A DNA stretch of 64,000 bases, taken from the NCBI RefSeq assembly GCF_040546685.1, contig NZ_JBEPOH010000001.1, positions 1,426,001-1,490,000 on the forward strand, given 5' to 3'. The stretch is from Variovorax sp. OAS795. Lineage in GTDB: Bacteria > Pseudomonadota > Gammaproteobacteria > Burkholderiales > Burkholderiaceae_C. How positions within the stretch are numbered: position 1 is the first letter of the stretch; each line of letters starts with the position of its first letter. This document shows positions 1-64,000 of the stretch, piece after piece. The translations under genes and the position numbers were made by a program. The notes under the pieces were generated by a model. That model was not told the DNA's origin. It searched no databases and saw only the letters and a list, made by a program, of their open reading frames with translations.

Positions 1-1
1 C

Positions 2-535
2 CTGCGCGCGGACCGCGGCCTCTCGCTCGAAGCGCTCGCGGCGCATTGCGGTGTCAGCCGCTCGATGATCTCGCTCATCGAGCGCGGCGAAAGCAGTCCG
101 ACGGCGGTGGTGCTCGAAAAACTCGCGACCGGACTCGGCGTTCCGCTGGCCTCGCTGTTCGAGACGCCGCAGCCCGAAGCCGGCCCGGTGGCTCGCCTGG
201 CCGACCAGCTGCAATGGCGCGATCCGCATTCGGGCTATGTGCGCCGCAACGTCTCGCCCGGCGGCACCGCATCGCCGATCCACATCGTCGAGGTGCTGTT
301 TCCGCCCAAGGCGCGCGTGGCCTACGAGACCGCCGCGCGGGAACCCCAGGTCCACCAGCAGGTGTGGGTGCTCGAAGGGACCATCGAGGTCACCCTCGGC
401 GACGACCGCCACCGGCTCGGCGCGGGCGACTGCCTGGCCATGGTGCTCGACCGCCCCATGAGCTACTACAACCCCTCGCGGCAGCATGCACGCTATGCCG
501 TCGTGATCGCAACCTTGCCCTCTTCGTGGAGATGA
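2..535 (+). CDS. XRE-family transcriptional regulator with C-terminal cupin domain (5' partial)
   Basis: Reading frame 2 is open from the window edge and gives 177 residues of a protein whose start lies to the left. The first ~35 residues are the second half of a helix-turn-helix (LSLEALAAHCGVSRSMISLI), where the recognition helix and the ERGESSPT turn are typical of XRE/HTH_3 domains. Residues ~85-170 form a cupin-like beta barrel, including HQQVWVLEGTIEVTLG. XRE-cupin proteins usually repress or activate a neighbouring enzyme gene in response to a small ligand. The stop codon lies one base before the ATG of the next gene, so the two are probably co-transcribed and the GNAT enzyme is the likely target partner. 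The ligand cannot be told from sequence. Confidence 0.85.
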   Translation: MRADRGLSLEALAAHCGVSRSMISLIERGESSPTAVVLEKLATGLGVPLASLFETPQPEAGPVARLADQLQWRDPHSGYVRRNVSPGGTASPIHIVEVLFPPKARVAYETAAREPQVHQQVWVLEGTIEVTLGDDRHRLGAGDCLAMVLDRPMSYYNPSRQHARYAVVIATLPSSWR

Positions 536-536
536 C

Positions 537-1076
537 ATGACGACCACCGACACCGCAAGCCCCGCGGCGCGCATCCGCATGCTGCCCGGTGTGGACGACG
601 CACAGGCCCGGCAGTTGGCCGACGTGCTCGCCGATTGCGTGGAGGGCGGCGCTTCGGTCAGCTTCATGCGACCGCTGAGCCGCGAGCGCGCTGCGGCGTT
701 CTGGCGCCGCGTGGGCGAGGGCGTGGCACGCGGCGACCGCGTGCTGCTGGTGGCCGAAGACGCGCAAGGCATCGTCGGAACCGTGCAGCTGCTGCTCGAG
801 ATGCCCGAGAACCAGCCGCATCGCGCCGAAGTGGCCAAGATGCTGGTGCACCGGCGCGCCAGGCGACAGGGGCTGGGGGCGATGCTCATGCAGGCCGCCG
901 AGCAGTTCGCCCGTGAACGCGGCAAGACCTTGCTCGTGCTTGACACCTCCAGCGCCGAGGCCGAGCGGCTCTATGCGCGGCTGGGCTGGACGCGGCTCGG
1001 CGTGATCCCCGGCTTTGCGCTGCTGCCCGATGGCGCGCCCTGCGGTACCACTTACTTCTACCGCGCGCTGGCTTGA
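537..1076 (+). CDS. GNAT-family N-acetyltransferase
   Basis: This 179-residue protein has the GNAT layout. The acetyl-CoA pyrophosphate-binding loop is visible as HRRARRQGLGAMLMQ (R-x-x-G-x-G type), around residue 103-118, followed by the helix and the C-terminal strand LLVLDTSSAEAERLYARLGW that closes the fold. It probably acetylates an amine or amino-acid-like small molecule; the substrate is unknown. Its ATG starts one base after the stop of the XRE-cupin regulator, a pairing common in proteobacteria in which the regulator controls the acetyltransferase. The next gene starts 67 bases downstream. Confidence 0.85.
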   Translation: MTTTDTASPAARIRMLPGVDDAQARQLADVLADCVEGGASVSFMRPLSRERAAAFWRRVGEGVARGDRVLLVAEDAQGIVGTVQLLLEMPENQPHRAEVAKMLVHRRARRQGLGAMLMQAAEQFARERGKTLLVLDTSSAEAERLYARLGWTRLGVIPGFALLPDGAPCGTTYFYRALA

Positions 1077-1143
1077 GAGGCGGCGCCAGGTCCGACAGCC
1101 GGGATTTGCGGCCGCGGCGCAGCCTGTCATCATTCGCGGCTGC

Positions 1144-4100
1144 ATGACCCAAGAACCGATGCCCTCCCTCGATCTGTTGTTGAACCGCGCCAGGCAGTGC
1201 CTGGCGGATGCCGGCGGCGCGCTGCAGTGCCGGGCCGCGACGCCCGAGGCGGGCTGCGTCATGTTCGTCGCGCTCGGCGACGACGCGAGCCGCGCGCGCG
1301 TGGTGGTGGGGCGCGCAGGCAGCGCCGAAGCAGCCTGGCAGCGGGCCCGCGATGCGGCGCTCGCGCTTGCCGGTCGCATCGGCCTGCAGGCCAGCCGCGT
1401 GCGCGTGGAGCTCGTCGAGCACGCAGAAGCCACGGCCTGGGGCGAGTTGAAGTCCCGCCTCTTGCGGACCAAGCGCAACTACTTCAACCAGGGCGTGTCG
1501 TTCGACGAGGCGTTCGATGCGGCGCTGCTCGCGCAGGAGATCAGCGGCAGCGCCATCTTCTACAACGGCACCGCGGAGCACGCGGAGCCCAACGCCGGTA
1601 ACCTGCGCCTCCACGCGAAGCGGCGCTTCGGCGTCGAGATGGATTTTCCGTCCGACGACGAGGCGCCGGTGTGGTGCTTCTCCACGCGCGGCGCCTACGC
1701 CGATGCCAATGGCACCTGGCCGCTCACGGCCAAGGGGCAGGCCGCCGGCTATCGCCGGCTCGACGACTGGGGGCCGGGGCAGGTCCGCGCCATGGTCGAC
1801 ACGGCCAGCGCCTATCTCGCCGCCCAGGTCAAGCCCACGGGCGAGTTCCACTACGGCTGGTTCCCGTGCTTCGACCGCGCGATTCCCACCTACAACACCT
1901 TGCGCCACGCCAGCTCGACCTATGCGCTGATCGAGGCCTGGGAGCTGACCCGCAGCGATGCGCAGAAAGCGGCCATCGACCGTTCGCTCGGCTTCATCGC
2001 CGCGCGCCTCATCCGCCAGGCCGAGCTGCCCGATGGCACGCGCGCCGCCTACCTGCTGGACATCGGCAACGAGATCAAGCTGGGCGGCAATGCGGTGTGC
2101 CTGCTGGCCTTCGCCAAGTACACCGAGCTCACGGGCGACGCGCAATACCTGCCCCTGCTGGAGCAGCTCGCGCTCGGCATCCAGGCCATGCAGGACCCGG
2201 CGAGCGGACGCTTCGTGCACGTGCTCGACCACCCGTCGCTCGACGTGAAGGATGCGTTCCGCGTCATCTACTACGACGGGGAAGCGGCGTTCGGCCTGAT
2301 GCGCCTCTACGGGCTCACGCGCGATCCGCGCTGGCTCGCGGTGGTCGAGAAAGCCTTCGACCATTTCATTGCCGCGGAGCACTGGCGCGCGCACGACCAC
2401 TGGCTGAGCTACTGCGTCAACGAGCTCACGCGCCACCGGCCCGAAACGCGCTACTACCGCTTCGGGCTGCAGAACGTTGCCGACCACCTGGATTTCGTGC
2501 TCGAGCGCATCACCACTTTTCCGACGCTGCTGGAGCTGATGATGGCCGCGCGCGAGATGGTGGCGCGGCTTGCCGCCGACGCCGCGCTGCGGCCGCTGCT
2601 CGACGGCTTTGACCGCCAGAAGTTCGACCGCGCGCTGGAGCACCGCGCGCGCTACCTGGCCAACGGCTATTTCTGGCCCGAGCTCGCGATGTTCTTCCGC
2701 AACCCGGGCCGTGTCGCGGGCGCCTTCTTCATCAAGCACCACAGCTTTCGCGTGCGCATCGACGACGTGGAGCACTATCTCTCGGGCTATGTGGCGTACC
2801 TCAGGTTCCTGCAAACGCGGGAGGGCGAAGACCCGGACAAGCGTCCTGAACGTGCGGACGAGAACCCCGCCGCCGCACCCTGGCCTTCGTTCGCTGCCGG
2901 CCCCATCGTGGCATGGGGCGGCGACGTCAATCTCGGCCGCAGGCAGCACTACCGGACGCAGCAACTCGGCCCGGCCTCGGTGCTCGGTGGCGTGCCGGTG
3001 CTCGCCGAGGCGGACCTGCGCATCGTCAATCTCGAATGCGTGGTGGCGACGCGTGGCGAGCAAGGAGTGCCGAAGGGCGAGGGCGGCCCGCACTACTTTC
3101 GCGCGCGGCCTGAAATGCTGCGCGTGCTGGCCGAGGTCGGCATCGACCTGGTCGCCACCGCCAACAACCACAGCGGAGACTATGGCGCCGGGGCGCTCGC
3201 GGAGCATGCGGCGCTGCTCGATGCCGCAGGCATCGGCCACGCGGGTTCCGGTCCCACGCTGGAGGCGGCGCTCGCGCCCGCGCTGCGGCGCGCGGGGGAT
3301 CTGAACGTGGCGCTCTTTGCCATCGACGCCACGCAGCCGCGCTTTGCGGCGGGCGAGGCCAGGGCCGGCAACGCCTACCTTCCGATCTCGTCGCCCTCCG
3401 CGTGGACGGCATGCCTCGCGCCGCGCATTGCTGCCGTGCGCGCCCAGGCGCATGTGGTGCTGGTGGCCGTGCATTGGGGAAAGAACCATGAGCCGGCCCC
3501 CGGCGCCGACGAGATCGCAGTCGGCCGCGCCATCATCGAGGCCGGCGCCGATGCCGTGCTCGGTGCCTCGGCCCATGTCGTGCAAGGCGTCGAGATCCAC
3601 AAGGGCCGGCCGATCATTCATGACGCCGGTGACCTGCTGTTCGACGCCATCGGCCGCCAGAGCGAAGACAGCGACGAGAGCGGCGTGTTCTCGCTGCACC
3701 TGGGCACCGAGGGTGTGCGGCGCGTGGTGTTCACGCCCATCGAAACGGGCTTCGGCCGGACGGCGCAGCTCCAAGGCGAACGTGCCGCGGCGGCGGTGGA
3801 GCGCTTCATGCGCAAATCGGCGGCGCTCGGCGCCCGCTTCGCGATCGCACCCGACGGGCAGTGCGCGCTCGACCTGCATCCAGCCGCGAGAACGCCGCAG
3901 CCGATGCCGCTCCTGCCGATGAAGATGCACAAGAGCGACGCGGAGATCCTGGCGGTGCAGCAGCCACGCGAAGAATGGCTGGCTGCGTCAGTGCCGGCCG
4001 AGGCGGCGCTTGCACGGCCCTTGTCCTTGGGCCCGCTGCGGCTGCTTGGAGCGCGGACCACCCCGGCCGCGATCGCAGGCCGGGGCATGCTGTACGTCGA

Positions 4101-4422
4101 GACCTTCTGGCAGATCGATGAGGCGACGGACGTGGACTGGCGGTTCGACATCCGCGCCGTGCCGCAATCGCCCGCCACCATGCCGGCCTGGGGCGCCGCA
4201 ATGGACCACGATCCCTGCGATTGGATGTGGCCCACCAGCCGATGGCAGCCCGGCCGCATCTACCGCGACTTCCACGGCCTGCGGCCGCCCGCGGCCAGGC
4301 GGCTCCATGACGCGCAACTCCAGCTCGAGATCGGGCTGGTCGGCGACGCCGATCGGCCGGAGCCGATCCTGTTGCCCAGGCAGGTGCCGTTCGCGGTGCG
4401 GCCCGGCCGCGTGGCCGCATGA
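1144..4422 (+). CDS. CapA-type metallophosphatase fused to an alpha/alpha-toroid domain
   Basis: The frame is open from 1015, but the upstream stretch overlaps the GNAT gene. The ATG at 1144 gives 1092 residues and is preferred. Residues ~90-560 are rich in paired helices with aromatic/His/Asp patches and resemble an (alpha/alpha)-toroid like those of glycoside hydrolases and uronosyl epimerases; this is inference. Residues ~588-880 are a PGA_cap (CapA) calcineurin-like domain with D594 in GGDVN, NLEC, N674-N675-H676 and H777 in HWGKNHE as metal-ligand motifs. Residues ~925-1092 look like an extra beta-rich domain. No signal peptide is evident at the chosen start. CapA proteins act in poly-gamma-glutamate capsule synthesis, but no capB or capC lies nearby, so the substrate is unknown. 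The stop overlaps the next gene (ATGA). Confidence 0.75.
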   Translation: MTQEPMPSLDLLLNRARQCLADAGGALQCRAATPEAGCVMFVALGDDASRARVVVGRAGSAEAAWQRARDAALALAGRIGLQASRVRVELVEHAEATAWGELKSRLLRTKRNYFNQGVSFDEAFDAALLAQEISGSAIFYNGTAEHAEPNAGNLRLHAKRRFGVEMDFPSDDEAPVWCFSTRGAYADANGTWPLTAKGQAAGYRRLDDWGPGQVRAMVDTASAYLAAQVKPTGEFHYGWFPCFDRAIPTYNTLRHASSTYALIEAWELTRSDAQKAAIDRSLGFIAARLIRQAELPDGTRAAYLLDIGNEIKLGGNAVCLLAFAKYTELTGDAQYLPLLEQLALGIQAMQDPASGRFVHVLDHPSLDVKDAFRVIYYDGEAAFGLMRLYGLTRDPRWLAVVEKAFDHFIAAEHWRAHDHWLSYCVNELTRHRPETRYYRFGLQNVADHLDFVLERITTFPTLLELMMAAREMVARLAADAALRPLLDGFDRQKFDRALEHRARYLANGYFWPELAMFFRNPGRVAGAFFIKHHSFRVRIDDVEHYLSGYVAYLRFLQTREGEDPDKRPERADENPAAAPWPSFAAGPIVAWGGDVNLGRRQHYRTQQLGPASVLGGVPVLAEADLRIVNLECVVATRGEQGVPKGEGGPHYFRARPEMLRVLAEVGIDLVATANNHSGDYGAGALAEHAALLDAAGIGHAGSGPTLEAALAPALRRAGDLNVALFAIDATQPRFAAGEARAGNAYLPISSPSAWTACLAPRIAAVRAQAHVVLVAVHWGKNHEPAPGADEIAVGRAIIEAGADAVLGASAHVVQGVEIHKGRPIIHDAGDLLFDAIGRQSEDSDESGVFSLHLGTEGVRRVVFTPIETGFGRTAQLQGERAAAAVERFMRKSAALGARFAIAPDGQCALDLHPAARTPQPMPLLPMKMHKSDAEILAVQQPREEWLAASVPAEAALARPLSLGPLRLLGARTTPAAIAGRGMLYVETFWQIDEATDVDWRFDIRAVPQSPATMPAWGAAMDHDPCDWMWPTSRWQPGRIYRDFHGLRPPAARRLHDAQLQLEIGLVGDADRPEPILLPRQVPFAVRPGRVAA

Positions 4423-5372
4423 ATCGCCTGAACACCGTGGCCACCGGACGCTGGCGGTTCGTTCCTCTCGCGCTGCTGGCGCTGGCGCAGGCCGCATGCG
4501 CGCAGCGCGGCGGCCCTCAGCCGCAGTCGCAGCCCTCCGCGATGGCGGCCGATGGCGCAACGCTGCAATGGAACCAGCCCGCGGTGCGCGCCAACTGCCC
4601 CGACCGCGCGGGCTACCTGTGGGTGCAGCCTGCCGAGGGGCCGGCCTGCATCCGCTACTTCGCAAGCGGCGACATCGATGACGCCCGCATCGCCATCGTG
4701 CAATTTTCAGGCGACCGCGACGGCGTCATGAACCAGGCGCCCGAGCGCATTCCCGGCAACACCGTGCCCCTGCGCATGCTCGATGCCCAGCGCAGCCGCG
4801 ACCGCGCGGGCGTGCCCTGGGTCTTCATGGCGCGGCCCGGCACCTACGGCTCGTCGGGCGACCACCGCAAGCGGCGCGAGCTGGCCGAGTTCCACGCACT
4901 CGACGCCGCGCTCGATGCGCTGATGCAGCGGCACCGGATCCAGCGCATCGTGATCCTCGGCCACAGCGGCGGTGCCACGGCGGGCGCGGCGCTGCTCACG
5001 CTCGGCCGCACGCGCATCGCCTGTGCAGTGCTGACCTCCGGCGCCTATGGCCTGCTGGAGCGCGCGCGCCGGCTGAAGCAATCGCGCGATGGCCTGAGCG
5101 ACACCACGGGCAGCACGCAGTTCTACGATCCGCTCGAACATGTCGGCGGCATCGTGCGCGATCCGCTGCGGCGCATCGTGCTCGTGGGCAACCGCGACGA
5201 CAGGAACACGCCGTTCGACTTGCAGGAGCGTTTTGCCGACGCGGTCGCCCGGGCCGGCCATCGCGTGGACGTGATGACGCACGCGGCCGAGCCGCCGCAG
5301 AACCATGACCTCACGGACCGCATCGGCCTGAAGACCGCGTCGCTCTGCGCACGCGAAGCAATGCTTCAATAA
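4419..5372 (+). CDS. Exported alpha/beta hydrolase
   Basis: The protein has 317 residues. The N-terminus has arginines followed by a hydrophobic run (FVPLALLALAQAAC) that looks like a secretion signal. The cysteine could be lipidated, but the lipobox is weak because Gln sits at -3. The nucleophile elbow GHSGG carries S183. A late Asp (GNRDDRNTPFD) and His (QNHDLTDR) could complete a Ser-Asp-His triad. The most similar known groups are esterases and peptidases of the alpha/beta-hydrolase fold; the substrate is not identifiable. The ATG overlaps the stop of the CapA-fusion gene by four bases, so translation is probably coupled and the two may act together in the envelope. Confidence 0.75.
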   Translation: MNRLNTVATGRWRFVPLALLALAQAACAQRGGPQPQSQPSAMAADGATLQWNQPAVRANCPDRAGYLWVQPAEGPACIRYFASGDIDDARIAIVQFSGDRDGVMNQAPERIPGNTVPLRMLDAQRSRDRAGVPWVFMARPGTYGSSGDHRKRRELAEFHALDAALDALMQRHRIQRIVILGHSGGATAGAALLTLGRTRIACAVLTSGAYGLLERARRLKQSRDGLSDTTGSTQFYDPLEHVGGIVRDPLRRIVLVGNRDDRNTPFDLQERFADAVARAGHRVDVMTHAAEPPQNHDLTDRIGLKTASLCAREAMLQ

Positions 5373-5394
5373 ACGAAAAGATACCCTCGAGACC

Positions 5395-6483
5395 ATGCCA
5401 TTGCCCAACAGCAGCACCTCCGCCCGTATCACGACCGAGGCCTTCGGCCGCATGCCCGACGGCCGTGCAGTCACCGAATACACGCTGGACAACGGCCGCG
5501 GCCTCCGCCTCAGCGCCATCAACCTCGGCGGCATCGTCACGGCGTTGCAGGTGCCCGACCGCCATGGCCAAGGCGGCAACGTCGTGCTCGGCCTGCCCTC
5601 GCTCGAGGACTACCTGAAGCCGCATCCGCACTTCGGCACCATCGTGGGCCGCTACGCCAACCGCATCGCGGGCGGGCGCTTCACGCTCGACGGCGTGGCG
5701 CATCAGCTGCCGCTCAACAACGGCGCCAACTCGCTGCATGGCGGGCACCAGGGCTTCGGCACGCGCTATTGGCAGATCGATGCGGTGCCGGCGCAAGGCG
5801 ACGGCGATGAGGTCGCCATCGAACTGCGCTACACCAGCGCGGATGGCGAAGAGGGCTATCCCGGCGAAGTGCAGGTGACCGTGCGCTATGCGCTCAGCAC
5901 CACCGAAAACGCCTGGCGCATCGACTACCGCGCCGTGAGCGACCGCGCCACGGTGCTGAACCTGAGCCACCACGACTACTTCAACCTGGCAGGCGGCGGC
6001 GCCGTGCGCGACCATCGCCTCATGATTCCCGCAAGCCGCTACTGTCCCGTGGACGCGGGCCTGATTCCGCTCGGCCTGGCGACGGTGGCCGGAACCCCGT
6101 TCGACTTTCGCGAGCCCACCTTGATCGGCGAACGCATCGACGATCCGCACGAGCAGCTGCGCGTGGCTGGCGGCTACGACCACAACTGGGTGCTCGACCG
6201 CGAGCCCGCCGGCATGGCGCTCGCGGCGCGCCTCGCGCACGCGCCATCGGGGCGCGTGATGGAAGTGCACACGACCGAACCGGCCGTGCAGTTCTATTCG
6301 GGCAATTTTCTCGATGGAAGCCTTCGGGGCCGCGAGGGCGAGAGCTTCAGGCAGGGCGCGGGGCTGTGCCTTGAAACGCAGCACTACCCCGATTCGCCGA
6401 ACCAGCCGGAGTTTCCTTCGACGGTGCTGCGGCCGGGCGACGTGTTCAAGAGCACCACGCTGCACCGGTTCGGCATGTGTTGA
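5395..6483 (+). CDS. galM: Aldose 1-epimerase (galactose mutarotase)
   Basis: The 362-residue length is usual for GalM. Recognisable motifs are the substrate loop NNGANSLHGG, the catalytic His region LSHHDYFNL (H192/H193) and the catalytic Glu region CLETQHYPD (E327). The enzyme interconverts alpha and beta anomers of free aldoses in the cytosol. It starts 22 bases after the hydrolase gene. About 5 kb further right lies a complete oxidative sugar pathway whose dehydrogenase needs one anomer, so GalM may serve that pathway. The secretion-effector island between them would then be an insertion; this is inference. Confidence 0.93.
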   Translation: MPLPNSSTSARITTEAFGRMPDGRAVTEYTLDNGRGLRLSAINLGGIVTALQVPDRHGQGGNVVLGLPSLEDYLKPHPHFGTIVGRYANRIAGGRFTLDGVAHQLPLNNGANSLHGGHQGFGTRYWQIDAVPAQGDGDEVAIELRYTSADGEEGYPGEVQVTVRYALSTTENAWRIDYRAVSDRATVLNLSHHDYFNLAGGGAVRDHRLMIPASRYCPVDAGLIPLGLATVAGTPFDFREPTLIGERIDDPHEQLRVAGGYDHNWVLDREPAGMALAARLAHAPSGRVMEVHTTEPAVQFYSGNFLDGSLRGREGESFRQGAGLCLETQHYPDSPNQPEFPSTVLRPGDVFKSTTLHRFGMC

Positions 6484-6774
6484 GCAAATGCAAAGCCGGC
6501 GGCCGACATCGGGGGGCGCACGCTGAGATGTCTGGTGCCCAATTCGACTCAAGCGTTCATCCCCAGGACTGTGCGTGTGGAATATGTGGCACTTCCGAAG
6601 CGAATTGCGCGCACTTATATTTGTTGACATTCCTGATCGCCTTCCGTTCCCGCTTTCGCTCCCAGAATTCGGCCACGTAGCCGCCGACCTCCGTGGCCTT
6701 CGGATCGCGAAGGCCGCAATGCTCGGAACGGATAGCCCCTGACACAGGGGGCATCTTCAGGGAGAGAAATCGTC
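6484..6774. other. 291-base gap with no supported gene
   Basis: This stretch between galM and the VgrG-like remnant has only short overlapping open frames on both strands. They lack good ribosome binding sites and show no recognisable motif. Base composition is more mixed than its surroundings, with AT-rich patches near 6610-6640. It sits at the left edge of the effector island and is most simply read as junction debris. No terminal inverted repeats of an insertion sequence were seen. Confidence 0.5.
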
Positions 6775-6900
6775 ATGTCCGCACTCAATGCTGCGCGCGC
6801 GCGCACGCTCGCCATCAGCAGCCCTGCCACCTCCGAGTTCCTGGGCTGCACCGCTCTTGAATCGGTTCGCCTGTCGGGTCGAAAAGGGGTGGACAGCTGA
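6775..6900 (+). pseudogene. Remnant of a VgrG N-terminus (41 codons)
   Basis: A short frame with a fair ribosome binding site (GGGAGAG, 10 bases upstream) encodes 41 residues: an Arg-Thr-Leu-x-Ile-Ser-Ser start, then FLGCTALESVRLSGRKGVDS and a stop. The pattern RTLxISSPA...FLGxxALxxVRLSGxEG is how one group of Burkholderiales VgrG spike proteins begins, normally followed by several hundred residues. I infer that a vgrG upstream of the adaptor gene was deleted and only its first codons remain. The stop overlaps the ATG of the DUF4123 gene (TGATG), so translation of the remnant may still couple to the adaptor. It could instead be a small real gene; an alignment would decide. Confidence 0.55.
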
Positions 6901-7868
6901 TGAACCGCCTCTATCTACAGGACGCCTTTCCCGCAGCCACGCTGGGCCTTGTCAAAGAGTGGGGGGAGCAACTGGATGCCGACGGGCTGGGGACGGACGC
7001 TACGTATGTCGTAGTCGACGGTGGCATCGCCGGGGACGCAGGCCGCCAGCGCCTGCGCGACGCCTACGGCGTTGCAACCCAGTCCTTCGACGACTCCGTG
7101 TTGGCTGACTACGAGGAATTGGGCTTGCTCGTGTGGCCCTGGCGCACGCTGCACGCCAAGGATGCGCTCGAAACCCTGCGCATCGCCTTGGCCGGCAAGC
7201 CTGGTGTCAGCTTCGTGCAGAGCCGTGCAGGACTGCCGGCGGTATGCGCCGCGCTCGCGTGGCTGGGCGCCGCCGAAACCGAGGACGGCATGCTGCTCTA
7301 CCTGCGCATCGGCGACACCCGCGTGCTGAGCAGCTTCCTGTTTCAACTGCAGCCTGCCCAGGAAGCCCGATTGCACGCCGCGGTGAGCCATTGGGCGTGG
7401 CCCGATCGCAGCGGCGGATTGAAACGCGCTGCGACAGAAGCGATGCCGCACGTGCAGCCGGCCGAAGGCAGCCTGGTGCTCGACAACGCGCAGTACGCGG
7501 CGCTGCTCGACGCAGTGGAGGCTGACATGCTGCACGCCAGCGTGCGCGCCATCGAAGCCAAGTGGATCGATGCGCGTAGCGGGAACGAACTGCACCAATG
7601 GCTGCAGACGCTGTTGCCCAGAATGCGGGCCCTGGGCATCACGCGGCCTAAAGATAAATGGGCCTTCGTCTCGCTGGCGCTGCGCGCGCCGGACGGCTTC
7701 GAGGGACTGACCGAACTGGGCGAAACCTGGCTGCGCGTGCGCAGCGGCGCCTCGGCGCTGAACGCAGAAATCTCGCAGTGGAAAGCCGGCGTGGAATGGC
7801 AAGCGATGCAGCGCCTTGCAAACGCGAATGCGGCGGCGGCCGTTGCTCCTCCCAAAGACTCTCGATGA
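6900..7868 (+). CDS. DUF4123 adaptor/chaperone of a type VI secretion effector
   Basis: The 322-residue protein has the DUF4123 pattern in its first ~130 residues: YVVVDGG near the N-terminus, a hydrophobic WPWRTLHAKDALETLR stretch, and a Leu/Arg-rich middle ending in a Trp-rich segment. DUF4123 proteins (Tap/TEC family) load a cargo effector onto a VgrG spike in the cytosol, and their genes normally sit between vgrG and the effector. Here the gene follows a VgrG-like remnant and precedes three lipoproteins and a DUF2235 lipase, which fits exactly. Its stop overlaps the next start (ATGA). Without an intact vgrG nearby it must use a spike encoded elsewhere or be out of work. Confidence 0.75.
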   Translation: MNRLYLQDAFPAATLGLVKEWGEQLDADGLGTDATYVVVDGGIAGDAGRQRLRDAYGVATQSFDDSVLADYEELGLLVWPWRTLHAKDALETLRIALAGKPGVSFVQSRAGLPAVCAALAWLGAAETEDGMLLYLRIGDTRVLSSFLFQLQPAQEARLHAAVSHWAWPDRSGGLKRAATEAMPHVQPAEGSLVLDNAQYAALLDAVEADMLHASVRAIEAKWIDARSGNELHQWLQTLLPRMRALGITRPKDKWAFVSLALRAPDGFEGLTELGETWLRVRSGASALNAEISQWKAGVEWQAMQRLANANAAAAVAPPKDSR

Positions 7869-8446
7869 CATTCATGTCGATGCCCGCCGCCATGCCCGGC
7901 GAGCGACCTTTCGGCTTGGTCGAGCGAAGCCTCGGCGTCTGCTTGCATCGATGGCTCATTGCGCTTGCCCTGCTGGCTGTGGCGCTGGGCCTTGCGGCTT
8001 GCAGTCCCAGCGCCGCGAAGCCGGTGACCGTGGGCATCACGGGCTACAACTTCACGGCCGAAGGCGTGCAGGAGTACTACGTCAACGGCATGCGCGGCTC
8101 GAACCTGCCCCCGTATGGCGGGGGCGGTTCGACATCGTGCTGCGTGTCGCTGCCTGCGAAGTGGTCGCCGGAACTGACCGTGAAGGTGAGCTGGACGATC
8201 GGGCACTACACCCGTCCATGGGGGGAAAGAAAAAACATGACGGTGCAGGAAGAGTCTGCTTGCTGTTGGCATCAACGCACCCTCAGCAAAGTCGTGTCCG
8301 TGGAGCGCTATGAGGTGGGCGGCATTGTTCAGGTGTTCTTCTTGCCTCACGACGAAATCAAGGTGTGGGTCAGTCAATACGACTTGGGTCACGAGAAACA
8401 CATCTCGGGAATGGCCTACCCCAAGAAGCCCGACACCACTGAATAA
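7865..8446 (+). CDS. DUF3304 lipoprotein, copy 1 (probable Tle1-type immunity protein)
   Basis: The frame is open further left, but the ATG at 7865 overlaps the DUF4123 stop and gives 193 residues, exactly the length of copies 2 and 3, so this start is chosen. An unusually long ~30-residue n-region is followed by a hydrophobic stretch ending in GLAAC (lipobox, Cys46), predicting a lipoprotein. The DUF3304 core contains EYYVNGMRGSNLPPYGGGGS, a CC pair, and a second CC pair near residue 133. Periplasm-facing lipoproteins encoded beside DUF2235 lipases are the expected immunity partners; that role is inferred. Its tail (after residue ~165) differs from copies 2 and 3. Confidence 0.75.
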   Translation: MTFMSMPAAMPGERPFGLVERSLGVCLHRWLIALALLAVALGLAACSPSAAKPVTVGITGYNFTAEGVQEYYVNGMRGSNLPPYGGGGSTSCCVSLPAKWSPELTVKVSWTIGHYTRPWGERKNMTVQEESACCWHQRTLSKVVSVERYEVGGIVQVFFLPHDEIKVWVSQYDLGHEKHISGMAYPKKPDTTE

Positions 8447-8490
8447 AACAAAGCAGGAGCCCCATCATGTCCGTTCAAACCATGCCCGCC
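8416..8490 (+). repeat. Gene-junction repeat, copy a (603-bp periodic)
   Basis: It spans the last 31 bases of DUF3304 copy 1, the spacer with its ribosome binding site, and the first ~24 bases of copy 2. It is nearly identical to 9018-9093 and 9621-9696, but one G shorter in the ribosome binding site (CAGGAGCC against CAGGGAGCC). Confidence 0.9.
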
Positions 8491-9048
8491 GTCTTGGTCG
8501 GCGAGCGCCCTTTCGGCTTGATCGAGCGAAGGCTCGGCGTCTGCTTGCATCGATGGCTTGTCGCGCTTGTCATGGTGGTTGCCGGGGTGGGCCTTGCGGC
8601 TTGCAGTCCCACCACAGCGAAGCCGGTGACCGTGGGCATCACGGGCTACACATTCACTTCCGAAGGCATCCAGGAGTATTACGTCAATGGCATGCGCGGC
8701 TCGAACCTGCCGCCGTATGGCGGAGGCGGCTCCACATCGTGCTGCGTGTCGTTGCCGGCGAAATGGTCGCCAGACCTGACGGTCAAGGTGGAATGGATCA
8801 CGGGTCATTGGACCGCCCCCATGGACCAGATCCAGGCAATGGACATCTCGGAGGCGATCAAGTGCTGCCTGGCACGACGCACCCTCACCAAGGTCGTCCC
8901 CGTGGAACGCTATGAGGAGGGGGGCTTAGTACAAGTTTTTTTCTTACCCAATGACGAGATCAAGGTGTGGGTGTACGACCCGGGGCCACAAAACCCCAGT
9001 CACCCCTCTCACATGGGCTACCCCAAGAAGCCCGACACCACTGAATAA
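8467..9048 (+). CDS. DUF3304 lipoprotein, copy 2
   Basis: The protein has 193 residues with start MSVQTMPAVLVGERPF and lipobox LAAC (Cys46). Its sequence is near-identical to copies 1 and 3 from residue 17 to ~108, then differs sharply at residues ~110-137 (ITGHWTAPMDQIQAM...), and is near-identical to copy 3 again from ~138 to the end. This mosaic fits duplication with local diversification. A ribosome binding site (caggagcc) lies in the 20-base spacer after copy 1. Probable periplasmic immunity lipoprotein for a DUF2235 phospholipase; it could alternatively protect against a relative of the resident effector. Confidence 0.75.
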   Translation: MSVQTMPAVLVGERPFGLIERRLGVCLHRWLVALVMVVAGVGLAACSPTTAKPVTVGITGYTFTSEGIQEYYVNGMRGSNLPPYGGGGSTSCCVSLPAKWSPDLTVKVEWITGHWTAPMDQIQAMDISEAIKCCLARRTLTKVVPVERYEEGGLVQVFFLPNDEIKVWVYDPGPQNPSHPSHMGYPKKPDTTE

Positions 9049-9093
9049 AACAAAGCAGGGAGCCCCATCATGTCCGTTCAAACCATGCCTGCC
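9018..9093 (+). repeat. Gene-junction repeat, copy b
   Basis: This is the second copy of the junction block, between DUF3304 copies 2 and 3. Copies b and c are identical for most of their length. The identity extends left into the 3' ends of the two lipoprotein genes, back to about 8925 and 9528 respectively. Confidence 0.9.
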
Positions 9094-9651
9094 GTCATGC
9101 GTGGCGTGCGACCCTTCGGCTTGATCGAGCGAAGGCTCGGCGTCTGCTTGCATCGATGGCTCGTCGCGCTTTTTATAGTGGTTGCCGGGGTGGGCCTTGC
9201 GGCTTGTGATCCCAACGCCGCGAAGCCGGTGACCGTGGGCATCACGGGTTACAACTTCACGGCCGAAGGCGTGCAGGAGTACTACGTCAACGGCATGCGC
9301 GGCTCGAACCTGCCCCCGTATGGCGGAGGCGGCTCGACATCGTGCTGCGTGTCGCTGCCTGCGAAGTGGTCGCCGGAACTGACCGTGAAGGTGAGTTGGA
9401 CGATTGGCGACTACACCCTGCCGTGGTCTAAGTTGGAACCGATGACGCCTGATGAGCGTAGCGCTTGCTGCTGGCGACAGCGCACCCTCACCAAGGTCGT
9501 CCCCGTGGAGCGCTACGAGGAGGGGGCCTTAGTACAAGTTTTTTTCTTACCCAATGACGAGATCAAGGTGTGGGTGTACGACCCGGGGCCACAAAACCCC
9601 AGTCACCCCTCTCACATGGGCTACCCCAAGAAGCCCGACACCACTGAATAA
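9070..9651 (+). CDS. DUF3304 lipoprotein, copy 3
   Basis: The protein has 193 residues and starts exactly 603 bases after copy 2. The lipobox is LAAC with Cys46, followed by Asp at +2. In Enterobacteria Asp at +2 keeps lipoproteins in the inner membrane; copies 1 and 2 have Ser there. Whether this sorting rule holds in this organism is uncertain. The variable core (residues ~110-137, TIGDYTLPWSKLEPM...) is closer to copy 1 than to copy 2, while the 3' third is almost identical at DNA level to copy 2. This is the copy immediately upstream of the effector and so the best candidate for its cognate immunity protein. Confidence 0.75.
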   Translation: MSVQTMPAVMRGVRPFGLIERRLGVCLHRWLVALFIVVAGVGLAACDPNAAKPVTVGITGYNFTAEGVQEYYVNGMRGSNLPPYGGGGSTSCCVSLPAKWSPELTVKVSWTIGDYTLPWSKLEPMTPDERSACCWRQRTLTKVVPVERYEEGALVQVFFLPNDEIKVWVYDPGPQNPSHPSHMGYPKKPDTTE

Positions 9652-9696
9652 AACAAAGCAGGGAGCCCCATCATGTCCGTTCAAACCATGCCCGCA
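9621..9696 (+). repeat. Gene-junction repeat, copy c
   Basis: The third copy lies between DUF3304 copy 3 and the DUF2235 effector gene, exactly 603 bases after copy b. It carries the shared 5' coding leader into an otherwise unrelated gene. Confidence 0.9.
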
Positions 9697-11619
9697 GCCT
9701 TGGTCGGCGAGCGCCCATTCACCCTGCTCGAACAGATGCAGCGCATCAGCGCCGCATCGTGCTTCGATGCCACGGAAAGGAGCAACATGTGCGCCTCGAT
9801 GGCTCATGTGGGCATCTTCTTCGATGGCACCAACAACAACAAGAAGCGCGACCAGGAAGATGTCAAGGATGCCAACATGCGCAGCCACAGCAACGTGGTG
9901 GTGCTGCACGATGCCTTCAAGGATGCGCCCGACGAGGGCTACTACCGCTTCTATGTTCCTGGCGTCGGCACTCCTTTCGATAAGGTCGGCGAGCCGACGG
10001 AAACACCCGATGGAAAGGCCATGGCCAAGGGCGGCGATGCGCGCATCAACTGGGCGATGATCCAGTTGCTCAATGCGATGAAACGATCGATGTGTTCGGA
10101 CGAACGACTCGTTCCCGAGGCTCAGGTTGGCGCCGATGCCATCGCCGGCCCTCTCCATGCCTCTCAGAATACCGGCAGCAACCTGGAGGGCAAGCGCCGA
10201 TACTTCGGCGGCTTGGAGAGTGGCAAGCTCAGCCAGCTCGAGCGGGTGCTCGCCGCCAAGGCCGAAGCCAAGCCGTCCAAGAAGCTGCTGCAGGTCAACG
10301 TGTCGGTGTTCGGCTTTTCGCGCGGCGCGGCGCAGGCGCGGGCCTTCTGCCATTTCGTGCACCACCTGCTGCTCAAGAAGGGGCCGGCGGGTGGCTACAC
10401 GCTCGCGGGCGTGCCGTTCCGCTTCCAGTTTCTCGGGCTCTTCGATTCGGTGGCCTCGGTGGGCATGGCCGACGCCTCGCCGTTCTGGCGCGGCCTGGGC
10501 GGCTGGGCCAACGGCACGCTGGACATCGTGCCCAGCGTGGAGCGCACGGTGCATTTTTGCGCGGCGCACGAGATACGCATCAACTTTCCGCTGTCGACCG
10601 GGCGCATCGGCGACAAGGGCTATCCGGCCAACTGCGCCGAGATGGTGTATCCGGGTGCCCACTCGGATGTGGGCGGCGGCTACGCGCCGGGGTGCCAGGG
10701 CAAGGCGGTTGGCTCGCGCACCAAGCTGCTGTCGCAGGTGCCGCTCCTGGAGATGTACCGGGAGGCGCAGCGCAGCATGGTGCCGTTGCTGACCATCGAA
10801 CAGCTCCAGAAGGTCGCAAAGGGCGATGAAGTGGCCAACGATCTGAAGATCGACCCCGACTGCGCCAGGCTCTTCAACGCCTACCGCGAATTCGTCGTCG
10901 GCTTCAGCGGCACCATCGAAGAGCAGATGCGCGGCCACGTGCAGCTGTACTGGCGCTGGCGCATGAAGTACCTGAACGATCCGACCGCGCTGCCGTCGCA
11001 TGCCAGGGCCGTCCAGCAGGACCGGATCGACATCTGCGAAAGCAATGGCGATTTTTACTCGGACATGGCCGAGGCGCTGATGCAAGTGCGAAGGGACGAG
11101 GCCCTCGCGCGGACCGCGCCCAATGCCCCTTCAGGGCTCACTCCTGCACAGCGGGACTTTCTGCGCGTACGCAGCGAAGCGATGAGACCCGATTTCCGGG
11201 TGCCCCGGGAGATCGACGAATTCTTCGACCAGCTGGTGCACGACTCCCATGCCTCCTTCTACATGGTGGGGCCGGTCACCGACTTCGACCGCAAGGAGAA
11301 GATCGCGATGATCCAGCGCAAGGTTGAATGGACGGCCAAGCGCCTGGAGGGACTGCGCAGAGGCGACGGCAGCGGGCCGCAGCCCACGAGCTACAACGAA
11401 GCCCGGCCGCTCGCGTCGTTGTCGGATCTGGAGCGCCGGATCCACGAGCACCAAACCCTGCATCAAGGCGAGTTCCCCGCGCTGACCGACGAGGATCGCG
11501 AGCAGCTGCTGGCCATGGAGACGGTGGGGACCAGCGCGGGCGTGCGGTCGGTGACCAACAAGACGCGGCGCGAGCTTGGCGGCCACGTGCGCTATCGGCG
11601 CGTGTTCGACAAGAGCTGA
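9673..11619 (+). CDS. DUF2235 (Tle1-type) lipase effector
   Basis: The 648-residue protein has the DUF2235 alpha/beta-hydrolase signature. HVGIFFDGTNNN follows residue ~40, the nucleophile elbow GFSRG carries S216, and YPGAHSDVGGGY carries H330/D332. This family includes the Tle1 phospholipases delivered by type VI secretion, which cut membrane phospholipids in a rival cell's periplasm. The start at 9673 has a good ribosome binding site (cagggagcc). The first 16 residues (MSVQTMPAALVGERPF) are shared with the upstream lipoproteins although the rest is unrelated. No signal peptide is present, as expected for a cytosolic cargo bound by DUF4123. The C-terminal ~250 residues have no feature I recognise. 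Confidence 0.82.
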   Translation: MSVQTMPAALVGERPFTLLEQMQRISAASCFDATERSNMCASMAHVGIFFDGTNNNKKRDQEDVKDANMRSHSNVVVLHDAFKDAPDEGYYRFYVPGVGTPFDKVGEPTETPDGKAMAKGGDARINWAMIQLLNAMKRSMCSDERLVPEAQVGADAIAGPLHASQNTGSNLEGKRRYFGGLESGKLSQLERVLAAKAEAKPSKKLLQVNVSVFGFSRGAAQARAFCHFVHHLLLKKGPAGGYTLAGVPFRFQFLGLFDSVASVGMADASPFWRGLGGWANGTLDIVPSVERTVHFCAAHEIRINFPLSTGRIGDKGYPANCAEMVYPGAHSDVGGGYAPGCQGKAVGSRTKLLSQVPLLEMYREAQRSMVPLLTIEQLQKVAKGDEVANDLKIDPDCARLFNAYREFVVGFSGTIEEQMRGHVQLYWRWRMKYLNDPTALPSHARAVQQDRIDICESNGDFYSDMAEALMQVRRDEALARTAPNAPSGLTPAQRDFLRVRSEAMRPDFRVPREIDEFFDQLVHDSHASFYMVGPVTDFDRKEKIAMIQRKVEWTAKRLEGLRRGDGSGPQPTSYNEARPLASLSDLERRIHEHQTLHQGEFPALTDEDREQLLAMETVGTSAGVRSVTNKTRRELGGHVRYRRVFDKS

Positions 11620-11654
11620 CGTGGCCTTGGACCTTTATTTGCCCGGCGCACGCA

Positions 11655-12617
11655 TCAAGAATTCGCAGCTTTGTTTGCGTCGGCTCCGAATTCAGCGGCC
11701 GGCAGCCCCGGGCTCCCGATGCGCACCGAGAACAGCCCGCCGGCCAGCGGCTCGGCCTTCAGTTCTTCATCCGTGAGCCCGCTGCGCGCCGTCGTGATGT
11801 ACAGCGTGCACAGGTCGGCGCCGCCGAAAGCGCAGTCCGTGACGTTGCTCGCGGGCAATTCGATGCGGCACAGCTCGTCGGCGCTCACGGGGTCGTGGCA
11901 GCTCACGCAGTGGCCGCCCCAGCGGGCGATCCACAGGCGCCCGGCCGCGTCGGTCGTCATGCCGTCGGGCAGGCCGTCGCCTTTTGCAAAGCGAAGCCAC
12001 ACGCGCTTGTTGCTGACTGTGCCCGCGGCGCTGTCGAAGTCGTAGGCGTAAACGCAGCCTTCCACGGTGGCGTTGAAATACATCGTGCGCTCGTCGAGCG
12101 ACCACGCCGGCCCGTTGGTCACTGCAAAGCCGTCGTCGTGCCGCGTGCAGCGGCCGTCGGCGTCGAAGCGGTAGAGCGCGCCCGTGGGCGCCACGCAATC
12201 GAAGTCCATGGTGCCGCCCCAGAAGCGGCCCTGCCGGTCGCACTTGCCGTCGTTGAAGCGGTTGTTCGGCCGGTCGGGCTCGGGCTGGTGAAGGTAGCGC
12301 GGCGGCGCGTCCACCGCCGGGTCGAAGAAGGCGAAGCCGCGGCGCATCGTGACGATCAGCCCGGGCGCACCGGCACGCTCCGCCAGCGCCGTGATCTCCT
12401 CGTCGAATTGCCAGCTTTGGCGCGCACCGTTCGCCGGGTCGTGCCGGTACAGGCGGCAGCCGAGGATGTCGATCCAGTAGAGCGCCTGTTCGCGCTGCGA
12501 CCACAGCGTGCCTTCGCCGAGCGTTGCGCCGGCAGGCCACAAGCACTCCGGCTGGCCGAGGATGGTGGGCGCACCCAGGGGTGCGGAGGGGGATGCGGAG
12601 CTGCCATTCGGGGTCAT
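11655..12617 (-). CDS. SMP-30/gluconolaconase-family sugar lactonase
   Basis: The frame opens at 12665, but the ATG at 12617 (MTPNGSS) is a more natural start and leaves room for a divergent promoter; it gives 320 residues. SMP-30 features are LGEGTLWSQREQALYWIDI (metal-ligand Glu), RFNDGKCDRQGRFWGGTMD, and NGPAWSLDERTMYFNAT with the catalytic Asp region SADELCRI nearer the C-terminus. It hydrolyses an aldono-lactone to the aldonic acid in the cytosol. It is divergent from a sugar dehydrogenase and belongs to the pathway formed with the dehydratase, aldehyde dehydrogenase and DHDPS-family genes downstream; L-arabinono-lactone is the most likely substrate. Confidence 0.87.
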   Translation of the reverse strand: MTPNGSSASPSAPLGAPTILGQPECLWPAGATLGEGTLWSQREQALYWIDILGCRLYRHDPANGARQSWQFDEEITALAERAGAPGLIVTMRRGFAFFDPAVDAPPRYLHQPEPDRPNNRFNDGKCDRQGRFWGGTMDFDCVAPTGALYRFDADGRCTRHDDGFAVTNGPAWSLDERTMYFNATVEGCVYAYDFDSAAGTVSNKRVWLRFAKGDGLPDGMTTDAAGRLWIARWGGHCVSCHDPVSADELCRIELPASNVTDCAFGGADLCTLYITTARSGLTDEELKAEPLAGGLFSVRIGSPGLPAAEFGADANKAANS

Positions 12618-12668
12618 TGTTTGCGCCTTGGTTGTCTCGGTCCTTGACGCGGCGGATCGTATCAAGGC

Positions 12669-12714
12669 ATATTGATAATAGAAACCAAACTATTTGGCAT
12701 CAAGTGATATTGAT
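12669..12714. promoter_or_regulatory. Divergent control region with ATATTGAT direct repeats
   Basis: The 135-base gap between the lactonase and the dehydrogenase is AT-rich against its surroundings. ATATTGAT occurs at 12669-12676 and at 12707-12714, 38 bases apart. A related reverse-strand ATTGATA lies at 14583-14589, next to the LysR and aldehyde dehydrogenase promoters. These are candidate operators of the pathway regulator; this is inference. Confidence 0.35.
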
Positions 12715-12752
12715 TTTGCAATGTTGCAGCCAGCTCTCTGGAGACACGCATC

Positions 12753-13529
12753 TTGAAGGATTCCCCGCAGCTTTCCATCCATCCCAGCCTGAAGGGACGC
12801 ACCGTGTTCGTCACCGGCGGCGGCAGCGGCATCGGCGCGGCCATCGTGGCGGCGTTTGCCGCGCAGGGCGCACGCGTAGCGTTCGTCGACATTGCCGAAA
12901 GCGCCAGCGCCGCGCTCGCCAGGCAGATCGGCGAAGACGGCCATGCCGCACCATGGTGGCGCACCTGCGACGTGCGCGACATCGGCGCGTTGCAGAAGGC
13001 GATCGCCGACGCGGCCGCCGAGCTGGGCGACTTCGCGGTGCTGGTCAACAACGTGGCGAGCGACGACCGCCACACGCTCGAATCGGTCACGCCCGAGTAC
13101 TACGACAACCGCATGGCCATCAACGAGCGGCCCGCGCTGTTCGCGATCCAGTCGGTGGTGCCGGGAATGCGGCGGCTGGGCTTCGGCTCGGTGGTCAACC
13201 TGGGTTCCACAGGCTGGCAGACCAAGGGCTCGGGCTACCCCTGCTACGCCATTGCGAAGTCGTCGGTGAACGGCCTCACGCGCGGCCTCGCGGTGGACCT
13301 CGGCAAGGACCGCATCCGCATCAACACCGTGTCGCCCGGCTGGGTGATGACCGACCGGCAGGTGAAGCTCTGGCTCGACGACGAAGGCGAGCAATCGCTC
13401 AAGCGCAACCAGTGCCTGCCCGACAAGCTGCTGCCCGAGGACATCGCGCGCATGGTGCTGTTCCTCGCATCGGACGACGCGAAGATGTGCACCGCGCAGG
13501 AGTTCACCGTCGATGCAGGCTGGACCTGA
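12753..13529 (+). CDS. SDR-family sugar 1-dehydrogenase (XylB-like)
   Basis: The 258-residue protein uses a TTG start with a good ribosome binding site (CTGGAGA, 9 bases upstream); no in-frame ATG is close. It has the NAD(P)-binding motif TGGGSGIG near residue 23, NNVASDDRH, a catalytic Ser in GSTGW and YAIAK as the YxxxK motif. From memory the whole length parallels Caulobacter XylB xylose dehydrogenase, including the final FLASDDAKMCT and DAGW. It should oxidise an aldose to its lactone in the cytosol, the first step of the oxidative pathway here. Xylose or L-arabinose are the likely substrates. It is convergent with lysR, stops abutting. Confidence 0.85.
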   Translation: MKDSPQLSIHPSLKGRTVFVTGGGSGIGAAIVAAFAAQGARVAFVDIAESASAALARQIGEDGHAAPWWRTCDVRDIGALQKAIADAAAELGDFAVLVNNVASDDRHTLESVTPEYYDNRMAINERPALFAIQSVVPGMRRLGFGSVVNLGSTGWQTKGSGYPCYAIAKSSVNGLTRGLAVDLGKDRIRINTVSPGWVMTDRQVKLWLDDEGEQSLKRNQCLPDKLLPEDIARMVLFLASDDAKMCTAQEFTVDAGWT

Positions 13530-14489
13530 TCAGTCCATCTCGAGTTTGCGTCCATAGACGCTCAGGCTCGCGGTCTTCAGCGCCTTCATCATCACCTTGG
13601 CCGCGGGCGACGGCAGGCGGTCGGTGCGGGTGATGATGCCGAAGGCGTCCATGTGGCAGGGCATGTCCAGCGGCAGCAGCGACACGATGCCGTGCGCGGC
13701 GTAGTAGCGCGCCACGTCGGATGCGAGCACGGCCACCATGTCGCTCTGCTGCAGCATGCGCGTGATGAACAGCAGGGCCGAGCTTTCGATGATGTTGTTC
13801 GGCGGCACCAGCCCTTCTTCCTGGAACATCAGCTCGAAGCGGTGGCGCAGCACGCTGCCCGCGGGCGGCACGATCCAGCCCGCGCCCACCACGTCGCGCA
13901 GTGTGAGCCCGCTCACGCCCAGGAGCGGATGGCCGGGGCGCACCAGCGCGCACACCGGCTCCTCGGCCAGCGCCTCGTAGCGAAGCTGCGACTTGTCGTG
14001 CTCGGCGAAGAGCCGCGCCACCAGGATGTCGAGCTTGCCCTGCTCGAGCCGCTCGATCAGCACCGCGCTGGTCTCGATCTCCAGCGACACGCGAAGGTCG
14101 GGCTGCTCGCGCTTCACCATCGCCACCGCCGGCGGCATCAGCGTGAGGCCGGGTGCGGTGATGGCGCCCACGCCCACCTGGCCGAAGCGGCCCGCCTTCA
14201 GCGCGGTGAGCTCGTCGTGCGCCTGGTTGAGGCTGGCCAGCGCCACGCGGGCATGGCGGATCATGGTTTCGCCGTACCAGGTGGGACGCATGCCGCGCGG
14301 CAGCCGGTCGAACAGCGGCACCTCCAGCACGTCCTCCAGGTCCTTCAGCAGCTTGGAGGCGGCGGGCTGGGTCATGTTGAGCACCTGCGCCGCGCGGTGG
14401 ATGTTGCCTTCCTCCGCGAGCGCCACCAGCAAAAGCAGCTGCCGCGTCTTGAGGCGGGCGCGGATGAACCAGTGGTTGTAGTTGGTCAT
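13530..14489 (-). CDS. LysR-family regulator of the sugar cluster (GbpR-like)
   Basis: The frame opens at 14630, but the ATG at 14489 (MTNYNHWF) fits LysR proteins and gives 319 residues. The N-terminal HTH is LLVALAEEGNIHRAAQVLNM followed by TQPAASKLLKDLE, and a type-2 periplasmic-binding-like effector domain spans ~95-300. LysR proteins of this type (GbpR in Rhizobiales and Azospirillum) control the ChvE/GguAB sugar genes, and this gene lies divergent to the aldehyde dehydrogenase and transport operon. The ligand is presumably a pathway sugar. It is not adjacent to the lactonase but may act at both promoter regions. Confidence 0.82.
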   Translation of the reverse strand: MTNYNHWFIRARLKTRQLLLLVALAEEGNIHRAAQVLNMTQPAASKLLKDLEDVLEVPLFDRLPRGMRPTWYGETMIRHARVALASLNQAHDELTALKAGRFGQVGVGAITAPGLTLMPPAVAMVKREQPDLRVSLEIETSAVLIERLEQGKLDILVARLFAEHDKSQLRYEALAEEPVCALVRPGHPLLGVSGLTLRDVVGAGWIVPPAGSVLRHRFELMFQEEGLVPPNNIIESSALLFITRMLQQSDMVAVLASDVARYYAAHGIVSLLPLDMPCHMDAFGIITRTDRLPSPAAKVMMKALKTASLSVYGRKLEMD

Positions 14490-14544
14490 GTCTCGTGCGG
14501 TTGTCTTGAGAGCTTTGGGCTCAAAGGGTTTTCCAGAATCCGAT

Positions 14545-14585
14545 GATCGATATGCATTTTGTCGAAAAAATGATTGGATCGATAT
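14545..14585. promoter_or_regulatory. Candidate LysR operator: GATCGATAT direct repeat
   Basis: GATCGATAT occurs at 14545-14553 and again at 14577-14585, 32 bases apart, about three helical turns. The pair lies between the divergent lysR (start 14489) and the aldehyde dehydrogenase (start 14645). The second copy runs into TATCAAT, the reverse complement of a motif at 12671. The arrangement suits a LysR tetramer, but binding is inferred. Confidence 0.4.
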
Positions 14586-14644
14586 CAATTCTGTTCCTAG
14601 ACTCGCCCCACTTCCGAAAACCAGAGACAAAGGTCGGCGCAGCG

Positions 14645-16096
14645 GTGATTCACGGCGAGATCCATCAGAACGTGCGGCAATACATCAACGGCCGCTGGGA
14701 GACCAGCGCGACCACGGGTGTGAGCGCCAATCCCTCGGACACCAGCGAAGTGGTGGCCGAATACGCACGTGCCGATCGCCGCCAGGTCGAATCCGCGGTC
14801 CGCGCCGCCGCCGATGCCTTTCCGCACTGGAGCCACAGCACGCCGCAGCGCAGGGCCGACGTGCTCGACCGCATCGGCACCGAGCTCCTGGCGCGCAAGG
14901 ACGAACTGGGCCTCTTGCTGGCGCGCGAAGTCGGCAAGACCTTGCCCGAAGCCGTGGCCGAGGCCACGCGCGCTGGACAGACTTTCAAGTTCTTCGCGGG
15001 CGAAGCGATGCGGGGCGGGGGCGAAAACATGGCCTCGCTGCGCGCTGGGGTGCAGGTCGACGTCACGCGCGAGCCGGTCGGCGTGGCCGGCCTCATCACG
15101 CCGTGGAACTCGCCGCTGGCCGTGCCGGCCACCAAGATTGCGCCCGCTCTGGCTCATGGCAACAGCGTGGTGTTCAAGCCCGCCGAGCTGGTGCCGGCCT
15201 GCGGCTGGACGCTGGCCGAAATCATCAGCCGCGCCGCGCTGCCCGCGGGCGTGTTCAATCTCGTGATGGGCAGTGGCCGCGAGGCCGGCCAGGCGCTGGT
15301 CGACAGCCCGCTGGTCGATGCGGTGAGCTTCACCGGATCGGCGCGCAACGGCGAGCGCATCCTCCAGGCGGCCGCCGCGCGGCGGGCCAAGGTGCAGCTC
15401 GAGATGGGCGGCAAGAACGCGCTGGTGGTGCTGGCCGATGCCGACATCGACCATGCGGTGGATTGCGCGGTGCAGGGCGCCTACTTCTCCAACGGCCAGC
15501 GCTGCACGGCGTCGAGCCGGCTCATTGTGGAGGCCGGCGTGCACGACATGTTCGTCTCGCGTCTTTGCGCGCGGCTCAAGGCGCTGAAGATCGGCCACGC
15601 GCTCGAACGCGGGATCGACATCGGTCCGCTGGTCGACGAAGAGCGCCTGGCGCGCAGCCTGGCCTGGGTCGGCATTGCACGCGAAGAGGGTGCCGAGCAC
15701 GTCTGGGGCGGCGAGCGGCTCGAGCGCGCGACGGCCGGCCACTACATGAGCCCGGCCCTTTTTCTTGCCAGGCCAGGACACCGCATCGCCCGCGAGGAAA
15801 TCTTCGGCCCGCTGGCCTGCGTGCTGCGCGCTGCCGACTACGACGAGGCACTGGCCCTGTGCAACGACACGCCTTCGGGCCTGAGCGCGGGCATCTGCAC
15901 CAACTCGCTCAAGCACGCGATGCATTTCAGGCGTCATGCCGAAGTCGGCATGACGATGGTCAATCTGCCGACCGCGGGCGTGGACTTCCACGTGCCCTTT
16001 GGCGGCCGCAAGGGGTCGGGCTACGGGCCGCGCGAACAAGGGCGCCATGCCGCGGAGTTCTACACGACGGTCAAGACCGGCTTCATGCTGGCCTGA
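14645..16096 (+). CDS. Aldehyde dehydrogenase, probable 2-oxoglutarate semialdehyde dehydrogenase
   Basis: The frame opens at 14543, but those first 34 codons cover the AT-rich operator region and do not resemble an ALDH. The GTG at 14645 gives 483 residues, the family norm. It shows the NAD-binding PWNSPL, the general base Glu253 in LEMGGKN, the nucleophile Cys287 in NGQRCTASSR and the late EEIFGPL. In the context of a sugar dehydrogenase, lactonase, IlvD/Edd dehydratase and DHDPS-family dehydratase, the expected reaction is oxidation of 2-oxoglutarate semialdehyde to 2-oxoglutarate. It is the first gene of a long rightward operon. The start codon is the weak point. Confidence 0.82.
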   Translation: MIHGEIHQNVRQYINGRWETSATTGVSANPSDTSEVVAEYARADRRQVESAVRAAADAFPHWSHSTPQRRADVLDRIGTELLARKDELGLLLAREVGKTLPEAVAEATRAGQTFKFFAGEAMRGGGENMASLRAGVQVDVTREPVGVAGLITPWNSPLAVPATKIAPALAHGNSVVFKPAELVPACGWTLAEIISRAALPAGVFNLVMGSGREAGQALVDSPLVDAVSFTGSARNGERILQAAAARRAKVQLEMGGKNALVVLADADIDHAVDCAVQGAYFSNGQRCTASSRLIVEAGVHDMFVSRLCARLKALKIGHALERGIDIGPLVDEERLARSLAWVGIAREEGAEHVWGGERLERATAGHYMSPALFLARPGHRIAREEIFGPLACVLRAADYDEALALCNDTPSGLSAGICTNSLKHAMHFRRHAEVGMTMVNLPTAGVDFHVPFGGRKGSGYGPREQGRHAAEFYTTVKTGFMLA

Positions 16097-16150
16097 CCAC
16101 CACGGACGGTTTTCATCAGCAAGCAAACACAGTAAGAAGGAGACATTCCA

Positions 16151-17116
16151 ATGAAACTCAATCGCCGCACCCTCAGCATCGCACTCGCCGCCGCCTCCCT
16201 GGGCAGCCTCCTGCCCGCCACCGCGCTGGCGCAGAAGAAGATCGTGCTGGGCTTCAGCCAGGTCGGGGCCGAGAGCGAATGGCGCACCGCCAACACCGAG
16301 TCGATCAAGGCATCGGCCAAGGAAGCGGGCATCGAGCTCAAGTTCTCCGACGCGCAGCAGAAGCAGGAAAACCAGATCAAGGCGATCCGCTCCTTCATCG
16401 CCCAGAAGGTCGACGTGATCGCCTTCTCGCCGGTGGTGGAGTCGGGCTGGGAAACCGTGCTGCGCGAAGCCAAGGCCGCGAAGATCCCGGTGGTGCTGAC
16501 CGACCGCTCCGTCAACACCAAGGACGACTCGCTCTACGTGACCTTCATGGGTTCCGACTTCGTCGAGGAAGGCCGCAAGGCGGGCCGCTGGCTGGTCGAG
16601 AAGATGAAGGACCAGAAGGGCGAAGTCAACATCGTCGAGCTGCAGGGCACCGTGGGCTCGGCGCCCGCCATCGACCGCAAGAAGGGCTTCGAGGAAATCA
16701 TCAAGGCCGACCCCAAGTTCAAGATCGTGCGCTCGCAGACCGGCGACTTCACGCGCGCCAAGGGCAAGGAAGTGATGGAAGCCTTCCTGAAGGCCGACGG
16801 CAAGAAGATCAACGTGCTGTTCGCGCACAACGACGACATGGCCATCGGCGCCATCCAGGCCATCGAGGAAGCGGGCCTGAAGCCCGCGAAGGACATCACC
16901 ATCATCTCGATCGACGCCGTGAAGGGCGCCTTCGAAGCCATGATCGCCGGCAAGCTCAACGTGTCGGTGGAGTGCAGCCCGCTGCTCGGCCCCCAGCTGA
17001 TGAGCGCGGTGAAAGACATCAAGGCCGGCAAGACGCTGCCCAAGCGCATCGTGACCGAGGAGTCGATCTTCCCGATGGAAGTCGCCGCCAAGGAATTCCC
17101 GAATCGAAAGTATTGA
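16151..17116 (+). CDS. Sugar ABC transporter periplasmic binding protein (YtfQ-like)
   Basis: The 321-residue protein has a strong ribosome binding site (AAGAAGGAGA) and a Sec signal peptide cleaved after TALA. The mature start [20 protein letters not shown] and the segment [17 protein letters not shown] closely match what I recall of E. coli YtfQ, which binds galactofuranose. The [17 protein letters not shown] segment is typical of periplasmic binding protein family 1. Its matching ATPase and permeases (YtfR/YtfT/YjfF-like) are not next to it. The chvE-gguA-gguB cassette lies in between, so two transporters are interleaved in one operon. The true ligand may be L-arabinose or another furanose-forming sugar. 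Confidence 0.85.
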
Positions 17117-17144
17117 GTTCTCCATCGAATCAACGGATCGCAAC

Positions 17145-18215
17145 ATGAAACGCAACTTCCTCAAGGCCTCGATCGCGGGCCTGGCTTTCGCCATCGTCGG
17201 CATCGCGCCGATCGCGCATGCGCAGGACAAGGGCCTGATCGCCATCTCCATGCCCACCAAGTCGTCGGCGCGCTGGATCGCCGACGGCGCCAACATGGTC
17301 AAGTACTTCAAGGAGAAGGGCTACAAGACCGACCTGCAGTACGCCGACGACGACATTCCGAACCAGCTCGCGCAGATCGAGAACATGGTGACCAAGGGCT
17401 CGAAGGTGCTGGTGATCGCGGCCATCGACGGCACCACGCTGTCCGACGTGCTGCAGAAGGCGGCCGACAAGGGCGTGAAGGTCATCGCCTACGACCGCCT
17501 CATCAAGGGCTCGAAGAACGTCGACTACTACGCCACCTTCGACAACTTCCAGGTCGGCGTGCTGCAGGCGCAGTCGATCGAGGCGGCGCTCGGCCTGAAG
17601 AGCGGCAAGGGCCCATTCAACATCGAGCTGTTCGGCGGCTCGCCCGACGACAACAACGCCTTCTTCTTCTACAACGGCGCCATGTCGGTGCTGGACCCGT
17701 ACATCAAGAGCGGCAAGCTGGTGGTGCGCAGCAAGCAGATGGGCATGGACAAGGTGGGCACGCTGCGCTGGGATGGCGCGGTGGCGCAGGCCCGCATGGA
17801 CAACCTGCTGTCGGCCTACTACACCAAGGACCGCGTCGACGCGGTGCTGTCGCCGTACGACGGCCTGTCGATCGGCATCCTGTCGTCGCTCAAGGGCGTG
17901 GGCTACGGCTCGGCCTCGCAGCCGATGCCGATCGTCTCGGGGCAGGATGCGGAGATTCCTTCGGTCAAGTCGATCCTGCGCAAGGAACAGACCTCGACCG
18001 TGTTCAAGGACACGCGTGAACTGGCCAAGGTCACGGTGGCAATGGCCGACGCGATGCTGTCGGGCAAGACGCCCGAGGTGAACGACACCAAGACCTACAA
18101 CAACGGCATCAAGGTGGTGCCGTCGTACCTGCTCAAGCCCGTGAGCGTGGACGGCGCCAACTGGAAGCAGGTGCTGGTCGACAGCGGCTACTACAAGGAA
18201 AGCCAGGTCAAGTGA
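17145..18215 (+). CDS. chvE: Multiple-monosaccharide ABC transporter binding protein ChvE
   Basis: The 356-residue protein has a signal peptide ending in PIAHA before QDKG. The mature N-terminus ([19 protein letters not shown]) and [18 protein letters not shown] are characteristic of ChvE, the periplasmic aldose receptor that binds arabinose, galactose, glucose and xylose. In Agrobacterium ChvE also presents sugars to the VirA sensor; no such sensor is visible here. It is followed directly by gguA and gguB, which form its transporter. The stop overlaps the gguA start (GTGA), so the genes are translationally coupled. Confidence 0.9.
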
Positions 18216-19780
18216 GCGTGGCAATGGCGGCAGCGGATTCACGCATCCTGGAGATGCGCGGCATCACCAAGACGTTTCCGGGCGTGAAGGCGCTCTCCGA
18301 CGTCAACCTGGCGGTGCGCGCGGGAGAGATCCACGCGGTGGTGGGCGAGAACGGCGCGGGCAAGTCGACGCTCATGAAGGTGCTGAGCGGCGTCTACCCA
18401 TGCGACTCTTACACCGGGGAGATCCACTTCGAGGGCGAGCTGCGCCGCTTCAGGAGCATTGCCGACAGCGAGAAGCTCGGCATCATCATCATCCACCAGG
18501 AGTTGGCGCTGGTGCCGCTCTTGTCCATTGCCGAGAACATCTTTCTCGGCAACGAGATTGCGCGCGGCGGCGTGATCGACTGGTTTGCCGCCTATGCGCG
18601 GACGCGCGAGCTGCTCGCCAAGGTGGGACTCAAGGAGCCGCCCACCACGCTGGTGACCGACCTGGGCGTGGGCAAGCAACAGCTGGTCGAGATTGCCAAG
18701 GCCTTGGCCAAGGACGTCAAGCTGCTGATCCTGGACGAGCCCACCGCGAGCCTCAACGAGAACGACAGCGATGCGCTGCTGATGCTGCTGCTCGAACTCA
18801 AGCGGCAAGGCATCGCGTCGATCCTGATCTCGCACAAGCTCAACGAGATAGCCAAGGTGGCCGACTCGATCACCGTGCTGCGCGACGGCGCCACGGTCGA
18901 GACGATGGACTGCCGCGGGCAGCCGATCAGCGAGGACCGCATCATCCGCGGCATGGTCGGCCGCGACATGGCGCACCGCTATCCGCAGCGCCATCCGAAG
19001 ATCGGCGAGACGGTGTTCGAGGTGCGCGACTGGCGCGTGCACCACGCGCTGCATGCCGACCGCGAGCAGATCAAGGGCGTGAACCTGCATGTGCGGCGCG
19101 GCGAGATCGTCGGCATCGCGGGCCTCATGGGCGCCGGACGCACCGAGCTCGCGATGAGCGTGTTCGGCAAGTCCTACGGCCAGCGCATCAGCGGCACGGT
19201 GCTGATGCACGGCCAGCCGGTGGACGTGGGCACGGTGCGAAAGGCCATCGACCAGGGCATCGCCTACGTGACCGAAGACCGCAAGGGCCTGGGGCTGGTA
19301 CTGGAAGAAGACATCCGCAAGAACGTGAGCCTGGCCAACCTGGAGGCGGTTTCCCATGCGATGGTGATCGACGACGCGCGCGAATTCAAGGTTGCGGTCG
19401 ATTACCGCAAGGCACTCAACATCCGCTCTTCGGGCGTGGAACAGCTGGTGGTCAACCTCTCGGGCGGCAACCAGCAGAAGGTGGTGCTGAGCAAATGGCT
19501 CTTCACCAAGCCCGAACTGTTGATTCTGGACGAACCCACGCGCGGCATCGACGTGGGCGCCAAGTACGAGATCTACACCATCATCGACCAGCTCGCGAGC
19601 GAGGGCAAAGGCATTCTCATGATTTCTTCCGAACTGCCGGAACTGCTCGGCATGTGCGACCGCATCTACGTGATGAACGAGGGCCGCTTCGTGGCCGAGT
19701 TTCCGGCGGCCGAGGCTTCGCAGGAGCGCATCATGCACGCCATCGTGAGCGCAGGGAGTTCCGTTCATGTCCCAGCCTGA
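18212..19780 (+). CDS. gguA: Sugar ABC transporter ATPase GguA (two ATP-binding domains)
   Basis: The 522-residue protein is a tandem-NBD sugar ATPase. The N-terminal half has Walker [20 protein letters not shown] and [10 protein letters not shown]. The C-terminal half has a degenerate Walker A region ([11 protein letters not shown]), the signature [15 protein letters not shown] and [19 protein letters not shown]. This is the MglA/XylG/GguA pattern. The GTG start at 18212 overlaps the chvE stop; an in-frame ATG at 18224 is a possible alternative. Its end overlaps gguB by 14 bases. It energises uptake of sugars delivered by ChvE. Confidence 0.9.
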
Positions 19781-20990
19781 AGTCAACGCGGTGAATGCCG
19801 CGGTCCCCATTGCAGAGGCTTCCCCGAAGCTGCACGCGGGCTTTCTGAAGAACAACCTGCGCGAGTACGGCATGCTGATCTCGCTGGTCGCAATCATGGT
19901 GCTGTTCCAGGTGCTGACCGACGGCACGCTGCTGCGTCCGCTCAACCTCACCAACCTTCTGCTGCAGAACAGCTACGTCGTCATCATGGCGCTGGGCATG
20001 CTGCTGGTCATCGTGGCGGGCCACATCGACCTGTCGGTGGGTTCGGTCTGCGGCTTCATCGGTGCGCTGGCGGCGGTGCTGATGGTCGAGTACGAATGGC
20101 ACTTCGTGCCCACGGCCATCATCAGCATCGCAGCGGGTGCGGTCATCGGCGCGGCGCAGGGCTGGTTCGTCGCGTTCCGCAAGATCCCTTCGTTCATCGT
20201 CACGCTCGCGGGCATGCTGGTGTTCAAGGGGCTCACGCTCGCGCTGCTGGCGGGGCAATCGGTGGGGCCGTTCCCGGTCGAGTTCCAGCGGCTGAGCTCG
20301 GGCTTCATTCCCGATCCGCTGGGCGGTCTCGACGCCGGTGGGCTGCGCATCACTTCGCTGGTGGTCGGCGCACTGGCCGCGGCGGCGCTGGTGTTCTTCA
20401 AGCTGCGCGGCCGGGCCAAGCTCGCGGCGCACGGGATGGAGACCGAGCCCTATGCGTTCTTCCTCGTGAAGAACCTGTTCTTCGCGGCCATCATCCTTTT
20501 CTTCAGCTACCTGCTCTCGACCTACAAGGGCCTGCCCAACGTGCTGGTGGTGATGGCGGTGCTGATCGTGGTGTACGACTTCGTCACCAACCGCACCACC
20601 ATCGGCCGGCGCATCTATGCGCTGGGCGGCAACGAGAAGGCCGCGCGGCTGTCGGGCGTGAAGACGCAGCGGCTCGCGTTCCTGACCTTCGTGAACATGG
20701 GCGCGCTGGCCGCGCTCGCGGGCCTGGTGTTCGCGGCACGGCTCAACACGGCCACGCCCAAGGCGGGCCTGGGCTTCGAGCTCGACGTGATCGCGGCCTG
20801 CTTCATCGGCGGCGCCTCGGCCTCGGGCGGCGTGGGCCGCGTGATGGGCGCGGTGATCGGCGCCTTCATCATGGGCGTGATGAACAACGGTATGTCGATC
20901 CTGGGCATCGGCATCGACTACCAGCAGGTCATCAAGGGCCTGGTTCTGTTGGCCGCGGTGTTCATCGACGTCTACAACAAGAACAAGTAA
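19767..20990 (+). CDS. gguB: Sugar ABC transporter permease GguB
   Basis: The 407-residue, strongly hydrophobic protein has about ten membrane segments and the BPD_transp_2 motif [13 protein letters not shown]. It is longer than ribose-type permeases (~320), as expected for GguB/XylH/MmsB. The gene overlaps gguA by 14 bases and is followed 4 bases later by the second transporter's ATPase. With ChvE and GguA it forms a complete inner-membrane importer for aldoses. Confidence 0.9.
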
Positions 20991-20994
20991 GCGC

Positions 20995-22515
20995 ATGAGC
21001 CAGAGCAGCATCAGCCCCGTGCTCGAACTGCGGGGCATCCACAAGCAGTTCGGCGGCATTCCGGTGCTGCGCGACGTGCAGCTGCGGCTCTACCCGGGCG
21101 AGATCCATGCGCTCATGGGGCAGAACGGCGCGGGCAAGTCCACGCTCATCAAGGTGCTCACGGGCGTGCTGCCGTCGAGCGGCGGCGAGACACGGCTGGA
21201 CGGGCAGGCCATTCACCCGGCCTCGCCACTCGACGCGCAGAAGCTGGGCATCAGCACGGTCTACCAGGAGGTCAACCTGTGCCCGAACCTCTCGGTGGCC
21301 GAGAACGTCTTTGCCGGCCGCTATCCGCGCTGCGGCGCGGCGCAGGGATTCCGCATCGACTGGACGGCGGTGAATCGCCGGGCGGCCGAATTGCTGGCGC
21401 GCATCGGGCTGGACATCGACGTGACACGGCTTTTGTCCAGCTACTCGGTCGCGGTGCAGCAGCTGGTCGCGATCGCGCGTGCGCTCGGCGTGTCGTCCAA
21501 GGTGCTGATCCTCGACGAGCCGACTTCGAGCCTGGACGACGACGAAGTGGAGAAGCTGTTCGAAGTGCTGCGCCGCCTGCGCGGCGAAGGGCTCGCAATC
21601 GTCTTCGTGACGCATTTCCTGAACCAGATGTATGCGGTGTCGGACCGGATCACCGTGCTTCGCAACGGCCAATGGGTCGGCGAATGGAAGGCCGCGGACC
21701 TCGGGCCGCAGGCGCTGATCGCAGCGATGCTCGGGCGCGAGTTGGCCGCCCAGTCGGCACGTCCCGCGGCGCTGCCCGCGTTCGATGAAACCGCGACCGC
21801 CTTGCTGCAGACCGAAGGGCTGGGCCAGGCGGGGCAGTTGCAGGCGACCGACCTGCGCGTACGTGCCGGCGAGGTCGTCGGCATCGCCGGGCTGCTCGGC
21901 GCGGGGCGCACCGAGTTGGCACGCCTGCTGTTCGGCCTTGAATCGCCCGACCGCGGCGTGCTCAAGATCGACGGCCGGGCCGTCAGCTTCTCCAATCCGG
22001 CCGATGCGATCCGCGAAGGACTCGCACTCTGCCCCGAAGAGCGAAAGACCGATGGCATCGTGGCCGAGCTCTCGGTGCGCGAGAACATCGCGCTGGCCCT
22101 GCAGGCGCGCCTCGGCACGCGCAAGTTTCTCTCCCACGCCGAGCAGACCACGATGGCCGAGCGCTTCGTCGCATCGCTGGGCATCAAGACCGCGAGCGTG
22201 GAAACACCGATCGGCCTGCTGTCGGGCGGCAACCAGCAGAAGGCCATGATCGCGCGCTGGCTCGCGACCGAGCCGCGCCTGTTGATCCTCGATGAGCCGA
22301 CGCGCGGCATCGACGTGGCGGCCAAGCAGGAAATCATGGAAGAAATCCTGCGGCTCGCACGCGCGGGCATGGCGGTGGTCTTCATCTCCTCGGAAATCAG
22401 CGAAGTGGTGCGCGTGGCGCACCGCATTGTGGTGCTGCGCGATCGCAGGAAGGTGGGCGAGCTGCCGGGCGGCGCGACCGAGGACGAGGTCTACGAAATG
22501 ATTGCAGCAGCATGA
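20995..22515 (+). CDS. Sugar ABC transporter ATPase (YtfR-like, two ATP-binding domains)
   Basis: The 506-residue tandem-NBD ATPase has Walker A GQNGAGKST, EVNLCPNLSVAENVF and LILDEPTSSLD in the first half, and [31 protein letters not shown] and [16 protein letters not shown] in the second. The EVNLCPNLSVAEN segment is what I associate with YtfR. Together with the YtfQ-like binding protein upstream and the two permeases downstream it forms the second transporter of the cluster. A REP-bearing spacer of about 180 bases separates it from the permease genes. Confidence 0.87.
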   Translation: MSQSSISPVLELRGIHKQFGGIPVLRDVQLRLYPGEIHALMGQNGAGKSTLIKVLTGVLPSSGGETRLDGQAIHPASPLDAQKLGISTVYQEVNLCPNLSVAENVFAGRYPRCGAAQGFRIDWTAVNRRAAELLARIGLDIDVTRLLSSYSVAVQQLVAIARALGVSSKVLILDEPTSSLDDDEVEKLFEVLRRLRGEGLAIVFVTHFLNQMYAVSDRITVLRNGQWVGEWKAADLGPQALIAAMLGRELAAQSARPAALPAFDETATALLQTEGLGQAGQLQATDLRVRAGEVVGIAGLLGAGRTELARLLFGLESPDRGVLKIDGRAVSFSNPADAIREGLALCPEERKTDGIVAELSVRENIALALQARLGTRKFLSHAEQTTMAERFVASLGIKTASVETPIGLLSGGNQQKAMIARWLATEPRLLILDEPTRGIDVAAKQEIMEEILRLARAGMAVVFISSEISEVVRVAHRIVVLRDRRKVGELPGGATEDEVYEMIAAA

Positions 22516-22539
22516 CGCACGCGCTGTCCCCGTGTTGTT

Positions 22540-22652
22540 CCCTCTCCCGCTTGTGGGAGAGGGCTAGGGTGAGGGCAGAGGCCTTCGACAAGCCACAGGC
22601 CTTTGCGTCGGCCGCACCCTCACCCCAACCCTCTCCCGAAAGCGGGAGAGGG
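22540..22652. repeat. Pair of inverted REP palindromes (BIME-like) in the ytfR-ytfT spacer
   Basis: Two palindromes with stem CCCTCTCCC/GGGAGAGGG sit at 22540-22563 and 22629-22652. The first is followed by CTAGGGTGAGGG and the second preceded by the near complement CCCTCACCCCAA, so they face each other as an inverted pair about 65 bases apart. A third copy lies in the yjfF coding region. Such pairs are mobilised in trans by REP-associated transposases in other bacteria. They could also shape mRNA stability between the two halves of the operon. Confidence 0.8.
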
Positions 22653-22696
22653 AGCAAGACCGATGCGTTGCGCTGTGTTCGATGGAGCCGCCTGAC

Positions 22697-23743
22697 ATGA
22701 CCAATGCCAGAAAACTTCTGGGCGGTGCGATGAGCCATCGCCTCGCCTGGCCCATCGTCACATTGCTGCTCCTGCTCGGCGTCAACACCGCCTTCAACGC
22801 CAGCTTCCTGCACCTCGAATGGCGGGACGGCCACCTGTACGGCAGCCTGATCGACATCGTGAATCGCGCGGCGCCGCTGGTGCTGGTGTCGCTCGGCATG
22901 ACGCTGGTCATCGCCACGCGCGGCATCGACATCTCGGTGGGCGCGGTGGTGGCCATTGCGGCGGCGCTGGCGGCGTGGATGATCGGCGGTTCGGTGGCAA
23001 GCGACGTGAGCCGCTTTCCGATGTGGCTCGCAATCGTCGCGGCCCTGGGCATCGCGCTCCTGTGCGGGCTCTGGAACGGCATGCTGGTCGCCAAGGTCGG
23101 CATGCAGCCGATCATCGCGACGCTGATCCTCATGGTGGCGGGCCGCGGCATCGCGCAGCTGATCGCCGACGGGCAGATCATCACGATCTACTACAAGCCG
23201 TTTTTCTTTCTCGGCAGCGGCTACCTGCTCGGGCTGCCGTTCTCGCTCTTCATCGTGGCGGCGGTGTTCGTGCTGCTGTACCTGGCCATCACGCGCACGG
23301 CGCTGGGGCTGTTCATCCAGGCGGTGGGCATCAACCCGACCGCGGCGCGCGTGGCCGGCGTGCAGGCGCGGCGCCTCATCGTCGGCGCCTATGCGTTCTG
23401 CGGCGTCTGCGCGGGCATCGCGGGCCTCTTGATCAGCTCCAACGTCAAGAGCGCGGACGGCAACAATGCGGGCCAGCTGCTCGAACTCGACGCGATCCTT
23501 GCGGTGACGCTGGGGGGCACGGCGCTCACCGGCGGGCGCTTCAGCCTCATGGGCAGCGTGATCGGCGCGCTCATCATCCAGACGCTGACCTATGCCATCT
23601 ATTCGCTGGGCGTGCCGCCGGAGATCAACCTGGTCGTGAAGGCGGTGGTGGTGTTCGCGGTGATGCTGCTGCAGTCGCCGGAGTTCAGGGCTGAAGTGCG
23701 GGCATTGGTGCAGCGGCCGGTGCATGAAGGGGAACGGGCATGA
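22697..23743 (+). CDS. Sugar ABC transporter permease (YtfT-like)
   Basis: The frame opens at 22682, but the ATG at 22697 (MTNARKLLGG) has GGAG ten bases upstream and is preferred; it gives 348 residues. About nine or ten hydrophobic segments and the motif TRGIDISVGAVVAIAAALAA mark it as a BPD_transp_2 sugar permease. The TLGGTALTGGRFSLMGSVIG loop is typical. It is one half of the heteromeric membrane channel of the second transporter, the other half being the following gene, whose start overlaps its stop (ATGA). Confidence 0.87.
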   Translation: MTNARKLLGGAMSHRLAWPIVTLLLLLGVNTAFNASFLHLEWRDGHLYGSLIDIVNRAAPLVLVSLGMTLVIATRGIDISVGAVVAIAAALAAWMIGGSVASDVSRFPMWLAIVAALGIALLCGLWNGMLVAKVGMQPIIATLILMVAGRGIAQLIADGQIITIYYKPFFFLGSGYLLGLPFSLFIVAAVFVLLYLAITRTALGLFIQAVGINPTAARVAGVQARRLIVGAYAFCGVCAGIAGLLISSNVKSADGNNAGQLLELDAILAVTLGGTALTGGRFSLMGSVIGALIIQTLTYAIYSLGVPPEINLVVKAVVVFAVMLLQSPEFRAEVRALVQRPVHEGERA

Positions 23744-24768
23744 GCGCGGTGATCGAGACGGCACCCTCGCCCCAACCCTCTCCCGCGCGCGGGAGAGGGG
23801 GCAAGACGGGGATCAATCCCAAGTACTTGCCATTGACTGCGACCATCTCGCTGTTCATGCTGATGGCCACGCTGGGCTCGGTGTTCTACGACGGCTTCTT
23901 CTCGGCGCAGGTGTTTCTCAACCTGCTGATCGACAACGCGTTCCTGATCGTCGTTGCCGTGGGCATGACCTTCGTGATCCTTTCGGGCGGCATCGACCTC
24001 TCGGTGGGTTCGGTGATCGCGCTCACCACGATGGTATCGGCCTCGCTGGTCGAGAAGCACGGCTGGAGCCCCGCGGTGGTGATTCCGCTGGTACTTGCCA
24101 TGGGCACGGCCTTCGGCGCGTTCATGGGCCTGCTCATCGAGCGCTTCAGGCTGCAGCCCTTCATCGTCACGCTGGCGGGCATGTTCCTGGCACGCGGGCT
24201 CTGCTACCTGATCAGCATCGATTCGATCAGCATCACCAACGCGTTCTATTCCGAGGTCTCGCAGATCCGCATTCCGATGTGGGGCGAGGCGTCGCTGTCG
24301 ATCAGCGCGGTGATCGCGATCGTGGTGCTGCTCGCGGCGGTGTTCATTGCGCACTGCACGCCCTTCGGCCGCGCGGTGTATGCCATTGGCGGCAGCGAGC
24401 ATTCGGCCATGCTGATGGGCCTGCCGGTGCGCCGCACGCTCGTGGGCGTGTACACGCTGTCGGGCTTCTGCTCGGCGCTGGCGGGCGTGATCTTCACGTT
24501 CTACATGCTCTCGGGCTACGGCCTGCATGCCCTGGGGCTGGAGCTCGACGCCATTGCGGCGGTGGTGATCGGCGGCACGCTGCTCACGGGTGGCGTGGGC
24601 TACGTGGCGGGCACCCTGTTCGGCGTGCTGATGCTCGGGATCATCCAGACCCTGATTTCCTTCGACGGCACGCTGAGCTCGTGGTGGACCCGCATCGTCG
24701 TGGGCGCGCTGCTCTTCGTGTTCTGCCTGCTGCAGCGCTTCTTCACGTCGCGCGCGCCGCGGCGCTGA
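23740..24768 (+). CDS. Sugar ABC transporter permease (YjfF-like) with a REP-encoded N-terminus
   Basis: The 342-residue permease has [17 protein letters not shown] and GGTLLTGGVGYVAGTLFG. The first ~25 residues are odd: MSAVIETAPSPQPSPARGRG, then GKTG, before the first membrane segment (LPLTATISLFMLMATLGSVF). This Pro/Ser/Arg/Gly tract is the translation of a REP palindrome, so a repeat has inserted in frame into the cytosolic N-terminus. The start is fixed by the four-base overlap with the previous gene. The rest of the protein is normal, so function is probably kept. Confidence 0.87.
   Translation: MSAVIETAPSPQPSPARGRGGKTGINPKYLPLTATISLFMLMATLGSVFYDGFFSAQVFLNLLIDNAFLIVVAVGMTFVILSGGIDLSVGSVIALTTMVSASLVEKHGWSPAVVIPLVLAMGTAFGAFMGLLIERFRLQPFIVTLAGMFLARGLCYLISIDSISITNAFYSEVSQIRIPMWGEASLSISAVIAIVVLLAAVFIAHCTPFGRAVYAIGGSEHSAMLMGLPVRRTLVGVYTLSGFCSALAGVIFTFYMLSGYGLHALGLELDAIAAVVIGGTLLTGGVGYVAGTLFGVLMLGIIQTLISFDGTLSSWWTRIVVGALLFVFCLLQRFFTSRAPRR
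23764..23807. repeat. REP palindrome inside the yjfF coding sequence
   Basis: The hairpin CCCTCTCCC-GCGCGC-GGGAGAGGG lies at 23776-23799, with the same left flank (CCCTCGCCCCAA) and right flank (GGGCAAGAC) as the copy at 22618-22660. It starts eight codons into the gene and adds no stop or frameshift. Confidence 0.85.
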
Positions 24769-24809
24769 CCTCGCTTTTTTCTCTCTCTTTCGTTTTTCAG
24801 GACACCCGC

Positions 24810-26561
24810 ATGCCGGACGACATTCCCAAGAAGAAGCTTCGCTCGACCGAATGGTTCGGTTCGGCCGACAAGAACGGCTTCATGTACCGCAGCTGGATGA
24901 AGAACCAGGGCATCCCGGACCACGAGTTCGACGGCCGCCCGATCATCGGCATCTGCAACACCTGGTCGGAACTCACGCCCTGCAATGCGCACTTCCGCAA
25001 GATTGCGGAACATGTGAAGCGCGGCATCTCGGAGGCGGGCGGCTTTCCGGTCGAGTTTCCGGTGTTCTCCAACGGCGAATCGAACCTGCGGCCCACCGCG
25101 ATGCTCACGCGCAACCTCGCGAGCATGGACGTGGAGGAAGCCATCCGCGGCAACCCGGTCGATGCAGTGGTGCTGCTCACGGGCTGCGACAAGACCACGC
25201 CCGCGCTCTTGATGGGCGCTGCGAGCTGCGACATCCCGGCCATCGTGGTCACCGGCGGACCGATGCTCAACGGCAAGCTCGACGGCAAGGACATCGGCTC
25301 CGGCACGGCCGTGTGGCAGCTGCACGAATCGCTCAAGGCCGGCGAGATCAACCTGCACCAGTTCCTTTCGGCCGAAGGCGGCATGTCGCGGTCGGCCGGT
25401 ACCTGCAACACCATGGGCACGGCTTCGACCATGGCCTGCATGGCCGAGGCGCTGGGCACATCGCTGCCGCACAACGCAGCCATTCCGGCCGTCGATGCGC
25501 GGCGCTACGTGCTCGCGCAGATGTCGGGCATGCGTGCGGTCGAGATGGCGAAGGAAGGGCTCACGCTGTCGAAGATCCTCACGCGCGAGGCTTTCGAGAA
25601 CGCGATTCGCGTCAATGCGGCCATCGGCGGTTCGACCAATGCAGTGATCCACCTGAAGGCGATTGCCGGACGCATCGGCGTTGACCTGGAGCTGGAAGAC
25701 TGGACCCGCATCGGCAGCAACACGCCGACCATCGTCGACCTGCTGCCCTCGGGCCGCTTCCTGATGGAAGAGTTTTATTACGCGGGCGGGCTGCCGGCCG
25801 TGCTGCGGCGCCTGGGCGAGAACGGGTTGTTGCCGCACCCGGGCGCGCTCACCGTCAACGGGCAATCGATCTGGGACAACGTGCGCGAGGCGCCGAGCCT
25901 CAACGACGAAGTGATCCGCCCGCTCGACAAGCCGCTGATCGCCGACGGCGGCATCCGCATTTTGCGCGGCAATCTCTCGCCGCGCGGCGCGGTGCTCAAG
26001 CCCTCCGCGGCTTCGCCCGAACTGCTGAAGCACCGCGGGCGGGCCGTGGTGTTCGAGAACCTGGAGCACTACAAGGCGCGCATCGTCGATGAAAGCCTCG
26101 AGATCGATGCCAGCTCGGTGATGGTGATGAAGAACTGCGGCCCGAAGGGCTACCCCGGCATGGCCGAGGTCGGCAACATGGGCCTGCCGCCCAAGCTGCT
26201 GCGGCAGGGCGTGAAGGACATGGTGCGCATCTCGGATGCGCGCATGAGCGGCACGGCCTACGGCACGGTGGTGCTGCACGTCGCGCCCGAGGCGGCCGAT
26301 GGCGGCCCGCTGGCGGCGGTGCGCGACGGCGACTGGATCGAACTCGACTGCGATGCGGGGCGCCTGCACCTGGACATCAGCGACGAAGAGCTGGCGGCGC
26401 GCCTGGCTGCGCTCACCAGCACCGACGCACAGCCGATGAGCACGCGCGGCGGCGGCTACCAGAAGCTCTATGTCAACCACGTGCTGCAGGCCGACGAAGG
26501 CTGCGACTTCGACTTTCTGGTGGGCTGCAGAGGCTCCGCCGTTCCCCGCCATTCACACTGA
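24810..26561 (+). CDS. IlvD/Edd-family sugar acid dehydratase, probable L-arabinonate dehydratase
   Basis: The ATG at 24810 gives 583 residues; the long open frame to the left is only read-through. Cysteines C58 (LTPCNAH), C126 (TGCDKTTPA) and C199 (SAGTCNTMGT) sit where the [2Fe-2S] ligands lie in the characterised rhizobial L-arabinonate dehydratase (one residue off, from memory). K128 matches the carbamylated lysine. The enzyme removes water from an aldonic acid to give a 2-keto-3-deoxy acid. The next gene starts 7 bases on and is the expected following enzyme. L-arabinonate is the favoured substrate; D-xylonate or D-fuconate are alternatives. Confidence 0.88.
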   Translation: MPDDIPKKKLRSTEWFGSADKNGFMYRSWMKNQGIPDHEFDGRPIIGICNTWSELTPCNAHFRKIAEHVKRGISEAGGFPVEFPVFSNGESNLRPTAMLTRNLASMDVEEAIRGNPVDAVVLLTGCDKTTPALLMGAASCDIPAIVVTGGPMLNGKLDGKDIGSGTAVWQLHESLKAGEINLHQFLSAEGGMSRSAGTCNTMGTASTMACMAEALGTSLPHNAAIPAVDARRYVLAQMSGMRAVEMAKEGLTLSKILTREAFENAIRVNAAIGGSTNAVIHLKAIAGRIGVDLELEDWTRIGSNTPTIVDLLPSGRFLMEEFYYAGGLPAVLRRLGENGLLPHPGALTVNGQSIWDNVREAPSLNDEVIRPLDKPLIADGGIRILRGNLSPRGAVLKPSAASPELLKHRGRAVVFENLEHYKARIVDESLEIDASSVMVMKNCGPKGYPGMAEVGNMGLPPKLLRQGVKDMVRISDARMSGTAYGTVVLHVAPEAADGGPLAAVRDGDWIELDCDAGRLHLDISDEELAARLAALTSTDAQPMSTRGGGYQKLYVNHVLQADEGCDFDFLVGCRGSAVPRHSH

Positions 26562-26567
26562 TCCAAC

Positions 26568-27485
26568 ATGACTCCCAGATACCGCGGCATCTTCCCGGTG
26601 GTGCCCACCACCTTCACCGAACAGGGCGCGCTCGACCTCGAAAGCCAGAAGCGCTGCGTCGACTTCATGATCGACGCGGGCTCCGACGGCCTGTGCATCC
26701 TGGCCAACTTCTCGGAGCAGTTCGTGCTCTCCGACGACGAGCGCGAAGTGCTCACGCGCACGGTGCTGGAGCATGTGGCGGGCCGCGTGCCGGTGATCGT
26801 CACCACCACCCACTACAGCACCCGCATCTGCGCCGAACGCAGCCGGTGTGCGCAGGACATGGGCGCCGCCATGCTCATGGTGATGCCGCCCTACCATGGC
26901 GCGACCTTCCGCGTGCCGGAGCCGCAGATCTTCGAGTTCTATGCCGGCCTGTCGGACGCCGTGGGCATTCCGATCATGATCCAGGATGCGCCCGCCAGCG
27001 GCACCGTGCTGTCAGCCACTTTTCTTGCGCGCATGGCGCGGGAGATCGAGCATGTGGCCTATTTCAAGATCGAGACGGCGGGGGCGGCGTCGAAGCTGCG
27101 CGAGCTGATCCGCCTCGGCGGCGATGCCATCGAAGGCCCGTGGGACGGCGAGGAGGCGATCACGCTGATGCCCGACCTGGATGCGGGTGCGACCGGCTCC
27201 ATGACGGGCGGCGGTTATCCCGACGGCATTCGTCCCATCATCGAGGCGCACCGCGCCGGCGACCGCGACAAGGCCTTTGCGCTCTACCAGCAGTGGCTGC
27301 CGCTCATCAACTACGAGAACCGCCAGGCAGGGCTCCTGGCCTGCAAGGCGTTGATGAAAGAGGGCGGCGTGATCGACTGCGAGGCGCCGCGCCATCCGCT
27401 GCCCGCCTTGCACCCCGACACGCGCGCCGGCCTGATCGAGACCGCGACACGGCTCGATCCGCTGGTGCTGCGCTGGGCGCGTTGA
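26568..27485 (+). CDS. DHDPS-family 2-keto-3-deoxy sugar acid dehydratase (probable L-KDA dehydratase)
   Basis: The 305-residue TIM-barrel of the dihydrodipicolinate synthase family has the Schiff-base lysine K167 in AYFKIETAG. The segments EGPWDGEEAITLMPDLDAG and GSMTGGGYPDGIRPI match my memory of Azospirillum L-2-keto-3-deoxyarabonate dehydratase rather than true DapA. It would dehydrate L-KDA to 2-oxoglutarate semialdehyde, the substrate of the aldehyde dehydrogenase upstream. Its presence instead of a XylX-type enzyme argues for L-arabinose rather than D-xylose as the main sugar. It ends the operon. An aldolase role is possible. Confidence 0.82.
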   Translation: MTPRYRGIFPVVPTTFTEQGALDLESQKRCVDFMIDAGSDGLCILANFSEQFVLSDDEREVLTRTVLEHVAGRVPVIVTTTHYSTRICAERSRCAQDMGAAMLMVMPPYHGATFRVPEPQIFEFYAGLSDAVGIPIMIQDAPASGTVLSATFLARMAREIEHVAYFKIETAGAASKLRELIRLGGDAIEGPWDGEEAITLMPDLDAGATGSMTGGGYPDGIRPIIEAHRAGDRDKAFALYQQWLPLINYENRQAGLLACKALMKEGGVIDCEAPRHPLPALHPDTRAGLIETATRLDPLVLRWAR

Positions 27486-27512
27486 AGCGAAAAAAAAGAC
27501 AGGGAAGGGCGC

Positions 27513-27767
27513 TCAGCTCTTCTCGAGCTCGCTGACCTGCAGCGACAGGTCGAACAACTTCGACTTGCTCGCGTAGTAGCGGTCGAGCCGCCATTCCTTC
27601 AGGATGTCCATCGCGAGTTCGAAGCTCCTGTAGTCGAGGTCGTAGAGCGTGACCAGCTCGAAGCTGCGTGCGGATTCGAGCGCCAGCACGAGCTGCGCCA
27701 GGATCTTGGCCGAGTCGTTGGCCGGGTCCGTTTCGATGAATCGGCGGGCGACCTTGATGGCATTCAT
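27513..27767 (-). CDS. Small protein of unknown function
   Basis: The frame opens at 27845, but the ATG at 27767 (MNAIKVARRFIE) gives a compact 84-residue protein without a signal peptide. It is helix-rich with alternating hydrophobic and charged residues (SAKILAQLVLALESARSFEL, then YDLDYRSFELAMDILKEWRL). GC usage and amino acid composition are normal for a real gene, and a weak GGGAAAGAG-like ribosome binding site precedes it. I do not recognise the family. It is convergent with the sugar operon and upstream of nothing obvious on its strand. Confidence 0.6.
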   Translation of the reverse strand: MNAIKVARRFIETDPANDSAKILAQLVLALESARSFELVTLYDLDYRSFELAMDILKEWRLDRYYASKSKLFDLSLQVSELEKS

Positions 27768-27914
27768 GGGAAAGAGTTCCTCGGTGGGCAGGGAGCGAGA
27801 ACTATAGCTAGCACGCCGCCGTGCTTCATGACAGTTCCGTGACAAGCAAGGTCATCCCGACCGGCCCGCGCTTGTCTTCGATGCCACCGCCCTCGCCGGG
27901 CGGTGGTGCTTCGC

Positions 27915-28451
27915 TCAGCGCGCCGGAGCCGGCATGGGCTGCATGGGCTGCATTGGTTGCATCTGCTGCATCGGTTGCATGGGCTGCGGCTGCATCGGCT
28001 GCATGGGCGCCACCATCGGTGCCGGCGCGCGTGAAGGCGCGGGCATCGGGGCCGGCATCGCGCCGGGTGCGGGCATGACGACCGTCGTCACCGACTCGCG
28101 GATCACGCCGCCGCCCAACACGCTGCCATCGACAGCGCCCCTCGTGTTGCCGCTGCCGCCGAGAACGCGGGCCTCGCAATCGGCCCGGTCCGCGGGCGGC
28201 TGCAGGCCGCAGCGCGCGAGGGCATTGCGCTGGTAGTCGGGGGCGCTCGTCAGCCCGCCGCGCGCGGCTTCCTGGCGTGCGGCGCCGGCTTCGCGAATGC
28301 AGGCGGCGCGGTCTTGCTGGATGTGGCCGCAGACCGCGAGTTCCTGCTGGTAGGTAGAGTCGCGACGCGGCTGGGCCGCTGCCGACGTGGCCGCGGCAAC
28401 GCCGCAAACCGCAATCAGGGCGGCAATCATCGAACGGGTATTGCTCTTCAT
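27915..28451 (-). CDS. Secreted Cys-containing protein with Met-Gln-Pro repeats
   Basis: The ATG at 28451 gives 178 residues with a clear signal peptide (MKSNTRSMIAALIAVCGVAA, cleaved after SAAA). The mature part has four cysteines in the pattern CGHIQQDRAACIREAG ... CGLQPPADRADC, probably two disulfides, followed by a Gly-rich VLGGGVIRESVT segment. It ends in a low-complexity tail of MQPMQP and APMPAPS repeats. It is a paralogue of the next gene and lies in the same orientation. Function is unknown; the tail suggests an extended envelope-facing segment. Confidence 0.72.
   Translation of the reverse strand: MKSNTRSMIAALIAVCGVAAATSAAAQPRRDSTYQQELAVCGHIQQDRAACIREAGAARQEAARGGLTSAPDYQRNALARCGLQPPADRADCEARVLGGSGNTRGAVDGSVLGGGVIRESVTTVVMPAPGAMPAPMPAPSRAPAPMVAPMQPMQPQPMQPMQQMQPMQPMQPMPAPAR
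27932..28014. repeat. Degenerate 9-base tandem repeat encoding Met-Gln-Pro
   Basis: About nine imperfect copies of GGCTGCATG and variants with GGTTGCATC run through the 3' end of the secreted-protein gene. Repeats of this kind can change copy number by slippage without shifting the frame. Confidence 0.8.
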
Positions 28452-28531
28452 GGTGTGCTCCTTGGAGTGACCTGAAACGAGAGTGAAATGTTGGACGCGA
28501 CGGGCCGCGCGAGGTTCCGCGCGGCCGGTGT

Positions 28532-28945
28532 TCAACGCGTGGGAGCGACCGGTTGCGCCGGCAGCGGCGTGACTGTTTCGCGGATGATGCCGCCGCCCAT
28601 CACGCTGCCTTCGGTGCTGGTGCGTGCGCCGCCCTGCAGGCGTGCTTCGCAATCGGCGCGGTCGGCCGCGGGCTGTTCGCGGCAGCGCGCCATGGCATTG
28701 GCGTCGGCGCGGGCCGGGCCCACGCTGGTGAGGCCATTGCGCCCTGCTTCCTGGCGCGCGGCGCCGGCTTCGCGCAGGCATGCGGCACGGTCCTGCTGCA
28801 CGCCGTCGCAGGTGGCTCGCTCCTGCTGCGCACGCTCGGCGGAACCGGGTGCCTGCGCCGCTGCGGGCAATGCGCCGAACATGAGTAAACCGCTGGCTGC
28901 AAAGAAGGCGGCAGCAGAAAGGGTGGATCGAACTGTTGTTGTCAT
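28532..28945 (-). CDS. Secreted Cys-containing protein, paralogue without the repeat tail
   Basis: The 137-residue protein has a signal peptide cleaved near PAAAQ. The mature core repeats the neighbour's pattern: CDGVQQDRAACLREAGAARQ, CREQPAADRADCEARLQGG, then MGGGIIRETVTP. It is shorter because it lacks the MQP-rich tail. The two genes are 80 bases apart in tandem and arose by duplication. The conserved four-cysteine core and the VxGGGxIRExVT motif define the family. Function is unknown. Confidence 0.75.
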   Translation of the reverse strand: MTTTVRSTLSAAAFFAASGLLMFGALPAAAQAPGSAERAQQERATCDGVQQDRAACLREAGAARQEAGRNGLTSVGPARADANAMARCREQPAADRADCEARLQGGARTSTEGSVMGGGIIRETVTPLPAQPVAPTR

Positions 28946-29116
28946 CGGGTGCTCCTGGTTAGGGCGCGCCCTCCGAAAGCGCGACCGGACCCGCAGTGTG
29001 GTCCGGTGCGCGCGTGCATGGTGTGGGACGGCATGGGGAACGCAGCCCCCGCCAGACTCGCCGATGCGTGTGGGACGTGTCCGGCATGGCGGCCGGCGCG
29101 CGGCCCCGGCGTGCCG

Positions 29117-31684
29117 TCAGCCCGCCGCGATGCGCTGCGCCAGGTGCGCCAGTGCTTCCTCGACCTGGTCGACCAGGATCAGCGACAGGTCGCCGGGCTG
29201 CAGCCGGGCCAGCGCCGTGTCGATGGCGACGAATTCGCCGCGGATCTCGTCGATCTGGCGTGTGCGCGCCGCGCCCTGCAGGCCCTGGCGCAGCAGCGCC
29301 ATCACCTCGCCGTCGGCGCGGCCGCGCTGGGCCGCGTCCTGGTAGAGGATCACGTCGTCGAAGGCCTGGCCCAGGATGGCGGTCTGGTCGCGGATATCGG
29401 AATCGCGCCGGTCGCCCGCGCCGCTGATCACCACCGAGCGCTTGTTGGCCGGCATGGTGTCCACGGCCGACACCAGCGCGCGCATGGCGTCGGTGTTGTG
29501 GCCGTAGTCGGCGATGACGGTGGCGCCGCGGTAGTCCATGACGTTGAAGCGGCCCGGCACGCCGGCCGCATCGTTCATGAAGCTTGCGAGGCCGCTGCGG
29601 ATGGTGTCCCAGTCGAGGCCCACGGCCCACGCCGCGGCCACCGAGGCCATCACGTTGTCGACCTGGAAGCCGATGGTGCCGTTGCGCGTGATCGGCACGT
29701 CGCGCAGCGCGATGCGTTCGCGCCACGAGCCTTCGGCCGCGACCAGCGTGTCCTGGTCGACGTAGACGGTGCGCTTGCCCTGCGCGCGGTGCGTGGCCAT
29801 CACGGGGTGCTGGCGGTCGGCGGTGAAGAAGATCACATGGCCGGGGCAGCCCGCTGCCATGGCGGCGACGTTGACGTCGGCCGCGTTGAGCACCGCATAG
29901 CCGTTGGGCGCGACGTTGCGCACCACCACGCGCTTGAGCACCGCGAGGTCTTCGACCGTGGTGATGTAGTTCAGGCCCAGGTGGTCGCCGCTGCCGATGT
30001 TGGTGACCACGGCCACCTGGCAGCGGTCGAAGCCGAGGCCTTCGCGCAGCACGCCGCCGCGGGCGACTTCGAACACGGCCGCATCCACGTCGGGGTGCAT
30101 GAGCACATTGCGCGCGCTCTTGGGGCCGCTGCAGTCGCCGCTGTCGGTCTGGCGGCCGTCCACGTACACGCCGTCGGTGTTGGTCATGCCCGTGCGCAGG
30201 CCGCTCGATGCGAGCAGGTGGTTGATGAGGCGCGCGGTGGTGGTCTTGCCGTTGGTGCCGGTGACGGCCACCACCGGAATGCGGCCGTCGTCGCCGGGCG
30301 CGAAGAGCGTGTCGACGATGGCTTCGCCGACTGCGCGGCCGCGGCCGAACGAAGGCGAGATGTGCATGCGCAGACCGGGCGCGGCGTTCACTTCGACCAC
30401 GCCGCCGTGCTGCTCCTCGAGCGGACGCAGCACGTTCTCGCACACCATGTCGACGCCGCAGATGTGCAGGCCGACCATCTGCGCTGCATCGACTGCGCGC
30501 GCGGCGACTTCGGGGTGCACGGTGTCGGTCACGTCGGTGGCGGTGCCGCCGGTGGACAGGTTGGCGTTGTTGCGCAGCACCACGCGCTGGCCGCGCTCGG
30601 GCACGCTGTCGGGCGCGAGGCCCTGGGCTTCGAGGCGGCCGACGGCGATGTCGTCGAGCCGGATCTTGGTGAGCGAGGTGGCGTGCCCTTCGCCGCGGCG
30701 CGGATCGAGGTTCACGGTGTCCACCAGCTGGCGCACGGTGGAGCTGCCGTCGCCGATCACGTGCGGCGGATCGCGCCGCGCGGCGGCCACCAGGCGGTCG
30801 CCAACCACCAGCAGGCGGAAGTCGAAGCCCGGCAAGAATTTCTCGACCATCACTTCGCCGTAAGCGGCGGCCGAGTCGTAGGCGGCCGTGAGCTGCTCGT
30901 GCGTCGTGATGTTGACGGTGACGCCCTTGCCCTGGTTGCCGTCCTGCGGCTTCACGACGACGGGCAGGCCGATCTCCGTGGCGGCGGCCCAGCCGTCGCC
31001 GGCATCGGTGACGGGGCGGCCCAGCGGCACGGGCACCCCCGCGGCATTGAGCAATTGCTTGGTGAGCTCCTTGTCCTGCGCGATCGATTCGGCCACGCCG
31101 CTGGTGCTGTCGATCTCGGCCGCCTGGATGCGGCGCTGCTTGGCCCCCCAGCCGAACTGCACCAGGCTGCCGCTGGTGAGGCGGCGGTAGGGAATGCCGC
31201 GTGCCACGGCGGCATCGACGATGGAGCCGGTGCTCGGACCGAGGCGCTCGGATTCGTCGAGGTCGCGCAGCTCGGTGATGGCGGCGGTGGCGTCGAAGGG
31301 CGTGTCGGCCAGCGCGGCTGCGATCAGTTCTTCAGCCAGTTCGAGCGCACGGCGACCGACCGCTTCTTCGCTGTATTGGAAGGTGACCTGGTAGACGCCT
31401 TCTTCGACCGTCGGCGCGGTGTGGCCGAAGTTGACCGCGCAGCCGGCCTGGCACTGCAGCGCCACGGCGGCGTTCTCGAGCACGTGCGCCAATGCCAGAG
31501 GCTGGCCCAGCACCATGGGGTGCAGCTCGCCGATGGTGGGAAAGCGCGCGCGCAGGCGGGCCTCGAAGCCCGGCAGCCGGCTGATGGCGTTCTCGTCGCC
31601 TTGGCAGGCGACGACCGCTTCGATGGCGGTGTGGCGGCTCCAGAGATTGGGGCCGCGCAAGGCGCGGGTACGGGTGACTTTCAT
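29117..31684 (-). CDS. cphA: Cyanophycin synthetase (CphA, complete)
   Basis: The ATG at 31684 (MKVTRTRALRGPNLW) gives 855 residues, the usual CphA length. The N-terminal domain is followed by an ATP-grasp domain (~residues 200-450, with KPQDGNQGKGVTVNITTHEQ and VEVNAAPGLRMH) and a Mur-ligase-like domain with an intact P-loop VTGTNGKTTT near residue 474 and a complete C-terminal domain. The enzyme alternately adds Asp and Arg to a primer to build the storage polymer cyanophycin. Its gene follows cphA' by 13 bases on the same strand. No cyanophycinase gene is in the window. Confidence 0.92.
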   Translation of the reverse strand: MKVTRTRALRGPNLWSRHTAIEAVVACQGDENAISRLPGFEARLRARFPTIGELHPMVLGQPLALAHVLENAAVALQCQAGCAVNFGHTAPTVEEGVYQVTFQYSEEAVGRRALELAEELIAAALADTPFDATAAITELRDLDESERLGPSTGSIVDAAVARGIPYRRLTSGSLVQFGWGAKQRRIQAAEIDSTSGVAESIAQDKELTKQLLNAAGVPVPLGRPVTDAGDGWAAATEIGLPVVVKPQDGNQGKGVTVNITTHEQLTAAYDSAAAYGEVMVEKFLPGFDFRLLVVGDRLVAAARRDPPHVIGDGSSTVRQLVDTVNLDPRRGEGHATSLTKIRLDDIAVGRLEAQGLAPDSVPERGQRVVLRNNANLSTGGTATDVTDTVHPEVAARAVDAAQMVGLHICGVDMVCENVLRPLEEQHGGVVEVNAAPGLRMHISPSFGRGRAVGEAIVDTLFAPGDDGRIPVVAVTGTNGKTTTARLINHLLASSGLRTGMTNTDGVYVDGRQTDSGDCSGPKSARNVLMHPDVDAAVFEVARGGVLREGLGFDRCQVAVVTNIGSGDHLGLNYITTVEDLAVLKRVVVRNVAPNGYAVLNAADVNVAAMAAGCPGHVIFFTADRQHPVMATHRAQGKRTVYVDQDTLVAAEGSWRERIALRDVPITRNGTIGFQVDNVMASVAAAWAVGLDWDTIRSGLASFMNDAAGVPGRFNVMDYRGATVIADYGHNTDAMRALVSAVDTMPANKRSVVISGAGDRRDSDIRDQTAILGQAFDDVILYQDAAQRGRADGEVMALLRQGLQGAARTRQIDEIRGEFVAIDTALARLQPGDLSLILVDQVEEALAHLAQRIAAG

Positions 31685-31697
31685 GGGGCGGCGCGCA

Positions 31698-33941
31698 TCA
31701 GGCAAATTGTGGTTGGGACGAAAGCGGCTGCGTCTGCGAAAGCTGCAGCGAGGCGAGGGCCGCTTGCAGGTCGGCCTCGAAGGCCTCGACGCCGGCGCCG
31801 ATCAGGTTCAGCGGAATGCCCATGGCCCAGGCCGCCGCAACGGCCGCGAGCAGGCTCTCGAGGCTGACGCCGGCGTGGGTGGCGCGCCAGACGGTCAGGC
31901 GGCCGAGGCCGGGCAGGAACGATTCGCTGCTGCCGTTGGCCAGCACCACGCGGTCCTGCCGCACCAGCACCGCCTTGCCGCCGGCGCCCTGGTGGGCGGT
32001 GAGCGCGGCGGCCTGCGGATCGGCGGCGTAGAGAATGACCGCGCCATCGCACAGAGGCGCCAGGCCCGCCACGCGCGGATCGCCCGCGTTCAGCACGGCC
32101 GTGCCCTCGCCGAGCACCACGTCGACCTGCGTGCGCAGCACCTTGACCATCTGGTCGCTCTCGGTGATGTCGTAGTCGGCCAGCGCTTCGGCGCCTTCGA
32201 GGTCGGTCACGATGCCGACTTCGCAGCGGTCGTAGGCCAGGCCGTCGCGCAGGATGGTTTCGGCACCGTTCTCGATCACCACGGCCTGCACGGCACGGTT
32301 CACGAGCAGGCGGTGGCCGGCCTCCCAGTTGGCGCTGTCGCGCGCATCGACGCGGCGGCGCTCCAGGAACAGGCCGTCGCGGCAGGCGAGGCCGGTGTGG
32401 CGTCCGCCCAGGTTGATGAGCCAGGCCACCAGGCGTGCGAGCACGGCGGTGTCCTTGGAGCCCGCGACGCCGACCACCGGAATGCGGCCTGGCGCGTCGT
32501 TGGGAAACAGGTGGTCGCAGATCGCGCGGCCGACCGGGCGCGGCGACCCGACCGCGGGCTTGAGGTGCATCAGCAGGCCGGGGCCGGCGTTGACTTCGAC
32601 GATGGCGCCGCGCTGCGGGCCGAGCGGCTTGCCGATGTCCTGCGCCACGAGGTCGATGCCCGCGATGTCCAGGCCCACGACGCGTGCGGCCAGCACGGCG
32701 GCATGCGCGACTTCAGGGTGGACCTGGTCGGTGCAGTCGTTGGCCATGTTGCCGTTGCGCTGGATCGTGACCACGCGGCCGGCGGCCGGCACCGACGTGC
32801 CGTCGAGGTCCTGGCGCTTGAGTTCGAGCTGCAGCTTGGCATCGGTGTCCAGCACGATCAGGTCGAGCGGGTACTCTTCTTCGGCGCCGCGGCGCGGATC
32901 GCTGTTGAGCTGCTTCTCGATCAGCTCTGCGACCGTGTTCCTGCCGTCGCCCGTGACGGTGATGACCTCGCCGCGCGCGGCCGCCACCACTTCGCCGCCC
33001 ACCACCAGCAGGCGGTGTTCGTGGCCGCGGATGAAGCGCTCGACCATCACGTCGCTCCCTTCGGGCTCGGCCACCGCGAACGCGGCAATGACTTCTTCGC
33101 GCGTGGTGAGTTCGAGCGACACGCCGCGCCCGTGGTTGGCGTCCGAGGGCTTCACGGCCACCGGCAGGCCGATGTCCTCTGCGGCTTCCCAGGCTTCTTC
33201 GGCGCTGGCCACCACCTGGCCTTCGGGCACCGGCACGCCGCAGCTCGCGAGCAGCGACTTGGTCAGCTCCTTGTCACTGGCGATCGATTCGCCGATGGCG
33301 CTGGTGTAGTCGGTCTCGGCGGTCCAGATGCGCTGCTGGTTGGCGCCATAGCCCAGCTGGACCAGGTTGCCGCTGTTGAGCCGGATGTGCGGGATGCCGC
33401 GGTCGGTGGCGGCGGCCACGATGGCCGCGGTGCTCGGGCCGAGGTAGCAGTCTTCGACCTTGGCCTTCACGGCGCCCACTGCCTTGTGCACGTCGTCGGC
33501 GGTGAAGGGGTCGTTGTTGATGGCGGCCATGAGCAGGCGGTGGCCTTCGGCCAACGCCACGCGGGCCACCTGCTCGTCGCGCGCACGGAACACCATGCGG
33601 TAGACGCCGTGCTCCGAGGTGCTGCGGGTCTGGCCGAAACCGGTCGGCATGCCGGCCAGGTTCAACAGCTCGATGACGACGTGCTCGAGCACGTGGCCCG
33701 ACCACGTGCCTTCGGTCAGCCGCTGGATGAAGCCGCCGCGCTCCCCCACGCCGCAGTGGTGCTCGATGAGCGCCGGCAGCAGGCCCGTGAGGCGGTCCGT
33801 GAAGCCGTCGATCTTGTTGGAAGGGTAGTCCTCCAGCTGGCCCAGGTCGAGCCAGACTTCCAGCACGGGCCGGTAGGTCCAGAGGTTGGGACCGCGCAAA
33901 TAGTTGATGCGCAGCAGGCGGATGTCGTCGAAACGGGTCAT
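31698..33941 (-). CDS. cphA': Cyanophycin synthetase-like protein CphA' with degenerate Mur domain
   Basis: The ATG at 33941 (MTRFDDIRLLRINYLRGPNL) gives 747 residues, about 110 fewer than CphA. The N-terminal and ATP-grasp domains are well kept (KPSDANHGRGVSLELTTREE, VEVNAGPGLLMHLKP). At the place of the Mur P-loop near residue 490 it reads VGVAGSKDTAVLA, lacking the GKT needed for ATP binding, and the C-terminal Mur domain is cut short. This resembles the CphA2/CphA' type, which can extend cyanophycin from beta-Asp-Arg dipeptides through the ATP-grasp domain only. It is the first gene of the leftward cyanophycin operon. Confidence 0.88.
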   Translation of the reverse strand: MTRFDDIRLLRINYLRGPNLWTYRPVLEVWLDLGQLEDYPSNKIDGFTDRLTGLLPALIEHHCGVGERGGFIQRLTEGTWSGHVLEHVVIELLNLAGMPTGFGQTRSTSEHGVYRMVFRARDEQVARVALAEGHRLLMAAINNDPFTADDVHKAVGAVKAKVEDCYLGPSTAAIVAAATDRGIPHIRLNSGNLVQLGYGANQQRIWTAETDYTSAIGESIASDKELTKSLLASCGVPVPEGQVVASAEEAWEAAEDIGLPVAVKPSDANHGRGVSLELTTREEVIAAFAVAEPEGSDVMVERFIRGHEHRLLVVGGEVVAAARGEVITVTGDGRNTVAELIEKQLNSDPRRGAEEEYPLDLIVLDTDAKLQLELKRQDLDGTSVPAAGRVVTIQRNGNMANDCTDQVHPEVAHAAVLAARVVGLDIAGIDLVAQDIGKPLGPQRGAIVEVNAGPGLLMHLKPAVGSPRPVGRAICDHLFPNDAPGRIPVVGVAGSKDTAVLARLVAWLINLGGRHTGLACRDGLFLERRRVDARDSANWEAGHRLLVNRAVQAVVIENGAETILRDGLAYDRCEVGIVTDLEGAEALADYDITESDQMVKVLRTQVDVVLGEGTAVLNAGDPRVAGLAPLCDGAVILYAADPQAAALTAHQGAGGKAVLVRQDRVVLANGSSESFLPGLGRLTVWRATHAGVSLESLLAAVAAAWAMGIPLNLIGAGVEAFEADLQAALASLQLSQTQPLSSQPQFA

Positions 33942-34080
33942 GCAAACGTTCGATGTGCTTTGGCCGAGCACCGCGGCGCCTTCAAGCGCGCCCATGGCGA
34001 TCGGTCAGAATCGGCGCCCGACAAAGGGCGCCATGACGCGGTCCATGCGGTCCGCGACGGGCAAGAGTCAAAGAAACACA

Positions 34081-36357
34081 ATGCAACATCACGATCCAGT
34101 CGGCGCCCGGGAGGGCGAAACCGAGGCGGCTTCAGACGCACTGAAAAGCCGGCTCGCTGCCGCGGAAAACGTTCTGGTCACATTCCCGGTTGACCTTGAC
34201 GACGAACTTCGGTTTACCTTTGGCCTCCTCGCGCTGACGGACCGGCGCTTGCTGGCGCTGCAGCCGGGCGGCCAATGGTGTGAGTGGACACTATCGGATT
34301 CGTCGCTGGATCTGCATTTGAGCGACCATTCGGGCGTCGCAACGCTCGAACTGACGGGTGCCGGGGGGCTGCTGGCGCGCTGGCGCTACACCTTGGCCCA
34401 CCAGCCGGCCGCGCTGCGGCTGCTCAAGCTCTTCGGCCAGCGTGAAAACGGCACTGTCGCCGAGGTGACAGCCGAGCCCGACGCCGACGACCTCGCGGGT
34501 GCCGATGCCGAGCTGCAGACACCGCCCTCTACCTGGGTGCTGCTGCGCCTCGGCCGCTTCGCCAAGCCCTATCGAAAGCAGCTGATCGCGGGATTCCTGC
34601 TGACGCTGATCTCGACCGCCGCGACCCTGGTGCCGCCGTACCTGACCATTCCGCTGATGGACGACATCCTGATCCCGTTCCAGAACGGGCAGAAGATCGA
34701 TCCGTCCCGCGTGGGCCTGTACCTGAGCGGCCTGCTCGGCGCGGCGCTGGTCGGTTGGGGCCTGGGTTGGGCGCGCACCTACCTGCTGGCACTGGTGTCG
34801 GAGCGCATCGGCGCCGACCTGCGCACCACCACCTACGAGCACCTGCTGACCTTGCCGCTCGACTATTTCGGCGGCAAGCGCACGGGCGACCTGATGTCGC
34901 GCATCGGCTCGGAAACCGACCGCATCAACGTCTTCCTTTCGCTGCACGCGCTCGACTTTGCCAACGACGTGCTGATGATTGTGATGACCGCGATCATCCT
35001 GGTCTCCATCAACCCGCTGCTGGCCGTGGTCACCCTGGTGCCGCTGCCGTTCATCGCGTGGATGATCCACGTGGTGCGCGACCGCCTGCGCACCGGCTTC
35101 GAGAAGATCGATCGCGTGTGGTCCGAGGTGACCAACGTGCTGGCCGACACCATTCCCGGCATCCGCGTGGTCAAGGCCTTTGCGCAGGAGCGCCGCGAAG
35201 CCGAGCGTTTTCGCGTCGCCAACGTCTACAACCTGCAGGTGAACGACAAGCTCAACCGCACCTGGTCGCTGTTCACGCCCACCGTTTCGCTGCTGACCGA
35301 GATCGGCCTGCTCGTGGTCTGGGGCTTCGGCATCTGGCAGGTGGCGCGCGGCAGCATCACCGTGGGCGTGCTGACGGCGTTCATCGCCTACATCGGCCGC
35401 TTCTACACGCGCCTCGATTCGATGAGCCGAATCGTGTCGGTCACGCAGAAGGCGGCGGCGGGCGCCAAGCGCATCTTCGACATCCTCGACCACGTGAGCA
35501 ACGTGCCCGAGCCGGCCAACCCGGTGAAGGTCGAGCGCGTGCAGGGGCGCATCGAGATGAGCGGGCTGGGCTTTCGCTACGGTTCGCGCGCGGTGATCCG
35601 CGACCTCGACCTCACCATCGAGCCCGGCGAGATGATCGGCCTGGTGGGCCACAGCGGCTCGGGCAAGAGCACGCTGGTCAACCTGATCTGCCGCTTCTAC
35701 GACGTGACCGACGGCGCCATCAAGGTCGATGGCACCGACATCCGCCGCTTTGCCGTGGCCGACTACCGGCGCCACGTCGGGCTGGTGCTGCAGGAGCCGT
35801 TTCTCTTCTTCGGCACCATCGCGCAGAACATTGCCTACGGAAAGCCCGACGCCACGCGCCAGGAGGTGGTGGCGGCCGCGCGCGCCGCCCATGCGCACGA
35901 CTTCATCCTGCGCCTGCCGCATGGCTACGACTCGCTCGTGGGCGAGCGCGGCCAGGGCCTCTCGGGCGGCGAGCGCCAGCGCATCAGCATCGCGCGCGCG
36001 CTGCTGATCGACCCGCGTATATTGATCCTCGACGAAGCGACTTCGGCGGTGGACACCGAGACCGAGAAAGAGATCCAGAAGGCGCTGGACAACCTCGTGC
36101 AGGGCCGCACCACCATTGCTATTGCGCACCGCCTGTCGACGCTGCGCAAGGCCGACCGGCTGGTGGTGATGGACCGCGGCGAAGTGGTCGAGGTGGGCCC
36201 GCACGATGCGCTGATGGCCAGGCAGGGGGCCTATTGGCGGCTCTACCAGGCGCAGTTGCGCCAGGCCGATGAAGAGGCGAGCGAAGGTGCGGTCGACGAA
36301 CGTGCCGGCGCCCAGCAGCCGGTCAGCCATGCAGCCCACCCGGCGGGAGACGCGTGA
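34081..36357 (+). CDS. Cyanophycin-associated ABC transporter (fused permease and ATPase)
   Basis: The ATG at 34081 gives 758 residues. An N-terminal cytosolic domain of ~140 residues ([20 protein letters not shown] resembles a PH/GRAM-like fold) precedes a type-1 exporter membrane domain (~155-460) and an ATPase with Walker [10 protein letters not shown], signature [10 protein letters not shown] and [11 protein letters not shown]. It is divergent from cphA' and overlaps the DUF1854 gene (TGATG), a trio repeated across cyanophycin-making beta-proteobacteria. The substrate is unknown; a role in moving cyanophycin precursors or products is inferred only from the linkage. Confidence 0.88.
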
Positions 36358-36845
36358 TGAGCAACGACGACAACACCCCCACGCCCGTGTTCGAACTCGA
36401 ACGCGACAGCTTCGGCCGCCTGGTGCTGACCGATGAAGGGGGCGAGCGCCACGCGGGCGTCACGCCCGTGCGGGCCTTTCCGCTCAGTGCGCCCGGAGAA
36501 GGCGTCTCGCTGGTCGGCAGCGAGGGCCGCGAACTGGTCTGGATCGACCGCGTGGAAGCGCTGCCGGCGCAGACCCGCACGCTGCTCGAGCAGGAACTCG
36601 CGGTGCGCGATTTCGCCCCCACGCTGCTGAAGCTGCATGGCGTGTCGAGCTTCGGCGTGCCCAGCACCTGGACCGTGGGCACCGACCGGGGCGACACCAG
36701 CTTCGTGCTCAAGGCCGAGGAAGACATCCGGCGGCTCGAAGGCGGCGCATTGCTGATCGCCAGCGCGCATGGCGTGCAGTTCCGCATTCCCGACGTGAAG
36801 GTGCTCGACCGCGCCTCGCGCAAGCTGCTGGAGCGCTTCCTCTAA
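36357..36845 (+). CDS. Cyanophycin-associated DUF1854 protein
   Basis: The 162-residue protein has the DUF1854 pattern: FELERDSFGRLVLTDEGGER at the start, VRAFPLSAPGEGVSLVG, and a C-terminal half with FGVPSTWTVGTDRG and EEDIRRLEGGALLIASAHG. No signal peptide or membrane segment is seen. The start at 36357 overlaps the ABC transporter stop by one base, so the proteins are made together and probably form one complex at the inner membrane. DUF1854 proteins are known mainly by this association with cyanophycin genes; the biochemical role is unknown. Confidence 0.88.
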   Translation: MSNDDNTPTPVFELERDSFGRLVLTDEGGERHAGVTPVRAFPLSAPGEGVSLVGSEGRELVWIDRVEALPAQTRTLLEQELAVRDFAPTLLKLHGVSSFGVPSTWTVGTDRGDTSFVLKAEEDIRRLEGGALLIASAHGVQFRIPDVKVLDRASRKLLERFL

Positions 36846-36864
36846 AAGGAAGAAGAGGGCGGCT

Positions 36865-37968
36865 TCAGGCCGACGCGGCGCCGCCGGCCGCGGCGGGCAG
36901 TGCGGGCGCCTGCTGCGCTGCGGCCCCGGCGCGCCGCTGACCCCAGGCGGTGATGGGCTTCTCGAACCAGCGGTAGAGAAAGTCGGAGGCGACCAGCGCC
37001 ACGCCGAAGGACGCGAACAGCAGCAACGGGCCGGCAACGGTGGAGGGCGACATGCCGATCACGGCCTGAGCGGCCAGGTACTGCACCAGGTACATCGCAT
37101 ACGACCGGCGTCCCACGAACAGGAGAAAGCGCGACGAGAGCACACGCTGCAGCCAGGTGCTTGCAACCAGCGAGGGCAGCAGCATGGCCACGAGCACCAC
37201 GTAGATGGCGATCAGCTGCGGCTCGCCGAGCCAGGCCGAGAGGGCGAGCGACTTGCGGTGCACCGCGACGAGCGCCAGTGCGACCACGGCGGCTGCGGCC
37301 GGCGACATGAAGACGCGCATCCAGCCGAACGTCCGGCGCGAGTGCATCGCGATGGCAACTGCCGATCCGGCCAGCATTCCGGCGTAGTGCCAGGGCGAAA
37401 ACCAGGAGGGATGCGCGCCCATTGTCCAGACCGCGGCCAGCAGCGTCAGGCCGCACGCCACGGTTCCGAAGCGGGAGGCGCAGGTCGAGCCGAACAGCGC
37501 GAATACCACCGGCCACACGAGGTAGTACTTCCACTCGACGCCCAGGGTCCAGGTCATCTGCAGCGGCGCGAAGCCGGCAAACTCGTTCAGCAGCGTGAGG
37601 TAGTACGGGGTGGCCGCCTTCATCTGTTCCCACGCCGTGCCCTGGGCGATGTAGCTCAGGCCCAGCACCAGCAGGTAGACCAGGAAGTAGAGCGGCAGGA
37701 TCCGGGCGGCGCGGCGGATGTAGAAGGCCTTCAGCGACACCCTGCCCGTGGCGTCGCGCTCGCGCAGCAACAAGGTGGTGATCAGGAAGCCGGAGAGCAC
37801 GAAGAACGCATGCACGCCCAGCCAGCCGGAGAACCTGTCCCACTTGGGGCCGCCGAAGTGAAAGCCGAAAACGAGGAAGACGGCCAGGGCTCGCAAGCCA
37901 TCGAGCGCTGCGAAATTGCGTGTCTGCAGGTAGTCGTCAAGGCCGTAGACCGGCCCTTGTTCGCGCAT
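36865..37968 (-). CDS. Acyltransferase family 3 membrane protein (OafA/YrhL-like)
   Basis: The ATG at 37968 gives 367 residues; the longer frame to 39996 is read-through opposite queC. It has NFAALDGLRALAVFLVFGFH with the catalytic-type Arg/His, GWLGVHAFFVLSGFLITTLLL, and RRAARILPLYFLVY, followed by about ten membrane segments. This is the standard Acyl_transf_3 layout. It should O-acetylate a sugar or lipid-linked glycan from the cytosolic side. No glycan gene cluster is adjacent, so the acceptor is unknown. It is convergent with the DUF1854 gene, 19 bases apart. Confidence 0.87.
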   Translation of the reverse strand: MREQGPVYGLDDYLQTRNFAALDGLRALAVFLVFGFHFGGPKWDRFSGWLGVHAFFVLSGFLITTLLLRERDATGRVSLKAFYIRRAARILPLYFLVYLLVLGLSYIAQGTAWEQMKAATPYYLTLLNEFAGFAPLQMTWTLGVEWKYYLVWPVVFALFGSTCASRFGTVACGLTLLAAVWTMGAHPSWFSPWHYAGMLAGSAVAIAMHSRRTFGWMRVFMSPAAAAVVALALVAVHRKSLALSAWLGEPQLIAIYVVLVAMLLPSLVASTWLQRVLSSRFLLFVGRRSYAMYLVQYLAAQAVIGMSPSTVAGPLLLFASFGVALVASDFLYRWFEKPITAWGQRRAGAAAQQAPALPAAAGGAASA

Positions 37969-38130
37969 GGGTCGCGGCCTCCGGGGGAACTGGATTCTCC
38001 CCGATGGCGTACTTTTGTGGTGCACCGTGCGTGTCCGCGCCGCCCCGGCTGTTGCCCCCGCGCGACGCCGCGGCGTCCGGGCTGCGAAAATCAACGCTTT
38101 GAACCCGCAACGGCCCTCCGTTGAAGCGAA

Positions 38131-38835
38131 ATGCCCCTGCACACCACCGCCCTCGTCCTGTTCTCCGGTGGCCAGGACTCGACCACCTGTCTCGCGGATG
38201 CGCTTTCCCGCTACCAGCGCGTCGAGACACTGGGTTTCGACTATGGCCAGCGGCACCGCGTCGAACTCGACGTGCGCGGCACCATCCTTTCGAAGCTGCG
38301 CGAGCGCTTTCCCGACTGGGCGCCGCGCCTCGGGGAAGACCACGAGCTTACGCTCGCGGCGCTGGCGCAACTCGGCGGCTCCTCGCTGACCGAAGAGGTG
38401 GCCTTCGAGATGCAGGCCGACGGCCTGCCCAACACCTTCGTGCCGGGCCGCAACCTGCTGTTCCTGACGCTGGCCGGTGCGCTCGCCTACCGGCGCGGCC
38501 TGCAGGTGATCGTCACAGGCGTTTGCGAGACCGACTTCTCTGGCTATCCCGACTGCCGCGACGACACCATGAAAGCGATGCAGCTCGCGCTGTCGCTGGG
38601 CCTGGAGCGCCGCCTCGTCATCGAGACGCCGCTGATGTGGATCGACAAGGCCGAGACCTGGCAGATGGCGCACCGCCTGGGCGGCGAGCCGCTGGTCGAC
38701 CTCATCGTCGAGGAAACCCACACCTGCTACCTCGGCGACCGCGCGCACCGGCAGGCCTGGGGCTACGGCTGCGGCGAATGCCCCGCCTGCGACCTGCGCA
38801 AGAAGGGCTGGGAGCGCTACGCCGCCGGCGCCTAG
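38131..38835 (+). CDS. queC: 7-cyano-7-deazaguanine synthase
   Basis: The 234-residue length is typical of QueC. The PP-loop [11 protein letters not shown] near residue 10 binds ATP, and the C-terminal [14 protein letters not shown] together with an upstream Cys (THTCYLG) gives the zinc site. QueC converts 7-carboxy-7-deazaguanine to preQ0, a precursor of queuosine in tRNA. QueD and QueE are not adjacent, so the pathway is scattered. It is convergent with the downstream ABC gene, overlapping its end by four bases. Confidence 0.95.
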
Positions 38836-40616
38836 GCGGCAGGCGCCGGCAAGGTCTCGAGCCGGTAGCGTGCGCTGCCGGCCGCCGCACCCTCGGCCTG
38901 CGGCACCAGGGTCCAGCGCTGGTTGTGGAAGTCGCCCACCGCCGCGCGGTGCGCGATCGACACCATGGCACCGCCCGCGGCCTTCACCCGGTCGGAAAGC
39001 CGCTTGTAGAGCACGCCCTCGGCCTCGGCATCGAGCGCGCTGGTGATCTCGTCGGCGAACAGCCACGACGGTTTCTTCAGCAGCACGCGCGCGATCGACA
39101 GGCGCTGCTGCTCGCCGCCGGAGAGCTTCTGGCTCCACACATCGCTGTCGTCGAGCCGGTCGACCAGGCCCGGCAGCAGCGCATCGACCAATGCCTGGCG
39201 CAGCTCGGCATCGCTGTAGTTCTCGGCCGGGTTCGGGTAGGCCAGCGCATTGCGCAGGGTGCCGTCGGGCACATAGGGCCGCTGGGGCATGAACACCGCG
39301 CCTTCGGGCACCTTCACATGGCCCCGCGCGAACGGCCAGATGCCGGCGAAGGTGCGGAACAGCGTCGACTTGCCGCTGCCCGATGGGCCTTGCAGCAGCA
39401 CGCTGTCGCCGGGCTTCACGGCCAGCGCAGCACCCGCGAGGAGCGGCGTGCCGTTGGGCAGCGCCACGGCGAGGTCGCCGGTCTGCAGCGAGGGCGCGGC
39501 GCCGTCGCGATCGAGCTCCTGGCTGCGCGCGGCGTGGGCACGCATCGCATCGTCGAAGCTGGTGAGCCGGTCGGTGGTGGCGCGCCAGACGGCCACGCGG
39601 TCGTAGTTGTCGACGAACCAGCTGAGCGAATCCTGCACCTTGCCGAAGGCCGATGAGATCTGCATCAGCTGGCCGAGCTGGATGGCGCCGCTGAAGAAGC
39701 GCGGCGCGGCCACGATGAAGGGAAAGATCACCGCCGCCTGTCCGAAGAAGGCGGTGAAGGTCACCAGGTTCTTCTGCTGCTTGATGAGAAGCAGGTAGTT
39801 GCGCAGCACCGAGCCGAAGCGAAGGTCGAGCTGGCCGCGCTCGACCTTTTCGCCATGGTCCAGCGCAATCGCTTCGCTGTACTCGCGCACGCGCACCAGG
39901 TGGTGCCGGAAGTCGGCTTCGAAGCGCTGCTGGCGAAAGTTGAGCCCGATCAGCGGCCGGCCGATGTAGTGCGTGATGACCGTGCCGACCACGCAATACA
40001 CCAGCGCCAGCCAGACCATGGCGCCCGCCACGTGGTAGGTGGTCCCGCCGATCGTGAAATCGACGATGCCCGAGAGGCCCCAGAGAATGCCCACGAAGCT
40101 CACCAGCGTGACGACCGCGTTCAAGAGGCCCATCGACAGCGTCATGGTGGCGTCGGTGAACATCTGCATGTCTTCCTGGATGCGCTGGTCAGGGTTGTCC
40201 GGCGTGCGGCCATCGTCCTGCGCATAGCGCGCCAGTTCCAGGTGGTAGAAGGTGCGGTCGGCCATCCAGCGCGACAGATAGCTGCGCGTGATCCATGCAC
40301 GCCAGCGCAGCTGCAGCAGCTGGGTCACATAGAACTTGAGCACCTGGATCGCGATGTTGGCGAACGCCAGCCAGCCGAACACGCCCACCTCGCGCCAGAA
40401 GATGCCGGCGTCCTTGTTCTGCAAGGCATCGTAGAAGCGTCCGTACCACTGGTTGAAAAGCACCAGGGCATAGACGTAGGCGAGATTCAGCGCGACGATG
40501 CCCGCCAGCATGAGGCGGGCCCGCCATTTTTCTTCGGAGCGGAAGTAGGGCGCCGCGAGCGCAAGGATGCGCCGCAGGGTCGAGAAGGTCCGGGCAATGC
40601 GGGAGTCAGTGGCCAT
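38832..40616 (-). CDS. ABC transporter, YddA/SbmA-type permease with ATPase
   Basis: The ATG at 40616 (MATDSRIAR) gives 594 residues. The N-terminal ~340 residues are a six-segment membrane domain with [20 protein letters not shown] and [19 protein letters not shown], typical of the SbmA/BacA-like and ABCD-type family. The C-terminal ATPase has Walker [26 protein letters not shown] and a Walker [12 protein letters not shown]. In this group proteins of E. coli YddA type are presumed exporters or vitamin/peptide transporters; the substrate is unknown here. No partner genes are adjacent. Confidence 0.85.
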
Positions 40617-40771
40617 GGCGGTGAGGTCGGGCGAAGCGCGCCGGTCGGCGCATCGCGTGCATCGTAGCCCGCTCGCGCGGGCCAGCCTTAAGCGGCGCTG
40701 AAACGGCGGCTGCGGTGCACCATCCTCCGCCCGTCCTTTCGGGCTCCAGCGAGGACGGCGCCGCGTCCGAC

Positions 40772-40799
40772 TTGACCTGCGGCCGCGCCGGCGTAGCCT
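40772..40799 (+). promoter_or_regulatory. Candidate sigma-70 promoter of the 41-residue lipoprotein gene
   Basis: TTGACC at 40772-40777 and TAGCCT at 40794-40799 are separated by 16 bases. The expected transcription start falls at or within a base or two of the ATG at 40806, so the message could be leaderless. Confidence 0.4.
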
Positions 40800-40805
40800 C
40801 GGCCC

Positions 40806-40931
40806 ATGAGAAGCACATCCCTTGTCCTTCTGTTCTGCCTCGGCCTGCTGGCCGCCGGCTGCAACGAAAAGCCCAAGCCCGGCGGCCCGATGCCGAAGGC
40901 TGCGGCGGTTCACGCACTGCAGCCGAATTGA
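40806..40931 (+). CDS. Very small lipoprotein (41 residues)
   Basis: This frame encodes a short signal peptide, MRSTSLVLLFCLGLLAAGC, with a perfect lipobox LAAGC (Cys19). Only 22 mature residues follow, rich in Pro, Lys and Ala (NEKPKPGGPMPKAAAV). The gene is too short for automatic ORF calls but has the clear composition of an entericidin-sized or LptM-sized lipoprotein. No Shine-Dalgarno sequence precedes the ATG, and a promoter-like pair ends seven bases before it. I do not assign a function. It lies between two unrelated genes and is probably transcribed alone. Confidence 0.65.
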   Translation: MRSTSLVLLFCLGLLAAGCNEKPKPGGPMPKAAAVHALQPN

Positions 40932-41069
40932 AGGCGCCCGGCGCGCCTGGCAGGGCTCCCGCGTCCCGTGCGGCGCGGGGGGAAGCCGCGTTCCCGGTGT
41001 GAGCGCTGCAGGTGAGCGCTATGCTCGACCTGGAGACACTCCCGGCGCCCGCTGCGCGCAATCCAGACA

Positions 41070-42335
41070 ATGAAGGCTTCGCCTCGCCCCGAACACCAGC
41101 CCGATTCGCGCTACGCCATGTGGCGGCTCGGCCTGACCCTGCTCATCATGACCGTCGGCAGCAGCGGCATGTACGTCGTCTCGGTGATGCTGCCCGCCGT
41201 GCAGGCCGAGTTCGGTGTCGCGCGCGCCGATGCATCGCTGCCCTACACGCTGCTGATGCTGGGCTTCGGCATCGGCGGCGTGCTGATGGGGCGGCTGGCC
41301 GATCGCTTCGGCGTGATGTGGCCGTTGCTGGGGGGCGCCGTGAGCCTCGGGCTCGGCTATGTCGCCTGCGGCATGGCCGATGGGATCGTGGCCTTCATGT
41401 GGGCGCAGGCGGTGCTGGTCGGCCTTCTGGGCAGTGCGGCAGCCTTTGCGCCGCTGGTGGCCGACACCTCGCTCTGGTTCGTCAAGCGGCGCGGCATTGC
41501 CGTGGCGGTGTGCGCGAGCGGCAACTACGTGGCTGGCGCCATCTGGCCGCCGATCGCGCAGCATTTCATCGAGTCCGTCGGCTGGCGCCAGACCTACATC
41601 GGCATGGGCGTGTTCTGCGGCCTTGTCATGGCGGCGCTGGCGCTCTTCATGCGGGCGCGGCCGCCGGGCATTGCAGTCGAGTCTTCGGGGGCGGCGTCGG
41701 CCACGGGGCCGAGCGCCCTGCGAAGTCGCGACATGACGCGGCCGTTCGGCTTCAGCATGGGCACGGCACAAGGCCTGCTGTGCGTGGCCGGCGTGGCTTG
41801 TTGCGTTGCCATGTCGATGCCGCAGGTGCACATCGTGGCCTATTGCAGCGACCTGGGCTACGGCGCCGCGCGCGGTGCGCAGATGCTGTCGCTGATGCTG
41901 GCCTTCGGCGTGGTGAGCCGGCTGGTCTCGGGCGCCATCTGCGACCGCATCGGGGGGCTGCGCACGCTGCTCCTGGGGGGCGTGCTGCAGTGCGTGGCGC
42001 TGCTGCTGTTCCTCCCCTTCGACGGGCTGGTGCCGCTCTACGTGATCTCGGCGCTCTTCGGCCTGTTCCAGGGCGGCATCGTGCCTTCCTACGCGATCAT
42101 CGTGCGCGAGCACTTTCCGCCCGCCGAGGCGGGCCGGCGGGTGGGCACGGTGCTGATGTTCACGCTCTTCGGCATGGCGCTGGGCGGCTGGATGTCGGGC
42201 AAGGTGTTCGACCTGACCGGCAGCTACCACGCGGCGTTCCTGAACGGCATCGGATGGAACCTGCTGAACGTGAGCATCGCCGCGATGCTGCTGTTCAGGC
42301 TGCGGCATCTTCGGCTTCGCACCGCCGCGGCGTAG
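41070..42335 (+). CDS. Major facilitator superfamily transporter
   Basis: The 421-residue protein has twelve hydrophobic segments. The MFS signature between segments 2 and 3 is GGVLMGRLADRFGVMWPL, and its partner in the second half is VSRLVSGAICDRIGGLRTLL. The N-terminus has no cleavable signal. The pattern is closest to the monocarboxylate/oxalate-formate-like group (MCT/OFA), inferred from the YVVSVMLPAVQAEFGV first helix region. The substrate is unknown. It is convergent with the 5'-nucleotidase gene, 5 bases apart. Confidence 0.87.
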   Translation: MKASPRPEHQPDSRYAMWRLGLTLLIMTVGSSGMYVVSVMLPAVQAEFGVARADASLPYTLLMLGFGIGGVLMGRLADRFGVMWPLLGGAVSLGLGYVACGMADGIVAFMWAQAVLVGLLGSAAAFAPLVADTSLWFVKRRGIAVAVCASGNYVAGAIWPPIAQHFIESVGWRQTYIGMGVFCGLVMAALALFMRARPPGIAVESSGAASATGPSALRSRDMTRPFGFSMGTAQGLLCVAGVACCVAMSMPQVHIVAYCSDLGYGAARGAQMLSLMLAFGVVSRLVSGAICDRIGGLRTLLLGGVLQCVALLLFLPFDGLVPLYVISALFGLFQGGIVPSYAIIVREHFPPAEAGRRVGTVLMFTLFGMALGGWMSGKVFDLTGSYHAAFLNGIGWNLLNVSIAAMLLFRLRHLRLRTAAA

Positions 42336-42340
42336 CCGGC

Positions 42341-43240
42341 TCAGTGCTCGTTGCTGATGCCGCTGGAGACGTGGCCGGCCGGCACGTGGCGTGCCGCGGC
42401 GTCGACGTGGCCGGTCTGGTCGTCGAAGAAGAAATCGGGTTCGAACTCGCGCAGAAATTCGCCCTTGGGCAGGCCGCCGAGGAACATGGCTTCATCCACG
42501 CGGATGTTCCACTTCATGAGGGTGCGGATCGCGCGCTCGTGCGCCGGTGCGCTGCGTGCCGTGACCAGCGCGGTGCGGATGCGCATCTGCGCGTTGCCGG
42601 CCATCTGCAGGCGATGCAGCGCGGACAGCAAGGGCTTGAACGGGCCTTCGGGCAAGGGCAGGTCGGCCTTGCTGAGTTCGTGGGCCTGGAAGGCATCGAG
42701 CCCCTCGGCCTGGAACACGCGCTCGGCTTCATCGGAAAACAGCACCGCGTCGCCGTCGAAGGCAATGCGCACTTCGTTGGGCCAGGCGTCGCTGGCCTTC
42801 ACCGATTCGACCAGCACGCGTGCGGCCGGAAAGCCCGCGACCAAGGCCTCGCGCACGTCCTCGGCATTGACCGACAGGAACAGGTGCGAGCGCAGCGGCC
42901 GCAGGTAGCCGAAAGGCGGACGCCCCTGCGTGAACACGCCGCGCTGCAGCTTGATGTCGGCGGCCGCGCTGGAGCGGAAGATGCGCATGCCCGAGACCGG
43001 GTCGTTGCGCGAGAGGATCACCACCTCGACGCGCTGCACGCCGTCGTCGTTGAAGCGAAGCAGCTTGCGGATCAGCGAATAGGCAATGCCCGGCGCGGCC
43101 GGCACGTCGATGCGGTCGAGCTGCAGCTTCATGTAGCCCTCGTTGTCGCCGGCCTCGAAGATCCTGTTCTCTTCTTCGAGATTGAACAGCGCGCGCGACG
43201 AGATCGCGACCACGAGTTTGTCTTCGAGCGTGACGGGCAT
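42341..43240 (-). CDS. 5'-nucleotidase
   Basis: The 299-residue cytosolic protein begins with LEDKLVVAISSRALFNLEEE, where the pattern of the Pfam 5'-nucleotidase (PF06189) family is recognised; DVPAAPGIAYSLIRKLLRFN and VVILSRNDPVSGMRIFRS follow. The C-terminal FFFDDQTGHVDAA is also typical. It should remove phosphate from nucleoside monophosphates. It lies 23 bases after gspF on the same strand and may ride on the secretion operon without a shared function. Confidence 0.88.
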   Translation of the reverse strand: MPVTLEDKLVVAISSRALFNLEEENRIFEAGDNEGYMKLQLDRIDVPAAPGIAYSLIRKLLRFNDDGVQRVEVVILSRNDPVSGMRIFRSSAAADIKLQRGVFTQGRPPFGYLRPLRSHLFLSVNAEDVREALVAGFPAARVLVESVKASDAWPNEVRIAFDGDAVLFSDEAERVFQAEGLDAFQAHELSKADLPLPEGPFKPLLSALHRLQMAGNAQMRIRTALVTARSAPAHERAIRTLMKWNIRVDEAMFLGGLPKGEFLREFEPDFFFDDQTGHVDAAARHVPAGHVSSGISNEH

Positions 43241-43263
43241 GGCGTGCGGGGCTCCTGGAGGCG

Positions 43264-44499
43264 TTACTTGACGAACTGGTTCAACTGGATGATGGGCAGC
43301 ATCACCGCCAGCACGATGAGCATCACCACGCCGCCCATGGCCACGATCAGCAAGGGTTCGAGAATGGTCGCCAGGTGCATCGCGCGGCGCTGCACTTCAG
43401 CGCCCAGCTGGTTGGCCGCGCGCTGCAGCATGAGTGGCAGCGTGCCGGTCTGCTCCCCCAGCCGCGCGAACATCGACACCAGTCCCGGGAAGCGCTTTTT
43501 CTGCGCCAGCGCCGAGGCCAGCGGTGCGCCTTCGCGCACCAGCACCAGCGCATCGAGGGCATCGGCTCGCATCGCGCGGTTGCCCAGTGTTTCGGAGGCC
43601 GCCTGCAGCGCGCGCAGGATCGGCACGCCGGCCGTGGCCAGCATGGCCAGCGTGCTGGCAAAGCGCGCCGCGTTGTAGCCGCGCGCGAGCTTGCCGACCA
43701 GCGGCAGCTTGAGCCAGGCCGCGTCGAACTTGAGCCGGAAGGCCTCCTGCGCCAGCGCGAGCCGCACGCCGACGGCGACGGCCACCAAGCCGCCGAGCAT
43801 CCACCAGCCGTAGCTGCGCACCGCGGCGCTCAGCGACAGCATCGCCGTGGTGAGAAAGGGCAGCGAGCGCTTGGTGCCCGCGAACACCTGCGCCACCTGC
43901 GGCACGACATAGCTCACAAGGAAGATCACGATCACGATCGCCACCAGGGTGACGATGGCCGGGTAGAGCGCCGCGCCGATGAGCTTCTGCTGCAGCGCCT
44001 GGCGTTCCTCCAAGTCATCGGCGAGCCGGTCGAGCACCAGCCCGAGGTTGCCGCTCTGCTCGCCCGCGCCGATCACCGCGGTGTAGATGGGCGAGAACTC
44101 GCGCGGGTGGGCCGCGAGCGCACGCGCGAAGGGCGAACCCGCGTTGACCTCGGCGCGCAGCGACGCGACGAGGTTGCGCTGCGGCTCGGTCTCGGCTTCA
44201 TCGGTGAGTGCGGTCAATGCGCGTTCGAGCGGCAGGCCAGAAGACACCAGGCCCGCGAGCTGCCGCGTCCAGACCGCGAGGCCGGTGGAACTGAAGATCC
44301 TGGCGCCGCCGCCGAGCCAGCGGCGCAGCCCGCCGCTGCCGGTGCCGTTGACATGGTTGCTGCCGACGGGCGTGACCGACAGCGGGATGAGCGCCTGCGC
44401 GCGCAGCAGGCTGCGTGCGCTGCGCGCGGTGTCGGCCTCGAGCACGCCCTCGCGCGACTGGCCGCTGGCGTCGATGGCTTCGAAGGAATAGGCGGGCAT
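43264..44499 (-). CDS. gspF: Type II secretion inner-membrane platform protein GspF
   Basis: The 411-residue protein has two copies of the T2SSF domain. The first has TRQLAGLVSSGLPLERALTA and ends at a membrane pair around FLVSYVVPQVAQVFAG; the second has FASTLAMLATAGVPILRAL and a C-terminal segment LIVLAVMLPIIQLNQ. The N-terminal AYSFEAIDASGQSREGVLEA is characteristic. It couples the GspE ATPase to pseudopilus assembly. It is the last secretion gene of the leftward operon. Confidence 0.95.
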   Translation of the reverse strand: MPAYSFEAIDASGQSREGVLEADTARSARSLLRAQALIPLSVTPVGSNHVNGTGSGGLRRWLGGGARIFSSTGLAVWTRQLAGLVSSGLPLERALTALTDEAETEPQRNLVASLRAEVNAGSPFARALAAHPREFSPIYTAVIGAGEQSGNLGLVLDRLADDLEERQALQQKLIGAALYPAIVTLVAIVIVIFLVSYVVPQVAQVFAGTKRSLPFLTTAMLSLSAAVRSYGWWMLGGLVAVAVGVRLALAQEAFRLKFDAAWLKLPLVGKLARGYNAARFASTLAMLATAGVPILRALQAASETLGNRAMRADALDALVLVREGAPLASALAQKKRFPGLVSMFARLGEQTGTLPLMLQRAANQLGAEVQRRAMHLATILEPLLIVAMGGVVMLIVLAVMLPIIQLNQFVK

Positions 44500-44517
44500 G
44501 GCGCAGCGGGAAGATAT

Positions 44518-45909
<1,392 letters not shown>

Positions 45910-45956
45910 GGGCGGATCCGGTCGGTACGTGGTCGTCGGAGCGGTGGGCCGCGGCC

Positions 45957-48287
45957 TCAGGGCAGTTCGCGCGAGGTGGTCGGATCGGCGGTGGGCGGCA
46001 GCGCCCCGCGCAGCGGGCTGGCGCGCAGGGTGCGCGTGTCGGCCGGAGGGCGCGGCGGCGGAATGAGCTGGGTGCCCTGGATGCGCTCGCCGCTTGCGTT
46101 GCCGCTGCTCGTGCGGTCGACGGACCGGGGCAGCGGCGCCTCGGGCAGCACCGGCGCGGCATCCACGCCGCGCAGCATGACGTTGTCGGTGTTCGGCTGC
46201 GCGCGCTGCTGCATGCCGCGGATCTCGTCATACCGGTCGTAGGCAAAGGCCTCGGTGGAGGCGCCGTCGCGCATGACCGCGGGCCGCAGGAACATCATCA
46301 GGTTGCTCTTGGTGCGCGAGCGCACTTCGTTCTTGAACAGGTTGCCGAGCACCGGGATGTCGCCGGCCAGCGGCACTTTCTCGATCGTGTTGTTGTAGTC
46401 GTCGGACAGCAGGCCGCCGAGCATGACGAGGCCGCCGTCTTCCACCAGCACACTGGACTCGATGGAACGCTTGTTGGTGGTCGGGCCGTTGGAGTTGTTG
46501 ATCGTGTTCTGGTCGACCGTCGAGGTTTCCTGGAAGATGGTCATCTTCACGGTGCCGTTCTCGTTGATGGTCGGGCGCACGCGCAGTGTGAGGCCCACGT
46601 CCTTGCGCTCCACGGTGGTGAACGGGTTGATGCCGCCGGTGCCCAGGCTGCTGGCGTATTGGCCGGTGACGAAGGGCACGTTCTGGCCGATGACGATCTT
46701 GGCTTCTTCGTTGTCCAGTGTCAGCAGGTTGGGCGTCGAGAGCACGTTGGCATCGCCGTCGCTGTTGAAGAAGTTGGCGATCGCGCCCAGGATGTATTGG
46801 CCGCCGATCTTGCCGGCAATGCCGAGGTTGAGGCCCGTGGACGGCCGCACCCCCTTCACGTCGCCGGTGGCCAGGGCCTGCGTCAGCGCCAGGATGTTGG
46901 CGCTGGCCAGGCTCGAGTTGGTGCCGATGACCGCGGAGTTGCCCAGCGCGCTTTGCCACTGGACGCCGAAGTTGGCGGCCTTCTTGGCGCTGACCTCGAC
47001 GATCAGCGCCTCGATCATGACCTGCGCGCGCCGGCCGTCGAGCTTGTCGATCACCGCGCGCATCTGCCGGTATTGCGGCTCCGGTGCCGTGATGATCAAC
47101 GAATTGGTCGAGGGGTCGGCCTGGATCTGCCCGCCGGTGGAGGGCTGGTTGGCATTGTTCAGCGGCGCACTGGCGGCCGGCGAGCCGCCTTGCCCGCCGA
47201 AGCTGGTCGACATGGCCTGCGGGACATTGGATTGCTGCTGTTGCTGCGCCTGGCCTCCGCCACCCGCGGCGCCGGGCACGCCCGGCGTGCCTGGCAGCTG
47301 GTTCGCGGCCATGGCGGCGCGCAGCGTGGCCGCAAGGCGTACGGCATCTGCGTTCTTCAGGTAGACCACGTAGATGTTGCCGGCCGCGCCGTTGCTGGTC
47401 TCGGCGGGGGCGCGGTCGAGCTTCTGGACCAGCGTGCGCACCAGTGCGGCCCGCGCCGGATTGGCCGCGCGCAGGATCAGCGCGTTGCTGCGCGGGTCGG
47501 CCAGCAAGGTGGTGCGGAACGACGCATCGGCCACGCCCGGCGCGGCGGCCCCGGGTGTTGCGCCCGAGCCGCTGCCATCGACCAGCCGGGTGATCAGCGG
47601 CAGCATGTCGGTGGCAATCGAGTGCTTGAGCGGAATCACCTCGATGTCCGACGCGTTGGGCACGTCGAGCGCCGCGATGATGCGCGCCAGCCGGCGCATG
47701 TTGTCGGCGTAGTCGGTGATCACGAGCGAGTTGTTGCCCGGGTTCACGTTGATGGTGTTGTTGGGCGGAATGAGCGGGCGCAGCACCGGCAGCAGGCTGT
47801 TCGGCGATTCGTAGTTGAGCCTGAAGATCTGCGTGACGATCTGGTTGCCGGCCACCGAGCCCGCGCTGGGCGTCGCGGTGTTGACGGTCTGGGTCTGCAG
47901 CTTGGCGTCGGCTTCGGGCACCACCTTGTAGAGGCCCTCGGCCTCCACCACGGCAAAGCCCTGCAGCCGCAGCGCGGAGGCGAACTGGTTGAACGCCGCG
48001 GCCGGTGCGATGGCGCGGTCGGTGACGAGGTTCATCGTGCCCTTGACGCGCGGATCGACCACCACATCGCGGCCGGTGACCACGGCCATGGTGCGGGCCA
48101 CGGCTTCGATGTCGGCGTTGGCGAAGTTGAGCGTGATGGGTTCGCCCCGGCGCGGCGCGTCCGGTCCGCCGGCCTGCGCGAACGCGGGCGCAACGGCCTG
48201 CATGAAGGCGGCGGCAATCAGCATCTGCGCGGCAAGCGCAACGATGCCGGGGCGGCTGCCGTGCTGCGAGGTCAGTGGCTTCTTCAT
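45957..48287 (-). CDS. gspD: Type II secretion outer-membrane secretin GspD
   Basis: The ATG at 48287 gives 776 residues with a signal peptide ending in PAFAQ. The N0 domain (LNFANADIEAVARTMAVVTG) is followed by N1-N3 repeats with IPPNNTINVNPGNNSLVITD and DPSTNSLIITAPEPQY. A Gly/Gln-rich loop (~400-440) sits in N3, and the secretin domain has VLSTPNLLTLDNEEAKIVIG and VPLAGDIPVLGNLFKNE. It forms the outer-membrane channel. The C-terminal ~90-residue Pro-rich tail could be the S domain for pilotin binding; no gspS is nearby. Confidence 0.94.
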   Translation of the reverse strand: MKKPLTSQHGSRPGIVALAAQMLIAAAFMQAVAPAFAQAGGPDAPRRGEPITLNFANADIEAVARTMAVVTGRDVVVDPRVKGTMNLVTDRAIAPAAAFNQFASALRLQGFAVVEAEGLYKVVPEADAKLQTQTVNTATPSAGSVAGNQIVTQIFRLNYESPNSLLPVLRPLIPPNNTINVNPGNNSLVITDYADNMRRLARIIAALDVPNASDIEVIPLKHSIATDMLPLITRLVDGSGSGATPGAAAPGVADASFRTTLLADPRSNALILRAANPARAALVRTLVQKLDRAPAETSNGAAGNIYVVYLKNADAVRLAATLRAAMAANQLPGTPGVPGAAGGGGQAQQQQQSNVPQAMSTSFGGQGGSPAASAPLNNANQPSTGGQIQADPSTNSLIITAPEPQYRQMRAVIDKLDGRRAQVMIEALIVEVSAKKAANFGVQWQSALGNSAVIGTNSSLASANILALTQALATGDVKGVRPSTGLNLGIAGKIGGQYILGAIANFFNSDGDANVLSTPNLLTLDNEEAKIVIGQNVPFVTGQYASSLGTGGINPFTTVERKDVGLTLRVRPTINENGTVKMTIFQETSTVDQNTINNSNGPTTNKRSIESSVLVEDGGLVMLGGLLSDDYNNTIEKVPLAGDIPVLGNLFKNEVRSRTKSNLMMFLRPAVMRDGASTEAFAYDRYDEIRGMQQRAQPNTDNVMLRGVDAAPVLPEAPLPRSVDRTSSGNASGERIQGTQLIPPPRPPADTRTLRASPLRGALPPTADPTTSRELP

Positions 48288-48289
48288 GA

Positions 48290-49090
48290 TCAACCCAGGG
48301 TGATGATCGAACGCGCGTTCTCGCGCCGTCCGATGATGTTCAACAAATTGGAAAGTGCGTCTTCGCGGCCGGGGGCGGCGCTGGCCTCGCCGTTGAAGCG
48401 GAAGGCGGTGCCGTTCCAGCTGCCGCTGCCATTCAACTGCAGGCTGCCTTCGCGCGTGCTCAGCAGCAGGCTGGGCCGGCTGCCGCCTTCGAGCGTGAGG
48501 CGGTAGCTGCCCATTGGCTTCAGGGTCGACAGGCTGGACGATACGTCGGTGGCATCGAGCGTGGCCTGGCCGGCAATGCGCAGCACGGGGCCGTTCCATT
48601 GCATCGACAGGGCCTTGGTGGAAAGATCGAGCGTGCCTTCGAGCTTGAGCGTGTTCCACGGCGCGCCCAGGCCGGCCAGCAAGGTGGCGGGCCAGCGCGA
48701 ACTGCCGTCGCCCCACTGCAGCTGCATGCCATCGGCGCGTGGGCTGGCCCTGAGCTGGAGCGGCCGGGCCGTGCAGCAGGGCAGGTCGAGCATGGCGAAC
48801 ATGCCGCTCCAGGTGGGCCGCATGCGCCAGTTGAGCGCGCCGGGCAGGGACACCGCCTCGGTGCCGCCGGCACCGCTTGCAAGAACCACCACCGCCGCGC
48901 CGTTCCAGACCGTGCCGCGCGGATTGACGAGCAGCAACCGGCCCTGGCTCCAGCTCGACAGCCCCGCGGCGAGCCAGCGGGCGGGCGCGAACAGCACGAG
49001 CGCGATCAGCGCGCCAATCACGACACCGAGCAGGGCCCAGCGCCAGCCTTGGTTCGCCGCGGAATCGGAAAGGGCGGTGCGCGTCACCAT
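48290..49090 (-). CDS. gspN: Type II secretion protein GspN
   Basis: The ATG at 49090 gives 266 residues. One membrane segment lies near the N-terminus (LLGVVIGALIALVLFAPARW); the rest is a periplasmic beta-rich domain with WSQGRLLLVNPRGTVWNG and repeated short strands. This is the GspN family, present in some T2SS only, with an ill-defined role at the inner membrane. It lies two bases upstream of gspD and eight bases after gspM, inside the operon. Confidence 0.85.
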   Translation of the reverse strand: MVTRTALSDSAANQGWRWALLGVVIGALIALVLFAPARWLAAGLSSWSQGRLLLVNPRGTVWNGAAVVVLASGAGGTEAVSLPGALNWRMRPTWSGMFAMLDLPCCTARPLQLRASPRADGMQLQWGDGSSRWPATLLAGLGAPWNTLKLEGTLDLSTKALSMQWNGPVLRIAGQATLDATDVSSSLSTLKPMGSYRLTLEGGSRPSLLLSTREGSLQLNGSGSWNGTAFRFNGEASAAPGREDALSNLLNIIGRRENARSIITLG

Positions 49091-49098
49091 GGGTGTGC

Positions 49099-49632
49099 TC
49101 AACGGGCCGCGGGCAGGGCCATCACCAGCGTGCCCTCCCAGCGTACCTTGGGAGGTTCCGGGTCCTTGTTGCCCGCGGCCGGCGGCGTGGCGGCGGCGCG
49201 GGTCAGGTGGGCTTCGCGCGGCACGGCATGGGCGTTGCCGCGCGCCTGGGAGAGCCACTGGGCCAGCGCGTCGGCCGGCACGGCGCGCAGCGTGATCGTG
49301 GCGGCGCCATCGCCGCTGGCCGTCATGAGCTGGGCGTTGCTCCCCAGGCTCTGCCGCACCGAGGTCTCGAGGGCGCGCAGTGCGTCGTCGCGGTTCAGGC
49401 GGGGTTGCGCCTGGAGGGCTTTGGCACGGTTCTGCAGCGTGGCCATCTGCTGCAACTGGGCATCGAGCCGCGCGTGTTCGGCCCGTGCCGCGGCCAAGGT
49501 GCGCAGCGCGGGCGCGAGCGCAATCCACCACAGCAGTGCGAGCGCGACGAGCCCGGCCGCGATGGCGACCATGCGCCGCTCGCGCAGGTCGAGCGAAGCC
49601 CAGCGGGCGCGGAGTTGTTCGCTGAAGTTCAT
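49099..49632 (-). CDS. gspM: Type II secretion protein GspM
   Basis: The 177-residue protein has a short cytosolic start with ARWASLDLRERRMVAIAAGL, one membrane segment (~20-40), a coiled-coil-like stretch (AARAEHARLDAQLQQMATLQ) and a small ferredoxin-like C-terminal domain. It pairs with GspL in the inner-membrane platform. Its start overlaps the end of gspL by four bases. Confidence 0.88.
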   Translation of the reverse strand: MNFSEQLRARWASLDLRERRMVAIAAGLVALALLWWIALAPALRTLAAARAEHARLDAQLQQMATLQNRAKALQAQPRLNRDDALRALETSVRQSLGSNAQLMTASGDGAATITLRAVPADALAQWLSQARGNAHAVPREAHLTRAAATPPAAGNKDPEPPKVRWEGTLVMALPAAR

Positions 49633-50840
49633 CGCGAAGCCTCGGCCTGCACCAGCAGAAGGTCGCCTTCGGCCCGCACGCTGTAGCCGCGCGGGCCCAT
49701 GGCACCGGAGAGACGGCTGAGCTCGGAGGGCTGCAAGCCCAGTCCACGCAGGCGCAGCTGGCCGGCGCTGTAGTCGATGGCGCTGGGCGTGCGGCCCGCG
49801 GGAAGGTTGGTGGCAAGCGCGCCGATCATCGGCTCGAAGTCGCTGCCCGCGACATCGCCCACGGCCTGCTGAAGCGCAGCGACCTCGCGCGCCATCTGCA
49901 CCGGTGCATCGACCACGAGCTTCACGGAAGGGAAGGTCTGGGTCAGCATGGTGCTAAGCGCCTGGCGCTTGGACTCGAGGGCATTGCGCTCCTTCCAGGC
50001 CCACGCGTTGAGGCCGATCAATTGGGTCAGCAACAGTGCGATGACGCCCCAGCGGGCGGCGCGCCACTCGGGCGCATAGCGCAGCGTCTGGACCACGGAT
50101 GCAAACTTCTTGCCGGCGCGGGCGCGGCCGGTCACGGCCAGGTCGAACTGTGCAAGCTCCCAGGGCGAGCGCGCGGCCTGGAGCCAGCGCTGCGGCGCCT
50201 GCACGATGGGCACGCGGCGCTCGAGCAGGTGCTCGGCGGCTTCGGCGACAGCAGGTTCGGCGGTGATGACGGCGGTGTCCAGCGGCAGGCTGCCGGCGAA
50301 CCCCAACCCTGCGCCGGCCAGCGGCAGCGACACCACGCCGTCGGCATCGCACACGGTGAGCTGCGGCGCCTGGGCAACGCCCGTGACCTGCAGCAGCGGC
50401 GGGCCGTCGGCGGGCTGCGGCGCGAATTCGGGAACGATGCGCACCACGCGCCGTCCCGCGGATTCGAGGCCCTGCACGAGGCTGCGCAGCCAGATGCGGT
50501 TGCAGGCCGCGACCCAGACCGGCACGCCGGCCCTGGCCTCGGGTTCGAGCGCGAAATGCAGGGCCTCGGGCTCGTCGAGCAGCTGCTCTTCGAGCAGGCC
50601 ATCGAGCACGGCGCGAAGCTTCGAGGTGCTGCCCATGCTGCCCTTGGGCAGGGTGACGCGGTGCCATGACAGCGCCGCGGCGGGAATGCCGAGCATGACG
50701 TCCGGGCTGGCCGGCAGCAGTGCGAGCAGTGCGTGCCCATGGTCGCGCAAGGCGATGCCGTCGTCACCTGCCTGGGCCCAGTCGTACTCGCCGGCGGAGT
50801 CTGCCGGAGGGAGGGGGGCGATGAGCAGCAGCGGTGTCAT
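49629..50840 (-). CDS. gspL: Type II secretion protein GspL
   Basis: The 403-residue protein has a cytosolic actin-like domain (~1-240, with LSWHRVTLPKGS and LDEPEALHFALEP) that docks GspE, a membrane segment near residue 260 (WGVIALLLTQLIGLNAWAW) and a periplasmic ferredoxin-like domain ending at DLLLVQAEASR. A 135-base gap separates it from gspK upstream, the only sizeable gap in the cluster, so gspLMNDEF may have its own promoter. Confidence 0.9.
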   Translation of the reverse strand: MTPLLLIAPLPPADSAGEYDWAQAGDDGIALRDHGHALLALLPASPDVMLGIPAAALSWHRVTLPKGSMGSTSKLRAVLDGLLEEQLLDEPEALHFALEPEARAGVPVWVAACNRIWLRSLVQGLESAGRRVVRIVPEFAPQPADGPPLLQVTGVAQAPQLTVCDADGVVSLPLAGAGLGFAGSLPLDTAVITAEPAVAEAAEHLLERRVPIVQAPQRWLQAARSPWELAQFDLAVTGRARAGKKFASVVQTLRYAPEWRAARWGVIALLLTQLIGLNAWAWKERNALESKRQALSTMLTQTFPSVKLVVDAPVQMAREVAALQQAVGDVAGSDFEPMIGALATNLPAGRTPSAIDYSAGQLRLRGLGLQPSELSRLSGAMGPRGYSVRAEGDLLLVQAEASR

Positions 50841-50975
50841 TTCGATTTCGGAAGGGCGGGTGATTGTAGGGGTGTGCCTGCTGCGGGGTTGCTACTTTAT
50901 TTGTAGCGTGTGACGTCGATGCGACGGGGTGTGGGACGATTCCTGGTGCAAGAAATTGATGGGAGAAGCCGCGAC

Positions 50976-51998
50976 TCAGGGTTTAGCCGGAGGGTCGGTC
51001 ATGCCGGCCCCGCGATTGCGCCAGATCGTCTTCACGGTGAGGCCTTCGCGCTGCAAAAGAGAGCGTTCTTCGACCCAGGTGCGATCGAGCCGCAGCTTGC
51101 CGTAGACCTCGAAGAATTGGGTGCTGACGCTGTGCTGGCTGGCGTTGAACTGGGAGCCGGAGGCGTTGTTGGGCAGGGCGGCGTTTGCATCGGTGATCTG
51201 CCTGAAGAACGCATTCGTGCGTTTTTCCACCACCCGCCGTGCATCGCTGATGCTCAATGACGGCAGGCTGGCGCTGATGGCTTCGGCGCTCGCGGTATTG
51301 ATGTTGAGCGGCGTGCGAATCGGCAGGACCGTCACGTAGGGCTCGAGGGCCGCCGCGGTCGAAGGCGAAAGGCCCAGCCACACGAGCTGCGAAACTTCCT
51401 GGGGCATCAGCGGCGCCGCGCCGGCGTCCCCGCCGCCGGCGGCATCGGTTCCGGTGGCCAGCGTGCGCACCAGCGCGGCGGTCATCGCGCTGAGCTCCGA
51501 GGCGGGCAGGCCCAGGATGTTGAACAGCTTGGTGAAGGTGGCGACGCTCGCGGGCACCGGCTTGTTGCCGTCGACCAGCGAGAGCACGTTGAGCTTCGAT
51601 TGCGCATCGACAATGCGGCCCGACAGGAACGCGTCGGGCAGTCCCTCGAGGTTGTCGCTGGACACGTTCTTCTCGGCCGAGAGAAAGCTCGCGAGCCTGG
51701 CTTCCGCGAGCGGAACCGCCCAGGGTTCGGCCAGGTGGTCGGGACCGCCGGTGAGGGCGTCTTCACGCAGGATCAGGCGCGACCAGTCGAGGGCGCCGAT
51801 GAGGATCCACGCCGCCTGCACGCGCCCGCGCTCGGCGGCCTCGACCTCGGACGCGCGCCACTGCTGCCAAAGCGCCGCGGCAGCGAAGGTGGCGACCAGC
51901 ATCACGGTCAGCATGGCCGCAAGCAGCGCGGCTCCGGACTGGCGGCGGGTGCTTGGGCGCCGGCCGTGCGCAGAAAAATTGAAGTGAGACGCCGTCAC
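50976..51998 (-). CDS. gspK: Type II secretion minor pseudopilin GspK
   Basis: A GTG at 51998 overlaps the gspJ stop (GTGA) and gives 340 residues; no ATG is better placed. The prepilin signal is RRQSGAALLAAMLTVMLVAT, cut after Gly. The usual Glu at +5 is absent, as is normal for GspK at the pseudopilus tip. The large globular domain has the helix-hairpin-helix-like TPLNINTASAEAISASLP seen in GspK proteins. It completes the GspI-J-K tip complex. Confidence 0.9.
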   Translation of the reverse strand: MTASHFNFSAHGRRPSTRRQSGAALLAAMLTVMLVATFAAAALWQQWRASEVEAAERGRVQAAWILIGALDWSRLILREDALTGGPDHLAEPWAVPLAEARLASFLSAEKNVSSDNLEGLPDAFLSGRIVDAQSKLNVLSLVDGNKPVPASVATFTKLFNILGLPASELSAMTAALVRTLATGTDAAGGGDAGAAPLMPQEVSQLVWLGLSPSTAAALEPYVTVLPIRTPLNINTASAEAISASLPSLSISDARRVVEKRTNAFFRQITDANAALPNNASGSQFNASQHSVSTQFFEVYGKLRLDRTWVEERSLLQREGLTVKTIWRNRGAGMTDPPAKP

Positions 51999-52678
51999 GA
52001 TCGCGGTGCTCCCACCGTCGGTTTGACCCAATCGCGCGTGATGGCACCCGACAGTCCGTCGCCGGGAGACAGGTTCAGCACCAGGCGAATGCCGTCGGGC
52101 ATGGTGACGATGGCGCCTGTAGCGTTCGCCGGGTTCGCCGGGATGGGCGTGCTGCTCGGCAGTTCGCCGGCCGGCGTCCAGGTGTTCGCGCGGAAATAGA
52201 AGAGCTGCCAGCCATCGACCGGCACGAGGGCGGTTTCTCCGGTGCCGCCGTCCTGTGCCCATGAGGCGGCGAGGTTCCAGGCTTGCTGCCATTCGCCGCG
52301 CGTGGTGAAGGGCTGCGATTGCCAGCGTCGCCAGCGGGTGCCATCGGCACCCGATCGCAGCGTCCAAGCCACCACCAGCATGGCCGGCGAGGCCGCGTCG
52401 CTGCTGCGGCGCGTGAGGCGCAGCGCGCGGCCGTCCCAATCGATGGGGCGGGTCTGGGCGATCGCGGCCACCGCGTCCAGGTCCGCGCTCCATTGCGCGA
52501 GCGTGGTCTGCAGCGTGAGCACCGCGTCGGCGCGCTGCTGGTTCTGCGCAGTGGCGCGCGACATGCCGTCCAGGCCGCGCCAGCTCATGATCGCAAGCAG
52601 CGCCATGACCGCAATGGCCACCAGCAGTTCGATCAGGGTGAAGCCCCGTCGGCTTCGGCGGCTTGCGAAGCGCTGCAT
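51995..52678 (-). CDS. gspJ: Type II secretion minor pseudopilin GspJ
   Basis: The ATG at 52678 (MQRFASRR) overlaps the gspI stop by one base and gives 227 residues. The prepilin motif RRGFTLIELLVAIAVMALL has Gly at -1, Phe at +1 and Glu at +5. The body contains the GspJ-type segment ADLDAVAAIAQTRPIDWDG. It forms the pseudopilus tip with GspI and GspK. Confidence 0.9.
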   Translation of the reverse strand: MQRFASRRSRRGFTLIELLVAIAVMALLAIMSWRGLDGMSRATAQNQQRADAVLTLQTTLAQWSADLDAVAAIAQTRPIDWDGRALRLTRRSSDAASPAMLVVAWTLRSGADGTRWRRWQSQPFTTRGEWQQAWNLAASWAQDGGTGETALVPVDGWQLFYFRANTWTPAGELPSSTPIPANPANATGAIVTMPDGIRLVLNLSPGDGLSGAITRDWVKPTVGAPRS

Positions 52679-53052
52679 CAGAAACGCCCCACCACGGTCG
52701 AGATGCGCAGCACCGGCGCATTGGCCTCGTCGCGCACCTGCACGTCCACGCGGCGGAAGTTGGGATTGAGCGTGGCGATGGTGGACGTGGTGACGTTGAA
52801 GGAAACGCCGGCCTGCACGCAGATGGAGCCCGAGTCGCCCACCGCGGGCATTTGCTGCGCGAGCCGTGCCTTGGCGAGTTCGTTTTCCGCGCACAGGTCG
52901 GCCAGCAGCAGGTCGGACTGGCGCTGCGCATTGCGCGTCAGCGACATCGTGGCTTGCGAGCCGGCCGCAAGCGCCAGCGCGACGATGCCGAGCGCGATCA
53001 GCACTTCGATCAGCGTGAACCCGCTGCAGACCGGTCGACGCGCGGTTTTCAT
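52678..53052 (-). CDS. gspI: Type II secretion minor pseudopilin GspI
   Basis: The 124-residue protein has prepilin motif CSGFTLIEVLIALGIVALA and the short GspI globular domain (CAENELAKARLAQQMPAVGD). It starts four bases inside the end of gspH, in a chain of overlapping genes. It nucleates the tip complex with GspJ and GspK. Confidence 0.9.
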   Translation of the reverse strand: MKTARRPVCSGFTLIEVLIALGIVALALAAGSQATMSLTRNAQRQSDLLLADLCAENELAKARLAQQMPAVGDSGSICVQAGVSFNVTTSTIATLNPNFRRVDVQVRDEANAPVLRISTVVGRF

Positions 53053-53513
53053 GGCGCGGCAACCGTGAAGGGGCGCAAGCCATCGGTGGCGATGCGCAGC
53101 GAACGCGCGGGCGGACCTTCCGAATAAAGAACGATCTGCTGTGGGGCGATGATCGGATCGGGCCCGAGCAGCACGGCGGGCACCGGCGCGCCATTGGCGA
53201 GCGCCGCCTGGGCGCTGATGCCCTCGCTGGCCCAGCCGCTGGGCAGGGCGCCGGGCGGGAGGCCGTCGAACACAAAGCTGCCGCCCTCCACCAGCCGCCA
53301 GCGCACCGCCACGCCGCTTGCGCGCGACTGGGCACGCGCCGATTCGAGCAGCGCCGCCAGCCGGTCCGCCTCGCGGTCGAGCCGGGCCGCGCTGCTGTCG
53401 CGCATTGCGAAGCTCACGCCCGCTGTGGCGACCGCGATGATCGCGATCACCACGATCAGCTCGAGCAGCGTGAAGCCGCGGAGCCGCCTACTGCCAGCTG
53501 CCGATGTCGGCAT
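53049..53513 (-). CDS. gspH: Type II secretion minor pseudopilin GspH
   Basis: A GTG at 53528 and an ATG at 53513 are both possible. The ATG (MPTSAAGSRR) has GAGGG about seven bases upstream and is chosen, giving 154 residues. The prepilin motif LRGFTLLELIVVIAIIAVA is clear, and the globular part has DREADRLAALLESARAQSRA as in GspH. The gene overlaps gspG by 26 bases. Confidence 0.88.
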   Translation of the reverse strand: MPTSAAGSRRLRGFTLLELIVVIAIIAVATAGVSFAMRDSSAARLDREADRLAALLESARAQSRASGVAVRWRLVEGGSFVFDGLPPGALPSGWASEGISAQAALANGAPVPAVLLGPDPIIAPQQIVLYSEGPPARSLRIATDGLRPFTVAAP

Positions 53514-53928
53514 TCTTGCCCTCGCCACCGGCCTGGCCGTCGGCGCCGAGCGAGAGCACGTCGATTTCGCCCTTGATGCCCGGGTTCATGTATTGGTACG
53601 GATGGCCCCACGGATCGTTGGGCAGCTTTTCGACGTAGGGCTTCCAGTTGGGCGCGGCCGGACCCGCGGTGGGGCGCACGAGCAGCGCCTGCAGGCCTTG
53701 CTCGGCGGTGGGGTAGCGCTGGTTGTCCAGGCGGTAGAGCTTGAGCGCCTGCATCAGGTTGTTGATGTCCGTCCTGGCGGCGGTCACGCGGGCGTCGTCC
53801 GCGCGTTCGATCACGTTGGGCACGATCAGCGCGGCGAGCACGCCGATGATGACCAGAACCACCATCAATTCGATCAGCGTAAAGCCGCGCTGGGCGGTTC
53901 GGGTGGCGTCGCGAAGGATTTTTTTCAT
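53488..53928 (-). CDS. gspG: Type II secretion major pseudopilin GspG
   Basis: The 146-residue protein has prepilin motif QRGFTLIELMVVLVIIGVLA and the conserved GspG body ARTDINNLMQALKLYRLDNQ, RYPTAEQGLQALL, DPWGHPYQYMNPG, and the calcium-site region near ADGQAGGEGKNADIGSW. It is the main fibre subunit and the first gene of the leftward operon. The prepilin peptidase (GspO/PilD) that must process GspG-K is not in the window. Confidence 0.95.
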   Translation of the reverse strand: MKKILRDATRTAQRGFTLIELMVVLVIIGVLAALIVPNVIERADDARVTAARTDINNLMQALKLYRLDNQRYPTAEQGLQALLVRPTAGPAAPNWKPYVEKLPNDPWGHPYQYMNPGIKGEIDVLSLGADGQAGGEGKNADIGSWQ

Positions 53929-53977
53929 GGCTTGGATGACAGGGTTCGGAAGGCGCGCTGCATGATAATCCGCGGCA

Positions 53978-54589
53978 ATGACAAGTCCCTACTCCGCCGC
54001 GCGCTGGCACGCGCCCTTTACAACCGCGGGACTCTGGGCGCTGGCTGCCGGTGCGGCGGTGTTCTGGGGACTGCGGCTCGCGAGCCCGACCGAGCCCGTG
54101 GCCGCAGCGGCCACGATGCCCCGGGCATCGGTTTCTGCCGACGCGGACGCGGTGGCGCGGCTGTTCGGCGCGGTGTCTTCCTCGGACGCGGCGCCCGCGG
54201 CGCCCGAGGCCGCCAGCCGCTTCGCCTTGTCTGGCGTGGTGGCGGATCCGCTCAACCAGGGCGCCGCCCTGATCGCCATCGACGGCAAGCCGCCACGGCC
54301 GTTCCGCGTCGGTTCGCGCGTTGGCGACAACTACGTGCTGCAGTCGGTGGGGGTGCGTTCGGCGACGCTCGGCGCCAGCGCACAAGGACCGGCGGCTTTC
54401 ACGCTGCAGCTGCCGGTGCGTGCGCCGATCAGCGTCAGCAGCCCGGCGCCAGCGGGGATGACGCCATCGGCTCGGCCCGTCGGGATGTTCCCGGCCACCG
54501 TGCCCGCCGTGGTGGCGCCGCCTGCCGAGGCGGCGGCGCAGCAGCAAACGCCGCCAGCGGCGCCTGTGCCTGCGCCAGCCGCACAGTAG
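53978..54589 (+). CDS. gspC: Type II secretion protein GspC (divergent)
   Basis: The 203-residue protein has one membrane segment near the N-terminus (AGLWALAAGAAVFWGLRLAS) and a periplasmic homology region (~75-150: FALSGVVADPLNQGAALIAI, FRVGSRVGDNYVLQSVGVRS). It ends in a Pro/Ala-rich tail with no PDZ domain. GspC links the platform to GspD. Unlike the classical gspCDEF... order it is transcribed away from the rest, with a 49-base divergent gap to gspG. It is convergent with ilvA. Confidence 0.87.
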   Translation: MTSPYSAARWHAPFTTAGLWALAAGAAVFWGLRLASPTEPVAAAATMPRASVSADADAVARLFGAVSSSDAAPAAPEAASRFALSGVVADPLNQGAALIAIDGKPPRPFRVGSRVGDNYVLQSVGVRSATLGASAQGPAAFTLQLPVRAPISVSSPAPAGMTPSARPVGMFPATVPAVVAPPAEAAAQQQTPPAAPVPAPAAQ

Positions 54590-54616
54590 AAGCGGCAAGC
54601 GCCAGCGGGCGTTCCG

Positions 54617-56230
<1,614 letters not shown>

Positions 56231-56279
56231 TTGATAACTGACGATGATAAGAGGCATCGGGATTGCTTGCGGATATGAC

Positions 56280-57410
56280 ATGGACACAAATGTCATAAAC
56301 CTCATTCAAAGAGCCCCCGCCGCGAACGATTCGGGTTTTTTTGGGCGTGCTTATCCCGCGACCCTCCCGTCCGCCAGTCAGTTAACAAATGAGCAAAATT
56401 TGTTATCCGTTTCTGTCAGCGACCTTTCCAAAGGATTGATGCAGGCCGAGGCTGCACGTGTGCAGCGCGGCGAAATCGGGCGGCCCACCTGGCAGGTGAT
56501 GGGCAACAGATTGCGGGCCCACATCCTCCCGTTGCTCGGGACCGTGACGGCACAGGCGTTTGCCACCTCCGATGCGCAGCGCCTGATCGATCACCTTGGC
56601 GCGCAGGGCTTCACCAGCACGACGATCGCTCAGTACGTGGTGCTGCTGCGCAAGGTGGTGACGCACGGCGTGAACACCGGCGTGCTTCGCGATGCGCCGG
56701 CCTTCCCGAAGGTCAAGGTGCGCAGCCAGCCGCGCGGCAGTTTCAGCGTTGCGGAGTACCGGGCCCTCGTGGCGGCGGCGCGCAGGCTGCGGGGACAAGC
56801 CCACCCGATGCTTGCGCAGCTTGCGCCGGGCGAGCGCTTCTGGATTGCGCGTGAACTGCTCGTCATGCCGGAGGAGCTGCCCTGGTTGATCCGCTGGATG
56901 GTCAACACCTTTGTTCGTCCGAGCGATATCAAGCTCATGAAGCACAAGCACATCGAAATCGTGCGCGGCAAGCACGTCTATCTGCGGATGAACTTGCCCG
57001 AGACGAAACGGCACAGCCAACCGATCGTGAGCTTGCGTCCGGCTGTGCGGGTGTACGAATGCTTGCTCGACCGGCGGCGCGAGCAAGGCTCTGGCGGCGC
57101 GGAAGACTACATCTTCATGCCGCAACTGAAGAACCGGGAGCATGCGCTCGCGGTGCTCAATTTTCTTTTTCACTGGGTGCTCGAGGCCACCGCACTGGAG
57201 AAGGGACCGCTCGGCCAGTCGAGAACGCTTTACTGCCTGCGCCACACCGCCATCACGTTGCGCTTGTTGTACGGCCAAGGCATCGACATGCTGACCCTCG
57301 CACGCAACGCGCGCACCAGCGTGAACATGGTCGAGCGCTTCTACGCTTCGGTTCTGAACGGCGAAATGAATGTGGGCCTGTTGCAAAGCAGGCGCGGCCG
57401 CGCAACTTGA
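56280..57410 (+). CDS. Tyrosine-type site-specific recombinase, solitary
   Basis: The ATG at 56280 gives 376 residues. A SAM-like core-binding domain (~45-145) precedes the catalytic domain, with R213 (FVRPSDIK), K243 (ETKRHSQP), Y318-x-x-R321-H322 (YCLRHT) and nucleophile Y355 (VERFYAS). The first position of the HxxR box is Tyr, and no His or Trp is seen in the usual place before the nucleophile. No phage, transposon or att-like repeats flank it, so it may be a domesticated or relic integrase. Base composition matches the neighbours. Its role is unknown. Confidence 0.82.
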   Translation: MDTNVINLIQRAPAANDSGFFGRAYPATLPSASQLTNEQNLLSVSVSDLSKGLMQAEAARVQRGEIGRPTWQVMGNRLRAHILPLLGTVTAQAFATSDAQRLIDHLGAQGFTSTTIAQYVVLLRKVVTHGVNTGVLRDAPAFPKVKVRSQPRGSFSVAEYRALVAAARRLRGQAHPMLAQLAPGERFWIARELLVMPEELPWLIRWMVNTFVRPSDIKLMKHKHIEIVRGKHVYLRMNLPETKRHSQPIVSLRPAVRVYECLLDRRREQGSGGAEDYIFMPQLKNREHALAVLNFLFHWVLEATALEKGPLGQSRTLYCLRHTAITLRLLYGQGIDMLTLARNARTSVNMVERFYASVLNGEMNVGLLQSRRGRAT

Positions 57411-57418
57411 ACAAAGCC

Positions 57419-57447
57419 AAAAAGCCGCCCGGCTTGCGCTGGGCGGC
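57419..57447 (-). terminator. Rho-independent terminator of the 57.5-kb porin gene
   Basis: A G/C stem (GCCGCCC...GGGCGGC, 57424-57447 on the forward strand) is followed on the reverse strand by five T residues (57423-57419). It ends leftward transcription from the porin and faces the 3' end of the recombinase gene. Confidence 0.75.
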
Positions 57448-57505
57448 TCGACACTGAGTCGACTCGAACTGGCTGAAGCCAGCATCGGATCAGGTCCGTG
57501 ATCGA

Positions 57506-58672
57506 TCAGAAGGCGTGGCGGATGCCGAAGTCGTAGCCGGTCGAATTGCGGGGTTCGTAGCCAGCGGCAGTGGAGAATCGGGGGGCACCGCCGACGGTGA
57601 TCGGTGCGCCGTTCTTGTTCGCGACCCGGGCAACCGTGGTGTACAGCGCGGTCCGCTTCGACAGGTTATGCACGTAGCCGATTGCAAACTTGCGGCTGCG
57701 TGGATCGTCGTTGCCATCGAAGTTCGCTTTGGCCTGGGAGTAGGCAACGCGGATCAATCCAGCGCCGACCGGTGCAGTGGCACCGATCAAGAATCCATTG
57801 AGGCCGATCTTTTCAGAGCCCAGCTGAGATGCATAGAATTCGTTGGTGACGCGAGACAATTCGGTAAAGAGCTTCACAACACCGAAGTCATACGAAGCGC
57901 CAAGGTTCAATGTTCTTGCGTCGATACCCGTTCCTGCGCCGTTGTTGAAGACATCGCTCTTGCCATATGCAAGCCCAACGTCCAGCGGCCCGTTTGCGTA
58001 GCCGACTCGACCGCCCACGTAGCGGCCCGTCTTGCTTACTTGAACGCCACTGGTCTTCACGTTCTCGTGCAGTCCGTATTGCACTTGACCGTAGAAGCCT
58101 CCCAGATTGGGCGGCAGAAAATAGCCAATGGTGTTGTTTGCCCGGACATAGTTCGAGTCGGACGGGAGTCCCAAGCCCGTCAGGATGGCACTGTGTGACG
58201 AGTTAATGACATTGGTGCCAACGCCGTTGGTGCCGAACGGATCGAACACGGTGTCGTTCCAGAAGGTCGGGGTGTAGTCACGGCCGAGGCGGACTTCACC
58301 GAAACCACCCGACAGGCTCACGGTCGAGCGACGTGAGAAGCTGATACCGATGGAGGAGGCGCCGTCGTCGTTGGACATCGGCGATTCGAGCCAGAAGCTC
58401 GCTGCCAGGCCACCACCGAGGTCTTCGGTACCGCGGAAGCCAAGGCGGCTCGTGTTGTAACCCGAGTTGGCCAGCACGGTTTGGCTTTGCTTGAAGCTGG
58501 AGCCGGTGATGAGGGAACGGCTGCTGGTTTCGTAGTGGCTGATCGACGCGTCGACCACACCGAAAAGCGTGACGGACGACTGAGCCGAGGCAACACCGGC
58601 AACAGCCAGGGCAGCCAGAGCAACTGCCCTTCGGACTGAAAAAACTAGAGTGGGTTGCGCTCGCGGCCCCAA
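57506..58672 (-). CDS. Outer-membrane porin (Burkholderiales OmpC type) with displaced 5' end
   Basis: The trimeric porin of 388 codons has SSVTLFGVVDASIS, SRLGFRGTEDLGGGLAASFW, GEVRLGRDYTP and the C-terminal YDFGIRHAF. From position 58627 leftward the DNA matches the 60.3-kb porin almost base for base for ~90 bases. But the expected start (ATG AAA AAA) and ribosome binding site are missing; unrelated sequence with a terminator precedes. The only in-frame start is a TTG at 58672 without a ribosome binding site. The remaining signal peptide (AVALAALAVAGVASA) is intact. It may be silent, or translated weakly. Confidence 0.75.
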   Translation of the reverse strand: MGPRAQPTLVFSVRRAVALAALAVAGVASAQSSVTLFGVVDASISHYETSSRSLITGSSFKQSQTVLANSGYNTSRLGFRGTEDLGGGLAASFWLESPMSNDDGASSIGISFSRRSTVSLSGGFGEVRLGRDYTPTFWNDTVFDPFGTNGVGTNVINSSHSAILTGLGLPSDSNYVRANNTIGYFLPPNLGGFYGQVQYGLHENVKTSGVQVSKTGRYVGGRVGYANGPLDVGLAYGKSDVFNNGAGTGIDARTLNLGASYDFGVVKLFTELSRVTNEFYASQLGSEKIGLNGFLIGATAPVGAGLIRVAYSQAKANFDGNDDPRSRKFAIGYVHNLSKRTALYTTVARVANKNGAPITVGGAPRFSTAAGYEPRNSTGYDFGIRHAF

Positions 58673-58688
58673 CGGCGCCGCCGCAAAG

Positions 58689-58719
58689 AAAAAAGCCCCG
58701 AGCCTTGCGGCTCGGGGCT
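58689..58719 (-). terminator. Strong intrinsic terminator upstream of the displaced porin
   Basis: An 11-bp stem AGCCCCGAGCC/GGCTCGGGGCT with a four-base loop is followed by six T residues on the reverse strand. It lies only about 17 bases before the porin's putative TTG, so transcription entering from the right would largely stop here. Confidence 0.8.
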
Positions 58720-58778
58720 AAATCCACCAATTGGAAGGGTGGAGGAGACAACCGGTGCGCACGGCTTGGTGCGCGATG
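58689..58778 (-). ncRNA. Candidate small RNA (~90 nt) with intrinsic terminator
   Basis: On the reverse strand a promoter (TTGCAA at 58812-58807, 16 bases, TATACT at 58790-58785) is followed by no open frame but by a CU-rich stretch TTGTCTCCTCCACCC. A small hairpin CCACC/GGTGG (58742-58724) and a strong G/C hairpin with six T residues come next. CUCCUCC is complementary to Shine-Dalgarno sequences, a feature of trans-acting small RNAs. It might instead be an attenuated leader of the porin. Boundaries are estimates. Confidence 0.45.
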
Positions 58779-58895
58779 AAATAAAGTATATCGGTTGTTT
58801 GCTGCGTTGCAACAAGCGAGTGACGCAATTCCCACACACAAATTGATGTCTCAGCGGACTTTTTTCACTGAACGTCCTGATTGGATCTGGCAAAA

Positions 58896-59345
58896 ATGGA
58901 ATGCACAGTAAGTTGGACCGGCGATGCCGGCACGCGATCGGCCATGGGCTTCGTGGCCGAGACGGGCAGTGGTCATGTCCTGGTGATGGACGGCGCGCCC
59001 GATGCCGCAAAACCCGAGAACGGGGGCCAGAACCTGGCCGCCCGTCCCATGGAGACCGTATTGGCCGGCACCGGCGGCTGCACGGCGTACGACGTGGTGC
59101 TGATATTGAAGCGCGGCCGGCACCGGGTCGAGCGCTGCAGCGTCAAGCTGACCAGCGAGCGTGCCGAAAAGGACCCGAAGGTCTTCACCAAGATCCACAT
59201 GCACTTCACCGTCGCAGGCAAGGGCATTCCGGCGTCTGCCGTGGAGCGCGCCATCGCCCTCAGCCACGATACCTACTGCTCGGCCACCATCATGCTCGCA
59301 AAGACGGCCGAGATCACCACCAGCTTCGACCTTGTCGAGACCTGA
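58896..59345 (+). CDS. OsmC-family protein
   Basis: The ATG at 58896 (MECTVSWTG) gives 149 residues. The family's two redox cysteines lie in AGTGGCTAYDVV and SHDTYCSAT. The beta-rich start and the central helix (NLAARPMETVLAGTGGCT) are typical of the OsmC/Ohr superfamily, whose members reduce organic peroxides. The sequence is nearer to the general OsmC/YhfA-like group than to Ohr. It is convergent with coq7, 12 bases apart. Confidence 0.9.
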   Translation: MECTVSWTGDAGTRSAMGFVAETGSGHVLVMDGAPDAAKPENGGQNLAARPMETVLAGTGGCTAYDVVLILKRGRHRVERCSVKLTSERAEKDPKVFTKIHMHFTVAGKGIPASAVERAIALSHDTYCSATIMLAKTAEITTSFDLVET

Positions 59346-59357
59346 TTCCGCAAGGTG

Positions 59358-59987
59358 TCAGATGCGGTGCGCCAGCGTGGTCATCACGCGGGAGGCGAAA
59401 CGCATCAGGGCCTTGGCCGGCGCCGGCAATTCCGCCGCACCGCCGTCGATGGCCTGTGCCGCGTGCCGCGCCTCGTCGATCTTCATCTGCTCGACCACTG
59501 CCCGCGAAGCGCTGTCGCCGGACGGCAGGCGCCCCAGATGGCTGTCCAGGTGGGCTTCGACCTGGCGCTCGGTTTCCGCAACGAAGCCCAGGCTGATCGG
59601 GTCGCCCAGGCGCCCGGCCACGAGACCCAGGCCGAAAGCGCCCGCATACCAGAGCGGGTTCAGGACCGAAGGCCGCGCGCCCAGATCGTCCAGCCGCTGC
59701 CGGGTCCAGGCGAGATGATCGGTTTCTTCGTGCGAGGCCTCCAGCAAGCGGGCCCGGAGGCCCGGATCCCGCGCCACGGCGGCCTGGGCCGTGTAAAGCG
59801 CCTGTGCGCAGACCTCGCCCACGTGGTTCACCCGCATCAATGCGCCCGCCTCGCGCCGCTCCGAATCGGTCAACACACCGGGCGCCTGGACCGGGGTGGG
59901 CATGGACCGCATGGCATGCGGACGGGCAAAAAGAGTACGCAATGCCGCATCTGCCGCACTCAGGACCGGATCGAGCGAAGAAGTCAT
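59358..59987 (-). CDS. coq7: Ubiquinone biosynthesis hydroxylase Coq7
   Basis: The ATG at 59987 (MTSSLDPV) gives 209 residues. The di-iron ligands are visible as two repeats: E in [12 protein letters not shown] with EETDHL, and E in [12 protein letters not shown] with KIDEARHA. Coq7 hydroxylates demethoxy-ubiquinone in the last hydroxylation step of ubiquinone synthesis at the inner membrane. Beta-proteobacteria often use Coq7 in place of UbiF. The gene stands alone. Confidence 0.93.
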
Positions 59988-60269
59988 GCCGCTATTTGAA
60001 CGCATGCGAAAAAGGCTTGCGGAAACACTTGCTTAAATTTCACATGGTGGTTTCGGAGGCCTGCCGAGCCCTTTGTTGCACGACTGCAACGAAACGCATG
60101 GGCCACCCGAGATTTCGGGCGATTTGTTTTGCCGTACCGCAGCCGCTCTGGTGCAATAGCATCAACTTCCCAAAAGGAGGTTGGCCCGGGGTCCGGTGGG
60201 AGCACAAAGTGCCAGTCACGGTGAGCCCTTCGCACCGGAGCCCTATGTTTAACCTTGGAGAAACTTGCA
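59988..60269 (+). promoter_or_regulatory. 282-base leader region of the 60.3-kb porin
   Basis: No gene is supported here. An inverted repeat GTTGCA-CGAC-TGCAAC lies at 60075-60090. A perfect Shine-Dalgarno string AAAAGGAGG ends at 60180 with no good start codon 5-10 bases beyond it. The true porin ribosome binding site TTGGAG precedes the ATG at 60270. A long 5' untranslated leader with regulatory structure is likely, as for many porin genes. Confidence 0.45.
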
Positions 60270-61514
60270 ATGAAAAAATCTCTAGTTGCTCTGGCTGCCC
60301 TGGCTGTTGCCGGTGTTGCCTCGGCTCAGTCGTCCGTCACGCTTTTCGGTGTGGTCGACGCGTCGATCAGCGGCTACTCGAACACCTCGCGTGACCTGAA
60401 CGGTGCCACGTTCCTGAACCCGTTCTACCTGAACCAAGGCAGCGTCAAGACGAGCCGTCGTGAACTGGCTAACTCGGGCTACAACTCCAGCCGTCTGGGC
60501 TTCCGTGGAACGGAAGACCTCGGTGGTGGCCTGGCAGCGAGCTTCTGGCTCGAAGCCCCGATCAAGAACGACGACGGTTCGGAAGGTGTTGCCACCTTCG
60601 CTCGCCGCTCGACCGTGAGCCTGTCGGGTGGTTTCGGTGAAGTCCGCCTCGGCCGTGACTACACCCCGACCTTCTGGAACGACACCGTGTTCGATCCGTT
60701 CGGCACCAACGGCGTTGGCACCAACCTGATCTCGACCGCCAACGGCACCTTCGGCGCCTTCGGCACCCCGGCAGCTGCCGTGGGTTCGATCACCAACACG
60801 GGCGCAAGCAACTACGTCCGCGCCAGCAACACGATCGGCTACTTCCTGCCGCCGAACCTGGGCGGCTTCTACGGCCAGCTCCAGTACGGCTTCAGCGAGA
60901 AGACCAAGTACGATCCGGGCACCGCTACCCCTGCCACCGCGAACATCGCTCGCCAAGGCCGTTACGTTGGTGGCCGCTTCGGCTACGCCAACGGTCCTCT
61001 GGACGTGGCAGTTGCTTACGGCAGCAGCACGGTCGGCGACCAGTACTACGTCGGCACGACCACCAAGGTCAACACGCTGAACCTCGGCGCTTCGTATGAC
61101 TTCGGTCCCGTGAAGCTCTTCGGTGAACTGTCGAAGGCCAAGAACAAGGTTGACTACGAAGTCAGCCCGTTCCTGGGCGGCCGTCCTGACGTCGACCTGA
61201 CCGGCTACCTCATCGGTGTGACCGTGCCCGTCGGTGCTGGCCTGATCCGCGCTTCGTACTCGCACGTCAAGTATGACTTCAACGACCCGGTCGTGCTGTT
61301 CGCTCCTGACGTCGCTGACCCGAAGGCCAACAAGCTGGCTCTCGGCTACGTGCACAACCTGTCGAAGCGTACGGCTCTGTACGCAACGATCGCTCGCGTC
61401 AGCAACAAGAACGGTGCAAACCTGACTGTTGGCGGCCCGGCTTTCATCGCCAACGGCGTCTTCACCCCGAAGACCTCGACCGGCTACGACTTCGGTATCC
61501 GTCACGCTTTCTGA
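60270..61514 (+). CDS. Outer-membrane porin (Burkholderiales OmpC type)
   Basis: The ATG at 60270 follows a clear ribosome binding site and gives 414 residues. The signal peptide MKKSLVALAALAVAGVASAQ is followed by a 16-strand porin with SSVTLFGVVDASIS, RLGFRGTEDLGGGLAASFWL, GEVRLGRDYTPTFW and terminal YDFGIRHAF ending in Phe as needed for BAM recognition. Codon use is strongly biased (CTGG, GGT, CGT codons), unlike neighbours, indicating high expression. It is a close paralogue of the 57.5-kb porin, with longer loops. Confidence 0.95.
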   Translation: MKKSLVALAALAVAGVASAQSSVTLFGVVDASISGYSNTSRDLNGATFLNPFYLNQGSVKTSRRELANSGYNSSRLGFRGTEDLGGGLAASFWLEAPIKNDDGSEGVATFARRSTVSLSGGFGEVRLGRDYTPTFWNDTVFDPFGTNGVGTNLISTANGTFGAFGTPAAAVGSITNTGASNYVRASNTIGYFLPPNLGGFYGQLQYGFSEKTKYDPGTATPATANIARQGRYVGGRFGYANGPLDVAVAYGSSTVGDQYYVGTTTKVNTLNLGASYDFGPVKLFGELSKAKNKVDYEVSPFLGGRPDVDLTGYLIGVTVPVGAGLIRASYSHVKYDFNDPVVLFAPDVADPKANKLALGYVHNLSKRTALYATIARVSNKNGANLTVGGPAFIANGVFTPKTSTGYDFGIRHAF

Positions 61515-61557
61515 TCTGACGCTGGCGCAAGCCAGCTTCGAATCGAAAGAGTAAAAA

Positions 61558-61587
61558 GCCACTCGACGAAAGTCGAGTGGCTTTTTT
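61558..61587 (+). terminator. Rho-independent terminator of the 60.3-kb porin
   Basis: A perfect 10-bp stem GCCACTCGAC/GTCGAGTGGC with a GAAA tetraloop (61558-61581) is followed by six T residues. An A run on the other side makes it potentially bidirectional. Confidence 0.9.
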
Positions 61588-61708
61588 ATTTGCGGCATTG
61601 CCGCTGCATCGGCCCAGGCGATGCGCACCATCAGCGTGCACCCCCGGGGAACCCCCGTGCGGGCACGCACCTTGCACTGCTAGCATGCCAGTTCACTCTG
61701 TTTGCTGA

Positions 61709-62689
61709 ATGATTGCATTTGTCTTGCGCCGCTTGATCCAAGCCGTGATCGTCATGATCGCGGTCGCGTTCATCGCCTTTCTTCTCTTCCAATATGTGGG
61801 CGACCCGGTCGTCTTTCTGCTGGGCCAGGATGCCAAGCCCGAGCAGATCCGCGAACTGCGCGCCGCATTGGGGCTCGACCAGCCCTTCTTCGTGCAGTTC
61901 TGGCACTTTCTCGTCAACGCGGCGCAGGGCGAGTTCGGCCTGAGCCTGCGCCAGGGCGCCAAGGTGTCGCGCCTCATCGGCGAGCGTTTTCCGGCCACGC
62001 TCGAGCTCGCGCTCGTGGCTGCCGTGCTGGCGCTGTTCATCGGCATTCCGATGGGCGTCTACACGGCGCTTCGCCGCGGCACCTTCATGAGCCAGGTGTT
62101 CATGACCGTGTCTCTGCTGGGCGTGTCGCTTCCCACCTTCCTGATCGGGATCCTGCTGATCCTCGTGTTTGCCGTGCTGCTGGGCTGGTTCCCGAGTTTC
62201 GGACGCGGAGAGACGGTGCAGTTCGGCTGGTGGAGCAGCGGTCTGTTCCGTGCCGACGGCTGGCATCACATCATCCTGCCGGCCGTGACGCTCGCGATCT
62301 TCCAGCTGACCCTGATCATGCGTCTGGTGCGTGCCGAGATGCTCGAGGTGCTGCGCACCGACTACATCAAGTTTGCGCGCGCCCGTGGCCTTTCCAACCG
62401 CGCCATCCATTTCGGCCATGCGCTCAAGAACACGCTGGTGCCCGTGATGACCATCACCGGCCTGCAGCTCGGCGGCCTCATTGCCTTCGCGATCATCACC
62501 GAGTCGGTGTTCCAGTGGCCCGGCATGGGGCTCCTGTTCATCCAGGCCGTGACCTTCGCCGACGTTCCCGTGATGGCGGCCTACCTGTGCCTCATCGCCC
62601 TGATCTTCGTGGTGATCAATCTGGTGGTCGACCTGCTCTATTTCGTGGTCGATCCGAGGCTGCGCGTCGGCAAGGCGGGAGGACATTGA
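61709..62689 (+). CDS. Peptide/nickel-type ABC transporter permease (DppB-like)
   Basis: The 326-residue protein starts MIAFVLRRLIQAVIVMIAVA, with QYVGDPVVFLLGQDAKPEQI and LGLDQPFFVQFWHF, the standard opening of DppB/OppB permeases. The EAA-like loop is DYIKFARARGLSNRAIHFGH, followed by ITESVFQWPGMGLLF. Six membrane segments are evident. It lies one base before an M20 amidohydrolase gene; the binding protein, second permease and ATPases are not yet seen and may lie to the right. Confidence 0.92.
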   Translation: MIAFVLRRLIQAVIVMIAVAFIAFLLFQYVGDPVVFLLGQDAKPEQIRELRAALGLDQPFFVQFWHFLVNAAQGEFGLSLRQGAKVSRLIGERFPATLELALVAAVLALFIGIPMGVYTALRRGTFMSQVFMTVSLLGVSLPTFLIGILLILVFAVLLGWFPSFGRGETVQFGWWSSGLFRADGWHHIILPAVTLAIFQLTLIMRLVRAEMLEVLRTDYIKFARARGLSNRAIHFGHALKNTLVPVMTITGLQLGGLIAFAIITESVFQWPGMGLLFIQAVTFADVPVMAAYLCLIALIFVVINLVVDLLYFVVDPRLRVGKAGGH

Positions 62690-62690
62690 G

Positions 62691-63959
62691 ATGACTGTTG
62701 CCGCGGCAGCTCCCCGGCTGAAAGCTTCCGGACGGGCGTTTGCGCACATCGCGAGCTTCTATCCGGAGATCACGGCGTTCCGCCGCGACCTGCACGCCCA
62801 CCCGGAGCTCGGCTTCGAAGAGGTCTACACCGCAGGCCGCGTGCGCGAGGCATTGCGCGCCTGCGGCGTGGACGAGATCCACGACCGCATCGGCAAGACC
62901 GGCGTGGTGGGCGTCGTGCGAGGCAAGTCGACGGCAAGCGGCCGGATGATCGGCCTGCGCGCCGACATGGACGCGCTGCCCATGCGCGAGGACAACGATT
63001 TCGGCTGGCGCTCCGCCAACGACGGCCTGATGCACGGCTGCGGCCACGACGGGCACACGGCCATGCTGGTCGGTGCAGCGCGCTACCTTGCCGAAACGCG
63101 CAACTTCGACGGCACCGCGGTGCTGATCTTCCAGCCCGGCGAAGAAGGATTTGCCGGCGCACGCGTGATGATCGAAGACGGCCTGTTCGACCGCTTCCCG
63201 GTGCAATCGGTCTATGCCATGCACAACTGGCCCGGCATGCCGGCCGGCACCGTGGGCATCAACCGCGGCGCCATGATGGCCGCGGCGGACCGCGTCACCA
63301 TCGAGATCAAGGGGAAGGGCGGGCATGGTGCCCATGCCTACCAGACCATCGATCCCGTCGTGGTGGCCGCGCACATCATCACGGCCGCGCAGACCATCGT
63401 GTCGCGCAGCGTGCGGCCCATCGACGCGGCGGTCGTCAGCATCTGCGCGGTGCAGGCGGGCGACCTGGGCGCGATGAGCGTGATCCCGGGCGAGGCCACC
63501 CTGGTCGGCACGGTGCGCACCTTCAGTGCGCGCGTGCAGGCGCAGGTCGAGCAGCGGCTCGGCGAGCTCTGCACGGCCATTGCCGCAGGCTTCGGCGCCA
63601 CCGCCACCATCAAGTACGAGCGCATCTATCCGGCCACCATCAACACCGCGCCCGAGGCGATGTTCGCGGCCGACGTGGCCGAGTCGCTGGTGGGCGCTTC
63701 CAATGTCGACCGCAGCATGGAGCCCAGCATGGGCGCGGAAGACTTCTCCTTCATGCTGCAGAAAAAAGCCGGCGCCTACCTGCGCGTCGGCCAGGACGCG
63801 CGCAACGGTGCCTTCCTGCACAACAGCCGCTACGACTTCAACGACGAGATCCTGCCGCTCGGCGCCGCATTGCATGCGGGGCTGGTCGAGCAGGGCATGC
63901 CGCTGGCTGCTACCCGCAGCGAGCAGCCGAGGAAAGACGCCGCTACCACGGCGCCTTGA
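62691..63959 (+). CDS. M20-family amidohydrolase (aminoacylase/hippurate hydrolase type)
   Basis: The 422-residue metalloenzyme has RRDLHAHPELGFEE, the substrate loop GLRADMDALPM, zinc ligands in MHGCGHDGHTAMLVGAA, FQPGEEGFAGARVMIEDG, and a dimerisation domain (~205-320) before the final MGAEDFSFML. This pattern is that of AbgA/HipO-like amidohydrolases, which cleave N-acyl amino acids. Being one base after a peptide-transporter permease, it probably processes an imported acyl-amino acid or peptide. Confidence 0.9.
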   Translation: MTVAAAAPRLKASGRAFAHIASFYPEITAFRRDLHAHPELGFEEVYTAGRVREALRACGVDEIHDRIGKTGVVGVVRGKSTASGRMIGLRADMDALPMREDNDFGWRSANDGLMHGCGHDGHTAMLVGAARYLAETRNFDGTAVLIFQPGEEGFAGARVMIEDGLFDRFPVQSVYAMHNWPGMPAGTVGINRGAMMAAADRVTIEIKGKGGHGAHAYQTIDPVVVAAHIITAAQTIVSRSVRPIDAAVVSICAVQAGDLGAMSVIPGEATLVGTVRTFSARVQAQVEQRLGELCTAIAAGFGATATIKYERIYPATINTAPEAMFAADVAESLVGASNVDRSMEPSMGAEDFSFMLQKKAGAYLRVGQDARNGAFLHNSRYDFNDEILPLGAALHAGLVEQGMPLAATRSEQPRKDAATTAP

Positions 63960-63993
63960 TGTATTTCCGATTCCAACCCGAGGAGTGTTCCCA

Positions 63994-64000
63994 ATGAGTT
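63994..64000 (+). CDS. Start of a further gene, cut by the window edge
   Basis: An ATG at 63994 has a good ribosome binding site (CCGAGGAG, 63978-63985). Only two codons are visible. It follows the amidohydrolase by 34 bases, so it is probably the next gene of the same operon. Confidence 0.55.

What the first reader, a model, noticed from the sequence alone, without database searches (positions are those of the whole stretch)
7865..9651. Mosaic variable core in three tandem immunity-like lipoproteins
The three 193-residue proteins are nearly identical except at residues ~110-137, where each is different, and in copy 1's tail. Conserved flanks with a small hypervariable core suggest that this segment contacts the effector and that copies diversify while gene conversion keeps the rest alike. 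The cluster could be an immunity array against several related lipases.
Basis: partly seen in the sequence, partly recalled or inferred. Interest (0 to 1): 0.72.

Follow-up and report, generated by a model that had tools for sequence, protein, structure and literature searches.

The report
Shuffled immunity genes beside a phospholipase
Three neighbouring genes in a soil bacterium encode near-copies of a protein that should protect it from a membrane-cutting toxin; they differ in two short segments that come in a few standard versions shared with other genera, which suggests an array built from exchangeable parts.

Summary
The three genes are Tli1a-family (DUF3304) lipoproteins between a DUF4123 adapter and a Tle1-like phospholipase, in a genome inferred to be Variovorax.

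The variable core (residues 111-137) is not a loop mutating in place. In 28 close copies from Variovorax, Pseudacidovorax and Roseateles it falls into about five types that recur across species and genera; neighbouring copies often carry different types. The tail (170-189) behaves alike, and 4 of 5 core types occur with both major tails. Core synonymous sites are near saturation between window copies, which points to import by recombination.

Internal copies often begin with the effector gene's own 5' end: 16 of 33, against 1 of 23 first and 0 of 12 single copies. Arrays probably grew there.

First-copy core tracks effector patch 371-400 (partial r 0.43, p 0.0025, one of 16 tests); last-copy core does not. 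Effector contact is unproven: a published P. aeruginosa model puts most contacts on a loop that maps, roughly, to the conserved segment.

A known kind, with segment shuffling that my searches did not find described.

The parts
6900..7868 (+). DUF4123 adapter (Tla1-like chaperone) gene, 322 aa
   Evidence: PF13503 30.7 bits, cutoff 25.8; NF053803 Tla1 36 bits, below its cutoff of 200; order adapter-immunity-effector in 24 of 37 sequences (window included) and 5 of 10 loci; two loci occur in both sets and several others are cut by contig ends
7865..8446 (+). immunity lipoprotein copy 1 (W1), 193 aa, core type 5, tail type 5
   Evidence: PF11745 81.3 bits; NF053804 112.9 bits, cutoff 110 (run on residues 3-193); types
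8195..8275 (+). variable core of copy 1 (residues 111-137)
8372..8431 (+). variable tail of copy 1 (residues 170-189)
8467..9048 (+). immunity lipoprotein copy 2 (W2), 193 aa, core type 1, tail type 1
   Evidence: PF11745 84 bits; NF053804 114 bits; types
8467..8525 (+). effector-gene-like 5' leader in copy 2
   Evidence: 59 nt aligned at 88% identity to the effector CDS from its first base; the region just upstream also matches
8797..8877 (+). variable core of copy 2
   Evidence: 81% aa identity to the core of the L059 copy (another genome of the genus) against 30% and 26% to its neighbours
8974..9033 (+). variable tail of copy 2
   Evidence: identical in DNA to copy 3
9070..9651 (+). immunity lipoprotein copy 3 (W3), 193 aa, diverged core type 5, tail type 1
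   Evidence: PF11745 83.9 bits; NF053804 114.4 bits; types
9070..9127 (+). effector-gene-like 5' leader in copy 3
   Evidence: 58 nt aligned at 81% identity from the effector's first base
9400..9480 (+). variable core of copy 3
9577..9636 (+). variable tail of copy 3
9673..11619 (+). Tle1-like phospholipase effector, 648 aa
   Evidence: PF09994 81.7 bits, cutoff 27; phmmer to solved chains 9j3f (named Tle1 phospholipase) E 1.5e-62 and 4o5p (named only 'Uncharacterized protein') E 3.1e-55
10063..10152 (+). effector variable patch 1 (residues 131-160)
   Evidence: about 2.2 times mean divergence over seven close effector pairs, some sharing members
10783..10872 (+). effector variable patch 2 (residues 371-400)
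   Evidence: 2.4-2.7 times mean divergence; covaries with first-copy core; includes the residues aligned with 4o5p 438-446

Best explanation
This is the immunity part of a type VI secretion Tle1 phospholipase operon (adapter, three Tli1a-family lipoproteins, effector). SHOWN BY SEQUENCE: the immunity genes share a conserved scaffold but carry two segments (core 111-137, tail 170-189), each from a small set of types that recur across species and genera and combine with each other; about half of the internal copies examined begin with the 5' end of the effector gene. INFERRED: a recombination between the effector's 5' end and the 5' end of an immunity gene founded the repeat, unequal crossing-over expanded it (units of 602-603 bp here, 851-860 bp in L096), and homologous exchange at the conserved flanks swapped in foreign core and tail segments. 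INFERRED: each lipoprotein sits in the periplasm and binds incoming Tle1; the conserved GGGG-SCC loop may give general binding, and core and tail may tune which Tle1 variant is neutralised. The first copy (type 5 core) is the likeliest partner of the resident effector; the added copies would guard against Tle1 variants of relatives.
For: Family and operon; three TssC genes in the genome. Discrete types: within-cluster mean identity 0.69 (core) and 0.71 (tail), between-cluster 0.38 and 0.41, at cut-offs I chose. Nearest neighbour lies in the same locus for 19 of 25 copies by flank, 12 of 25 by core, 14 of 25 by tail. AU test on core columns rejects the clade for W1-3 (p 5.5e-4) and for 5 of 6 further groups; flank columns reject none of the 7. 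Core synonymous difference 0.76-0.86 between window copies, against 0.24-0.44 in the whole flank and 0.10-0.34 in its N part. Effector leader: 16 of 33 internal copies, 1 of 23 first copies, 0 of 12 single copies. Flank distance tracks effector distance (r 0.84-0.85), core distance hardly (r 0.03-0.17). First-copy core against effector patch 2: partial r 0.43, p 0.0025; last copy r -0.01, p 0.54. 4o5p residues 438-446 align with window effector 382-390; PMC13133936 (passages) reports P. aeruginosa Tle1 438-446 contacting Tli1a in an AlphaFold 3 model. That 4o5p is this Tle1 is recalled: the listing calls it uncharacterized and the paper cites entry 6H3N.
Against: PMC13133936 says most predicted contacts come from Tli1a loop 69-92, which by domain boundaries (paper 45-155; Pfam match here 61-167) maps roughly to W3 85-108, among the most conserved segments here, not the core. 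p 0.0025 is one of 16 tests; two other cells also fell under 0.02 (tail/last against patch 1, 0.0115; tail/first against the conserved control, 0.0065). On the tree only 2 independent pairs on supported branches are available (both concordant), too few for significance. In a second clade (n = 9) patch 2 correlates but so does the conserved control (0.65 against 0.68), so it is no replicate. Type clusters overlap in range: core within-cluster minimum 0.48, between-cluster maximum 0.67. 17 of 33 internal copies show no effector leader (one of them too short to test). Core is not more divergent than flank in 9 of 26 arrays. Exceptions to the patch pairing: V172 and Roseateles. The 4o5p alignment is weak around residues 380-390. 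No expression or protection data.
Confidence: 0.6

Rival explanations
1. Sequential displacement, as proposed for Vibrio cholerae: new effector-immunity pairs replace the resident effector and old immunity genes stay behind as orphans; the copy next to the effector is cognate.
For: Effector 5' remnants lie between immunity genes, as 79-96-codon ORFs in L096 and L097. The published model includes an effector remnant and immunity types shared with other strains (PMC5361080, passages).
Against: The last copy's core does not track effector patch 2. Remnants are 92-96% identical to the resident effector's own 5' end in L096 and L097. Flanks mostly group by locus and follow the effector. Differences lie inside the gene, not between whole genes.
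Confidence: 0.2
2. One reading: tandem duplicates diversify in place by positive selection in the core while gene conversion homogenises the rest.
For: Flanks are alike within loci (mean 0.88 within, 0.65 between). Copies 2 and 3 share a nearly identical 3' end.
Against: Core types recur across genera. Core synonymous sites are near saturation between window copies, and dN never exceeded dS in the 10 of 19 pairs where core dS could be estimated.
Confidence: 0.07
3. Redundancy or decay: extra copies are spare or inactive, as proposed for Tli1b of PAO1 and reported for Tli(Tox+) of V. cholerae, and the core is a tolerant surface loop with no partner.
For: PMC13133936 (passages): second copies were undetected, truncated or not protective in three species. 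The core holds the least conserved stretch of the family alignment and has lower model confidence.
Against: All three ORFs are intact, with flank dN/dS about 0.10-0.16 (ratios taken). Core types keep much of their sequence across genera, which a free loop should not.
Confidence: 0.13

Closest known systems
Tli1a/DUF3304 immunity of P. aeruginosa Tle1 (PA3291, with Tli1b PA3292)
   Same: DUF4123 adapter, DUF3304 lipoproteins and Tle1 in one locus, with two tandem DUF3304 genes (PMC13133936, abstract and passages seen)
   Different: There the second copy is proposed to be a pseudogene; here three intact copies with segment-wise shuffling and effector-derived 5' ends
V. cholerae T6SS orphan-immunity arrays (sequential displacement, PMC5361080, passages seen)
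   Same: Tandem immunity genes beside one effector, an effector remnant, recombination, types shared between strains
   Different: There old immunity genes shift downstream and are whole genes of different types; here copies lie upstream of the effector, on one scaffold with swapped inner segments
Colicin/pyocin DNase immunity proteins (dual recognition; seen in a search listing only, details recalled)
   Same: Conserved binding plus variable specificity elements in related immunity proteins, the division proposed here
   Different: Unrelated toxin; here recombination appears to move the variable elements between tandem copies
rAID orphan immunity genes of Bacteroidales (PMC12247911, passages seen)
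   Same: Several divergent copies of one immunity gene; predicted interface residues vary
   Different: There non-synonymous point changes read as positive selection; here types exchanged as blocks

Membership tests
Tli1a family immunity protein (NF053804 / DUF3304) | Score over the curated family cut-off | tested here: met
   112.9, 114.0 and 114.4 bits against cutoff 110; PF11745 81-84 against 22
Tli1a family immunity protein (NF053804 / DUF3304) | Lipoprotein signal with lipobox cysteine | tested here: inconclusive
   By eye only: hydrophobic stretch then LAAC at residues 43-46 in all three; no signal-peptide program was run
Tli1a family immunity protein (NF053804 / DUF3304) | Encoded beside a Tle1-type phospholipase | tested here: met
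   PF09994 81.7 bits, 21 bp downstream of copy 3
Tli1a family immunity protein (NF053804 / DUF3304) | Binds and neutralises Tle1 | not testable with these tools
   needs binding and protection assays
Sequential-displacement immunity array | Effector remnants between immunity genes | tested here: met
   16 of 33 internal copies carry effector 5' sequence; in the window 58-59 nt
Sequential-displacement immunity array | Copy nearest the effector is its cognate | tested here: inconclusive
   covariation favours the first copy, p 0.0025, against p 0.54 for the last; 13 loci, 16 tests
Sequential-displacement immunity array | Copies in one locus come from different strains rather than from duplication | tested here: inconclusive
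   core says different origins, flanks mostly say same locus
Tle1 phospholipase | Tle1 homology and serine-hydrolase motif | tested here: met
   PF09994; aligns to solved chain 9j3f, named Tle1; GFSRG at residues 214-218, its role as nucleophile elbow recalled; activity not tested

The most novel reading that the evidence does not exclude
A bacterial allorecognition-like repertoire: Tli1a is a two-module receptor whose core reads effector patch 371-400 and whose tail reads another patch. Old core and tail types persist across genera, as in trans-species polymorphism, and tandem arrays collect combinations, so that one cell resists many Tle1 variants while keeping its own effector.
Probability: 0.25. 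Interest if true: 0.75.

Novelty: new variant of a known kind. Interest (0 to 1): 0.55.

Why it matters
How an immunity protein changes specificity without leaving the cell unprotected is an open question in toxin-immunity coevolution. An array of intact copies with interchangeable segments offers a route: add a copy, swap a segment, keep the original. The natural variants here differ mainly in defined segments of 20-27 residues on a shared scaffold, so which segment sets specificity is directly testable. The effector-derived 5' ends mark where arrays probably grow.

Tried and rejected
Positive selection in the core: not supported (10 of 19 pairs with estimable core dS, dN never above dS; 9 saturated). 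Plasmid carriage: no match for 8467-9651 in 72,556 plasmid records (which may leave out records near this genome). Covariation in a second clade: patch 2 correlated, but so did the conserved control, and two effectors there are split into two ORFs, so it was not used. Last copy as cognate: no signal. Solved DUF3304 structure: none by profile search; the only row was an antibody chain at E 0.59. First genome-contig scan with one protein confirmed no relative. Wider genus searches: 1 of 18 genomes around Roseateles (the known one) and 4 of 15 around Pseudacidovorax (the known one plus three weaker, not analysed). Dosage was considered and is not testable here.

Structure: one AlphaFold2 job on mature copy 3 read through into the effector (mean pLDDT 71.6, pTM 0.62). 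Copy 3 is mainly beta strands; the core is an insertion with two short helices in blocks of pLDDT 53 and 60, between blocks of 79 and 82. The tool gave no coordinates or contact confidence, so I draw no interface from it. A second job (copy 3 alone) and the PDB fold search were never accepted.

Selection and dropped rows: the close set is my choice of 29 of the 87 immunity ORFs found; the partial Aquabacterium copy was then left out (28). 7 of 87 ORFs were left out (5 in loci duplicated elsewhere, 2 without an anchor motif). 3 duplicate loci were left out. The Dechloromonas effector was left out. Three of the 26 arrays (L063, L064, L072) mix distant copies on both sides of the effector.
Full report
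WHAT IS THERE. Three ORFs of 193 codons lie at 7865-8446, 8467-9048 and 9070-9651. All three match DUF3304 (PF11745, 81-84 bits) and pass the curated cut-off of NCBIfam's Tli1a family immunity model (112.9-114.4 against 110). Upstream is a DUF4123 adapter gene (6900-7868), weakly like the Tle1 chaperone Tla1. Downstream is a Tle1-like phospholipase (9673-11619; PF09994, 81.7 bits). The genome holds three TssC genes and a second Tle1 locus with one immunity gene.

THE VARIATION. Core (residues 111-137) and tail (170-189) differ far more than the rest. At DNA level copy 3 is a mosaic: residues 56-110 are 97.6% identical to copy 1, the core is its own, and the 3' end matches copy 2, the tail exactly.

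DISCRETE TYPES. I fetched relatives from the genus (23 of 101 genomes have a match, the own genome included), other genomes of the family and class and named contigs. In a close set of 28 copies cores form five clusters and tails five at the cut-offs I chose; cluster ranges overlap (core within-cluster minimum 0.48, between-cluster maximum 0.67). Core types 5 and 2 each occur in both Variovorax and Pseudacidovorax. Copy 2's core is 81% identical to that of L059, from another genome of the genus, but 26-30% to its neighbours; copy 1's core is 67% identical to Pseudacidovorax cores. Of five core types, four occur with both major tails, which points to recombination between core and tail. Core columns reject the clade for 6 of 7 groups of same-locus or same-genome copies (p 6e-5 to 0.033); flank columns reject none of the 7, and 3 of those are already clades. 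In the flank tree copy 1 groups with a copy of L055, so the window copies are not strictly one clade even there (p 0.068). Core synonymous differences between window copies are 0.76-0.86 per site, against 0.24-0.44 in the flank; within type 1, copy 2 against L059 has dN 0.09 and dS 2.65. I read the core as replaced, not mutated in place. Over 26 arrays with two or more copies, core exceeds flank divergence in 17 and tail does in 21.

ARRAY GROWTH. I compared effector 5' coding DNA with the region before each immunity gene's conserved domain (match means a score of at least 30 and above 200 shuffles). Internal copies matched in 16 of 33 (one too short to test counts as a miss), beginning near the effector's first codon; first copies in 1 of 23 (this window's copy 1, 44 nt); single copies in 0 of 12. 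L096 of Pseudacidovorax intermedius has three effector-start ORFs of 79-82 codons between four immunity genes. Founding by recombination between effector and immunity 5' ends, then tandem expansion, is my inference.

EFFECTOR SIDE. Seven close effector pairs, some sharing members, have divergence peaks near residues 131-160, 371-400 and 471-490. In patch 371-400 the non-synonymous difference is 0.37-0.47 in V176/OK212, V176/Vbor, K07x/V218 and W/V172, and 0.23 in Psb/Psc; the first copies of these pairs differ in core type. It is 0.12-0.18 in Vbor/OK212 and K07/Vbor, whose first copies share type 1. Residues 201-370 stay at 0.01-0.07. Over 13 loci first-copy core distance correlates with this patch after removing whole-effector distance (r 0.43, p 0.0025); last-copy core does not (r -0.01, p 0.54). 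16 such cells were tested, and tail against a conserved control reached p 0.0065, so the signal is suggestive only. V172 and Roseateles do not fit the pairing. Two independent tree pairs agree, too few to test. A second clade gave no specific signal.

STRUCTURE. By phmmer, 4o5p residues 438-446 align, weakly, with effector 382-390. That 4o5p is P. aeruginosa Tle1 is recalled; the listing calls it uncharacterized. PMC13133936 (abstract and passages) reports Tle1 438-446 contacting Tli1a in an AlphaFold 3 model, mostly through Tli1a loop 69-92. By domain limits that loop falls near W3 85-108, a conserved segment. So the effector patch agrees with my reading, but the published immunity contact does not name the core. 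My own fold shows the core as a helical insertion of lower confidence in a beta fold; no interface could be read.

AGAINST KNOWN SYSTEMS. Arrays of orphan immunity genes are known (PMC5361080, passages), as are tandem DUF3304 genes (PMC13133936). I found no report of segment-wise shuffling within T6SS immunity genes in the searches (open-licence papers only; listings seen, cut to the best 10-20; seven papers opened, at abstract or passages). The finding is a new variant of a known kind.

Noticed in passing
window 6484-6899: No vgrG ORF was found in the first 20 kb of the window, whereas 29 of the 47 sequences compared have a vgrG match, in nearly all of these just upstream of the adapter, and several of the rest are short contigs; the locus may depend on a VgrG encoded elsewhere.
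   Followed up: partly
window 9205-9210: Copy 3 has Asp right after the lipobox Cys, copies 1 and 2 have Ser; by the +2 rule copy 3 might stay in the inner membrane.
   Followed up: no
L060 (G000:C1 about 1,880,100-1,887,800): Second Tle1 locus of the same genome, with vgrG, adapter and one immunity gene of core type 2, a few kb from a TssC gene.
   Followed up: partly
L096:3150-8359: Four immunity genes separated by three truncated effector starts in Pseudacidovorax intermedius DSM 21352, repeat unit 851-860 bp.
   Followed up: yes
L071, L074, L084: In a distant DUF3304 clade the same two core versions recur in tandem copies of three genomes of the genus, apparently a second case of shared core types (seen by eye; L084 only, the others also).
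   Followed up: partly
L059:6375-6935: Immunity gene fragment with a type-1-like core end and a type-1-like tail upstream of the intact copy, likely a decayed copy.
   Followed up: no
L075:7691-9737 and L078:6561-8808: Effector matches lie in two overlapping ORFs, suggesting frameshifted effectors beside intact immunity genes.
   Followed up: no
L066:6186-7211: The ORF that runs into an immunity gene begins with a stretch holding a run of more than 20 arginine codons, a simple-repeat tract.
   Followed up: no
L098:2-1014: Roseateles koreensis immunity proteins lack the CC of the conserved loop but keep the CC of the core; the second copy of L097 shows the reverse.
   Followed up: no
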